NCBI GenBank assembly: GCA_037127255.1
Contig: JBANSL010000009.1
Coordinates: forward strand, 18,499,475-18,563,474
Reading direction: 5' to 3'
DNA length: 64,000 nt
Source of the DNA: Persicaria tinctoria
Taxonomy: Eukaryota > Streptophyta > Magnoliopsida > Caryophyllales > Polygonaceae
Shown: positions 1-64,000 of the stretch, one piece after another
Layout: each line of letters starts with the position of its first letter
Position numbering within the stretch: position 1 is the first letter of the stretch
Notes under the pieces: generated by a model
Databases searched by the model: none
The model's input: the letters and a program-made list of their open reading frames with translations, nothing else
What the model was told of the DNA's origin: nothing
Program-made: the position numbers and the translations under genes

Positions 1-98
1 AGGGCAACATCATCTTTGGAGATTTCAAACTACCCAATTCAAATACTAATTAGTATTTGAATTGGGTAGTTTGAAATCTCCAAAGATGATGTTGCCCT
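1..98. repeat. 98-bp perfect palindrome (foldback)
   Basis: Bases 1-49 are the exact reverse complement of bases 50-98, with no spacer. The arm runs from AGGGCAACATCATC to the centre at 49/50. The left arm is cut by the window edge, so the palindrome could be longer. It could be a foldback MITE, a young inverted duplication or an assembly fold. No protein or TIR family is attached to it. Confidence 0.9.
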
Positions 99-604
99 TA
101 ATTATTTTTTTATTATAATAATTTAACGATTAATTTATGGGTTTTATAGGCTATGTCATATTTGAAAGGATTAATTTTCAATGTATTTTTTTTGCTGAGA
201 TTTTTGAGACAACAATCAAGTGATTTTGAGACTTGAGTGGCAAACAAGGGAAGATTTGATCTACTAGCAGGGGTTTTCTTGTAATTTCATTTCACTTTTT
301 ACAAAACTCTAAGTTTGGGTGGCATCTTGTTAACAAATATGTTATAATGGGTGGTTTTGTGTAATTTTAAATTTAGTGGGTGGTTAAGTGAAAAGTGTGA
401 CATTTAATGGGTGTTTTTCTGTAAATTACCCTACTATAAATCCCTCCTATTCCTACATTGTAATTAAATAACTAGTGCACTACAGGTATGTTAGGTAGTG
501 ATTGATAAATTATTTTTTGCCATAATATTTAGTTATTTACTATTATATATAAATTTATATTTTTATATCGTAATAATATAAAAACGATCCGGACATACCA
601 GATT
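99..604. other. AT-rich intergenic DNA, no gene seen
   Basis: I see no coding frame here. Bases 300-435 repeat the motif GGGTGGTT or GGGTGTTT several times and end in TTACCCT, which looks like the end of an unclassified transposon, but I found no partner TIR. Confidence 0.5.
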
Positions 605-623
605 ATGATACATTGCACAAGTA

Positions 624-2045
624 AGTAGTTGTATATATAAAAATAATTAAAAGCGTCAAAACTCTCTCTTTTGAGAGGTAAAGAAAACCCATCGGGCTTC
701 CTCCGGTGGCCAAACCACCGGTGGCCAAACCACTACCAATTCGGTGGCGCTAAAACTCCTCTGGGAGACCCTAACTCTCCTTCGGGAGCCCCTAATCCTC
801 CTCCGGGAGTCTTAATCAACCCCATTCGGGTGTCTTAAATGTCGTCGACGTTGTTGGTGTGCCTTCGGCTCCCCGCTTACCTCAGGTGGTCTCCGCCGGC
901 GACTGAATCACATCACTTGCTTAGCGATTGCCCGTTCCCCTTTGCTGTCGGATCTTTTTCGATCTCCTTCGTCTTGGGCTCTTTTCCCCTCCTCTTCCAT
1001 GGAAATTGCTGTTATGGGCAGTTAATCCCAATTAGTTTGGGGTTTTTGTTGTCTATTAGATGTGGATCCCAAATCCGTTTTTGTTCTGAACCACTTCGAA
1101 CTCAAAGCTTTCGATTGGCTCTTGGGCTTGTTGTCGGCCTCCCCCGGTGGTTTTGGCACTAGCGCGCTTCGGTGGTGTCCTCGGGTCCTCGCCCCTCTCT
1201 GGGCGGTCTCCCTTGCTGAGCGTTTTGCTCAGTCTGTGTTTGGACGTTGTTCCTCTCTCCGTTGAACCTTATACCTTCCTCACTACTCCTCTCCCTCTTT
1301 GAACCTCGCCCCTCTCCGGTTGTCCCGTTCTTCCCCATTTCCGGGTGGTGGCGGGTGGCTGCCGGTGGTGCCATCTTCTTGGTACGGTGATGCTAGGTTT
1401 GGGTGTGGACTGAATTTGTTTCCTTGGGCCTGTGGTTTCTCCTTTAGGCCCAAGGCTTTCCCTTGGGCCCTAAGTAGGCCCGGTGGAAATTGGAATTTTT
1501 TTAAGTAAAAATGAAAGGGATAAATAATTATTTGTATAATAATAATAGTTCTGGTAAAATTATTTTTCCGGTTGGGTTTTTAATCCCCTGTGGGATTTGT
1601 GTAAATCCCGTTTGGGTTTCTGGTGCTTTTCGGTTCAGGCGTCATGTGGTTCTTCGTTTGACGTGACATGGCTTTCTTTTCCGTTTGATGGGGTTCTGGC
1701 AGTCGAAGTCGGGATAGGCTGGGGTCGTGGCAGTGTGTATCGAGGCGTCTCCTTTTTCCGGAAGAATGGTTCCTTGGAGGTTCGTCTTCACTGCCCGCAG
1801 GTGACTCCTGATGTACCGCTGGCCTACAGTGCTGCTTCTGAGGAGTGCTTGGCTTCGTCCTTCGTCTACGTCCTCGTTTTGTTCGGATTAGTTTTGTTTT
1901 GTTTCGCTTTGTAGAGCTCGTTTGCCTGTATGTTGCACCATCATTGTATTTTTTGTTTGTTTTTGACGGTTTTTCGTCTGCCGACTTGTCGGCCATCGAG
2001 ATTCAGATATGTCTGGTCTCGAATTTTTACCTAATCAAAAAAAAA
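624..2045 (+). mobile_element. Non-autonomous non-LTR retroposon, 1.4 kb, with 19-bp TSD
   Basis: The unit is flanked by a perfect 19-bp duplication, ATGATACATTGCACAAGTA, at 605-623 and 2046-2064, and it ends in a run of A (about 2037-2046). A long variable TSD plus a poly(A) tail is the hallmark of target-primed reverse transcription by a LINE. The body is GC-rich, with short CTCCGGGAG-like repeats near 750-830. It shows no endonuclease, reverse transcriptase or RNase H motif and only small overlapping frames on both strands. It is too long for a typical plant SINE, and I saw no A/B-box tRNA head. It may be a LINE-mobilised non-autonomous element or a retroposed non-coding transcript. Confidence 0.75.
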
Positions 2046-2137
2046 ATGATACATTGCACAAGTACTTAAAATAGTTTTGTCAAATATTTTAAGAGAAGTA
2101 TCAAATACGTACACGAAATTATTGCAAATATTATATA

Positions 2138-4660
2138 TCTATATCTAATATAATACTAAAACACTTGTAAAATGGGACACGTGGCGGCCATACATTTAAA
2201 GTTAGAAATTTAAGATATATCCCCATTGCTTCTCCAAATGTTTAAAAAAATTCTCTTATTTTTTTAGTATTTGTTTCTTTTTTTCTTTTCCTACTTTTCT
2301 TTAATTATTTTTTCAATTTTCCATAATTATTTTTTCAATTTTCTATAATTATTTTTTAATTTCCATTTTTCATTTCCTATGCCGCTAGGTTTTAGTATTT
2401 GTTTCTTTATTTTCACTACTTTTCTTTAATTTTCAAATTTGATTCGTATATCTTCCGCCGGTTGGTGTGCTCAATCCGAAATTTTTTCATATTCCCACCA
2501 CACAATTCGATTTTTTCATATACTGATTTAATTTTTGTTTCTTTTTTTCTACTTATCTTGAATTGAATTTGATTTTTGAAAAACTAAATGTTCAAAATTC
2601 AAATCAAATTTTACACGTATATATATAGTAGTAATGATTAATACAAGTGATATATATTCATAGCCATTTATGAGCTTCAAGGAAGCTGAACAAAATTAAA
2701 ATAAAAAATCCATATCAACACCCACGTAATTTGCATCTTCGTATCGTTATACGATTATGTAAGTCGGGTAATATTTTTTTTTTTTTGGCATTTTTTTTAT
2801 GCATTGGGTGATCCTATGCAGATTCATTTTTGATTCCGTGTTTATCGGATTTCTGATAACATTTTATACCTTTGTTTTTTTTCATATTTTCCGATTCGAC
2901 TGTTATTTGTTTTTTATATAATTGTGCGATGAACCCATAACTTTGTCATTTTTAACATATAATCCCATCGTTTAATTTATTGATTATAAATGTTATAATG
3001 TCTAATTATTTATTAAAAGTAATCATTTATAATTATTTAAAAATAAATAAATTTAACAAAAAGATATAATTAAGAGATTTCATAAATAATATCAAAGCAA
3101 CTGCGAATGATACACGTGGTGGCCTCACCTTGAAAGTGTCACGTGACAGTCATTCACTTAACATACCCCCATATATATTTAAAATAAATATACTTAAAAT
3201 CAATTTTTATTACTTAAAATATTGAAAACTTATATTAATTTATTAATAAATTTATATTAATTTATCCAAGACTTTTTAGCCAATGATTTGATATTGTATT
3301 TGATTTATCTGTTTTTTTTTTTTAGTTAAAGTTTTCTAATGATATTTAATTTATACTTTTATATCAATAATCAATAGACTATTAAAAAATCATTTGGACT
3401 ACTGGATATGCAAAATCATGCATGATCCTAACCTTTTTATCTTAATCAATATATTTGTTTAATCAATAAATTGATGATAAGATCAAGTCAATCTTCTTGA
3501 GATGATCCGTAATCTCGGTATATATGTGCAGGAAACTTTAAAGGTTTAATTCGGGTTTTTTTTTTTTTTTTGCCAAATTGAAGTGGTATGTATAATTTGA
3601 GGCAAAATATTACGTTTTTCATTTAAATTAAAAAATAGTTTTTCCACTTATCCGGATTTCTCTTTGGCCTCACATATAATAATAAAGCTTCTATACATTG
3701 CAAATCATATAACATGCTCAAATAAAACTAATAAAAAACATAATATTTAATAGAGTTTTTAGCTTTTTTAAAAACATGTCAAAAAATAAAATGGCCTATG
3801 TTTGAGACGAATGGATTTTTTTACTTTTAAGTTTATTAATATATTATATCTTTTTTATGTGTTCTACATCCAATAGTTCTGAAAATTCAATTCACCAGCG
3901 TTTGTTGAATGTGTAGTCCAACTACCAAATTATTTGGGTCTACCTTCCAACCCATTACCACAACAAATGTGTGTTTAATGTTCAAAGTAATCAATCAACT
4001 TACTAAAGAAGGCTAAAAAAACTCATTCTCAAACAGCAGTGGTGACTCTAAACTTTATACTACCTTTGTCTCAAAATATCGGTCGTTATACTTTTTAGCA
4101 CGTTTTTAAGGAGCTAAAAACTTTATAAAATATTAAATTTTTTTATTAGTTTTTAAAAATAATAATATACTTATTATTAATAAGGATAATATTATTTTTA
4201 AAAACTAATAAAAAATATGATATTTTATAGAGTTTTTAGCTTTTTAAAAAACTTGCCAAAAAAATAAAACGACCAATATTTTGAAGCTCCATTCACCTAG
4301 AGTTTGTGTAATATGTAGTCGAGCTACCAAATCATTTGGTCTTACCTTCCAATCAATTAACACAACAAAAAATAATAGTAGAGGGACACATTTTTATATC
4401 CTGCCTCGGCCATTTCAAATCTCAAACCCGACACTGTGAGGAGGGTGAGACATTGACGTTTTGCCACATATATTATATATTGATATGATATAAGCATTAT
4501 TTTTTTTAATCCAAATTTATATTATTTTGCTATATCATTTTCATATAATTATAATAGTATAATATATCTAATATATAATGTAAATAAATTATGACAATAT
4601 CTTCTAAAATATATAATATATTTTACCAATCCCATGCGTTACGCACGGGTACTACGCTAC
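2138..4660 (+). mobile_element. Candidate non-autonomous Helitron
   Basis: The left end reads TCTATATCTAATATAATACT and is followed by ACACGTGGC, as in many plant Helitron 5' ends. The right end (4631-4649) has a short hairpin, CCCATGCG/CGCACGGG, followed by TACTACGCTAC. The final bases are CTAC rather than the expected CTAG or CTAA, so the end is degenerate or misplaced. The interior is AT-rich and non-coding, with no Rep/helicase. It includes two MITE-like inverted segments (3686-3840 and 4060-4292). Confidence 0.4.
4060..4292. repeat. Stowaway-like MITE (inverted repeat)
   Basis: A long inverted repeat starts CTACCTTTGTCTCAAAATAT after a TA and returns as ATATTTTGAAGCTCC near 4275-4290. 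Arm features such as CGGTCGTTAT versus AAACGACC and AAAAACTTTATAAAATATTA versus its near complement fold into one AT-rich hairpin. Known Stowaway MITEs have this CTCCCTCCGT-like end and TA target sites. A half-copy of the same arm lies at about 3686-3840. Confidence 0.6.
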
Positions 4661-4826
4661 TACATATACTAAAACCGATGCATAGCGTCCTGCGTGGCGG
4701 CGTGTGACTGAATCTGCCTACGTGGCGGCGCGTGAATGCGTCTCGCAAAGCTTTCTCCCGTAAAAAAGGAAATCTAATAAAAATAATTAAATTTATATAA
4801 TTAAAACTATATCAATATCGGCAAGT

Positions 4827-4828
<2 letters not shown>

Positions 4829-4904
<76 letters not shown>
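4829..4904. repeat. (AT)n microsatellite
   Basis: About 38 uninterrupted AT units. It sits just after a Helitron-like 5' motif (ACTAAAACCGATGCATAGCG, from about 4669) and before the LINE insertion site. A second (TA)n run follows at 4994-5026. Confidence 0.95.
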
Positions 4905-4906
<2 letters not shown>

Positions 4907-4989
4907 ACAATATAAGGTAACAAACTCTATCTAATTAAAATGATTTACTATGCCATCTTTAATTACTACTTATTTCAAACTTTGGTGAG

Positions 4990-5029
<40 letters not shown>

Positions 5030-5052
5030 CAGTGTGCAAACATTCGGAGCTG

Positions 5053-8000
5053 TTACATAGAATGTAATCGCGCTCCTGGATCATCCTGACGGATGATGGT
5101 ACAAAGATCCCTATTAAAAGGGATTGTAGATCTATCACTAATGATGCCCTTCGTGGCTATATAATCTGCAACTCTGTTCGATTCTCTGAAGATGTGTCTG
5201 AATTCAACTGATTCGAAATCTGCTCGCATGATATTGATTTCTTCTACTTGACGCATAACTTCCCATCTGATGCCTTTCCCTTGAGTAAGAGATATCATTA
5301 GCTCTTGATTATCTCCTTCTATCGTAATTTTCCGTAGTCCCATTCTTCGAGCTTGTTGCATGCCTATCTGGACGGCTGCCGCTTCAGTTTGAATAACCGT
5401 GCCTTGACTTACTTCCTGGTGAAAAATATCAATTACATGGCCCGTAGAATCACGAATGATCCCCCCCACCTGGCAGATGCCAGTGGGCTTGACAGAACCA
5501 TCTACATTAATTTTGTAGATGGTTCCTTGTGGTCTAGTCCATTTAGACATAGACCTCTTTTTTCTTTTCCTACTTTCCTTATTTTTGTCACTATTTGCCT
5601 GTCTCCAGTCTTGTATTTCTGATTTGATCTGCCTTATTAGATTCCCAAACGAGTCGGGATTTGTTTTTCTGAATATTAAATTGTTCCTAGTTTCCCAGAT
5701 CATTTGCCAAATGACCACTAGATCTTCAAAGTGATGATTTGTTTGTTTTATTAGGTCCAGATTGTCACAAAGAGGACCTTGCATAGAGAGGTTCTTAAAG
5801 AATTTACATGTAGATTGTTCATATTGCGCTATTAGCTCCTTTGCAAAGGAGCATTCTGAAAACAGATGAGCAGAGTCTTCATTACTTTGGTCGCAAAGGG
5901 AGCAAATGCTAGGTACTCTGTTGACATACCTATTTAGCCTACTAGTTGTGGGGAGGGCGTCAACTTTAATTTTCCAAACAAGATTTATGAGTCGTGGTGG
6001 AAGGTTTAGGTTCCAAATCCAGCGGTGATTGTCAGTGTTATGGTTTTGGATATTTGTAATTTTCTTCGCAGATTTAGTAGTAAATTTTCCCGTGGAATCA
6101 GGCATCCAGATTAGCCTGTCTAGAGTTTGCCAAGTTGGGATTTTGAGAGCTAGAATGCTTTTAACAATATTTTGAGGAAATAGGCGCCCTAGGAGGGGCT
6201 CATTCCAACGCTTTTGAGGAGTGAAGAGATGACAAACTTTCATATTTGGGTCATTATTACCCATCAAAGATTTGAGATTTATGTTAGGAATCCAAGGATC
6301 ATTCCAAGTATTTATGGAGAGTCCATCCCCTATAAGCCAAATGAGACCTTTTTCAAATTTATCTCTTAGGGATAATAATCTACCGAATTGCCAAGAGGTG
6401 GCCTGATTTGGTCTGTCTTTTATGCTATTATATTGCAAATATTTTTCTTTAATGACACTAACCCAGATATTATCTTCATTAGAGTAAAGTTTCCACAATA
6501 ATTTAAATTGAAGGCTTATGTTCAACTCTTCCGCTTTTCTAATCCCCATGCCACCATGGGTTTTGCTTTTACAGATGTTATCCCAGCTTATAAGAGGGGT
6601 ATATCTCTCCGTATGAAGTTTATTCCAGAAGAAGTTCTTATTTATCTGATCTATTTGGTTGAGAATACCTTTAGGGAGTAAGAAGTTCTGCATAAGATAG
6701 TTGGTTTTGGAACTGAGGTTAGCCTGAATTAGAACAGCTCTGCCTGCTTGAGAAAGATTCGACGCCTTCCATTTGGATAGGTGTTTTTTAAGGTTTTGGA
6801 TGGCCTCTTCAAAAATTGAATTTCTAATCCTGCCATTAATTATAGGGATGCCTAAGTACTTTTCAAGAGTGCTAGAGATCGGAATTCCCATGCTTCGGGC
6901 AAGATCTTTGGCTAGGTTTTGACTAACATTTTTCGAACATTGGAGAGAGCTTTTACTATAGTTAATAGTAAGACCCGAAAGGTTGGAGAAATTATTTATC
7001 ATATTCTGAATAGTATTTAGGCTAATGTGGGCAGCTTTAGCAAAAATAATTGTGTCGTCTGCAAAAGTGTGGAAAGGTATAGGATTACCGTTTCTGGTGA
7101 GTTTGATCCCGACTAGAGCATCTTCTTGCAAAGCCTCCTTGTGCATTTCTCTTGCTAGCCTTTCCATAACTAGAACAAAAATGTAAGGGGCAAGGGGGTC
7201 TCCTTGGCGGATTCCCCTATTAGGCTTGAATTGTTTACCTGGGCGGTTGTTTACTAGAATTGAGAAAGAGGACGTCGTTAAACAAGTCATTACCCAGTTG
7301 ATCCATATAGGATGAAAATCGAACCTTTGAAGAACCGCCTTGATATAACTCCAATTGATTTTATCATAAGCCTTTTTCATATCTAGTTTTAGTGCCATCC
7401 ATCCAGTTCTCCCTTTTTGCTTATGAAAGCTATGGAAGATTTCATGGGCAATTAAGGTGTTATCCTAGATGGATCTTCCTTCTACAAAAGCTCCTTGGAA
7501 AGGGTTGATGAGTTTTGGTAGAATGGGTTTCAGTCTATTTGCTAGAATTTTTGTAATTACTTTATAGATGGTATTGCATAAGCTAATCGGTATGTAATGG
7601 TTGATAGTGGTAGGGTTCTCAACTTTAGGAATTAAGGCAATAAAGGTTTTGTTTATTTCAGTTAATAATTGTCCCGAGTGAAAAAAAGCTTTTATGGCTT
7701 TGCAGCAAGATGGGCCAACTATATGCCAATATTTTTTATAAAATTCAGGAGGGTAGCCATCAGGACCAGGAGATTTGTCTTCTGCCATTTCAAATATTGT
7801 ATTTTTAATTTCTGCTATTGTAGGTTGGTTTATAAGATTTCGGTTTTCCTCAATCGTGACTTGAGGTTGAATATTCCAAACTTCTGTTGGGTTTACTTGA
7901 TGCTGGTGAGCTCCTATAAATCTTTCCGATAATTCTGTTGTGATTTGATCTGAAATGAGATCGTTATCATAGAGGATATTACCTTGTTTTGTTGTGAAAG

Positions 8001-9140
8001 ACTTTATGGGTCTTTTAGAATTTTTAACTCTAGCTGTCACCTGAAAATATTTTGTGTTTCTGTCTGAGAGTTGGAGGTGATTAGTTCTCGCCCTTTGTTT
8101 CCAAAACTTGTGGTTATATTCTAGTAATCTGAATTTTTTGTGTTCTAGCCTTGCTAGTTTTTCTTCATCCTTTTTGCTGATGTTTCCCCATGGTAAACGA
8201 CCTTGGAACGCTAGAATCTGCTTTTCTACTTGGGAGAGTTGCCTAGAGATGTTATTTGTTTGAGATTTGCACCAATTCTTCGTATTGTGTTTAAGAAGTT
8301 TCTGTTTCTGAATAAGTTTAAATCCATAAGAGCCAACAAATTTGTTATGCCAAACTTGTCGGACCATAGTTTCATAGATAGGTTTTGTAGTCCATGCCAT
8401 TTCAAACCTAAAAGGAGCACCATTGTTTTGGTTTTGGTTCCCTATTTCTAGAGAGATCGGACAATGGTCGGAGTTAGAGAAGGAATGGTGTTTTGTGTGA
8501 ATCTTTGGGAACCAATTGAAGATTTGTCGACTTGCGAGAGCTCTATCCAATCGTTCATAAGTATTATTAATATTTGTCTTGTTTTTTCTCCATGTGAAGG
8601 GAGAGCCAGTGTAGGGAACAGTCTGGAGATCAAGCTCATTCTTGACAAATTGTAAGCGTCTGAATCTGGCTATGGACGGAGTAGCTCCCCCAATCTTTTC
8701 AGAATCGTTTTCTAAATCATTTAGATCTCCAATAATAAGGATCGGAAGATTGTGTTTATGTGTAACTGAAAAAACTTCTTCCCAAAAATAGTTTTTTCCG
8801 ATTCTACGGAAGGAGCATAAACAAATAGAAGTGCCATTTCATGCTTGTCCACTATAGTTTTAATCATTATGAACCGATCTGAATGCTCAAGAATTAAGCT
8901 TAAATCTTCAAACTTTGATTTGTAAAGAAGCCAGATTCCTCCCTTGTGCCCCTTAGCATTAATACTTATTTCTTTATGGAAACCTGATGATTTAACCATC
9001 TTATCAGTTGGGGCCTCAGTGGCCTTAGTTTCAGTTAGCACAATGGCGTCTAAACGGTTAGAATCTCTAAGTTGATTTAGCTCTTGCCAAAAAAGGGGCC
9101 TTTTGGAACCCCTAACATTCCAGTATGCAATTTTAATCAT
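5053..9140 (-). pseudogene. LINE ORF2: endonuclease-RT-zinc knuckle-RNase H (broken)
   Basis: This would nick target DNA and copy the LINE RNA. Starting at 9140 (MIKIAYWNVRG, with WN and ETK endonuclease motifs), the frame shifts by one base at a short T run near 8785-8790. It then continues through the endonuclease SDHCPI motif (about 8465), the RT entry region SPGPDG, a TAG stop at 7465 where a glutamine codon would be expected, and then LDMKKAYD, RQGDPLAP and the catalytic FADD box (about 7050). A CX2C...HX4C zinc segment (about 5885-5915) follows. The C-terminal RNase H shows NVDGS, TEAAA, EGDN and VADYIA as its acidic residues. Plant L1 lineages with such an RNase H are known. About 1360 codons in all; two visible lesions only, so the copy is fairly young. 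Confidence 0.92.
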
Positions 9141-9195
9141 GAGAATTCCAATTAAAGTAAGCTTTTAGCATATTCCTAACTAAGCTGAAGGTAAA

Positions 9196-11259
9196 TTATA
9201 TAGTTCTTACATCAGACTTTATACATATTGTTATGCTATTCTGATCTAGTCTCTTAGGATGCCTAGGAAGCCAAGCATCCCCAAGGGATAGCATTTTGTC
9301 TTCTGTCTGTAGTTGCCAACTCATATGATCATACTGTATCTTCAAAAGAATTTGAAATCTGCAAAAGGAGTTGAAGATATGCCCTGCCTTTGTTGCAAGA
9401 AGATTTGTAGAAGTTTTGATTTGTAAAGGTTTGGGGATAAAGTTTGTGCAGCTTGCCTCCACTGAATCCCAGAAGGAACTAGTGTGGTTTTGCTTGAAGT
9501 TTTTGGATAGATCAAAGGAGAAGAAGATACCTGAGCACCACCAAGGCACTTCAACAGCACTCTCCTTGAGGGATGTCTTCCTGCACATACTTAATTTTCC
9601 TTCACCCAATGCCAAGCTAGCAATGAGTGAAGGACCAAGGCTTCTTTGACAGTTTAGACAAAAATAGGAAAACATACAAATAGTACGATTAACATCTAAA
9701 TCATCCATATCACCGCTACTCCCAGTGAGGTTTGAAAAGTACCAGGAGCAATCATGAGCCATCAGATCCTTGTTTAGTATATTACAACCACTCATCAAAG
9801 ATTTAATGTTAGGGAAATCAACAAAAGCCTTAACCGAAAAGTTCATCTGAGGATTATTGAAGTTTTTTATGAGGGCAAAGGAGAAAGGTATACCTGTCAT
9901 TCTACCCTGCCTCTTGGCAACATCATGCTTCCAAATCCTGCACTTGGTTAGCTTGCATTCATCCCTTGAGATGTAGGATGAGAAACAGTGTGACAAAAAG
10001 CCACAGCAGTGATGGTAAACAGTGTGATAAGAATAGAAAAAAATAGTAGTGGCGCTAGTCAGATAGAGATTGCGGCAATGATAGCAGCCAATTGATAAGC
10101 TATCAATACTACTTCTAATGGGATCTTTAATCAGATTGCAACCCCATTCTAGAATCATACCGGCAATGGTTCCATTACAACCTTTAGTTAAATTACAGCC
10201 ACAACAAAGCATAGTCTGCAGTATCAGCTCACAACATAGATGAAGTTCACTATAAGATACCAAGTAAGAGAAGGAATCACCAGTAGCACCATACATCCGA
10301 GATTCGCATCTCTCAGCAGAGTGCAAATTTCTAATATTGGTAAAACTAATCTTAAAAGAGAGATACAATTCATTACAAGGACAACTACTCATCTTAAAAA
10401 TGACATGCAATTCATTATGAGGACAAATACTAGGCATGCAGAAGCAAATAATAATGAAACTCATCTCTGTAGATATACATACACATAATAGGAAGTTTAA
10501 AGTTTGTTGGGAACACTTACTTTGTTGAGAAGATTGATTCCTTACATACCCCGAAGTAGGCTGCGCTGATACATCCCTGGCAATGGGACGAGATCCAGGG
10601 ACCAACTCAGCCAGAGACCGACTCCACCGGCTTCTACTAGTAGCTGGAGTGAAGAGGCTTTTACGCAGACCTCCGACTGTGCTCACCACCGTGTCCACAA
10701 TCGAGAAACTGCACTTATGAAACATGAGTTTGCAGGCAAGGGTTTTGAAAATATTTTGAGATCTAAGTTTTTGTTTGGTAAAAAAGGGTTTTCTTGAGAG
10801 ATTTTGGTTAGAGATTTGAGGGATTGTTTGAACAGATCTGATGCCTAACACCCAGAGGGCATAGACAGTTTTTGTTTGGGGAGATTTGCCCAAATCGGAG
10901 CCCCCAGGCATCAGCGAGGCCATAAGCTGGTTGTCACACCCTTGCGACCTGATGCATGTGCCACAGAAGGCGTGATGACGGACGATTTGGGGGCTACAAG
11001 CCAAAGTTTGAAGCAAATTGTGAGAGGATTTGGTTTTTGGAAATTTAGGGTTAAGTTGTTTACTTGAGAGTTGGAGATTGGAGGAGTAAGATTTAAGAAG
11101 AAATCTCAGATTGGGAGCCAAAGGCAGCGGCAGCGCCGCGCCATGGCCAAGCGCCTGGAGAGGGAGGCGCCGAATCAGGAGGAAGAAGAAGAAGAAGCAA
11201 CAGGGGCGCGTGAAAGAGAAGAAGGGGCGCGTTCTTATCTCGAAACAAGAGGTTGACAA
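9196..11259 (-). CDS. 687-codon open frame in the ORF1 position of the LINE, unrecognised
   Basis: A stop-free frame fills the space upstream of ORF2, ending 55 bases before its start, where plant LINEs carry ORF1 (a nucleic-acid-binding Gag-like protein). I do not recognise it. I see neither the RRM-like domain nor a CCHC knuckle typical of ORF1. The product would be rich in Cys, Phe, Ser and Leu. The first ATG is only about 10 bases inside the element, so an internal start near 10923 (MASLMPGGSDLG) is more plausible and leaves a 345-base leader. A donor-like AAAGTAAGT lies near 10525 on this strand, so part of the frame could be intronic or non-coding. A 2-kb open frame in AT-rich DNA is unlikely by chance, but its coding status is unproven. 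Confidence 0.35.
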   Translation of the reverse strand: MSTSCFEIRTRPFFSFTRPCCFFFFFLLIRRLPLQALGHGAALPLPLAPNLRFLLKSYSSNLQLSSKQLNPKFPKTKSSHNLLQTLACSPQIVRHHAFCGTCIRSQGCDNQLMASLMPGGSDLGKSPQTKTVYALWVLGIRSVQTIPQISNQNLSRKPFFTKQKLRSQNIFKTLACKLMFHKCSFSIVDTVVSTVGGLRKSLFTPATSRSRWSRSLAELVPGSRPIARDVSAQPTSGYVRNQSSQQSKCSQQTLNFLLCVCISTEMSFIIICFCMPSICPHNELHVIFKMSSCPCNELYLSFKISFTNIRNLHSAERCESRMYGATGDSFSYLVSYSELHLCCELILQTMLCCGCNLTKGCNGTIAGMILEWGCNLIKDPIRSSIDSLSIGCYHCRNLYLTSATTIFFYSYHTVYHHCCGFLSHCFSSYISRDECKLTKCRIWKHDVAKRQGRMTGIPFSFALIKNFNNPQMNFSVKAFVDFPNIKSLMSGCNILNKDLMAHDCSWYFSNLTGSSGDMDDLDVNRTICMFSYFCLNCQRSLGPSLIASLALGEGKLSMCRKTSLKESAVEVPWWCSGIFFSFDLSKNFKQNHTSSFWDSVEASCTNFIPKPLQIKTSTNLLATKAGHIFNSFCRFQILLKIQYDHMSWQLQTEDKMLSLGDAWLPRHPKRLDQNSITICIKSDVRTI

Positions 11260-11268
11260 TTAGGTCAG

Positions 11269-12270
<1,002 letters not shown>

Positions 12271-12399
12271 TATCCTTAACGTGTAAAAAAAAGCTTAAGG
12301 TGTAAAATTTCTAAATGTGTCACCCGCTTCACTATTAAGCAATTTTTAGCAAGGTTCTGGGCCAGCCCCAAAAAAATTAAAACGCTCTGTCATCTGTAA

Positions 12400-13330
12400 A
12401 TCCCTTTAGTTTTCAATCTTCTTCCTTCCATGGAGATCCTTCCTTCCTTCAATACGGTGGATCGATGGTGAGAAGTGGGGTTAGGCTTCGCATCTTTCTC
12501 TCTACTTTCATGGATCCATCGATCCTCTCTCTATTCTACAACGATACCGAGGAGAGTGGCGGATGAGCCGCTCTATCGTGAGGGCCTACTTGCATCAAGG
12601 GCAGCTTCTTCTTCTCGACATTGGCAACCATTCAAAAACCCTATTCTCGACAGAGCATGCCATCATTCACCTCTTGGGGCGATTCGTCGGACTTTCCTTC
12701 ACCCTCGATGCTAGTGTTCATCTCGTTCTCTGTTTACCCTTACCATGTTAGAGATTCATCTGAATTTTGTTCTAGAAACTCTCTAATCGGTTCAATCTTC
12801 ACTTGCCTTCATCAATTTTGTTCGCCCTCTCCATTTGCAACACTTCCCGACCCCATCTGTTCGCTTTCTTCAATCAATTAGGGCTCTCTGAGTCTCAGGT
12901 TCGTTCGTTGATTCTCTTTTGGCTCTCTTCGAATAATTATTCCTCGATTTCATCTTCTCGATGTAGTTAGGGCTCGAGCTTTGCAGTAGCATCTGACGAA
13001 TCTATAGATTGCGACTATTGTTCTGTAGTTTGAGTCTATTGAATATGTCAATGATGCAAGTCAAAAGACAGATTTTGCAGAGTCGATTGCATCCGGTGTG
13101 AGCCATATAAACCTGGTATATTAAGTTTTGAGATTTTCTTTGCTGTCCAGGAGCAGATTCTGTTTAACTTTTGAGAACAAGGATAAGCAAGTCAATTAGT
13201 TAGATCTCTAGTGAATGGCTTACCATAGTCTTTTCTACTTTAATTTTCCTGTTTATCATTCCTGATTAACCCTTGGCTTTATTGGATATAGGTGATGGGA
13301 AGGTCCTCTCCTAGTGACAAGCTTTTGCTT
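12400..13330 (+). other. 5'-UTR-like or captured gene segment, no clear protein
   Basis: A pyrimidine-rich, moderately GC-rich stretch with small overlapping frames (for example from 12475 and 12563), AGGGCTCTCTGAG- and TAGGGCTCGAG-like leader sequence, and no recognisable domain. It lies just inside the left end of element X and reads inward. It may be a captured promoter/leader or the element's own leader. Confidence 0.3.
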
Positions 13331-13479
13331 GTAAATAATCCCAAAAAACAAAACACAAAGGCAAACCAATTTATTATCAAATGGGAATCTGCAGAAATGG
13401 CAATAGCCCAAAGTAGAGAAGTATTTCAACTCTGAGTGTTTACCGTGTCAATCATCTGGGTAATCAACTTTGAGTCCTC

Positions 13480-13790
13480 ACTTTTGGTTTTTGCCAGCTA
13501 GCTTGCGGAAAATGAGAGCAAAAGTTGATTTCACGATCTTCCAAGGATGGAAAATCACCCCCAATCTTCTGAAGCTGGGGCAAGTTCCATAGCTATAGGT
13601 ACTGTAAGCTGCGCAGAGATGGCAATGTTGATGATGATGGCCCCGCAGAGTCAAACACGGCTATTAGCTGATCACAGGACCTGATTTCGAGTCTTTGGAG
13701 ATTTTCTGGAAGCATCGATGAAGAGAGAACATGCGTCAACTTTGGGCCGGAGACTTTCCTTCCCTTTTTTCCAGAGAATATCAATGTGTG
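13480..13790 (-). pseudogene. NLR (NBS-LRR) leucine-rich-repeat fragment
   Basis: On the minus strand a frame reads LPENLQRLEIRSCDQLIAVF, then LPSLRSL, a TAG stop, then LWNLPQLQ...DFPSLED. This order (LP.NLQ.L.I..C..L, LPSL..L..L.LWNLP.L, FPSLE) is characteristic of the LRR region of CC-type plant disease-resistance proteins, where LRRs recognise effectors. No NB-ARC motif (P-loop, GLPL, MHD) is visible nearby, and the frame ends soon after with another stop. It is a short relic inside element X, either captured by it or an older gene remnant. Confidence 0.6.
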
Positions 13791-14456
13791 GTAGGCTAGT
13801 TTGGTGAAGAAATTCAGTAGATAAAACTTTACTCAAGGGTTTGAATGTGTTATATTTGTGGTTGCCTTTGAATTGTATTTGCTTGATATGGACTTTTTGG
13901 TTAAATTTCAAGTTTAGTTCTTAGATATACTTCAATACGATTAGAGTATCTTCTTGACTTTTCTTTTCATGTTGCTCTTTGCTTTGGGGAAGATGGACTA
14001 GATATATGTACAATCACTTATATGAAATTGCTTGATTTACTTGTGTTTGATTGATTACTTAATCTTAGTTTCTTAAAATCTCCAGAGTTGCATATTTTCT
14101 GTAATTGTGAGCAAATCAAAATACTTTTGGTTCAACCGTTTGATTATGTGAAGTGCAAATTGCTCTGTTCAATCCCTTACATCGATCCTCCATGCTTCTT
14201 TTATAAAATCTTTTTAATGCTGCTTGTTATTCAGGGCTACTTGATCTAACTATGTAATAGTCTTTGTTTATCTTTTCCACATTGTCCTGCTTAAGCCTTT
14301 TGAAGTTTTGTACTAAAGCCTATTAGCTCAAAATGGGAGAGCAATGTGTCTACGCACAAATATGCGGATTTAAACCCCGTATAGGCTATCTATATGGTAT
14401 CTCTTATTATGTTTCTCTTCGTGAATAGTATCAGGTGCAAAAATAAAATTATAATG

Positions 14457-14585
14457 TGCAGTTGTGCAACTGTGAAGTGCATTTGTGCAACTGTGAAGTG
14501 CATTTGTGCAACTGTGAAGTGTATTTGTGCAACTGTGAAGTGCATTTGTGCAACTGTGAAGTACATTTGTGCAACTATAAGATAA
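14457..14585. repeat. Six 21-bp tandem repeats, CATTTGTGCAACTGTGAAGTG
   Basis: Near-perfect tandem copies with unit CATTTGTGCAACTGTGAAGTG. Because 21 is divisible by three, frames stay open on both strands and would give heptapeptide repeats. This is the most homogeneous part of the larger array. Confidence 0.95.
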
Positions 14586-15733
14586 TAAAGTGCAAAAATA
14601 AAACTGTAATGTGCACATTTAGAGTACAAGTGTGCAAAAGTAAGATTCAATTGTGCAGATTTAAACTACAATTGTGCAAAAGTAAGATACAATTGTACAC
14701 ATTTAGAATACTTTGAGTAGGCGGAACCATTCTTTTTTTTTCCTTCTCCACATTCTTACCGGCAGGAATTTGCCTATGATTTTTTCAACTTATATTTTTA
14801 TATAGAAAAATCTTCTTATTTCTTCACCGCGGGTTCTCGCGATTCAATTGTGCAGATTTAAACTACAATTGTGCAAAAGTAAGATACAATTGTGCAAATT
14901 TATAATACAAGTGGGCAAAAGTAAGATACAATATGTGCAAATTTAGAATACAATTGTGCAAAAGTAAGATACAATATGTGCAAATTTACAATACAATTGT
15001 GCACTTTTAAGCATTGTAATATGAATTTTAAGCACTTCAACTTTTAGTTTGAATGTGCACTTTTAGTTTCAAAAAGTGCAAATATAAAAATTAAATGTGA
15101 AATTTTAGTTTCAAAAAGTGCAAATATAAAAATTAAATGTGCAATAAAGAACGAATCTTGACAAGCAATGTGTATAGGTTGATCACTGAAGATGGATGCT
15201 TGAGTTGATCAGTGAAGACGAATGCTTGTAAATAAAGAATAAATCTTGACAAGCAATGTGTATAGGTTCTGGTGGTGTTTACGGTGTTAACCACCACTCG
15301 GCATCGATGCTCTCCAGTTCCAACTTCCTCTACAACTGGTTGAAACCTTACTCTCCTATTTCAGCTTAACCCCATTATGACTTTATGCCCAATCTAACGT
15401 AGATATTGATATCAAATATCCATCTCAGTCTATTGAGGTATACAATTGCCATGGCTCAAAATTTTAGTTTTGTAATTTCCTCCTCTCTTTGGACTTTAGA
15501 AGTGCATATTATGGATTTTTTTCCTGCTCAGTCTATTGACATGTCTGTTAGGTTAACAATAAGCAAATCATCAGTCCAATTTCACATGTAACTGAAGCCA
15601 TAACTGATTCTTACAGTGCAGACTGCTATATTATATACATTACAAAGATAAGACATTAAAGTGCATAATTAAGATTAAAAAGTGCATTATTTAGTTTAAA
15701 ACGTGCATAAATAAGATTATAATGTGCATGATT

Positions 15734-15839
15734 AACAATTTGAGATTGTTGTGTTCTTGTTTATGATATAACCTATGTGGGATTCGAACCCACATCTTTG
15801 TGCATACGCACATTGCTCTTCCAATTAGGCTAATAGGCC
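15734..15839 (-). promoter_or_regulatory. End A of unit 1: tRNA-like domain with pol III B box
   Basis: Read on the minus strand: acceptor GGCCTAT/ATAGGTT pairs (two G-U), D stem, a hairpin TGTGC-GTAT-GCACA where the anticodon arm should be, a T arm GTGGG/CCCAC and an exact B box GGTTCGAATCC. The A box TAGCCTAATTGG is slightly off consensus. A second small hairpin, AACAAT-loop-ATTGTT (15734-15750), follows. Transcription, if any, would run into the array. This is not a functional tRNA, because it has no 7-nt anticodon loop. Confidence 0.65.
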
Positions 15840-16455
15840 AAAAATATTCTATCAAAGTGCTAAGAAAGAATCAAGCACATAAGTAGTGTTTTTCTTTTAT
15901 GAATCGGGCATTAATAAACTCTGATTATCATTTCTAAAATAAAATAAAAAAATGTGCCATCTGATTTCCCTAAATCAAACAGCCCAGCTATGCTCTATCA
16001 AAGAAACCATCCTACTAGGAGTCACAACAATCTAGCAACTATCAAGAGCATCAAGAGACACAAATTCACTAACTAAACATACCTCCTACCCTAAATGAAT
16101 ACAGCAGACTACTAAAAGCCATAAATACTGATAATGGGTTGTGGATACTTCAATTCAAACAAGACCCCCAATGAGCTACCTTTGCACAAGGCAAGAATAT
16201 TATCAAAGATTTGCAGTAAAGAAAATGTTTTTTTTTAAATCATATTTATACTAGCAATACTCTCAAAGCGCTGCCATTAAGCACATAAATTTGAAACCAC
16301 CCGAGATCACATTTACAACATAATCAATTGAATGTTAAGCTGAACAGTACAACACTAAAGCAGCCACTGAAGATGACCCCCGGGAGGGCACCAATACATC
16401 TTTACTATTTGCTCAATGTACATGGTTAAACAGAAGTACATAATGAGGCAATTAA

Positions 16456-19665
<3,210 letters not shown>

Positions 19666-19670
19666 ATTAA

Positions 19671-20200
19671 GCACATCCAATTCATTCTAGACACTTTTCC
19701 AGATTCACTATCGCCATAAGCAAGCTAAATTGTAACAGAAAAATAGATACTTCAATTATCCACACTAAACCAATTCAAAAAGAGAGTGATAGAGCAAGGT
19801 TTCAGCAATATATAACCAAAGCAACTTTTATATCTGTTACTTGTAACTGTATAAGCAATCACTGCATTGCACAAAACAAATTGAAATCATCTTCACATCA
19901 TTTTAGCTTATTCACCTCAATTGTTGATTCATCACAACAAATCAACCTCTAACACCACACACAATGATAGGACATGTAGGTCTTCATATATCAAATTATC
20001 GCAGCATATGGTTTACACACAACACAGAATTAGTAAGGAAATCTTGAACAGATGTCCAATTTAAGGAATCAAATGCCAAATCGGCAAACCCTAAACCTTA
20101 ATTCTAATGTATAGGTTCACAAATTCTAGAAGCAATTAACACCGAATAAGCAAGAAATTTTCTCCTATCGATATTCAATTCAATACGCATCATATATATC
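19671..20200. other. Non-coding interior of element X
   Basis: AT-rich DNA between the giant LTR and the GC-rich right-end segment. No frame, motif or repeat is recognised. Confidence 0.5.
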
Positions 20201-20700
20201 TATACAGATTCTAGAAGCAAAATAAACTCACCTCCAATCCGGAGGAGTAGTAGAAACGCTGACAGAGGCAGCGGAGGGGAGAACAGATCGAGAAATTGAA
20301 GGCTTCAAATGCTCGAACATAGATCAATGCGACCAACTTTTTCTGCCTCTATAGGCGGAGCAATTGAAGGCGGAGCAAAGTTGGATCTGGTAAGGAATCT
20401 AACCAGATCTGAGATCCATCGTCCTCTCCGCTGAAGCGCTTCTCGCTCTCAGGCTCTTAGCATCACTGGCTTCCAATTGGTGCTCGGATCCGCCGCTCAT
20501 CGAGAAAGGAGGAGACGGGACACTGCTCAGCGAGAAGGAGAAGAGGAGACGCTCTCGGCTTCCAACCGATGAGGATGATGAGAAGGTCGGGGCGGCGGAT
20601 GGAGGCGAGGAGGCCGACCATGGCGGAGATGGAGGCAGACAGATCTGAATGAGAAATGCGTCCCAGCGAGAGGAGGAAGAATGTGTTATTTTGGCCGGTT
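20200..20700 (-). other. 5'-leader/first-exon-like segment at the right end of element X
   Basis: On the minus strand a CT-rich leader precedes an ATG near 20621 with a short frame (MVGLLASIRRPDLLIILIG...) that stops after about 50 codons. A donor-like GGAGGTGAGTTT follows near 20231, leading into AT-rich DNA. This looks like the first exon of an unknown transcript reading inward from the TIR. I cannot name a product. Confidence 0.3.
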
Positions 20701-20820
20701 CAACACCGGTTCAGTTTTTTTTTTAATAAATCCCACCCGCGTCCTGGTTTCCATTAAAAAAATAAATTTTACACGTTAAGCCAATTTTACACGTTAAGGA
20801 CTTTTTACATTTTAAAGCTT

Positions 20821-20822
<2 letters not shown>

Positions 20823-20864
<42 letters not shown>

Positions 20865-21168
20865 ATTGACTCCGGTGAAAACATCAAATTGTGGTAAAAA
20901 CCGTGAGGACTACTTTATAACTTGGTTTATTTGAAACCTATGCTAAAAACCTCAATCACACGGTGACTTTACAACTCGGTTCAACCTAAAAACCGTGCTA
21001 AAAACTCCAATTTTAAAATTACACATGACTTTATAGTTCGGTCAAGCCTAAAAATCGTGCTAAAAACTCATATTTTAAAATTACATAGTGACTTTATAGC
21101 TCGATTTTATTCAGAACCGGGCTAAAATTTGTGACTTTATAGATCGGTTCTATTTATATATATATATA
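20823..21168. repeat. 63-bp tandem repeats between two (TA)n tracts
   Basis: (TA)n at 20823-20862, then four to five degenerate repeats with GACTTTATAGNTCGGTT near their starts (20964, 21027, 21090, 21133; spacing 63, 63, 43) and CCTAAAAACCGTGCTAAAAA inside, then (TA)n at 21154-21168. The left end (GGGATTGACTCCGGTGAAAA, with GTGGTAAAA 18 bp later) resembles the 18-bp subrepeats of elements X and Y. Confidence 0.8.
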
Positions 21169-21745
21169 GGGTGAGGTTAAAGTGAAAAGGGGGCTTAAGA
21201 TGAAAATAATGCTTAAAGTGAAAAAAAACATACCGCGTGTAGAAGCAAGCAACGCTCTCGGACTCCCGCACCCACACCCACCTCGAGCCACCTCCGGCCA
21301 CCAGCGACCAGCCGCCCTCGAGCCCACCGCTGTGCGCACCCCCGAGCCCAGACCTGGCCCTGTTCGAGCCACCCCCGAGCCCAAACGTGGCCCTGTTCGA
21401 GCCACTTGTTCGCGCCCACCAGCAGCTTCGTTGTCGGCCTCCCACACCGCCCCACGAGCCACCTCCGGCCACCAGCCACCACCTGCTCGAACCCCCTCCC
21501 TCAGCCGCACCCCCCGAGACCGGAACCCACATGGTTCGAGCCCAGCCGAGCTCACACCGAGCCTATCTCCCCCATAAGTGTTGTTCGACATTTTTGGCTC
21601 GAAATACCTTCGAAATCCCGATTTTGCTCCTTGTTTCAACTCGAATTTGGTATGATTTCTATCCCTAAACTTGTTTATTACAATTGTTTAGATTGTTTGA
21701 ATGATTTAGGTTGAGATTGAAAACCTAGGGTTTGATTTAGGAGCG

Positions 21746-22224
21746 GAATTTGGGGCTTTTTGCCAAAAGCCAAATTGATTGAAATTGATGATATGGTTGT
21801 GTTGTTGGGTTGAGTTTGAGCTAATTTCATGTTCATATAATTGTCAAATTGTTTATAGATCATTAGCTAATTGGATTTTAGAATTTCATAGTGCGATATG
21901 CTTTAGAATTTGGGGCTTTTTTCCAAAAGCCAAATTGATTGAAATTGATGATATGGTTGTGTTGTTGGGTTGATTTGGAGCTAATTTCATGTTCATAGCA
22001 TTGTCAAATTGTTTATGGATCATGATTTAATCGGATTTTAGAATTTTATTGCGATATATTTTAGAATTTGGGTTTTTTTTGCCAACATCCAAATTGATTG
22101 AAATTGATTATATGGTTGTGATGTTGGGTTGATTTGGAGCTAATTTCATGTTCATAGCATTGTCAAATTGGTTGTAAATCATGAGCTAATTGGATTTTAG
22201 AATTTTGTTGCGATATGCTTTAGG
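21746..22224. repeat. Three tandem copies of a 159-bp repeat
   Basis: Copies begin GAATTTGGG at 21746, 21906 and 22064 and share CAAATTGATTGAAATTGAT and GAGCTAATTTCATGTTCATA. They show few differences and no coding content. They lie immediately left of the tRNA-ended unit. Confidence 0.9.
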
Positions 22225-22264
22225 TCGATTAGGTTCTTCTATTTTAGTATGAAAATCATAATTT

Positions 22265-22372
22265 AGCCTATTAGCTCAATTGGTAGAGCAATGTGCGTTT
22301 GCACAAAGATGTGGGTTCAAATCCCACATAGGTTACATAATAGACAAGAGCGCAACAATCGCAAATTGTTAA
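22265..22372 (+). promoter_or_regulatory. End A of unit 2: tRNA-like domain with intact A and B boxes
   Basis: Acceptor AGCCTAT pairs with ATAGGTT, the D stem is GCTC/GAGC, and the T arm is GTGGG-TTCAAAT-CCCAC. The A box TAGCTCAATTGG and B box GGTTCAAATCC match the RNA polymerase III consensus. The anticodon arm is replaced by TGTGC-GTTT-GCACA. A small hairpin, AACAAT...ATTGTT, follows at 22354-22370. A T4 run near 22415 could end a transcript of about 150 nt. Pol III use is inferred. Confidence 0.65.
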
Positions 22373-22983
22373 TCATGCACGTTATAATCTTAGTTATGCA
22401 CAAATGTATACTACTTTTGCACAATCCTATCTTACCTTTGCACAATTGTATTATTAGATATGCACAACATAATGTTACATTTGCAAAACATAGTGTTATA
22501 TTTCCACAACTTAAAGTTATATTTTGCACAATATAATGTTATATTCGCACAACATAATATTATATGTGCACAACGTAACATTATATTATTAGATATGCAC
22601 AACATAATGTTACATTTGCAAAACATAGTGTTATATTTGCACACCTTAAAGTTATATTTGCACAATATAATGTTATATTCGCACAACATAATATTATATG
22701 TGCACAACGTAACATTATATTATTAGATATGCACAATATAATGTTACATTTGCAAAACATAGTGTTATATTTGCACAACTTAAAGTTATATTTGCACAAT
22801 ATAATGTTATATATGCATTATATCATCTTATTTGTGCACATTATTATTTTATTATTGCACTTTATAATCTTATTCATGAACGGGAACACAAAAAAAAGCA
22901 ACCATAAATAGCTTATGCGGGATTTTGAACTCGAACCTTTGTGCATGTGCACATCACTATACCATTTTTTGAGCTAATATGCT
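22265..22983 (+). mobile_element. tRNA-ended TGCAC-array unit, copy 2 (719 bp)
   Basis: End A (22265-22335, plus strand) and end B (22910-22983, minus strand) are inverted tRNA-like domains. Between them are about 22 units of 21 bp, consensus GCACAACATAATGTTATATTT, organised into three higher-order copies of 134-135 bp (marker TTATTAGATATGC at 22451, 22586, 22720). The orientation is opposite to the copy at 14317-15839: the end A sequences agree beyond the tRNA-like part (CAACAATC-CAAATTGTTAATCATGCAC in both), and the end B sequences resemble each other. No protein gene. Confidence 0.8.
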
Positions 22984-23339
22984 TTTAATGGCACATGTTG
23001 CATTAAAGTACAAAACTGTCATAAAATAGCGGTCCATAAAGAAATTTTTTTGTATGACACATTATGAAAATGCACATTTATTAATAATAACATTTATTGT
23101 ATTATTTGTTCACTTTATATTTTGTAATCTCATCTTTTTCCCTTTTTAAAATAAAGACAAAAACTGTAATGTAACATTCTTGTTGTATTTTTTTAATATT
23201 ATAGTTGCACCTAACAATATTATTTCAAATAAAAATTACGGGCTAAAATCTGTAATTTTCATAATTGAAATAAGGGCAATATTCGTATGAATGGAAAGTT
23301 TGGGGAGGCGTGTGAAATTTACCCCATAATTAGGGTCAT

Positions 23340-23535
23340 TTAACCATTTTCCCATTTACTCATAAAATTAGGCACATTTACACCAAAATTATGCCCATTT
23401 ATTCATTACTCATTTAATTAGGCTCATTTACACCAAAATTAGGCCCATTTATTCATTATTCATTTAATTAGGTCCATTTACATTTAAATTAGGCCCATTT
23501 ACATCCAAATTAGACTATTTTCACTTTAAAAAGGA
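23340..23535. repeat. Short degenerate repeats AATTAGGCCCATTTACACC
   Basis: Seven or so copies of AATTAGGCCCATTTACA or its ATTCATT variant, about 21-27 bp apart, just inside the right TIR of element Y. Confidence 0.8.
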
Positions 23536-23746
23536 TTTTCATCTTAAGCCCCATTTTCATTTGAACCTTTACCTATATATATATATATATATATTAGTGC
23601 TAGTGTACTCACAAATCCGGGGAGTTGATTGATTTAAATGGATGGTTGTGATTATTATACATTTTTTTTTTAATTCAGAACCGATGGGGCCCACTGACTG
23701 TTTTGAGTCACTTGTCCATGTGGATGGAGTGTGATTGTGTGAACAC

Positions 23747-24540
23747 TAGGGGTGGGCATAATCGGGTACCCGATACGAACCGGGTAATCGTGATGGGTAT
23801 TCGAAACCATTTATGTCCAAACTGGCGAACCGTACACGAACCGTTTCGAGCCGGGTATCCGACACGGTAACGCTAATCGGTTCCGTGTCGGATACCCGGG
23901 TACCCGACACGAACCATCTATTTTTTTTATTTTTTTTTTACATGGTTACAACCTTACTAGGCTGCTGGACCTGTCGGATCTGGGCTGGACCTGCTGAGAG
24001 GGAACAATTGAAAGGAAATAAAAAATGAAATAAAGAGGTAACAGTGGGGATCGGTTCCGTGTCGGATACATGGGTACCCGACACGAACCATCTATTTTTT
24101 TTTTTTTTTTTTTTTTACATAGTTACAACCTTACTGTGCTGCTGGACCTGTCGGGCCTGTCGGATCTGGGCTGGACCTGCTGAGAGGGAACAATTGAAAG
24201 GAAATAAAAATGAAATGAAGAGGTTCCAGTGGGGATCAAACCTGGGACGCCTTCCCAACGCATGTACTTACCCTTCCCCATAACCATCTACGCTACCGAA
24301 GCTTCTTGTTACTTAAAGGATTCTATTTACACTAGTATTATACTACCCAGCCTAAAAATAAAATAAAATAAATAATTTAAACGGTTCGTGTCGGGTATCC
24401 GAAAAGGCAATTTCCCCGATCCGAACAAGAACCGTTTACAACCGTGTTTTCTCGCTTCGTGTTTTTTTCGTTTCGTGTTTTTTCGGTTTCGGGTTTTTTC
24501 GTGTTGTGTTTTCGATTTCGGGCTTTTTTGCACACCCCTA
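23747..24540. mobile_element. Non-autonomous hAT element (794 bp, TSD GTGAACAC)
   Basis: Ends TAGGGGTGGGCA and TGCACACCCCTA are inverted, and an 8-bp duplication GTGAACAC lies at 23739-23746 and 24541-24548, as expected for the hAT superfamily. The interior has two direct copies of a segment of about 165 bp (from about 23877 and 24052) with GTGTCGGATAC/GGGTACCCGACACGAAC, then a tRNA-like module on the minus strand (B-box-like GGTTTGATCCC at 24231-24242; A-box-like TAGCGTAGATGG near 24284-24295). No transposase. Confidence 0.88.
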
Positions 24541-24759
24541 GTGAACACTCATGTGAACGGTAGGGAATTCAATTTGGGTTAGTTTGGATGTTTTTTTATT
24601 TATGGGCCCGATTTTTATTTTTTATTTTTATAATAAACCCCTGTGGATATATGTTGAATTGTTAAGATTATGTAAAAAAATAAAAATTTCATAAAAAATA
24701 GATTATGATTTATTCTAATTAACGCTCCATATTATTATTGTGAATTTTCCTAAAAAAAT

Positions 24760-25425
24760 AGATTTTTCGAAAGTATAGATAGATTATTCAAAGGTAACGA
24801 TGGATTATTAGATGATATCAATAGATTATCGATTATATCAAAGGATTATTTAGTGCTACGGCCGACAAATTTTCACTGATACATTGATTATTCGAAGGTA
24901 TCGATAGATTATTCGATGATATCGATGGATTATTCGATGATATTAATAGATTATTCGATTGTATCAAATGGTTTTTTAGTCCTACGACCGAAAAATTTAC
25001 ATTGTTAATAGCTTCTTATCGCCTAGCACGCACCCTCAAGCCGTCATGAACTTTTGTCAAACTTCATGTTAACAAATAACTAATAATTATTTGATGATAT
25101 AGCTGGATTATTCAATGGTATTGCTGGATTATTTGATCGTATCGACGGATTATACGATGATATCGATGGATTTTTCTAATAAGCTAGCACCCTGAAAACA
25201 CACCTAACTTTTACCTAAAAATTATTCTATGGTATCGCTTGATTATTCGATGGTATCGTTTGATTATTCGATCGTATCGCTTGATTATTCGATTGTATAA
25301 CTTGATTATTCGATGGTGTTACAATATTATTGGTTACTTATGTCATTTAAAAAAATAACTAGAAATTATTCGATGGTATCACTGGATTATTTGATGGTAT
25401 CACATGATTATTCGATGGTATTTAT
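24760..25425. repeat. 21-bp degenerate repeats GATTATTCGATGGTATCGCTT
   Basis: Blocks of 21-bp units with core GATTATTCGATGGTATCG, at 24775-24960, 25088-25180, 25213-25315 and 25366-25420, separated by unrelated short spacers. No protein or TIR could be assigned. This is a second, sequence-unrelated family with the same 21-bp period as the TGCAC arrays. Confidence 0.85.
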
Positions 25426-26341
25426 ACATTTTTCATTCATAAAAAAACTCATCTCATTAAGTGCAAAATCGGTCCATACACCTGAATAATTCGGTTTTTC
25501 CCCCGAACGGATAATTTAGATATCAATTCCCCTAATTGGATTAATTATCGGGCAAAACCCTTTTCAACTGAATAACCCTAATCCTACCATATAAAAAATC
25601 GGCCATTCATCTCTAACAAATTCATCTCTAACAATTATTCATATAAACTAATAAAACTAAAAGGAAGATATCGGCATGAATGATTTGCAACCTCTTGGTA
25701 CATCTCCATGAATGATTTGCAAAAATCGAAGAAGGCAATTCGTGCCCGGATCTGAAATCGAAGAAGGCAATTCTTATTGAATCGATCGACAACTGAAATA
25801 AAAAATCGAAGAAGGCAATTCAAACCGAAGACATCAGCATCGATAAGCAAAAAAAAAAAACTTTGAGTTATCTAACTACTTAAATATATAATTCAAGATT
25901 GCTAATTTTTGCATTTAGATTGTTATCACATTTTAATCGATCAATACGGAATATCAAAGCTTAGGGAATCTATATATTAGAGATGTAATATTGGTTTAAA
26001 CAGATGAATTACTTGAACAAATCAGCATTAAATAGAAGATCCCGTAAGTCACCGACGCCCAAGTCGGATTTCTGGCATTGCAATCGAAGCACATATGACA
26101 GTAAAAATAACCCTAGAACGTACCTAAATTCGGACGATCTATGGCTCGTTCTGGGTTATTGCAGCCCAACGCCCCTTGCCCTTCGTTTCAATTGCCAAGG
26201 TCAGTTAATGAATTGGGAACAAGCTTAGGGATTCGAAAAACAATTGGAAACACAAACCATCGAAGGACTTCCAGATCATCGAACAATCGAAAACCCACAT
26301 AATCGTGAATTTGGGGATTTTTAAAAAATTACCTCACACCA
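25426..26341. other. Non-coding DNA with three AAATCGAAGAAGGCAATTC repeats
   Basis: No convincing gene. The 19-bp motif AAATCGAAGAAGGCAATTC (first copy AAAATCGAAGAAGGCAATTC) recurs near 25723, 25757 and 25804. Leader-like AT-rich sequence leads to the exon-like piece at 26342-26623. Confidence 0.45.
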
Positions 26342-26623
26342 TCAATGGAGGAGAGAAAGAGAGAGGAAAGGTTGACCGGAGAAGGGATTGATCGGCGGCG
26401 CTGGCGGGTGCTGGAGACCGGAAGAGATGGTTCGGTCGGAGGAGTGGCGATGGTGATTGCGGACAGGAGGCGTGTTGATGGTGATTGCGAGCCCGGATTT
26501 GAACCGATCCAACCCGTGGAGTACAGAGCTAGATCGTCTCCCCCTCCGAGCGTGGCCATGGTACTCAGGACGCTTCGGAGATCCTCCCCCCGCTTCAAGA
26601 TCCTCCGTCGCCGCCATCTTCAA
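26342..26623 (-). pseudogene. First-exon-like GC-rich fragment, product unknown
   Basis: On the minus strand a leader (CCCTAGAGAACAAAGAAACAG) precedes an ATG (MKMAATEDLEAGGG, at 26623 or two codons on). The frame runs about 93 codons, Arg/Ser/Pro-rich, without a domain I recognise. A GTGAGGTAA donor-like site overlaps the end, followed by AT-rich sequence. Other frames are also open across this GC-rich stretch, so coding is uncertain. A LINE poly(A) sits about 90 bases upstream of the putative start. Confidence 0.3.
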
Positions 26624-26741
26624 ACAACCCGATCGTATCCCCTTCTGTTTCTTTGTTCTCTAGGGTTGAAAACTGAAAATGGTAGAAAGTAGTAGGATAC
26701 ACGTGCCATTGTTTTTTTTTTTTTTTGACGCTAAATAAAGA

Positions 26742-29700
26742 TTAGGTCGGGTCGGCCACAGCAGAAGCCCTTCCTAGCGCATCCTTTCGGACGAGAACAA
26801 GTAGTTCTGGATCATCCTCACAGCAATCGTCGGCAGGGCATGCATGGGCACTACGAGCAAGGTAGTCAGCCACGACATTTGATTCCCTGAAAATATGACG
26901 AATAGCAACATAAGAAAAGGACGAAATATCTAACAAAATATCTGATTGTAGCAGCTCGATCGTCCAGGGGCATATCCAAACCCCCAGTAAAGCCTTTATT
27001 ACCAGTAAGTTGTCCCCTTCGATCTGAAGGTTTAAGATCTGCAATTCCTTAGCACGTAAAATACCCATTTTGAGGCCTAGGTTTTCAGCAAATACAACGG
27101 AGACATTGTTGCAAATAGCCCGATGTAAAGACACAACCACACCCCTAGAGTCACGAATGACAAATCCATAAGACGACGATCCGTCCGGCATAACTGAACC
27201 GTCGAAATTTAGTTTGTAGCAATCTATAGGAGTCTTGTCCCATTTCCCGGAGCGTTGCCGAGTACGGCCGGCATGATCGACCAAATGAGCGCTCGGACGA
27301 GCAGAACGACAATCACCACTCCGACCAGTTATCGCAGTAATGGGGAGATCGTCCTCCAGTCTCTTTGTTTGTTTCCAGCAATGAGTACTTGTGGTATAGA
27401 GTAGAATTATTTCATTTATAGTTACTTTATTTGTGTGGTTAAACACTAATTGGTTTCTGAAAAACCACAAGGCCCACCATGCTGAGGCTAGCTCAATAAA
27501 AGATTTGATACCAATAGCCTTTTTGATATCAGTAAGTGGCAGAACAATACCTACTCCGACACTCACCGCAAGATCCCTCGGAATTCGGATATGTAAAGCT
27601 TGTAAAAGATTGGTCACCATAGGGCACTCAAAGAAAAGGTGAGCCACCGATTCACAAGAGTTAGCACAGAAGGCACAACCAGACGGCACGGCCACATGTG
27701 ATTTTTGTAATCTGAGAGTAGTTGGAAGACCATCACGAGAGATTTTCCAAAGAAAATGACGTACTTTAGGTGGCACGTCCAGATCCCAAATCCAACTGCA
27801 GTCGAAAGTGGTCGACCCAACATGTTCTGATAGTAACGAGTTTGCAGAGCTGGTTGAAAACCGGCCATTATTGCTTGGACCCCAATAGAGACGATCTGTC
27901 ATTGGATTATTAGGCAGAGTGATACTCATAATTAAGTCAATGTCTTCTTTAGACAGAATATTTGTTAAAGAGTTGTTTATTAATGGTTTGTTCCACTGAC
28001 TTTCTGTGTTGATGAAATAAGACACCTTTATACCCTTTAGGGCTTCCGATATAGGTTGCAAAATTATGGAATTTAATGGTTTTAAGAAGGCCCAGTTATG
28101 AGACCAGAAGTCAATGGTCTGACCATTTCCAACACTCCACTGAAGGGCTTGTTGGAATTTAGGTCTGATAGGCATAAGACGATTCCACTTCCAAGATGAA
28201 AGACCTTTTTTCTAGTAGTTGAGCAGGTCGTGCCCTTTAAGATATTTGTGTGAGACTAAACGGACCCAGATGTTGTCTGGTTCTGAAATAATCTTCCATA
28301 GAAGCTTCATTTGCAGTGCTATGTTCATAGACTCAGCTTTATGGATACCAAGACCCCCTTCCATTGTATCTGAGCAGATTTTATCCCAGCTAATAAGCGG
28401 TGTAGCTTTGGTACTTTTGTTCCAAAAGAACTGCCTGTAAACTTTGTCAAGCTCATGAAGAATATGTGATGGAAGTAAGAAAGCTTGCATTAGAAAAATC
28501 GGTTTCGCACTGAGATTTGCTTTAATAAGGACCTTACGTCCTTCTGCAGAAAGGTTCGAAGCTTTCCATTCAGTTAGTTGTTGTTTCGTCTTGAGGACGA
28601 CCTCGGCGAAGGTATCCCTATTAGTTTTACCATTCACTATAGGGTAACCAAGATATTTATCGAAATTATTCGCTTGCGAAATACCAAGCACAGCGATTGT
28701 AGCCGTAATAGCAGTTGTAGACGTGTTAGGTAAAGCTTGGAAGCTGGATTTATGCAGATTGACCTTTTGGCCTAAGATTAGACAGTATCGATCTAAAATG
28801 GACAACACGGATGTGCAAGCTGAATGTGAAGCTTTACAGAAAATAAGAATATCATCTGCAAAGGCCAGGAACGGAACCTTAAGCCCCGAGCGGCCGAAAG
28901 AGATGCCAAGATCCGAATTCACTTGCCCATGATGATGCAGAGTACGTGCAAGTACGTCATAAGCTAAAATAAAGAGGAACGGAGACAGAGGATCTCCCTG
29001 TCTAAGCCCCCTAGATGGTTCTATGAGTGTGGTTGGCTCATCGTTGACTAATATCGAGTAAGAGACTGTAGAAACACATTCCTTAATACAACTGATAAAG
29101 AAGTTGTTAAACCCAAATTTGGCCATAACTTGGAATAGAAAAGACAACTCAATACGACCGTAAGCCTTTTCCATATCCAATTTCAAAGCAACCATCCTCG
29201 CTCGGCCTTTCTTAAGCCAAAATGAGTGCAAAGCTTCATGGGCTATAAGGATATTATCCTGAATTGATCTCCCTTTTGTGTAAGCTCCCTGTAATGGGTG
29301 AATCAATTTGTCGAACATCTTGGTTAGCCTAGCTGAAATAACTTTCGCTATAATTTTATAGATCGTAGAGCACAAGCTGATGGCCCTGTAATGGTTGACC
29401 GTAGAGGGCTCATCACATTTCGGTAGTAAGGTTATAAACGTATGATTGATCTGTCGTAAAAGTCTACCGCTAGTAAAGAAATCCTTTACTGCCTTCACAA
29501 CAGAAGGGCCCACAGTTGGCCAAAACTTTTGATAGAAACCAGCCGGGAAACCATCTGGGCCTGGGGCCTTATCTGGGCTCATAGAGAAAACTGCAGCTTT
29601 AATCTCATTGTTGGTCACGGGGGCTGATAACATGTCATTGTCTGCTTGAGAAACCAAAGTCGGGATAACTACTAAGTCTAAAGACAGATCAGGCCCACCC

Positions 29701-30945
29701 CCCGGGGTAGACCTGAACCTCGATTTAAAATCTTTAACAAACTCTTGTTGAATGATATGAAAGTCAGCCGACGACCCACCATTTAGGAGTGAAATAGACT
29801 GGATCAGTTTCCGGGCTCGTTTGGCCGTAGCTATCTTGTGAAAGTAGCTGGAGTTGGAGTCATTTAATTTGGCATGTTTTACTTTGGCCCTTTGGCTCCA
29901 GTAATGTCGGTGGAAATCCAACATACGTTCTCTCTTATTTAGCAGTTGTTTTAGAATTTGAATATCATTTGTATTATAATTGGTAATTAACGAAGTTTGT
30001 AATTGAAGAAGCTTTTGGTCCGTGAGCTGAATCTGGTTGTTAATGTTGCGAAAAGTCTTCTTGTGCCAAGTTTTGGAAAGGTTCTTTAGTAATTTCGCCT
30101 TTTGTACCAGTTTGAACATAAGGCAACCTTGAGAATCCAAACGCCAAGCTTGCGAAACCAGATTTCTATAATCGGCTCTGGAAGCCCATGCCAGTTCAAA
30201 CTTGAACGGTCTACTTTTAGGTTAGATATTGTGACGGAAATCAGTAGAAATTGGTGCATGATCAGACCTAGTGAACGGATGAATCTGAGTTCGAAGAGAA
30301 TCAAATATCGTTAATACGTCCGAGTGGATAAGTAGACGATCCAGTCTCTCAAGACAGGTAACAACACCATTATGTTTACGTTGCCACGTAAACTGACCCC
30401 CGTAAGATGGTATATCGAGCAACGAGAGGTTTCTCTTTAAGTCATTTAAGCGATTGAATCTCGCCGCTGAGGGATAAACCCCTCCTTGTTTGTCCGCCGG
30501 GGAACATATTTCATTTAGGTCTCCCATGATACAGAAGGGAATGAGTAAGGTTTTAATGTAAGTAGAGAGAGAATCCCAAAAGCTTGATTTTCGTCATTCG
30601 TCCGGTGGGACATAAACTACCAGGAACACGACACTCCGATGGGAGAAAAGTCTGAATAGTTAAAATGGATGAAATGATGGTTAACCGAAATGAGATCTAT
30701 AGAGCCCTAGGAGGAGGGGATATCCTTCCAAAGTAGGCAAATACCACCAGAAAATCCGGTTGCCGGATCAAAAGCAATGTTTGTGAACCCACATTTACGC
30801 CAGACCCCTTCAGGAGGAACTTTATTTGTCTTGGTTTCTAGCATAGCCAGAACATTGATATTATTGTTTTTACAGAAAATATCGACATTTGTCCAGAAGT
30901 TACGGCTCTGAATACCTAGGGAGTTCCAAGTATATATATATATTC
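26742..30945 (-). pseudogene. LINE ORF2: endonuclease-RT-RNase H (broken)
   Basis: The endonuclease start is eroded (LAMLETKT and GGICLLWK near 30740-30870, frame disturbed near 30640-30670), then continues as MGDLNE...LERLDR...RSDHAPIS (30527-30230). From 30527 onward everything is in one frame, interrupted by TAA at 30222 and TAG at 28212. The RT carries SPDKAPGPDGFP, LDMEKAYG, RGLRQGDPLSPF and FADDILIF (about 28850). A zinc segment CAFC...HLFFEC lies near 27630-27680. The RNase H has NFDGS, AENLG, EGDN and VVADYLA (to about 26850). It is the same domain order as the LINE at 5034 but a divergent family. Confidence 0.92.
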
Positions 30946-32700
30946 ATAGAAAACCTTTTTGACGAACTGTTTGTATTAATTTAAGACAGTGGTTATCCCA
31001 AAGATAGGTGCAAGTTGTGAGAAGCACAATCACCCCAATGATACTGGTTTGTAAGAGTATGGTTTTGTTTTGGAATTGAAACTCAATTGTTACTAAACCA
31101 AGGTCGATTGTATTCAAACAGTTGATTGTACCCAAACCTTTGTAAGGCATAAGAATGTCTGGTAAGGACCACATAATTTGGTTTTTGATCGAATAGAAGA
31201 AAGTCCGTTCGGATAATCGAAAGATCGAAGTACTCGTAATAGTAGAAATTACATGTACACATACACTCTTTAGGACTACCATACAGTAGATAAAACTGTC
31301 AATGGATAATCGGTAATCGAAATGGAGATAATCAGATAAGGAAAAGACCACACAAAGCCAAACAAAAGTGATAATTACATAGAAGGAGAGTATAACACCA
31401 TCAACCAGCAACCATAGCAGGTCGCTCACACATGGATATAACACTTGCACCCACACCGACAACACTAAGAGCCGGCCAAGGACAGTGCAGCAGCGGACGA
31501 CACACGGACAACTGAGAAGGAAGCTACACAAGAGCACCACCCAGTCGAGAAGCAACCTTGGAAGGTTAATAAGCGGAGCTACATTCAGTGGCTAGGTAGC
31601 CATATACCTAGAGTGGATACTCTGTAGTAAACGAATCAGGGGTGCCTTGCAAGGGCTCATCAATTTGTAATTTGGTATATAAAAAGTCATCATGTAGAGA
31701 TTAGAGAGAAAAGGCAAACCGAAAAGGAACAATTGAGCATCAGCTAGCATGACAAAAAGAACCTTATACATATAGAGCTTGGAAATAGCTTGATCAGTAT
31801 AAAAAATAAAAATAAGTGGGCACCCAAGAAGGAAACAACAGCCACCCTTATAGTAGTAGCCAAGAACAATTGATTGAAGCAAATGAAGGGGTGTAGTCTT
31901 GAATGGGTAGTTGAATGGAGTGAACAATTGAATATTGTACAAATAAAAAGTATGAGTAATACAGATAGTAGCAAAATCGTGTGTAAAGAAAAACCACACA
32001 CAAACAGCAATAGTCGGTAAACCAAACATGAGTAACTCGGATCGGATGTTGTCGGCGAAGCCAAGTCATGAAAAACACACAGCTTGGCTAGAAGCAAAAA
32101 ACGATGCCGGGTTGGGCGGAATAGGGGTAGAATCAACAGAAATTTCACAGAAAAGATTATAATCACGCGGGTGGTGAATCCAAATCAGTGTTAATTGATG
32201 AAAAATATGGCCTTCAAACCATAGCATCCAGGAAAATACAGGGGTGATTCACCCTAAGTGAGCGAAACGCTCCTTGTGGAGGGGGATATGGAGTATTGAG
32301 TCGGAATACCACCATTTGAAACACGAAGCGGCCGACAAGACCACCCATTCGAAGAGCCAGCCCTTCCACCGCCTGAAATTGAACCCACCGCCGACAACCA
32401 AGGCCTGACCAATCCTCAAAGGACGCACTCATACATAGTACAATCAATTGGAAACGAAACCAATTGAGATTGAGATTTCTCTTTTTTGGGGAAGAATTGA
32501 GATTGGGATCTTGAATCGGACAGCAAAAGGAGGGAGCTACATCCTTTGGAATCCATAGTTGCTTTGTGAGGATGGGGAACTGCAGGCTTGGTCTGAAGCA
32601 CGGGTGGGTGGATTTAGGGTTGGGCGACGAACGGAGATGTATGCGAGGAAGAAGAGAGAACGCGTGAAGCGCGTACATTTTACTAGCGGCTAGGGTTTAT
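30946..32700 (-). other. 5' region of the second LINE, no recognisable ORF1
   Basis: A GC-rich leader (32210-32680, with a short frame MDSKGCSSLLLLSDSRSQSQ at 32542) is followed by T-rich sequence on the coding strand. Its frames (to 203 codons) are hydrophobic and Cys/Phe-rich and overlap in several registers. I see no RRM or CCHC knuckle. The composition resembles the equivalent part of the first LINE. Confidence 0.45.
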
Positions 32701-33485
32701 GTTGAAATGGGGGGGGGGGGTGATTTTTTTTTTCAATTAATAAAAATCTTCTATAAGAAGTTTTTTTGTCATAAATGAGGTTGAATAAATGAGAAATGTT
32801 GAAGATTTAAAAAAAAAACTAATCATCAATTGAGTAAAAATAATCTTTATAAAAAAATTAAAAAGTCTAATCTAACATTATCTAATCAATTATTTGTGTA
32901 ATATTTTGAATGTAGAAAACCAATTCTCATTTTTAAAATAAACACATGAGTATTTGATTAAAGAAATCAAAAGTATAATGAAATATTGAAAAGAAGATAA
33001 AAAAAGTATAATGAAATATTGAAGATTTACAAAAGAAAATAAATAATTCTTTATAAGAAATTAAATAGACTAAAAAAAATTAATCTTTATAAGAAGTTAA
33101 AGAGACTAATTTTATAAGTATTAATTAATACACATTCAAAGGAAGATAAAAAGTATAATTAATGTAAATAAAAAATTTGTTACTATTTGTAAAAAATGTT
33201 TTAGTATAAAGTATATATAAATATATAAATTCTTTAAAATTTTAAAAATTTAAAATATTAGTAATAAACATGGTAGTATAGTAAATTTTTTACGTTTTTA
33301 TTTGAATTTAATAAGATTTTAATACGCGAGTAGGAAATATAATAAACTTATTACAATTACATTTTATGTGGTAACGTAAAGAATTTAAGGTCATTTATTA
33401 AAAAAATTATTAGCTTAAACATATATAAAATTCTTTGATAGTAAAAATTTGATAGACCCGTGCGCAGCACGGGGTAGCCCACTAG
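32701..33485 (+). mobile_element. AT-rich DNA ending in a Helitron-like 3' terminus
   Basis: The last bases form CCCGTGC-GCA-GCACGGG (33457-33473), then GGTAGCCCACTAG ending at 33485 before a T. This is the Helitron rule: a hairpin about 10 bases before CTRR, inserted 5' of a T. No matching 5' TC end or Rep/helicase is seen in this stretch, which is otherwise AT-rich and gene-free. Confidence 0.5.
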
Positions 33486-33576
33486 TTATGGATTAATCTC
33501 AGCCTTTGAATTCTCCTAAATTAATGGTTAGGATTTGTGTACATGATACATGTTAAGGCTTGAGTATATATGATTT

Positions 33577-33755
<179 letters not shown>

Positions 33756-34062
33756 TGTGAAGAAATCAAATGTAAAATATTGTTGCTACTGTAAACAACA
33801 GACAAATATAAACTTCAGCAATAATGGCTAAACATCAGTGCATTCAAGGGCACTGTTCAAAACCAGAAGAAGAAGGCCCCTGATGGCAGCTACAAAGGTA
33901 AGTTTTCCAATCCCAAAAACCCTACCTTAATGAGATGCACATTCTCTGCTTTTATAGCAAGAGATCACGTGTTCAGCTAGTGCCAAATGCCTTATTACAT
34001 AAGGACCTTAGCTAGGGAGAAATAACCAAAATGTCATAATGAGAAGAGGACAAAAACCATAA
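33756..34062 (-). repeat. Partial 3' LTR of the minus-strand Copia
   Basis: Matches the LTR at 41965 from TGTGAAGAAATC as far as CCATAAATG. The rest of the U3 portion is replaced by unrelated sequence with two ATGCACATTCTCT repeats. The RNase H frame also ends early near 34170, so the 3' end of the element is deleted or rearranged. Confidence 0.85.
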
Positions 34063-34169
34063 ATGCACATTCTCTGTTTCTTTGTCTGCCAAATGCACAT
34101 TCTCTATTTCTTTGTCTTCCATGAGACTAAAGATGTTCCAATGAACACACATTATCATGTAAGAGATTT

Positions 34170-35283
34170 ATCACTAAACTGACAAGTTCCCCAATCTGTA
34201 TCTGAATAAGTTGAGATGGAGAGATCACAAATTGTAGGATAGAATAATCCCACTGCCACTGATCCTTTCAAGTATCTTACAACATGCATAGCTGCATCAT
34301 AGTGATCGAGGCTGCCTAGGCTCGGTCATAAACTGACTCAAATGTTGCACTGCATAGGTGATGTCTGGTCTAGTTACATTTAGAAACAACAATCTGCCAA
34401 TAAGCCTTCTATAAACTTCAGGGTCTGCTAGTATGTCTCCTGTATCAGTGGAGAGTTTAAGTCCTCTTGGGAGAGGAAATGAGGCAGGTGTGCACTCCAA
34501 CATTTTACAATCCTCCAATATGTCTAAGACATATTTTCTTTAATGAAGATGAGTCCTTGAGGTGTCTCTAAGGATCTCAAGCCCCGAGAAGTATCTGGAT
34601 AAACCAAGATCTTTGATGGTAAACTTTGCATCCAAAGATCTTTTTGTTAGAGCAATCCCAGATTCATCATCTCTTGTAAGTAAAACATCATCAACATATA
34701 CAAGAGCCACTGCCATCCCTGAAGGTCTGATTCTCTCACAAACAGAGAATAATCATCAAGACTTTGTTGGTAACCAAGACTAATAAGGAATTTACATAAC
34801 TCCACATTCCATTGTCTAGAGGCTTGCTTAAGCCCATAGATGGATTTCCTTAATCTGCACACCAGATTAGGCTTCTTCAATTTGTACCCTTCAGGTGGTG
34901 CCATATATACCTCTTCATCTAGAAATCCATGCAAGAAGGCATTATTTACATCCAACTGATGCAATGGCCAATTCCTTGCAGTAGCCACTGCTAGGAGAAT
35001 CCTCGCTGTATTGAACTTTGCCATTGAAGAGAACGTGTGTTTGTAATATTTCCCTTTGATCTGGTTGTAGCCTTTGGCAACCAATCTTGCCTTAAATCTT
35101 TCAACTGATCCATCAGGTTTATACTTTATCTTATAAACCCATTTGCTGCCTATTGCCTTCTTCCCAGGAGGCAACTGTGTAAGTCCCCATGTATGATTAT
35201 TTTCTAGAGCCTCTAGCTCATGATTCATTGCATCCGCCCAATGACTGTCTGCCACAACCTATTTATAATGTGATGGCTCATGT
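34170..35283 (-). pseudogene. Copia RT and start of RNase H (broken)
   Basis: The frame from 35255 shows HELEALENNHTW, GSKWVYKIKYKPDGSVERFK, LDVNNAFLHG (motif A) and the SIYGLKQASRQW box. A frameshift near 34720 precedes the YVDD catalytic motif, which is present in another frame. The second half (34518-34297) reads DPEVYRRLIGRLLFLNVTRP, then a further shift into RNase H (YSDTDWGTC near 34180), which stops. It would copy the element RNA, but this copy cannot. Confidence 0.88.
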
Positions 35284-35531
35284 ATCATGACTAGACCTGT
35301 CAAACGGGTCATTCGGGTCGGGTTCGGGTCGGGTCACTTCGGGTCCCGGGTAATACGGGTTTCGGGTATTTTCGGGTCCCTGGTAATACGGGTTTGACCG
35401 GGTTTTCGGGTCATTTCGGGTTGGTCAATTTTTTCTTTTTTAAATTAAAAAAAATCATGATTTGATAATTTTGCGATAAATTTAAAATTCTAAAGTTAAA
35501 GACGTTGTTCATAAGTTCTGGTGCTTGTAAT

Positions 35532-36566
35532 TAAGGTTGTTATATGAGCTGAACAACTCGAGCTCGGCTCGAAAAAAGCTCGACTCGAGCTCGTTCACTT
35601 ACCTAAACAAGTCGAGCATGAACATGATTTTAAGCTCGGTTGAAAGCTCGGCTCGTTCAATTTAGGCTCGAATAGCTCGAATTCTATGGAATTTCTAAAA
35701 TTTTCTTTAAGTTAATATGTTATAACCAAATAAAACTACTTAAAGCTCGAAAAAAGCTCGGTTCGAGCTCGTTCATTTACTAAAACAAGCCGAGCTTGAA
35801 CAAAAAAGAAAGCTCGTTTAAAAATTGGGCTCGGCTCGTAGGGATGGCAATGGGTCGGATGATGGGTGGATGATCTACTTCCGTCACCCGACCCACCATC
35901 CAAAATCCTTCACCCTACCCGACCCATCACCCACCAAATATTTCACCCACCCCGTCCACCCATCATCCACCGGGTGATCGGGTGGATCGGGTGATAATTT
36001 GGGTGAAATACAAGACATCAAATTCATTAAGAAAAATTATTGAAAAATATACGTCGAACACATCGACGAATAAGCAAGTATCAAATATAGTCAAATTCGG
36101 TCAAATACGTGTAAACATCCACAACTTTCAACACTTCAAGCTATAGAAAACATTACAACAATTATGAATAAAAAGAAGAGAAAACATAATCTTCAACGAC
36201 CAAAGCCTTCAAGCTCGAAATCATTTATAGGTAACTTGAATTAGGGTTTATGTGGGCATATTAGTAATTTCACATATAAAATATAATTATATAATATAAG
36301 TCGGGTGACGGATCGGGTGATGGGTCGGGTCACGGGTGGGGAATGTCTTCACCCGAATCCGACCCGACCCATCACCCGTTCACCCATCACCCATTTAATA
36401 TCCACTTTATTTCGGATTTTCACACACTTTTTCGGATCGGATGAGACGGATATCCGTCGGGTGCGGGTGAAATTGCCATCCCTATCGGCTCGGCTCGAGC
36501 TCGTTTAACAAATGAACAAGCTTGAACATGCCAAGCTCGGCTCGTTCGGCTCGAATAACACCCCTA
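35532..36566. mobile_element. hAT element nested inside 35292-37146 (TSD CTTGTAAT)
   Basis: Ends TAAGGTTGTTATATGAGC and GCTCGAATAACACCCCTA are inverted with mismatches. The duplication CTTGTAAT is at 35524-35531 and 36567-36574. Both subterminal zones repeat GCTCGAGCTCGGCTCG-like motifs. Confidence 0.9.
35839..36484. mobile_element. hAT element, innermost of the triple nest (TSD TCGGCTCG)
   Basis: Ends TAGGGATGGCAAT and ATTGCCATCCCTA are perfect inverted repeats. The duplication TCGGCTCG is at 35831-35838 and 36485-36492. The subterminal motif is GGGTGATGGGTCGGG/CACCCGACCC. No transposase. Confidence 0.93.
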
Positions 36567-37154
36567 CTTGTAATTATATACTATATTTGATCTAAAATAT
36601 TTGATTTTTATTATTTCTCGTAATTTTGAATAAAATGTAATAATATATAAAATATCAAATTTTCAAATAATTTTTTTAAAATAATTTCATGCAATTAGTA
36701 ATAAGCATAGAATTGTTTTAATATTTTAATATTTTTTAGAATTTTTATCTTCTTAAAAAAATCCGTTGAAAAATAAAAAAATCAAATACTATCGATCGAA
36801 CGGAGTATTACACAATACAAATAAATATAAAAGTTGATTTGAAAATGAAAGATCAAGTGATTGTAATTATAAAATGTAATAAATTGGAATCTCCATAAAA
36901 AAATTAATCATATGTAATTATAAATCAATCGGGTCAATTGGGTCACCAGGTCAAATAAGTAAATCGGGTCAAAATTACCGGGTCAATCGGGTCACCGGGT
37001 CGAAACCCAGATTATCTAGAAAATTTCCAGGTATTTCGGGTTTGGATCGAAAAAAAATTTCAGGTCAAAATTCCCGGGTTCGGGTCGAAATTTTTTCGGG
37101 GGTTCGGGTCGGTTCGACCGAGTCGGGTTGTGTTTTGACAGGTCTAATCATGAC

Positions 37155-37487
37155 CATGTTAGCAAATGATGTAACAAATGGCATGTCCACCATATCTAGA
37201 TCATCAAAACAAGTAGCTAGAAAGCTCTGTGAGAAAGAGTCATTTCTTCCACGAGTATGGCCTACATAATCTTGAAACCTTCTAGGCTACATAATCTGTC
37301 TAGAGGATCTTCTCAAGGGAGGAAATATAGCTTCATCATTCAAAATTTCCTGTGAAACTACATGCAAAGACCCTGATCTATGGGGACTTTCTGTGTCCGC
37401 AACAACTTATGGCAATATCTCAGCAGACCCAGTTGATCCTTGAGATTCATGACTTGCTGAAGGAGAATGTAATTGGTGAGAGCCCTG
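37155..37487 (-). pseudogene. Decayed Copia segment between integrase and RT
   Basis: Part of the minus-strand Copia between two hAT insertions. It corresponds to the poorly conserved linker after integrase. I see no intact frame. Confidence 0.5.
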
Positions 37488-37495
37488 ACTGATCA

Positions 37496-38066
37496 CAGGC
37501 CCGTGCCTAGGCATGTTCAGGTGGCCCAACCGAACAGGGCCCCCAAAATTATAAGGCCCAATACATTGGAAGAAAGGTATATATAAATGTTGTTATTAGT
37601 AAAAATCATAAAAACTCACTTGCTCCACTGGCAAAATCCATGAGACTGGTGTGCTTCCCACTTTCATTTTTGCACAGTAACCAGGTTCGATTCCCAAATT
37701 TGGTATTTTTCTTTTCTTTTCATTTCTTTTTTCTACCATTTTAATTTCCACTGTTAATACACCTTTTTGTCAATTTCTGACAAATAATAATAATAATTTA
37801 TGTGTATTTATTTATAATTATAAAATTTTCTTGTTAGGTGATTAAATAAAAAATTATTGTTGTGTAAATGTCTTCTTTTGTTCGATCTATACGTGTAATT
37901 TTGTGTGATTTTTCTTTTTTTTTTTATTATTTTTTGAGAAATATTTTTATTCTTTTGATTTTACTAAGAGTGGAAAATAATTTTAGGCTTTTTAATTTAA
38001 TTTCACTAATATAATTTATATTTTTTTTATTTGTACAGGGCCCCTAAAATTATCGGCACGACCCTG
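37496..38066. mobile_element. Non-autonomous hAT element (TSD ACTGATCA) with tRNA-like module
   Basis: TIRs CAGGCCCGTGCC and GGCACGACCCTG, duplication ACTGATCA at 37488-37495 and 38067-38074. Subterminal GGGCCCC...AAAATTAT occurs at both ends. A plus-strand module at 37618-37705 has TTGCTCCACTGG (A-box-like) and an exact B box, GGTTCGATTCC. Confidence 0.9.
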
Positions 38067-38074
38067 ACTGATCA

Positions 38075-40770
38075 TGGGAGTATAAGAGTGTTGATTGGAG
38101 AGGAAAAAATCATCTTCTTCTGGGTTGACAATAGGCAAGGCATTTGCTGGTGTACGTCACTGGCTCTTCTCTCAATTTTTATGAGTGCTCCTTAAAAGGT
38201 AGGACATGCTCAAGGAAGGTTACATCCCTGCTGTGAAATGTGACATTGGATTCAAGATCCCAAAGCTTGTAAGCCTTCTACCCATGAGGATAGCTTAAGA
38301 GTATGCATTTTCTTCCCATTTCATGCATTTTATCTCTATCACAATGAGCCACAGGAGCATAGCATAGGCATCCTATGACCTTCAGTTCATCATAGCTGGC
38401 AGCATGGTTATTAGGATCGCGATCCGGATCGGACGATCCTAACGATCCTACGATCCTAGGACGAGTTCTGATCCGGATCACTTGTAAATACTCGTTTATA
38501 CTAGAATCGGGGGTAGGATCGGTGGGATCGGCTAGGATCCCTAGGATCTTACGATCCTAACGATCCTAACCGATCCTAGTAATTTCAGGTGTTTGTGAAA
38601 TTAGGCTCATCCAGATTTTGTTCTACAAAGCCCATGTTAAGCCCATGTTGTTATTTTGATGAAATTAGGTCCATTTCTATTTTTTTTAATTGTGTTTTAA
38701 TTTTTGGGACATTAAACCCTAAAATCTGGATGTCACTCGTTTCATTGTTTGTTCTCTCAAGTCTGAAGGCTGAAGCGGTGAGTGAAGCCTGAACTCTCAA
38801 AACAATCCGGCGACAACAGTGCATACCGGCGGTGGCTCTTGGTGGCAGCCGACGAGGCAATGACGAGCATCCTGGTCCTGGGCTCCTGGCGGTGCGGTGC
38901 AGCGACGCCGAGTAGGTAGCACCTCCTTCTTCAGCACGAACGAACTTGAGTTCTTGACGAGGTGAGTCTGTTTCACTGTGTGAATGTGTTTGGATCTGTT
39001 TTGGTTTGTGGTTTATTGACTTCCCTCTTTGCTTGACGAGGTGAATGTGTTTGGATCTGTTTTGGTTTGTGGTTTGTGGTTTACTGACTTCCCTCTTTGC
39101 TGGGTGAAATTGGTTTTTACATGGTGCTTGTAACTCTATTTGTTTAATATGCAACTGTACTAGATTGTTTATTCTTTGTTGTGCATTGCCTCTAATTCAA
39201 ATTGTTACAACTCTTAAGAATGATAGAACATGAATCTTGTAAAATGTGTCGTGTTTTAATTTTTTTTGTTAATCTTGTTTCTTAGACCATTTTTAGTTTG
39301 GTTTATGGATGTTAAGTGGCTTGTTTAAACATTTTAAGTATCATATTATACCTTTTGACATATTATCCTTGACCATTTATGAATGCTAAGGAGTTATTAT
39401 TGGAATATGTTAGTTACTTAGTTTATTTAAAGGAGGAAATGACTAGTTTTGTTTAAAAATTAAGGTATTTGTTTGTTATGATTTATTTATATTTCATTTT
39501 CAATTTTTACTAGGATCTTACGATCCTACGATCCGATCCTACGATTCGATCCTAGACCCTTGCATCGATCCTACATTAGGATCTCGATCCTAAAAACCAT
39601 GGCTGGCAGGTTTGCCAAACAACATTTCAAAAAGTATTTTCCATTCCAACACCTCAATAGCCAACTTGTTGATGATGTGTGTAGCAGACAACACACACTC
39701 TCCCCAAAATTTCAAAGGCAATCCTGCATGAACTCTTAATGCTCTGATTGTCTCTATGAGATGCATATGCATTCTTTCCACTCTCCCATTCTGCTGAGGA
39801 GTATAAGGAACACTTTTCTGATGCAAAATTCCCAGAGTTACAAAGAACTCTTGACACTGGTTTGAGGTAAATTCATCTCCATTATCCGTCCTTATGCATT
39901 TTATCACACAGTCAAACTGTGTTCTTGCATAAGCTACAAAATCACATATAGTTCTGAACACCTGCAATCTAGACTTGAGCAAGAAGGTCTAGGTTACCCT
40001 GGTGCAATCATCTAACACAGTTAAGAAATACTGAAAACCATTGTAAGTGGGCACACTATAGGGACCCCAAACATCCATGTGAAAAAGATCAAAAGGTTTT
40101 GCAGCTCTAGCATTACATCTTTCAAAAGGAAGCATGTGATGCTTACACAAAGCACATGTCTCACAATGAAATTGATCAAAAACAAACTACCTAACTTGAT
40201 CAATGTGTCTCATTATAGAAACTGAAGTGTGTCCAAGTCTTGCATGATTCAAGTCTAGACTACTACTAACTTTATTACAAAACATAGAAGATGTCTTCAT
40301 CACTTCGTCACTTCTTTTCTCTTCAGTCCAGCTCTTAGCTTGATAAGATGTCCACACCTTGTACAGTCCATGTTTCCTCCTTCCTGATAGCAATACCCTT
40401 CAGTTTCAGGGTCCTGAATAAAATAAGATGTCTGAGTGAAAATTGCTATTAGCTCATTATCATCCAGCAATTTTTCAACTGATAAAAGGCAATGCTTAAA
40501 ATCTGGCACTAATAAGACATCCTTCAATGCCATTTGATCTGTGAGCTGTAACTCTCCCATTTCCTTGACTGTTTTCATAGTCCCATCAAGCAAACGCATG
40601 TGGACATGTTTATTCAACTGTATTTTGTTCAGAACATAAGAATCATAAGGCAACATATGACCAGTTTCCCCTGTGTCAATAATCCACTCAATACCATTAC
40701 CCACAGATTGATAAAAAAATATCAACAGAAAATGAGACTTTACTTGTAAAGTTGGAATAAGAGTTCTCAT
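38075..40770 (-). pseudogene. Copia protease and integrase (broken, split by an insertion)
   Basis: Protease: EWIIDTGETGHM near 40690, a degraded D(S/T)G..HM motif. GAG-pre-integrase: LNHARLGHTSVSIM near 40220-40250. The integrase zinc region (H...H..C..C) near 40120-40190 is decayed. The core shows RTDNGDEF (39890) and YTPQQNGRVERMH (39780-39820), so D and E of the catalytic triad are visible. The C-terminal part (YDELKVIGCLCYAP, 38390-38280) lies beyond the inserted element at 38403-39601. Several stops and shifts. Confidence 0.88.
38403..39601. mobile_element. TIR element with GGATCC-rich ends, copy 1 (TSD GCTGGCAG)
   Basis: Ends CATGGTTATTAGGATCGCG and its inverted partner CGAGATCCTAAAAACCATG pair over about 23 bp with two mismatches. 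The 8-bp duplication GCTGGCAG is at 38395-38402 and 39602-39609. Subterminal arrays of GATCCTACGATCC lie at both ends. The interior has a 60-70-bp direct repeat (GGTGAATGTGTTTGGATCTG near 38970 and 39040). The 8-bp TSD suggests hAT. The family has a second copy at 61721. Confidence 0.85.
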
Positions 40771-41905
40771 TGCTGCTTTTCTGTGTCATCTTCTTCATAA
40801 TCTCTTGATACACTGCATTGACCATAGACGTGTCTAACTTTCCATCTATCTCTGCTTTCTCCCCTTCACTGTCAAAAGGACCGCTCATCATTCCTGCATT
40901 CACTGACCTTGCAGCATTAGCTGAACCTCTGCTAGGTGCATTATCTTTCTGATTTGCCCTCAATTCTTTGTACCAATCAGGGATTCCATGAAGCTTGAAG
41001 CAAGTGTCAGCTCCATGCCCCATATACCCACAGTGTGAACATTTCATCTCACTCATGAGCCTCTTGATTTCCTTCCAATCCTCTTTTGGTGGTGGATTGG
41101 TCCTTGCACTAGGCCCATGGAAACTGAATTTTCCTTTGCTCACAACAAAGGCATTAGCATCAGACATAGCAGACTGAGTGGACCCTAAGGCAGCATAACC
41201 TCCCTCAATCTGTTGCAAGATATAGTAGGCTTTGGCAACTGTAGGAAAAAGATCTTGAGCAAGAATATGATTTCTGGCAGCTTCATATCCATCATTCAGG
41301 CAAGCAAGTAACTGCATCATCTTGTTCTTAGAGTCTATCTCATTGAACTTCTTAACCAACTCACACCTGCATTGCTTCATAATGCCACATGTGCACTCAT
41401 GCATCTTTTCAAGGACTTGTAGCTCATCCCAATACCTCTTCAAAGTATTATAGACATCCCCTAGACTCATACTTCCTTGATAAACATTACTCAGTTTCCT
41501 TTTAAGTTGAAAAATCTGAGGTGCATTGTTTTGGCTATATCTCTCAATCACCTCATCCCATAGTTGCTTGAATGAGTCTACAAACATTAAACTCTATGCT
41601 ATCCCTTTACTCATGGAATTTAACATCCAATATCTAACCATAAAGTCTCCTATAACCCATCTCTGAAAATCTGCAGAAGTTTCCTCTGGCCTCTCACAAG
41701 TTCCATTCACAAATCCTAGCTTACACTTAGCACCTAGAGCCATGGTTACTCCCCTATTCCAAGTGATAAAATTCGAGCTATCAAAGGGAATAGCCACTAG
41801 TTGGGTTGCAGGATGATCAGAGTTAGACAGATAGAGAGGATCACTGGGATGACCATGGTTGCTGACTTCACCTCCTCCATTGTTGCTGTTGTTTCCAGCA
41901 AACAT
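40697..41905 (-). pseudogene. Copia gag (broken)
   Basis: Starts MFAGNNSNN at 41905, with SDHPATQLVAIPFDSSNFIT and WNRGVTMALGAKCKLGF, typical of the Copia gag N-terminus (DUF4219/UBN2-like). A TAG at about 41594 interrupts it, and the frame resumes MFVDSFKQLWDEV. The CCHC knuckle CSHCGYMGHGADTC lies near 41000-41045. Gag packages the element RNA. Closely similar to the gag at 60489. Confidence 0.9.
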
Positions 41906-41964
41906 CTTCTTACTTCTAAACCTTTACTTTGAGCTAGAAATCTTCACCTTTCACTCTCATACCA

Positions 41965-42379
41965 TGTGAATAAATCAAACGTAAAATATTGTTGCTACTA
42001 TAAGAAACAAACAAATATAAACTTCAGCAATAATGGCTAAAAAGCAGTGCATTCAAGGACACTGTTTCATTGATCAAAACCAGAAGGGGAAGGCCTTTGG
42101 CGGCAGCTGCAAAGGTAAGTTTCCCAATCCCAAAAACCCTACCTTAATGAGTTGCACATTCTCTGCTTTTATAGCAAGAGATCACGTCTTCAGCTAGTGT
42201 CAAATGACCTATTACATAAGGACCTTAAATAGGAAGAAATAACAAAAATGCCATAATGAGAAGAGGACAAAAACCATAAATGAGAGCCTAGAACATAAGG
42301 CCTTATTCTGCATAAGAAACATGCTTGAAAAAGCATTAGAGAAATGATCTTGATCAGAGATCAGATCATAATCTTCACA
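41965..42379 (-). repeat. 5' LTR of the minus-strand Copia (415 bp)
   Basis: Runs between TGTGAA and TTCACA inverted termini. The PBS complementary to initiator tRNA-Met adjoins its inner end (41964 downward). It matches 33756-34062. Confidence 0.88.
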
Positions 42380-43350
42380 ATATTATCAATCAATAAAAAA
42401 ATATATATGTGAATAATTTTTTTTAAAGCAAAAGTATGAATTGATCTAAAATTACAATTGTTATGTCTTTTATGTTGATAAAATAAAACATTGAAAAACT
42501 CAAAAGAATCAAAATTCGTGAGATGAAAAGGCAGAATAATTTGGATAGATTCAATATAGTGAGCAAACCAATATACTTGATAAATTTAGGTTATTGTGTG
42601 GTTGAGAGTGCATAAAGGAAAAATATAGACAAAGAAAATTAAACTTTGTATGGGAATAAGTGAAATGACTATATTAAACCCTAAAACCTAATAATCCTTC
42701 AACTTTTGAATTAATAAAAATGGAAAGTTAAGAAAAATCTCACAAATGACTAATTTCGTATTTTTGAGCATGAACATCTATCTAGATAAACATATATATA
42801 AGGAGATCTACCTAGTGTTTCATCCCAATCATTTGTACATGTCATCTCTACCTAAATGAATCATCAACAATTTTGTACATTTTTATGTTCTCAATGATAT
42901 ATCACTTTTTTTTAAAAGATGTATCTATGTATCATGCCATATATGTACAATGTCTTATTTGAGCTTTAAAGAACATTACAACTATTATGCCTTTAATCCA
43001 CTGCCCCAGTCCGCTCAAACGCAACATCTTGGTGCAACAACCCCTAACGCCCTAATAAACGACGTACTCCGCCATCTAAACTCCAAAGCGGTCTTGAACT
43101 TCCACTTTACAGAGATTCGAGTCTTACAACTCTCAATGATCTTAGTGGCACATGACAACACATTACATATATGGTTCATTACAAAATATAGCTTTGTTTC
43201 TAGATATCGAAGTAAAATAAATTAAAGCTTCAACTGCTAGCAACTTCGACTGGAATAAAAGGGACTTTTGAGCATTTGCAGATTCACAAGCGAACCAGCA
43301 CCTGCAGTGCTCCTATGCCTTCGAACCTTTGCTAAATGCCAACCCAATCA
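42380..43350. other. AT-rich intergenic DNA, no gene seen
   Basis: Small unrelated frames only (for example from 42950). No TIR, LTR or conserved motif noticed. Confidence 0.5.
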
Positions 43351-43356
43351 AATACT

Positions 43357-43798
43357 TTATCCTAGATTGCAACGGTGACCAAGCAATTCAATTGAACCAA
43401 AGATGTTCTTCACTCTCTTCCTCATATTGGCAAAATATACATGCATCAGTATTCGAGCCTCGCCAATGCTTGACCTCTTTGGCGCAGAAATGTGGTACAT
43501 AGCATGAGGCCTCTGATGTGAGAGAGGGGTCTTGGGGGTTAGACTGATCCTTTGGTTCATCATGAAGGGCATCATAAATGGGCACTCGATGAGCTTGTGG
43601 CGGGAAAGAAGTCGAAGGTCTTACGTGGTCATGTTGGGGCTCTCATGGAGGTGGTGAAGGTTGTCGATTCCTTGCCCTCAAAACCGCCATTCTATTTGCG
43701 AGCTGAGTTATGTTATCCGACATGGCCTTGAGCTTATTGAACATCTCCATTGTGACGATGTCGGATCCTTCACGAGATGGGCTTCTTGAACGAGACAT
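43357..43798 (-). pseudogene. Retrotransposon gag-leader-like fragment
   Basis: From the ATG at 43798 a frame reads MSRSRSPSREGSDIVTMEMF and NKLKAMSDNITQLANRMAVL, a Ser/Arg start and coiled segment seen in Gypsy-type gag leaders. It has a TGA after about 53 codons, then continues PQAHRVPIYDALHDE. Further along, CIFCQYEEESEEHLW resembles a LINE-type zinc segment. It is a mosaic or short relic; assignment is tentative. Confidence 0.35.
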
Positions 43799-44617
43799 GA
43801 ACAAACACTAAAGTAGCAAACGAGTTAGGTTAGCTTAAATCAATAAAATTCAGCTCACTAGTGTTTGCACTCAAGTGTGTTTATATTAACCTCTCTTGTC
43901 AGTGAAGTTGAGCTTCTTGTTTCAATCTGTGTTGGTCAAGTCAAAACTCAATTGTGAATTTAGCGAACTTAACAATACAAACAACCTATTAGGAAGCAAA
44001 TGTAATGTAGGAAGATGATACTTGGACACTTAACAAGGAAAAGAGCAATGACACAAACACAAAGAACAACTCAATGATAAGCAAACGAATCGAGTACAAT
44101 GCATAGGAAATAATGACAATCCAAAGAAAACTTCTGGAGTGTAAATCCTTGCTGAAAATTCAAACACAAGTAGAGTGTTCATGATTGCAAGGTTTGGCTT
44201 ATAATAGGGAAAGGGTATGGAAGTGATAAGAGAATAAAAGATGAGAAAATGACCAAATGTATAAAATGATGTATGAAGTGAAGTATATGCTTTGCTATGT
44301 ATCTTACTATATAAAAGCTGAAGTTTGCCATTACTGTTCATCAAGTCTATTTACTTATTTGTCCTTCCTTCTTTTCTTATTTCATCCTTCAATTTAAGGG
44401 TTTTATTGGTATTTCATCCTTGTTTCTGCCTGTCTCTTCTACGTGTCCTCCTATCTATTCTGCCTTCTCCCTGTTCCAAATCGTCGGCTCCCACACTCAG
44501 AGCTTTCCCCTTTCCCTTTTCCTTTACCTTTCTCTGGTTCTTTCCTTCTCCATTTTCCTTTGCTTCGTCTCCGATCGCTCCTAACTTTTCTTCCTCCTTT
44601 CGAAGCTTGTTCGATTC
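43799..44617. other. Non-coding DNA; Helitron-5'-like start near 44301
   Basis: No gene. TCTTACTATATAAAAGCTGA at 44301 resembles a Helitron 5' end, followed by CT-rich sequence that is cut at 44618 by the LTR of the next Copia. The overlapping small frames here are CT-bias artefacts. Confidence 0.35.
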
Positions 44618-45612
44618 TGATAACTCCCCCCCTTGATGAAAATCGGAATAAATGTTTCAAAGGCCTTGACAAGATATTTGTGTCAAAGGTCTTGGAGCAT
44701 TAACAGTTGATGAAATACAAAACCTGTTTTATAAGTCCGAATATTATTTAATCTTATTATATACTTCTTTTATATTATATATATATGACTAATCTTTCAG
44801 GAAGTATTTCGAGATTATATCTTTCCTTATGGTGCATATTGAGGTGATCCAATTCAAAGAAGATAATGTCTTCAAAGTGTCCAAAAACAGAAGATCCGGG
44901 CGCGCCATGATCTTTACTAGCCGTTGTTGAAGATCTGGTATTGAAGAACCTCACGCTCCACATTATTTCTATAAAGGAAAGGAAGAAGAAGACATAACAC
45001 ACAAGTGCTACACGAGCTTTCATTCATTCAAGCGAGATCTGTCTTCCAAAGTGTCTCTCTGCTAGCGCTCAAGAGTTTGTTGTTTATTTCAAAGCCTTTG
45101 AGAGTCATTGTGAGCTTATAGGATATATTCATTTATAGTGTTACTCGAGAGTTTATAACTCGGGAAGTTGCACTAGGCTATTGATTTGTGATAGTAAGAG
45201 GATTGTACTAGAGAGGTAGGGCTCTTCTAGATTGGTCTAGGACTTCAAGGGAACGTGAGTTGACTAGATTGCAATTGTATAGGAGAGAGGCTTCTCGGTG
45301 AGCTTTTAGGATCCTAAGCTAAGCGAATCAATAAAGCCTTTTGAATCCTAGGGTTGTGGAAGAACCCTAGGCGGGGACGTAGGCCAAGTTCGTGTTGAAC
45401 CTCGTAAACAATTACTCCTGTCCTTTACTTATTGCTTTACCTTATTTCCGCACTTGGTTCGATTGTCTAACTTTGTGATTCAGGTTTAATCTCAAAGGGT
45501 TTTATACGAGCTCCAAAATTCTTGAGACTTTCTGCGAAAAACGGGCATACTCTATTCAACCCCCCTTCTAGAGTATTTCTTTATTACATTGTTTTATATT
45601 ATCGAACCTTCA
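44618..45612 (+). repeat. 5' LTR of the plus-strand Copia (995 bp)
   Basis: Starts TGATAACTCC and ends ACCTTCA, immediately followed by the tRNA-Met primer site. About 1 kb, and matched in reverse by 47655-49413. Confidence 0.9.
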
Positions 45613-45670
45613 ATTGGTATCAGAGCTTTACTCACTATTTTTGATCTAACAATCTTGTGAGTTTTCGATC

Positions 45671-47458
45671 ATGTCTGGTGAAGCAAGCGGAGGATTTGCA
45701 CAAGGAAGGTCCACAAGCAGACCGCCACTCTTTGTAGGAAACAACTTTGTCCACTGGAGATCTTTGATGAAGATGTTCATCATAGACCAAGATCTAGAGC
45801 TTTGAAACATTATAGAGAATGGTCCGAAGATTCCAGAGAAAGAAGGTCCAAATGATACCAAAGTTGCAAAGAAGGAGTCTGAATACAACCAAGCAGATCT
45901 TGAAACCATCTCCAAAAACTACAGGGCTATTTACTTACTTTATTGTGGTCTTAGCACTGATGAGTTTAACCGTATTTCATCTTGTAGGTCAGCTAAAGAG
46001 ATTTGGGACAAATTGGTCGTCACCTATGAAGGAACGAGCCAAGTAAAAGACACCAAGATCTGCATCTTCCTTAGAGAGTATGAGCTCTTCAAGATGAAGT
46101 ATGATGAGTCAATCAAGGCCATGTTCACACGATTCACAGAAATCACCTACAACCTTGACTCTCTCGGCAAGAGCTTTACCAACGTCGAGAAAGTGAGGAA
46201 GATACTGAGGTGCCTTCCAAAGGAGAAATGGGGTCCAAAAGTAACAGCTATAGAGGAAGCACAGGACCTCACCACTCTACCCCTTGATGACCTTCTTGGG
46301 AAGCTGATCACGCATGAGATGATTCTTAATGAAGACGATGGAGAACTTCCAGCTAACACTAAGAACTTGGCACTCAAGTCTAAGAAGGATGAGCCCAAGG
46401 ATGGATCTGATTCCGAAGATGAGGATGACGATGAGGATGATCCTTTTGCTCTTATCACAAGAGGCCTTGCTAGAATTCTCAAAATGAAGAAGCAATTCAA
46501 CAACAAGGATGGATCAGAGTCTTAAAAATTTCGAGGTAAGCCTCAATACAACAAGTATGAAAAGAAGACTAAACCGTTGTCTTGTTTTGAATGTGGTGAA
46601 ACAGATCATCTTGTGAAGGACTGCCCTCAAAAGACAAAGAGCCAGCCCAAGAAAGGTGACAAATGGAAGAAGAAAGTCATGGTGGCAACTTGGAGTGATT
46701 CCGACGATGAGAAGGCCAACATTTGTCTTATGACCTCAGAAGATGAATCCCACGATGAAAAGCTTGAAGCTACTGTAAGAGAACTTATGGAAAGTCCAAA
46801 AGAGGTATTATCGGAATTCCTTTCCAATATGATTGCCAATGAAGAGAAGCTTATTGCCCAAACTAACATTCTTATTAAGAGAACTGTGGACCAGGAAAGA
46901 ACTATTGAGGATCTGTCTATGAGGGTCAAAGGTCTTGAAGCTTCTTATTCAGGTCTTGACATTAAAGTCAAGACGCTTGACTCGGAGAAATCTGAACTCA
47001 AGCAAGATCTCTCCTCTCTAAGAAACGAGCATCATGACTTAGAGAACGAGAAGATCTCCCTGAGTAATAAGATTCAAGACCAACAGACAGCCCTCATAAG
47101 TTTTACCAAATCCAAAGGTACTCTCGATAGGATGTTGGGTGAGCAACAAAGCTCTCTAAACAAAAGTGGTATTGGTTACAATCCAAAGTTTTTAAAGAAG
47201 CAACACATTACCACTTTTGTAAAGGCAAAAGGAAGCAGAACCTCTCCTATATGTCACCATTGTGCTAGAAAGGGACATGTAAAAGAGACCTGCCCTTATA
47301 GAAGAAAGGATCCATATATTATTCGCAATACATTTCCTGTTCATTTGAGAAAAGAACGGATAACACAAGTTTGGGTTCCAAAAGGCACTATTTTACCAAA
47401 TATGGTTTACCCCAACAATGGATCCAAATTTGCTTATTGGTCTAGCCACAAAGGTTGA
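45671..47458 (+). pseudogene. Copia gag with two CCHC knuckles and coiled-coil (two stops)
   Basis: MSGEASGGFAQGR, FVGNNFVHWRSLMKMFI, then TGA at 45803. It resumes in frame with SAKEIWDKLVVTYEG, FKMKYDESIKAMFTRFTEI and LRCLPKEKWGPKVTAIEEA (UBN2-type capsid region), an acidic tract, then TAA at 46523. Knuckle 1, CFECGETDHLVKDC, is near 46585; a heptad-rich coiled-coil runs about 46830-47140; knuckle 2, CHHCARKGHVKETC, is near 47255-47295. The same frame throughout. Coiled-coil gags with extra knuckles are known in Sirevirus-like Copia lineages; that placement is inference. Confidence 0.88.
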
Positions 47459-47654
47459 TGTTTGTCTTGCAGGAGATCACCAAGGTGAAAGAACACAAAT
47501 GGATTATTGATAGTGGATGCTCGAGGCATATGAGTGGGAAGAGTTCTCTCTTTCATGATCTAAAGGAGCAATCCACGGGAACAATCTCTCTTTGTGACAA
47601 AGGGAAATGTGACATCGTTGGTATTGGTAGTGTTGGAAGCGATTCCAGCCATAG

Positions 47655-48250
47655 TGAAGGTTCGATAATATAAAAACAATGTAATAAGAAATACTCTAGA
47701 AGGGGGGTTGAATAGAGTATGCCCGTTTTTCGCAGAAAGTCTCAAGACTTTTGGAGCTTGTACCAAAACCTTTGAGATAAACCTGAATCACAAAGTTAAA
47801 CAATTCGAACCAAGTGCGGAAATAAGGTAAAGCAATAAGTAAAGAACACGAGTAATTGTTTACGAGGTTCAGCGCAACTTGGCCTACGTCCCCGCCTAGG
47901 GTTCTTCCACAACCCTAGGATTCAAAGGCTTTATTGAATGCTTAGCTTAGGATCCTAATAGCTCACCGAGAAGCCTCTCTCCTATACAATTGCAATCTAA
48001 TCAACTCACGTTCCCTTGGAGTCCTAGACCAATCTAGAAGAGCCCCACATCTCTCAGCTATCTAGTACTAGGGGTGGGCATAAATCCCGCAAATCCCGGT
48101 CCCGTCCCGGGCCCGTCCCGGTCCCGTCCCGGTCCCGGTGGGATTTCAAAAAAAATTAGTAAATCCCGTCCCGGTCCCGTCCCGCAAAAATTATGCGGGA
48201 CGGGACGCGGGACGACCCGTCTCAATCCCGCAAATCCCGTCCCGTCCCGC

Positions 48251-48320
<70 letters not shown>

Positions 48321-49413
48321 TATTATTATATTATACATACTGCAATATATAATCTATATATATTACATACACTTATATAGTGTACGTATATATACACTAA
48401 TACACGCTACTGCATTCCAAACAAACAAAAAAAAAACTAATGCTACTGCTACTACATTCCACCCAAAAAAAAAACTATTGGTATTGCATGATTTGCATCA
48501 GTGTATATATATACACATAATACGTATACTATATGTGTATGTATATATATATAACCTGTAAAATATAATTTTTTTATATAGATTTATATGTGTTATATCT
48601 TTGAAAATCGTAAAATATACCGGTAATTTTTTACTCTTTATAATCTTTTTTATTTGAGGGACAAGGCCCGTCCCGTCCCGGTCCCGTCCCGTCCCGTGAG
48701 GGACAAGGCCCGTACGGGACGAAGAAAAAAAGAGTAAATCCCGTCCCGGTCCCGTCCCGCAAAAATTACGCGGGACGGGACGCGGGACGACCTCCGTCCC
48801 GTCCCGCGCCCACCCCTATCTAGTACAATCCTCTAACTCTCGCAAATCAATAGCCTAGTGCAACTTCCCGAGTTGTAAACTCTCGAGTAACACTTGAAAT
48901 AAATATATCCTATAAGCTCACAGTGACTCTCAAAGGCTTTGAAATAAACAACAAACTCTTGAGCGCTTAGCAGAGAGACACTTGGAAGACAGATCGCTTG
49001 AATGAATGAAAGCTCGTGTGTAGCACTTGTCTCTTCTGTCTTCTCCTTCCGTTCCTTTATATAATAGCATGGAGCGTGAGGAGCTTCAACACCAGATCTC
49101 CAACGGCTCTTTCCAATCAGTCATGATCTTCAATCTTCTATATATGGATACTTTGAAACGCCATGATCTATTTTGAACTGATCTCCTCAACATGTATAAG
49201 GAAGGATGTAATCTCGAATATACTTCCTGAAATGGTTAGTCATTCATATATATATAATATAATGGAAATATATAATAAGATAAAATAATATACGAATAAT
49301 AAGATAGGTTTTGTATTTCATCAACTGTTAATGCTCCAAGGCCTTTGACACAAATATCCTATCAAAGCCTTTGAAACATCTATTCCGATTTTCATCAAGG
49401 GAGGGAGTTATCA
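47655..49413 (-). mobile_element. Solo LTR of the same Copia family, reversed (TSD CATAG)
   Basis: TG...CA limits and perfect 5-bp duplications CATAG at 47650-47654 and 49414-49418. About 1.0 kb once the inserted hAT element (48069-48818) is discounted, and the reverse complement of the LTR at 44618-45612. No internal region, so it is the product of LTR-LTR recombination after an insertion into a relative. Confidence 0.95.
48069..48818. mobile_element. Non-autonomous hAT element (750 bp, TSD TCTAGTAC)
   Basis: Ends TAGGGGTGGGCA and GCGCCCACCCCTA. Duplications TCTAGTAC are at 48061-48068 and 48819-48826. Both subterminal zones are arrays of CCCGTCCCGGT. An (AAT)n tract of about 24 units sits at 48248-48320. 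No transposase. Confidence 0.93.
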
Positions 49414-49757
49414 CATAGTATTAAAAATGTCTATCTTGTTAATGGCTTGAAGTATAATCTGCTTAGTGTCTCTCAATTATGTGATAGTGGTAACAATGTC
49501 AGATTTAACAAGAAAAGATGTATAGTGTGCAGAGAAGATACAGGTGAAGTTATATTGACTGCATACCATTACAACAATATATACGCCGTAAATGCTGATC
49601 AAGTGGCACAAGGAAGCTTAACCTGTCTAAAGGCTTTGACGGACGATCCAAAGCTCTGGCACATGAGACTCGGTCATGTGAGTCCACATACACTACAGAA
49701 GCTTGTGTCCAAAGGGCTTGTAAGAGGGCTACCTGAAATGGACTCCATCGTAAGGTG

Positions 49758-50401
49758 ATTCGTGATTTTTTATAGATCGATTATTGGTTTGATTCGTTGA
49801 ATTGTTTAGTTCTCGACAGCTATTGGTTTGATTATTGGTTTTGCATTCTGGATTGGGTATTTCGGTTCTCTCTCTGTAATTTGCTCTGTTTCTTGGATTC
49901 TCTGCAAATTTCGTTTTTCCTTTTCCAATATCAGGCCTTGTTGCAGGTTCAGGGGTGTTTGCTTTCTACAATTGGGGATTTTTTTGAGTGAAATGAGTGC
50001 CTGCGGCGTTGGCTGATCGTTTTAGGGGAAGATTTGACTGGAGACGACAAGGATAGTGGGGAAGTATGAAGTTGGCCGAACGAAGAGGAAACAACAAGAG
50101 CCTGTCGGTGTTCTAGGGTTTGCCTGGGCGGTATTTGGGGGTGGTGATCCCCTGAATTGCCAGCGATTCTCCATGGGGGTTCAGAGATGTGGTTTGCATC
50201 TCCTATCCCTTTCCTCCCCCAAACCCTACCCTTCCAAGTCTCTTCACTACCTTCCCGGCGACTCCGGCAGCCCCCGACAATATGGCATGGATGACGACGA
50301 AGTAGAGGAGGTCGACAATGAGAAGGGCGTACGAGCCCCTCCTCTTCTCCTCCTCCTCCTTCTCTTGCCCCTCTCCCGTTCTGCACTTAATGTTGAAGGT
50401 A
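49758..50401 (+). pseudogene. 5'-exon-like gene fragment of unknown product
   Basis: T-rich leader-like DNA (49760-50040), then a GC-rich segment. From an ATG at 50173 the frame reads MGVQRCGLHLLSLSSPKPYP..., then an acidic patch MDDDEVEEVDNEKG and a Leu-rich stretch ending LNVEG, with a GTACCTG donor-like site at about 50399. I do not recognise it. Beyond the inserted hAT element the sequence is AT-rich and intron-like, with no second exon found. It may be a captured or truncated gene 5' end. Confidence 0.3.
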
Positions 50402-50409
50402 CCTGTAAT

Positions 50410-50881
50410 CAGGCACGGAACCAGGAATTTAATTTTGGGTAGGCTGGATTTGCATATAATTTTAATTTTTTTTACCATCTATCATTATAGCTATTGAGTT
50501 AAAAATTAGACATATATAAAAATTAAAGAATATTTGATAAATAAATAATTTTATTCTTGTTAATTTTTTTAAGTGGGAAAAAAATTATCCAGATGAAATT
50601 AACAAGAATAAAAATTAATCTATGTTGCAATTGATCAAATATTCTTTAATTAACAAGAAGGCACAAGTGGGTAACAGAAGCCACAAATGGAAGTACAGAA
50701 CGCGCGGCCACCAAAAGTTGAAGGATAAGGGGATCGAACCTGAGACTATAGCACTCCTCTCTTCAATCTCAACCACTGTGCCATTCAAACAATGTGATAT
50801 AACTCTACCTATATTATACATATTACTAACAAACTGGGGTGGGCTGCAGCATACACCAGCCCACCCCCAGTTCCGTGCCTG
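50410..50881. mobile_element. Non-autonomous hAT element (472 bp, TSD CCTGTAAT) with tRNA-like module
   Basis: TIRs CAGGCACGGAACC and AGTTCCGTGCCTG. Duplications CCTGTAAT at 50402-50409 and 50882-50889. On the minus strand a tRNA-Leu/Ser-like module has A box TGGCACAGTGG (50773-50783) and B box GGTTCGATCCC (50730-50740). Confidence 0.92.
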
Positions 50882-50889
50882 CCTGTAAT

Positions 50890-51730
50890 GTTCATATTTC
50901 TTCATTGCTATGATATAAGTGAACTTTTGAATCATCTTCCTTGCTTCAATTTTAAAAAAGGTAAAATTCCAGCTTCAAGTTTATTGTGATCCTTATGATT
51001 CAATCATAAGCTAAAATCCTGATTATCATGATCCATGTAAAGATTTGAGTACATTTTCATTGCAAGAAACATTGGCACTTGAGCCTGACAATCTCGACCA
51101 TTTACGAATTTTGTGAGCACCAAATTTGTTAGATTCTAAACGAGATCAAAATGATCTGAATTCAGAATGTTCACAAGCTCTGAGATCAGCAAAGGGAAGA
51201 AAGCTGACCTCCAGAGGCTTGAGACGAAAGGAGTAGAGAGATTTTTAGAGATTTGAGATGTGAATTATGAATGTTAATGCCAAAAGATTTTTTGCACATT
51301 CACACACACACTGTCTTTTTTTCAATTTAGTTTCTTTAGCTACAATTTGCAAGGAATCATCTCAACAGGTATATGAGCTTTGTTAGTGTCAGTTTACATG
51401 CTTAATTTGTAGAGTTTCAGCTTTGATTTAACCTTGATGGCTGAGATTACAGCTCGATCATTTAGGTTAACTAAAACATGTAATTTTGGCTTTACATGGT
51501 TAATTAAGAATGGCCAAGAATTTGTTATTTCTGCTACCATTTTGAAGTGAAATTGCATGCTTCATGTAATGCTATAATCTTTCTGTTCTTCAGGGTTTCA
51601 ATTTGATAAATGCTTTATGATTAATTTCGAAGACAACATAATTCATCACCAATTTTTTTTCAATTTCGAAGACAACATAATTCATCACCAATTTTTTTTT
51701 TTTTGCCCTTTTTTTTTTTTGCCCTCTTCA
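50890..51730. other. AT-rich intron- or intergenic-like DNA
   Basis: No frame of interest. TTTCGAAGACAACATAATTC is directly repeated at about 51626 and 51663 with poly(T) spacers. Confidence 0.5.
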
Positions 51731-54392
51731 TCACCAAGTTTAGTCGGGATTTGTCGGGTGAGCGTGTTTCGAGATATTTATTCGAGTATTAAAAAAAATA
51801 CATATCTCTTTGGATCAGTTTAATTTCATTCTTTTCTCTTCTCTCATGTCTCTCTCTCTCTCTTCCGTTGCCTCACTGTGGGGTTGCCTTGCCTTGCAAT
51901 GGTACAGATGTTCAATTTGTCCTTATGCACACAGTTCACACCACAATATCATATTCTCAGAGGAAAACAACAAAACACATTGCTCTCTCTCCCTTCCCCT
52001 CTTCCACTGTCTGCAATTCAAAAAGAACAAACCCAGAAAAGTAATTCATGAAGAGCACCATACCTCGCTTTCTCCGTTCAAATCAAGGCCTCCCCGAGAC
52101 ACCCCAAGATGAACCACGACTTCACCTTCATTCTTGACCTCCGTTCAAGCTCACACCAGCCCTCTACCTTCCTCCTTCTCTTCACCGTCGGAGCCGCCAG
52201 GAACCGTACTGCCCCACCGCCGCCACTGCAGAAACCGTCACCGAGGAAGACAGCCCTGCTTCCCCGATTGAAGGGTCCGCCAGACTCTCACCACCTCCGA
52301 CTTCCAGCAGCAGATCCTCCGACCTCCTCGACGAACGAGACGAAGGCCAAGCCCGGAGCACCACCATTGAGCCGCCCTCGCTCCTCGCTTCCCCTGTTTC
52401 GCTCCCAATCTGATCGGTAAGGGTTTCCCTTTTGTCTCCGACCTAAATCTCCGTAAAAGAGCCCCCTTTAACCCCCTTCTTTCTTCCTGGGCCAAGCTCG
52501 TTCGATTCCAACTCCGACGAAGCTCAATCGCGCCTCCGACGACCATGTTTTCGGCGAAGCTCTTCAAATCTCGGTGAGATTCTTTCGCTTTCTTTGTAGT
52601 TCGGTTTGGGTTCAGGGGTGAGCGAGGGTGGTCGGAATGTCGAGTCGGTCTGGTTGGACGAGTTGGGGTCGAAAGGCGCCGGAGCCGGAGCCTGGGCTTC
52701 TTCTTTCTTCTCTTCCGTTTCCGAGCCCCAGATCTGCAGAGCTTGAAGGAGACAGGACTGTAGCTCTGTCCTCTTTCTTTTTTCGTTGTTGGGCCTAATT
52801 TTCCTTGTGGGCCGGATCCTTCCTTTTAATTCGGGTTATAACAATTGGGAGAGATATATGTGATTTCTTGCTGGGCCGGATCCGGGTTAGGGAAAAAGGG
52901 TTAATTTATGTTATTGGCCTTATGTTATTTTATACACTATGGTTATATTATATGATTTGTGAAAATAGAATCGTTTGGGTGATTTAATGTCGGAGTTTAT
53001 TTATATAATGATTTTGAAAATAAAAATGTCGGAATTATTTTAATGGTATGAAATTGTAAGTTGATTAAAGATTTAATGTTTATAAAGGGGTTTTGGCCAG
53101 ACATGATTTGAGAATTGTTTTGAATATGAGTTGACTTAATTTGGGATTTAAGAGTTTGGAAAATATGGTTGGTACGATTTTATCGATGGGTTTTGATTGG
53201 AAATGAAATGATTTTGGTTGATGTTGATCATATCGGAAAGGTTTTGGAAAATGGTTTTACCATCGGTTGGTTTTGAGCATGTTGAGAATGTGGAGACCGT
53301 GTGTATGAATGATAGATGGGTAGCTCATGAAAATGGCTTGATGATAGGTGTGAATTGCTTTTGGATTTCTTTGGACTTGCATTTGGGCCCTTGCTTGTGT
53401 TATCTTGCTGTTCTGCATCTTCAGGTAAGTCTCTTCGGAGCTTACTCAGATTGAATAGAGCTATTCCCTGCCTTAGGTGCATGATATACTAGGTGCTTGC
53501 ATTCATCATCAGCATGCCATGTAGTACCATGCTAGGTTGCATCGATCGTTGAGCATTCTATTTCTTTGTGCGTATGTAAACAGAACGGCCGTTATCTGTG
53601 ATAGTCCTAGAGTCTTTGCTAGGGTCATAGGGTAGCCCAGCCTCATCGGGTACCCTGAGTCAATCGAGTACTTCCTTATATTATGATATGCCTGCGGGCT
53701 TTATTGTGGAGCGGGTTAGGCATGCGTGCCGCCCTATTATGAATGAATGCATTCACGAGCTGGCCAGTCTCCGCCTGTCGGAAGGGGTGGAGGTAGGAGA
53801 GGGATATGCCACTTGGCATTGTCTTGGGCCCTTTACAGTATTTCTGCACATTATTATGAACTAGGAGCATGCTAGTGTGTTTGAATTTCGTACTGCATTA
53901 GAGCATCTTTATTAGGTATAGCGTATATGTGTGCTTATGGTTGGGATGCAGAGTTAAGTGGGCATCGATCTGATCCCGCTCCAAATCAATTTTTTTAGGA
54001 ATTATTTATGTTCATCCTATCGGTGTTGTTTGCTTATTGCGCGGGTCATTTTGTCGGCGGAGAGTGAGCGCTGGAGTTATAGACTTCACCGGACTCTAAT
54101 TATATTGTCTTGGATTTACACTTTTGACTCCGTTTTGACCCGGCTCTGTCGTGGCACTTGTATCCTTATTTTGCTTCCGTCTTGCTTCCGTGTGAAATGA
54201 ATTTTGCGAGTTAGTCCCTAGGACAGGTTAAGGGTACCCAACGGCCCTTCGAGGTGTTTAGGGTTTGAAATCCCTCTTTCTATTAATCTTAAATGACTTT
54301 GAAACCTCGACCCGTACCTGGATTGCAAGATCCGAACAAGGGGTTTTATCCCTTGAAACGTAACCCAGAAATCATAATTCTGGGCCGTTACA
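51730..54392 (+). mobile_element. Giant LTR-like element, copy 2 (left limit uncertain)
   Basis: The 3' end GGGCCGTTACA at 54392 and the last kilobase (from about 53400, AAGTCTCTTCGGAGCTTACT) match the element at 16456-19665. A GC-rich leader with GATCGGTAAG donor-like sequence (52412) parallels the first copy. The left terminus TGTAA.GGC is not visible, so the copy is probably 5'-truncated. No coding capacity. Confidence 0.65.
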
Positions 54393-55400
54393 TTCCTTCC
54401 CCTAAAAAACCCATGTGCCAAACACAGTGTTACGGTGTAGCGGCTAAAACACCCAAACAACAAGACTCAAAGCAAGAAAATTCAATGAAAAAACAAAAGG
54501 AAATGCAATAAATCGAGAGGAAGAGTGTTGATCTCACTTAGACTTTTCTTTTTGTGGTTTTTTGATTTTGAAGACTCCAATGTGAGCTTGATGAGGGTGT
54601 TTATGAACAAGCTGCTTTGATACCAATTTGGATACGGGGATCAACGATTTAGGCCCGATATTTCAACACCAAGCTCGATCGACAATAATATAAAGAGAAC
54701 GAAATTTGATGACACAATTTTAATGGGAATTCAACAACTTGGAGTTGAGGAATTTAACACAACAAGAAAGAAAAACAGAAGTTAAGCACAAAATTATAAA
54801 GATTGAAGAACAACCTTTAAATCCAAGGTACGACACAAGAGGAACTTGCCCTCAAGCACCAATACCATCAAAATGAACACCCCACTTCCTCCAACTTGAC
54901 GCAACTAAGGACGATGCCTTAGATCGCCAAGAGGATGCTTGTGATTGATTGTGAACACCAATTCCAAAAGGATTGACATAAAACAACACAAACCAAGCTG
55001 TAATTCTTCAAAGATCTATTCAACAAGTAGTTCCCCCTTCACAGTGTCATGGGAAAGCCTAAATATATACTACCTAAAATTTTGGAAATTACATTAAAAA
55101 AACCCAAGTTTAAACTAAATGAAAATATAACACTCATGATGCAACTAACTAAAAATAGATTACTAGAGATAGATAATGGTGCAAGGAGCATCGCTGGCTG
55201 CATCACCATCACTCTTGCAAGGCCTTCTTCACTTGTATCATCACCCTAGGATCCAATGAAGATGTAGGAAGCCCAACCATAGCCTTGCAATGTACAACTA
55301 ACCCGGTCAAGTAGGATTGGAGCTTCTTAGCTCTAGACAACGTCATTGGTCCATTATGGATGATTGGCAGTTGCATCGGCTCTCTAGATGACCCTTAATA
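54393..55400 (-). mobile_element. LTR retrotransposon remnant: PBS and LTR on the minus strand
   Basis: TTGGTATCAAAGCAGC (minus strand, 54611-54626) is a tRNA-Met-type primer site. Beyond it, on the plus-coordinate side, an LTR begins at 54629 (TGGATACGGGGATC). Its far end is unclear (about 55300-55400). The internal side is only about 220 bp before it meets the giant LTR. No protein is preserved. Confidence 0.55.
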
Positions 55401-56062
55401 TCATTCACGATATAGCACTACCATATAATGTCAAAACAAAACCACTGGTGGAGCTAACCTTAATGATCATAATTAGTGACCTAGTTTGCATCATAGTATC
55501 CCTCCAAAGATTGAGGGTTCATTATAGAATATAAGTCCCGAACCATTTTGCCTTTAAGATATCTATATAATCTATTAAATGCAATTCAATGTCATCTACT
55601 AGGATTATATGTGCGTGTGTACTAAGTCTACTTTCAATATAAGCAATATCATTTTGAGCGAGTTCATCGAAACATTAGACTCACAATATTTTACCATATC
55701 ATTTTGAGTGAGTTCATAGAATGCTAGCATCAAAAGGAGTTCATAATGGCACAACATCAAGTAGCCATATTATATTATGCACGTTTACTCTAAACAAAAA
55801 AAAAGTATGCAATTATTTATTCAATTAATAGTGTTTGAAGTTTTCTTTTCTTTGTGCGGTTGTTGTATATTCTCGACTTCTTAATTTATCAAAAAAGGTG
55901 TGATTTGATTTTCGAATCTTTACCTTGTAAAAAAATACTTAAATTTTACGATAAAGAGTATGAATTTGAACTAGTTGAAACATCAACACATTGTTCTAAA
56001 TAACTTTAAATATTGTCTTAAACTTACAAATACTCAAAGTAAATGTTTTTTAAACACAATAT
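55401..56062. other. Intergenic DNA downstream of the CslE gene
   Basis: AT-rich, no frame of interest. It will hold the 3' UTR and poly(A) site of the minus-strand CslE gene, but I cannot place them. Confidence 0.5.
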
Positions 56063-59000
56063 CTAAACTAAAATTGAGAAGCTAGCACAAATTGATAAAG
56101 CAAATGTGATCGCTCTAACAGTGGTGGAATTTGGCATCTTACCCTTATCCTTTCTTAGGAAAAGTGCATCATACAAGGGCAAATTTAATGCCACCAAAGA
56201 TGCACATATCAATACCTGCAAGCCCAGTTTCTCTATCACTTCCTCTCCGTTTGTGAATAAACTTTTGATCGTAGTCACCAATGAGAATAGGTTTAGTATA
56301 GCAAGTGTTGCTAAGATGGTGAACATAGGAGACGGAACACCAAACTCAATCTTCTCTTCCATGTACCTTTTCATAACATCCTCATCTGCCACTTTGGTTG
56401 TTATGACAAATTTCAAGTCAGAGAATCCCACAAAGTTTAGAATTGAATCAACGAAGGCAAATAGATAGGAGGTGGTGCGTTTGTAGAGCCATATCCTTTG
56501 CTCATTCCACCATCCAAGGGCAGTGCCTTCTGCTTGTAGGAATTCTACTAGACTGTATGTATAACTGGCTATTATGATATAAGCAAAAGGAATGAACCAG
56601 GGACTTGATACCTACAAAATATCAATACAAATAACAATAACAAAAAAACAGTAAATGTTTAATTATAATAGATGGTTTTATATGTTAACTTTTTAATCAC
56701 ATATATTGTATGATTCAAAGCCAATAAAAAGAATGCAAAGACATGTGAACAATAAAGATTCGAATCTAATACTACCAACATGTACCAATCAACAAAACAA
56801 TAAAATTTTGTAAAACTAATACTTGAGTTTAACTACAATTTCTCCAAGAAATTAAAACTAAAATTTTAACTATTGTATGATTTCTTATCAATTCCATTAA
56901 TATAGGTTTGGAGAGTTTGATTACCTCAGGATATAAGGAAATGCCATTGATGAGAAATAAGGAAGGCACGGCAGAGTAGAAGACGGTGGCAAAGGAATTG
57001 CAAGCCCAACAACAATAATAAAGATAACTGAGTTGAAGGAGAGGGCTTATCCTTCCATGTCCAAACCATATTGGGCAATACTTAGACATAAATATCTGAA
57101 AGTCACCCTCACTCCACCTTTTATGTTGCACCAAAACCTCATTCAATGAAGTTGGAGCAACACCCAAGAACCCAGGCCTCCTTGGGTTGTAGTAGGCTGA
57201 CTTCCAACCTTGACATTGGATTGATAATCCTGTTATCACATCCTCAACAGGGCACCCATACTTCAAGCCCATCTACATCCATATATATATGAATTCGAAC
57301 AATTGAGTTTGGTTCAACGGATCTATTATATCTATATATACGTGTATAGAATGATGAAAATCAATATTACAATTTAAACCATGTGGATCTTACTTTTCTT
57401 TTCTTTTTCACATTATTTTGTTGTTCTTCTTCTTCTTTTGCAGAGATTTAAAACAATAGTATGAAGACTGTCATTGAGCCTTTCAACTCATATTCTATAC
57501 CCTTGTAAAGGTTCAAAATTTCTATATTGGACATTAATTTAAAATATTTACATTACAAGTTTAACAAAAAAAAAATGAATCTTTATTGTAAAAAAATAAA
57601 AGATTTTGAACCCAAAAAATTGAACCTTCTATGTAAAATCATGAACCTCTAACATAAAAACTTAGACCTATCATAAAAACTTAAACCCAAGAATTTGAAA
57701 CTTTCATTTAAAAACGATGAACCATTACGAAAATCATTGAAAATCAAGGGGTTCCCAATAAGTCTAAAAATTTACACTGGTCTTTACATTATTATTTTTT
57801 AAGTCTTACAATTTTTTTAAAAAAAATTAAAAAATAAATGAGGTCCTCATGATCTATACTAGAAGAAGTGTACATGTATTTGATGAAAAGTCCCCTTTCC
57901 TTGAGAAGAAAAATTATATTTAAAAAATGAGAATTATGCATCTGAACATTGGAGCATACCTGTTTTCCCCATTCAGTGTTTGTCTCATATGTGCAACTAG
58001 CAAGCCCCTTGACATTGTGTTCCAACTCTACCATACTAACTACTTTGTCTCCTATGTATTCATTTTGTTTTGTTTTCCATTGAATAGGAGAATCGTTTGC
58101 ATCGTACTTTTTCCCACACAACACCTCTCTTAGGTGAAAGCAATTACTTCCAATATACAAAGGACCTCCATTCCCATCTTGTCCATGGAAGTCCACCTAA
58201 ATAAATAAATTTCATCAACCGATTAGGCTATCATAAAATAAAATCGTTTGATAGTGTTATCGGAAGTGGGAGTATTCTAAAAGCCCAACATATAAGTCAT
58301 ACTGGGGCACTATCCCAAAACCAATTGCCATTATGTGGAGTAGCCCATCCACTTATATGTTAGGTTCATAATCCTCTCACTTTCGATGTGTGATTCAGAA
58401 GTGTCCCAAGAGATAATATTTCATCCTTCTAGTTAGGTTACTATTAATGCTTACTAACCTCTTTTATCACACGAAGAGAAGAGCCGTACAAGTCATTTTT
58501 TGTGATGTTATCGAACATTTGAGGAAACTGCACATATGCAAAATCTTGGCTTTTCTTTTCATCCATGAAGAAGCAAAGTGCGTCAAATATAGATTTTGAA
58601 TCATTTGAGTACATGTCACAATCCACATTAAGAATTATTGGCCCGTTGCTTATTTGCGATGAAACTCTTATCTGCAGTTTATTGATAAAACCACATTAAA
58701 TGAAATATTATAATATTAGTTGTTAAGTCATGTTTAAAGAAAGATTTGTCCTACTCCCTTTGTTAATTAAAACATGTCGTTTTAGACATTTGCACATTTT
58801 TTAAGAAAACAAATAAAAATAAACAAAAATACACTCATACCCCTAATTATTACTTTATTTTTCCACTTTATTGAAAACTACAACTAACAAATCTATAATC
58901 ATTACAAGGGTAATTTTGGAAATTGAACACCAAAATACCTAAAATAACATGTTTTCTTAACAAGATTTTACTCATAAAACGACATGTTTTTCTTAACGGA

Positions 59001-59886
59001 GGGAGTATTAAATTTGTTGTTATATACGATGAGAATAAGAAGGTTGAGTACGATTACCAGAGCATTCATGGCGCCAGCTTTGAAGTTGTGGAAGTGTTGC
59101 GGTCGCTTCTCTCGTGCCATATAAACAAGGTTTGGCATAGACATGCCTTCGACATCTCGGGAATCGAATCTCTTTCCATCAATCAATATCTTATTTAAAA
59201 CTCTAAAAGTTAGAATTTGTTCAACACAATATATAAATTGGTAAAAAAAAACACTCATTTTCAAGTACTTTCTCCGTTAACTAAAACGTACATGTCATTT
59301 TAGGAAGTAGATCTTGTTAATAAAAACCTGTCATTTTAGGTATTTTGTCACCCACTTTACGAAATTGTCCTTGTAATGATTAGACAGTTATTAGTTGTAG
59401 TGTTTGAGAAAGTAAAAAAGTAAAATAATAATTAGGGGTATAAGTGTATTTTTGTTTGTTTTGTTGATAAGTGTGTAGATTTCTAAAATGATAAGTTTTA
59501 ATTAACGGATGGATTATTAATTACTAGTATCATCACCTAGTCAACTTTGATAAAATATTTTCAAGTATGCTGCGTTTTTATTAACATTTTCCAAATATAT
59601 TTTACATTGCCCTCTATTATATATATTAGGTCAACCAAAACCATTAATATAGATAATTGTACTGACAAATATTATAAGTTCTAGCTTAAAACATTTTTAC
59701 TGAAAAAAATGTAATATCGAACAATTTAAAGAAATAGAATATCACCTGAAGGATGGTTGGATGATCACGTTTGGAAATATAAGTGTCCCACTGAGAAAAC
59801 CCTTTATGTTTGCAAATTGCCTCCTCCGGCACCTTTCCTATCTTGGTTGATTCTTCTATACGTTTAGCCATGTCCTCGTATAGTTT
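56063..59886 (-). CDS. CSLE: Cellulose synthase-like protein E, C-terminal 539 residues (5' part missing)
   Basis: A family-2 glycosyltransferase of Golgi/ER membranes; CslE proteins belong to the cellulose synthase superfamily, and their product is not firmly known. Six minus-strand exons, all phase 0 with GT-AG borders: 59886-59746 ([12 protein letters not shown]...TILQ), 59189-59058 ([20 protein letters not shown]), 58671-58459 ([10 protein letters not shown], the DxD sugar-nucleotide motif), 58196-57960 ([20 protein letters not shown]), 57272-56925 ([10 protein letters not shown] and QHKRW, the catalytic ED and QxxRW), 56611-56063 (hydrophobic, several membrane spans, stop at 56063). No internal stops. 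Full CslE proteins are about 730 residues, so about 190 N-terminal residues (two membrane spans, first D) are not visible. A Copia element starts at 60055, in what should be the preceding intron. Either exon 1 lies past 64000 or the gene is truncated. Two MITEs sit in its introns. Confidence 0.93.
58754..59005. repeat. Stowaway MITE in a CslE intron (252 bp)
   Basis: TIRs CTCCCTTTGTTAATTAAAAC and its partner ending TTCTTAACGGAGGGAG, with TA on both sides. It lies wholly in the intron between exons 59189-59058 and 58671-58459. Confidence 0.88.
59265..59516. repeat. Second, diverged Stowaway-like MITE in the next CslE intron
   Basis: TACTTTCTCCGTTAACTAAA on the left and TTTTAATTAACGGATGGATT on the right. 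Inner motifs (ACATGTCATTTTAG; AATAATTAGGGGTATAAGTG) are shared, inverted, with the MITE at 58754. Confidence 0.75.
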
Positions 59887-60488
59887 CTGTAGATCATTAC
59901 AAAAAAAATATAGTTATGTAGATATCAATCTCTTTTTTGGGCATTCTTGGCTAATTAAGCGAGATTGTACATTATATATCATTTCTTTTATATATTATAA
60001 ATTAAATATATAAGCACAATATGATAACTTATCCATACGACACATTGATATTTTTATGAAGATTATATGTCTTCATTATACCTTCATTATGCTATCATTA
60101 TCCTTAGCTGAATTTGAGCTTCATTTCAGCTGCATTTCCTTTACTTTTTCAGTAGCTTTGTCGTCTTCTATAATAAGGAGGTTTGTCTCTATTTGGTGAC
60201 TCATGTGCAAGGCACATGTTGGTGTATTATCCTACTATAAAATCTTGCATTCTCCCTTCCCAATTAGTAGGGTTTTGGAGATTGAAGCCGCACTAAATGA
60301 AGGCTATGACAGACCATTTTTTATTCTCTGATTGCTGATGAAACAGTGCCTTGTGTTGGCTTGTTTCTTGATGATTTTTGCTCCTTTTGCATCTTATCTT
60401 TGATGATCTTAGCATATTTTCACATGGTATCAGAGCGACAGTCAATTCTGCTGATTGTTCTTTGCTTTTCTAGTTGATTTCCGCATTT

Positions 60489-61740
60489 ATGTTTACTGTG
60501 AGTGGTATCTCTAATTAAGGGGAAAGAACACCTGAAGATATGAATGATTAAGCTAATCTAGCCGATCCTTTGTTTCTCTCTAATTCTGATCACCCTAGTG
60601 CTCAGTTGGTTGCAATTCCGTTTGATGGAAGTAATTACATGACTTAGAGTCGTGGGGTTATGATGGCTTTAGGAGCCAAATGTAAGCTTGGCTTTATTAA
60701 TGGCTCTTGTGCTAAGCTAGCTGTTGGATCTGTTGATCTGGAAAGGTGGATAAAGGCCGATTATATGGTGAGTTGTTGGCTTCTTAACTCAATGACTAAG
60801 AGTATAGCTGAAAGATTCATGTTTGTGGATTCCTCTAAATATCTGTGGGATGAGATTGTGGAGAGATTTGGTCAGTCCAATGCTCCACTAGTTTTTCAAA
60901 TCAGAGAGAAACTTGGAAACATAGTTCAGGGTAACATGAATTTAGCTGATTTATACTATCTCTTTAAACATCACTGGGATGAGTTACAGGTCTTAGAGAG
61001 TGTCCCTGAATGTATGTGTGGTGTTATTGCTTCTTGTACTTGTGACTTGAAGAAAAAAAAATTCTGAGATTGAGTCTAGAAACAGGCTCATGCAATTTTT
61101 AGTTAGCTTGAATGATGGTTATGATGTTGCAAGAAACTCTATTCTAGCTACTGATCCTCTACCTAGCATCAACAAGGCTTATTACATCTTGCAACAAGTA
61201 GAAAGAGGTAATGAAGCCTCAAGTGGCACTTCTGTTTCTCAAGGTATTAGCACTGATTCAAGTGCAATGGCTACTAATAGAGGTGGATGATCTTATCAGT
61301 ATAAGCCTTCTGGTGGAGGAAGTAAATCAGCTAAGAGAGAATGGAAAGATGGGCAAGAGTTGAAGAGGATAAAGACCAATTCTAAGTGTTCTCATTGTGG
61401 TATGAAATGGCACATGGCAGAGCAGTGTTTCAAGCTCCATGGAATCCCTGATTGGTTTAAGAAACTCAAAGAAAAAGAGAAGAATGGCATTCCCAGTAAA
61501 AACACAGCTTACCCAACAGGGTAAATGGGTAACCAAGTGCAAGGCAGTCCTTTAGATGATGATGCTGGAGAAGGGAATGTTGATTCTGTCATGGTAAATG
61601 CAGTTTACCAAGAAGTGCTCAAGAGAATGAGAGGAAGAAATCAAGTAGAGAGCAGTACTGGATCCTTTGCAAACTTTGCAGGTATGATTTCTCCTACAGT
61701 TGCAAATAATGTATCACAGACATGGTTATTATGATCCCGA
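60489..61740 (+). pseudogene. Copia gag (multiple lesions)
   Basis: From the ATG at 60489, three in-frame stops occur in the first 60 codons (for example ACT TAG AGT at about 60645). Then MMALGAKCKLGFINGSC, FMFVDSSKYLWDEIVERFGQ and FKHHWDELQVLESVPEC, with a frameshift at an A run near 61055. The CCHC knuckle CSHCGMKWHMAEQC is near 61390-61430. It ends at the inserted element at 61721. Confidence 0.88.
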
Positions 61741-62485
61741 TCCGGATCCTACGATCCTACGATTCTACGATTCTAGGCAAGGTTTTGATCCGGATCGGAC
61801 ATATAGACTCCTTCGTGCTAGGATCCACCTAGGATCCTATGGGATTGTGTGGGATCGGTAGGATCCACCTAGGATCTATCGATCCTAGAAAAAATATTCG
61901 ATCATAGTAAAAATCATATTTGTGTAATTGTGTTTGTTTTGTTTGAATATTGAGCCTTCTAGATACGATGAACCTTTTTATTTTTATTTTTTTTTGTAGC
62001 CCATCTCCTTATAAATTGAAGGCAGAAGAGTGAAGACGTTGAATTGAAATCCTAAGGCCTTTGTTTCGTTACTCAACTCGACAAATCCACGTCCGAGCGC
62101 CTGAAAATTGTTCATGATGTGGTTAATTACGATGATGACATTTGAAATTAGATATGTTATTGGATATTTGGATGTGTGATTTATCTCTTGTATGTTTGTC
62201 ATATTTTAAGACATTATCCTTGTCTGTTTGTCACCTTTTCAGACATTATTCTTGACAAATTATGAATGTTAAATGCTTATTATTGGACTATTTTAGTTAC
62301 ATAATGTGTTTAATGGAGGAAAAGCTTAGTTTTATTTTAAAATTAAGGTATTTGTTTAGGATGGTTTGTTTTTATTTTTTTATTTTATTTTATTTTTAAT
62401 TTTTGTCTAGGATCTTACGATCCTACGATCCGATCCTACACCGTTGTCTCGATCCCACACTAGGATCCCGATCCTAAAAACCTTG
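61721..62485. mobile_element. TIR element with GGATCC-rich ends, copy 2 (765 bp)
   Basis: Starts CATGGTTATTATGATCCCG and ends CGATCCTAAAAACCTTG. The flanks ATCACAGA (61713-61720) and ATCACATG (62486-62493) match at 6 of 8 bases, so the duplication has diverged. Subterminal GATCCTACGATCC arrays and the last 150 bp match the copy at 38403. Confidence 0.8.
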
Positions 62486-63510
62486 ATCACATGGTACTAT
62501 GCCAGTTGAGTGGATAATTGACATTGGGGTTGCAGACCATATGGTTGCTGATTCTCATGTATTGTTCAACATAAGAAGATTAAATAGGCTTGTTCATATT
62601 GTATTGTCAGATGGCTATATCAAAACAGTCAATGAGATGGGAATGTTGCAATTGACATACCATATTACTTTGAGTGATGTTTTGCTAGTTCCTTATTTTA
62701 AGCACAGATTATTGTCAGTTGGAAAAGTGTTTGATGAAACTGATTTGATTGCGATATTCACCAAAACTTATTGTTATTTCCAGTATCTTGGGTTTGAGAA
62801 GGTGATGCTATCAGGAGTCAGAAAGCATGGTCTCTACAAGATCTTTTCAGAATCACCATCTTCAAGTGACACAGAGCAGTGGAGATTGAAGAGTTGTAAT
62901 AAAGCTAGTGTTGATTTGCAAACTCTTCATGCTAGACTTGGTCATAGTTCTGTCTCTAAGTTAAGACATTTAAGAATGTTTAGTTCTTCTAAATTGGACG
63001 AGTACCACAGTGAATCTTGTTCTCTATCAAACATCATAGACTTCCTTTTTCAGAGAAGTTTGAATATTGCAACTAAGCCTTTTGAGTTAATGCATTTGGA
63101 CTTAGAGGGTCCTTATAAATTTGTCATTTGCAATGTTTATTCTTACTTTCTTACCGTTCTTGATGATTGTACAAGGGTCACTTGGACCTTCTTGTTGAAA
63201 AGTAAGTTGCAGGTGTTGCAACAATCAAAGATTTTCTCGATTATGTGGAAAATCAATTTGTTCATAAGGACAGATAATGGCACTGAATTTTTGTAGAGAC
63301 AGTGCATTGAGTTATTTGCATCTAAGTGCATTATTCATCAGAGATCAATTCCTTATACTCCACAGCAGAATGGTAGGGTGGAGAGAAAACATAGACACTT
63401 TGTAGAGACAACAAGGTGTCTGAGAATTCATGCGGGTTTACCAATTAAGTTTTGGGGAGAATGCTTGCTGGCAGCTACCCACTTGATCAACAAGATGCCT
63501 ACTGAGATAC
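62486..63510 (+). pseudogene. Copia protease and integrase (truncated by the giant LTR)
   Basis: VEWIIDIGVADHMV (protease, the usual DS/TG changed to DIG), LLSVGKVFDE, LHARLGHSSVSKL (pre-integrase), PFELMHLDLEGPY with FLTVLDDCTRVTW (integrase D), IRTDNGTEF (second D), a TAG at 63296, then YTPQQNGRVERKHR (E). It ends at MPTEIL, where the giant LTR enters at 63511. Confidence 0.9.
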
Positions 63511-64000
63511 TGTAACGGCCCGGGATTATGATTCCCGGGTTACGTTTCGAGGGATGAAACCCCTCGTTAGGATCTTGCGCCCCGAGTACAGGTTGAAGGT
63601 TTGAAATTCTATCCTAACATTTTAAAGTGGGATTTCATACCCAAAATTCGAAGGGATCGTTGGAATCCCCGGGGAAGTCCCCTGTACCTGTCATAAGTCT
63701 AAGCGTGGAAAACCAAAGGTCACACAAATAGCGGAAGTAAAGCATAATACAAAGTGGGTGCCACGGCAGAGCCGGGTCAAAATATGATCAACCATTCAAA
63801 TTCGAGCCGTAATTAAATTGGTGAAGTTGGGATCTTAACTCTCTCTTCCCGCCATGTTAGACCCAGAGGCCATGGACTCAAATCAGCATCAACAGTAGTA
63901 AGCATAACGGATACCTAAAAAATTTGATATGGGGCGGGATCAGATCGATGCCCACTTTAGCTCTGCATCCCAACCCTAAGCACACATACACGCTATACCT
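63511..64000 (-). mobile_element. Giant LTR-like element, copy 3 (reversed, runs off the window)
   Basis: Starts TGTAACGGCCCGGGATTATG inside the Copia integrase. It is the reverse complement of the ends at 19665 and 54392 and continues collinearly (GGGGCGGGATCAGATCGATG near 63930) to the window edge. The 5 bases before it are GATAC. The terminal 32 bases form an imperfect palindrome, GTAAC..CCCGGGA..TTCCCGGGTTAC. Confidence 0.9.

What the first reader, a model, noticed from the sequence alone, without database searches (positions are those of the whole stretch)
22265..22983. Array element bounded by inverted tRNA-like domains (two copies, opposite orientation)
22265-22983 and 14317-15839 share one architecture: a tRNA-like domain at each end, inverted relative to each other, enclosing TGCAC-centred repeats of about 21 bp. 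The ends are distinguishable: end A (22265 and, reversed, 15839) matches for 120-130 bp past the tRNA part, and end B (22983 reversed and 14317) matches separately. This makes the pair a defined element family rather than two chance tRNA relics. I know of no named plant element with tRNA-like TIRs around a minisatellite.
Basis: partly seen in the sequence, partly recalled or inferred. Interest (0 to 1): 0.88.

Follow-up and report, generated by a model that had tools for sequence, protein, structure and literature searches.

The report
tRNA-like cassette inside microsatellite-targeting jumping genes
Two inward-facing tRNA-like sequences around a short-repeat array form a cassette that recurs in this (likely plant) genome inside larger transposons bordered by TA-type repeats, which likely carry it when they move; in the five lineages compared, one tRNA-like end is better conserved than the transposons' own ends, so it likely does something for them.

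Summary
In detail: E1 (22265-22983) and E2 (14317-15839) each have two inward-facing tRNA-like heads around ~21-bp TGCAC repeats, with distinct A and B ends, and recur genome-wide. A free-standing element with tRNA-like termini is not supported: both lie inside terminal-inverted-repeat (TIR) transposons bordered by dinucleotide microsatellites (21169-23573; 12250-20823) that resemble SaTar/MuTAnT Mutator-like elements. In five lineages with both outer ends read, the A end faces one TIR type (TTAAA[A/G]T), the B end the other (TTCAAAT); a sixth showed no TIR within ~5 kb. No cassette-free site (one host tested) and no target duplication of 7 bp or more were found. The A head is more alike between lineages than either TIR in 10 of 10 pairs (means 90% against 77% and 70%), but by only 1-8 points over the A-side TIR among the four E2-type lineages. 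Heads have a shortened anticodon arm with no anticodon triplet; A-like heads keep a Pol III B box (23 of 24). Best reading: an inherited internal module, a predicted Pol III tRNA-like unit with a decaying inverted partner. Function and mobilisation by a MULE transposase are inferred. The paper searches found no description.

The parts
22265..22983 (+). cassette E1 (A head - TGCAC array - inverted B head)
22265..22335 (+). E1 A head, tRNA-like, 54.2 bits
22336..22418 (+). E1 A trailer to the first TTTT (22415-22418): predicted end of a ~154-nt Pol III transcript
   Evidence: sequence, alignment; transcription not shown
22397..22873 (.). E1 array, ~21-bp TGCAC repeats
22910..22983 (-). E1 B head, degraded tRNA-like domain
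14317..15839 (-). cassette E2 (A end at 15839, B end at 14317)
15769..15839 (-). E2 A head, tRNA-like, 43.0 bits
15698..15768 (-). E2 A trailer to the T-run (AAAA on + at 15698-15701): predicted end of a ~142-nt transcript
   Evidence: sequence; transcription not shown
14456..15145 (.). E2 arrays of TGCAC repeats (14456-14711, 14845-15010, 15052-15145)
14317..14388 (+). E2 B head
21169..23573 (.). outer TIR transposon carrying E1, between (TA)7 and (TA)10
21169..21233 (+). A-side TIR of the E1 outer transposon
23504..23573 (-). B-side TIR of the E1 outer transposon
12250..20823 (.). outer TIR transposon carrying E2, between (AT)n(AG)n and (TA)19; includes a later insertion at 16456-19665
12250..12320 (+). 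B-side TIR of the E2 outer transposon
20757..20823 (-). A-side TIR of the E2 outer transposon

Best explanation
The feature is a conserved internal cassette, two inward-facing tRNA-like domains around a TGCAC minisatellite, lying inside terminal-inverted-repeat transposons bordered by microsatellites, and it likely spreads as part of those transposons, which are likely non-autonomous Mutator-like (SaTar/MuTAnT-type) elements, rather than on its own. Shown: the nesting in outer TIRs, the same polarity of cassette against outer TIRs in the five lineages read at both ends, a shortened anticodon arm in A and B heads alike (14 nt in all 47 distinct heads, 13 nt in three further B heads), and a higher identity of the A head than of either TIR in all ten lineage pairs. 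Inferred: a MULE transposase acting in trans at the outer TIRs moves the whole unit into (TA)n tracts. Predicted, untested: the A end is a Pol III transcription unit (A box, B box, T-run about 140-154 nt in) whose TFIIIC/Pol III occupancy keeps the transposon's interior open and so favours its mobilisation; the B end would be a decaying inverted copy of it, and the array between them a site where transposons exchange flanks (one recombinant, H69, seen).
For: Outer TIRs: 74-bp arms, 85% complementary, around E1; (TA)nGG junctions and HMM hits on both sides of E1, E2, G3, G4 and H69 (the HMM was built from TIRs of E1, E2, G3 and H69, while both G4 ends and the B ends of G3 and H69 were new to it). 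Polarity: A-side TIRs read TTAAA[A/G]T and B-side TIRs TTCAAAT in 5 of 5 lineages; of 49 segments 18 show a TIR beside a cassette, and there 13 of 13 A-side TIRs type as A and 15 of 16 B-side as B, 1 untyped (TTGAAATG) (the typing rule was made after seeing the five, and copies of one family are not independent). Identity, mean of 10 lineage pairs: A head 90%, A trailer 88%, B head 77%, A-side TIR 77%, B-side TIR 70%, outside stretches 55-61% against shuffled 47-52%; the A head exceeds both TIRs in 10 of 10 pairs. Structure: 95.8% of 336 cells form standard pairs in 16 chosen heads; 2 pairs have double changes. B box exact in 23 of 24 distinct A-like heads (two of these sit at the B end of G3) and 13 of 23 B-like heads. 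T-run at one alignment position in 7 of the 8 A ends. H69 joins the E1-type A flank (91%) to the E2-type B flank (97%) through a cassette. A copy on C8 carries K+ transporter (PF02705) fragments between its heads, as Pack-MULEs carry gene pieces (recalled).
Against: Homology between E1 and E2 stops within 3 bp of the tRNA-like ends, as for an inserted unit. Seven of the 8 A ends outside the E1/H69 flank type share a further ~16 bp upstream (as in TAGAATATTTTT) with different sequence beyond, also insertion-like. By eye, sister copies of E1 hold GCATGAAAAT and GCATTAAAGT (8 of 10 alike) some 8-16 bp outside the two heads, which an insertion reading could claim as a decayed duplication. Among the four E2-type lineages the A head exceeds the A-side TIR by only 1-8 points (means about 88% and 84-85%); the large gap comes from the E1 pairs, whose TIRs may have been swapped. 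E1 and H69 share the A flank but have different TIR types, so TIRs or flanks have been exchanged and the polarity agreement between the two TIR types is close to a single coin toss. One lineage with about 5 kb of flank on each side (L67) has no TIR there, and 31 of 49 segments show none, mostly with 1.5 kb of flank. Two of the ten A ends (L043, G5) have diverged trailers and were left out. The count of double-change pairs does not exceed control (a) (152 of 500 shuffles reach it), and eight A ends show none. No transposase, target duplication of the outer element or transcript was examined. High A-end identity could reflect gene conversion.
Confidence: 0.64

Rival explanations
1. A free-standing element with tRNA-like terminal inverted repeats that has inserted into several MULE-like transposons and was then copied with them.
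For: E1 and E2 homology ends at the tRNA-like domains; several different flanks; ~16 bp shared beyond 7 of 8 A heads, then different sequence; an imperfect 8-of-10 repeat near the E1 borders.
Against: No exact shared word of 7 bp or more at the borders of 23 pairs; no empty site for the E2 host among 43 matches; same polarity against the outer TIRs wherever both could be typed; five of the six lineages with 4-5 kb or more of flank lie inside TIR pairs, L67 being the exception.
Confidence: 0.19
2. A passive passenger: an ancestral transposon captured a tRNA gene or SINE once, duplicated it inverted, and the cassette has been copied since without function; its similarity reflects recent exchange between transposons through the array.
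For: Flank exchange is seen (H69); 10 of 23 distinct B-like heads lack the B box; among E2-type lineages the A head is little more conserved than the A-side TIR; MULE-type elements are known to capture DNA (recalled).
Against: The A head exceeds both TIRs in 10 of 10 pairs while the flanks beyond ~25 bp are near shuffled level except in the two flank-sharing pairs; A-like heads keep the B box in 23 of 24.
Confidence: 0.32
3. A retroposed SINE-like dimer: Pol III RNA from the A head copied by a LINE.
For: tRNA-like head with internal promoter boxes.
Against: The RNA predicted from A ends at a T-run ~140-154 nt in and would not contain the B end; no duplication of 7 bp or more at the cassette ends.
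Confidence: 0.04
4. Chance tRNA relics beside unrelated minisatellites.
For: None beyond the abundance of tRNA pseudogenes in plants (recalled).
Against: Shared shortened anticodon arm, paired inverted ends, distinct A and B ends, dozens of copies.
Confidence: 0.01

Closest known systems
SaTar elements of guayule, rice, sorghum and citrus (PMC5907723)
   Same: Non-autonomous TIR elements bordered by (TA)n and other microsatellites, often in linear, non-nested arrays; the window has such a row (12250-20823, 20862-21154, 21169-23573).
   Different: The guayule families are about 0.4-1.7 kb; the main text has 0 hits for tRNA, minisatellite, tandem repeat and internal repeat.
MuTAnT of Medicago, with maize TAFT and rice Micron as cited there (PMC4486113; the name Micron is recalled)
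   Same: TIR elements inserted in TA microsatellites; a run of G at the TIR tip.
   Different: No tRNA-like cassette mentioned (tRNA 0 hits); TIR sequences were not compared beyond the printed search mask; a link to a MULE transposase was not tested here.
Pack-MULEs (recalled)
   Same: Gene fragments carried inside a TIR element (K+ transporter pieces in the C8 copy).
   Different: The constant part here is non-coding and tRNA-like.
tRNA-derived SINEs (recalled)
   Same: tRNA-like head with A and B boxes.
   Different: Two inverted heads, no target duplication seen at the cassette ends, inside a DNA transposon.
Minisatellite-bearing MITE of Porphyromonas gingivalis (PMC4596501, title and start of abstract in a search listing only)
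   Same: A tandem array inside an inverted-repeat element.
   Different: tRNA-like ends are not mentioned in what I saw.

Membership tests
TA-microsatellite MULE (SaTar/MuTAnT/TAFT) for the outer transposons | Terminal inverted repeats | tested here: met
   both TIRs found around E1, E2, G3, G4, H69; not found around L67
TA-microsatellite MULE (SaTar/MuTAnT/TAFT) for the outer transposons | Insertion in (TA)n or other microsatellites | tested here: met
   dinucleotide tracts directly outside the TIRs of all five lineages
TA-microsatellite MULE (SaTar/MuTAnT/TAFT) for the outer transposons | 8-11 bp target duplication in copies outside microsatellites | not tested
   no such copy was fetched; inside (TA)n it cannot be read
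TA-microsatellite MULE (SaTar/MuTAnT/TAFT) for the outer transposons | TIRs shared with an element coding a mudrA-like transposase | not tested
   not searched; genome searches did not complete
TA-microsatellite MULE (SaTar/MuTAnT/TAFT) for the outer transposons | Linear arrays of non-nested elements | tested here: met
   window row 12250-20823 / 20862-21154 / 21169-23573; facing TIRs across a shared (TA)n in L062, L074 and H69
Free-standing MITE/TIR element with tRNA-like TIRs | Target duplication at the tRNA-like ends | tested here: not met
   longest exact shared word 5-6 bp, or none of 5, in 23 pairs (sister copies among them; two with damaged ends); an imperfect 8-of-10 repeat near E1 seen by eye
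Free-standing MITE/TIR element with tRNA-like TIRs | Empty sites | tested here: inconclusive
   0 of 43 matches span the E2 junction, 40 of 168 candidates scored; the E1 test did not complete
tRNA-derived SINE | Internal Pol III promoter (A and B box) | tested here: met
   A-like heads: strict A box 18 of 24, B box 23 of 24; B-like heads: strict A box 0 of 23 (longer D-loop), B box 13 of 23; promoter activity not tested
tRNA-derived SINE | Variable target duplications | tested here: not met
tRNA-derived SINE | A-rich or LINE-like 3' tail | not tested
   no dedicated search was made; none was noticed
Functional tRNA gene | 7-nt anticodon loop with a triplet | tested here: not met
   anticodon arm 14 nt in all 47 distinct heads (44 fit a strict pattern, 3 by eye) and 13 nt in the B heads of L035, L067, L068; ARAGORN assigns no isotype to the window heads

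The most novel reading that the evidence does not exclude
A lineage of TA-microsatellite-targeting DNA transposons has adopted a tRNA-mimic gene transcribed by Pol III as its most conserved part: while captured host DNA turns over on both sides, the tRNA-like unit is kept because its RNA or its TFIIIC-bound DNA is needed for the transposon to escape silencing or to move.
Probability: 0.25. Interest if true: 0.85.

Novelty: new variant of a known kind. Interest (0 to 1): 0.58.

Why it matters
Non-autonomous DNA transposons are usually thought to need only their ends (established knowledge). Here an internal, tRNA-like module is kept, at an identity above that of the ends in the five lineages compared, while most of the sequence around it differs, which would point to a second cis requirement. 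If the Pol III reading holds, it gives a testable link between Pol III/TFIIIC occupancy and the mobility of microsatellite-targeting MULEs, for whose insertion only speculative models are offered (PMC5907723, Discussion, part read).

Tried and rejected
Considered and rejected: chance tRNA relics; SINE dimer; a free-standing MITE (no duplication of 7 bp or more at the borders). The IMG/VR pattern scan for the head gave 8 contigs; in six ARAGORN calls a tRNA at the match and in two none, so it gave no relative. A first identity table with free end gaps had shuffled baselines of 71-75% and was replaced. The Rfam microRNA hits lie below gathering score and were ignored. The LRR (E 0.0033) and KH (0.022) Pfam hits in the E2 transposon are below cut-off and are not claimed.

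No description of such a cassette turned up in the paper searches; the library lacks most subscription papers. Papers: PMC5907723 abstract and outline, section 13, part 1 of 2 of section 16, and a word search; PMC4486113 part 1 of 4 and passages of a word search; PMC2820488 passages only; the rest as listing rows.

Limits: loci were gathered mostly with whole-cassette queries, so pairing counts are not a census. G3, G4, H69 and L67 were chosen for their differing flanks. Of the 86 full heads (47 distinct), one search used 16 chosen ones; of the 10 A ends, one search used 8, leaving out L043 and G5, whose trailers have diverged. The classes A-like and B-like are best matches; two of the 24 A-like heads sit at the B end of G3. 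Only 40 candidates are scored per genome search. On checking, confidence was lowered slightly (0.66 to 0.64; novel case 0.28 to 0.25; interest 0.60 to 0.58) because the identity gap between A head and A-side TIR is small among the E2-type lineages.

Full report
What was checked. The window lies in a 1.68-Gb assembly with open frames that look like LINE and Copia proteins (recalled resemblance), so it is likely a plant. At 22265-22983 (E1) and 14317-15839 (E2) the described anatomy is present. The A heads score as tRNA in Rfam (54.2 and 43.0 bits). The B heads are not called as tRNA but align with the A heads and form the inverted arms. The arrays have period 21. The A ends match each other well past the head and the B ends match each other separately. 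Nothing outside the cassettes matches below E 0.01 in the stretches compared.

Genome copies. The first look gave 2489 candidates for E1 and 4018 for E2, of which 40 each were scored. The 40 scored E1 candidates, the window's own included, cover at least 717 of 719 bp at 98-100%. The flanks are shared too: the 7 other fetched E1 copies are alike for at least about 470 more bases on each side. The nearest E2 copies likewise share flanks, while others (L023, L025, L026, L032, L035, L037) share only the cassette or part of it. So both cassettes are inside larger repeats.

The larger repeats. Around E1 are 74-bp inverted arms, 85% complementary, at (TA)n borders: a TIR element at 21169-23573. Around E2 the shared repeat begins at 12249-12250 beside a dinucleotide tract, and a TIR of the same kind faces it at 20823, giving 12250-20823. 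An HMM of these TIRs also found both ends around three other cassette lineages, G3 (C19), G4 (C14) and H69 (C14), all bordered by TA tracts; some of these ends had been used to build it. No TIR was found within about 5 kb of a further lineage, L67, and 31 of 49 segments show none beside the cassette, mostly with 1.5 kb of flank. Elements of this kind, bordered by microsatellites and lined up without nesting, are described as SaTar and MuTAnT and assigned to Mutator-like elements (PMC5907723, PMC4486113). I tested neither the transposase link nor a 9-10 bp duplication, so the MULE assignment is by resemblance.

Polarity. The TIR outside the A end carries TTAAA[A/G]T near its tip and the TIR outside the B end TTCAAAT, in all five lineages, though the E1 TIRs are only 62-67% like the others. 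In 18 segments with a TIR beside a cassette, 13 of 13 A-side and 15 of 16 B-side TIRs agree; one is TTGAAATG; one of the 16 is counted from an A head alone (S31); four more TIRs belong to neighbours without a head in the stretch. The rule was set after seeing the five, and many of these copies are sisters. Because H69 shares its A flank with E1 but its TIR type with E2, exchange has happened, so the agreement between the two TIR types is weaker evidence than five independent cases.

Signs for and against independent insertion. In 23 printed pairs, sister copies included, the longest exact word shared across the borders was 6 bp. By eye the E1 borders of sister copies hold an imperfect 8-of-10 repeat 8-16 bp outside the heads, and 7 of 8 A ends outside the E1/H69 type share ~16 bp beyond the head and then differ; both could be read as traces of insertion. 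The joined-flank search for E2 returned 43 matches (40 of 168 candidates scored), none crossing the junction by more than 2 bp. The same search for E1 did not complete.

The tRNA-like domain. 86 full-length heads gave 47 distinct ones, 24 A-like and 23 B-like by best match; two of the 24 sit at the B end of G3. All 47 have a 14-nt anticodon arm: a strict pattern fits 21 of 24 and 23 of 23, the three others have a stem change at the same length. The B heads of L035, L067 and L068, not in that set, have 13 nt. A tRNA has 17 (established knowledge). This shared shortening makes it likely that A and B heads are copies of one ancestor and leaves no place for a triplet anticodon. In 16 chosen heads 95.8% of 336 cells pair (shuffled mean 94.5%). 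Two pairs show double changes, a number that 152 of 500 shuffles reach; the covariation score was reached by 0 of 500, and the slid controls fell far below. Those heads are related, so this is suggestive only. Folding eight A ends gives the cloverleaf and two hairpins in the trailer, with no double change.

Conservation. Over ten lineage pairs the mean identity is 90% for the A head, 88% for the A trailer, 77% for the B head, 66% for the B trailer, 77% and 70% for the A-side and B-side TIRs, and 55-61% in four stretches outside the cassette against 47-52% shuffled; the outside means are raised by the two pairs that share a flank, E1-H69 on the A side and E2-H69 on the B side. The A head exceeds both TIRs in 10 of 10 pairs. 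The excess over the A-side TIR is 26-28 points in pairs with E1 and 1-8 points among the other four lineages, so much of it rests on E1, whose TIRs may have been exchanged. Two A ends outside this set, L043 and G5, have diverged trailers. A-like heads keep the B box in 23 of 24, and a T-run stands at one alignment position in 7 of the 8 A ends; E1 has its T-run about 12 nt later.

How it most likely works. Shown: cassette in one polarity within TIR transposons bordered by microsatellites, and one case of exchanged flanks. Inferred: the outer TIRs are what a transposase uses, and the cassette travels along. Predicted: the A end is transcribed by Pol III into an RNA of about 140-154 nt, and Pol III/TFIIIC occupancy of the A end helps the element stay accessible. 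The B end, its box lost in 10 of 23 distinct heads, is likely a decaying partner. The array would serve as a recombination bridge. A passive passenger kept alike by exchange remains a serious rival.

Other content. One copy on C8 has two pieces of a K+ transporter gene (PF02705; E 3.6e-27 and 1e-17) some 450 bp apart between its heads, as expected if gene fragments are captured inside these elements.

Verdict. The outer transposons resemble a known kind; a tRNA-like core was not found described in the searches listed under Tried and rejected.

Noticed in passing
window 16456-19665: A 3.2-kb insertion in the E2 outer transposon starting TGTAA and ending TTACA, with ATTAA on both sides (16451-16455 and 19666-19670); L021, L022 and L027 show the empty site. 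It looks like an LTR or solo LTR.
   Followed up: partly
window 20862-21154: A third TA-bordered repeat (starts GGGATTGACTCCGG) between the two outer transposons; a relative lies beside the E2-type copy in L075. Beyond the TA tracts no inverted pair was found for it.
   Followed up: partly
C8:49734364-49735245 (L053): K+ transporter (PF02705) gene fragments between the two heads of a cassette.
   Followed up: yes
C4:22265332, 22269295, 22273267: Three E2-type B flanks spaced about 3.97 kb apart: perhaps a tandem array of cassette-bearing units.
   Followed up: no
L040 and L024/L060: Two B heads in the same direction in one stretch, so heads also occur as direct repeats.
   Followed up: no
window 22265-22983 and 14317-15839: The anticodon-arm half TGCACAAA of the heads resembles the core of the 21-bp repeat (TTTGCACAA), so the array may derive from the head.
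   Followed up: no
window 1-106 and 36303-36394: Foldbacks that match microRNA precursor models below gathering score; perhaps MITE-like.
   Followed up: no
window 5053-8550 and 26742-30140: Open frames that look like non-LTR retrotransposon proteins with RNase H-like ends (recalled resemblance, not tested).
   Followed up: no
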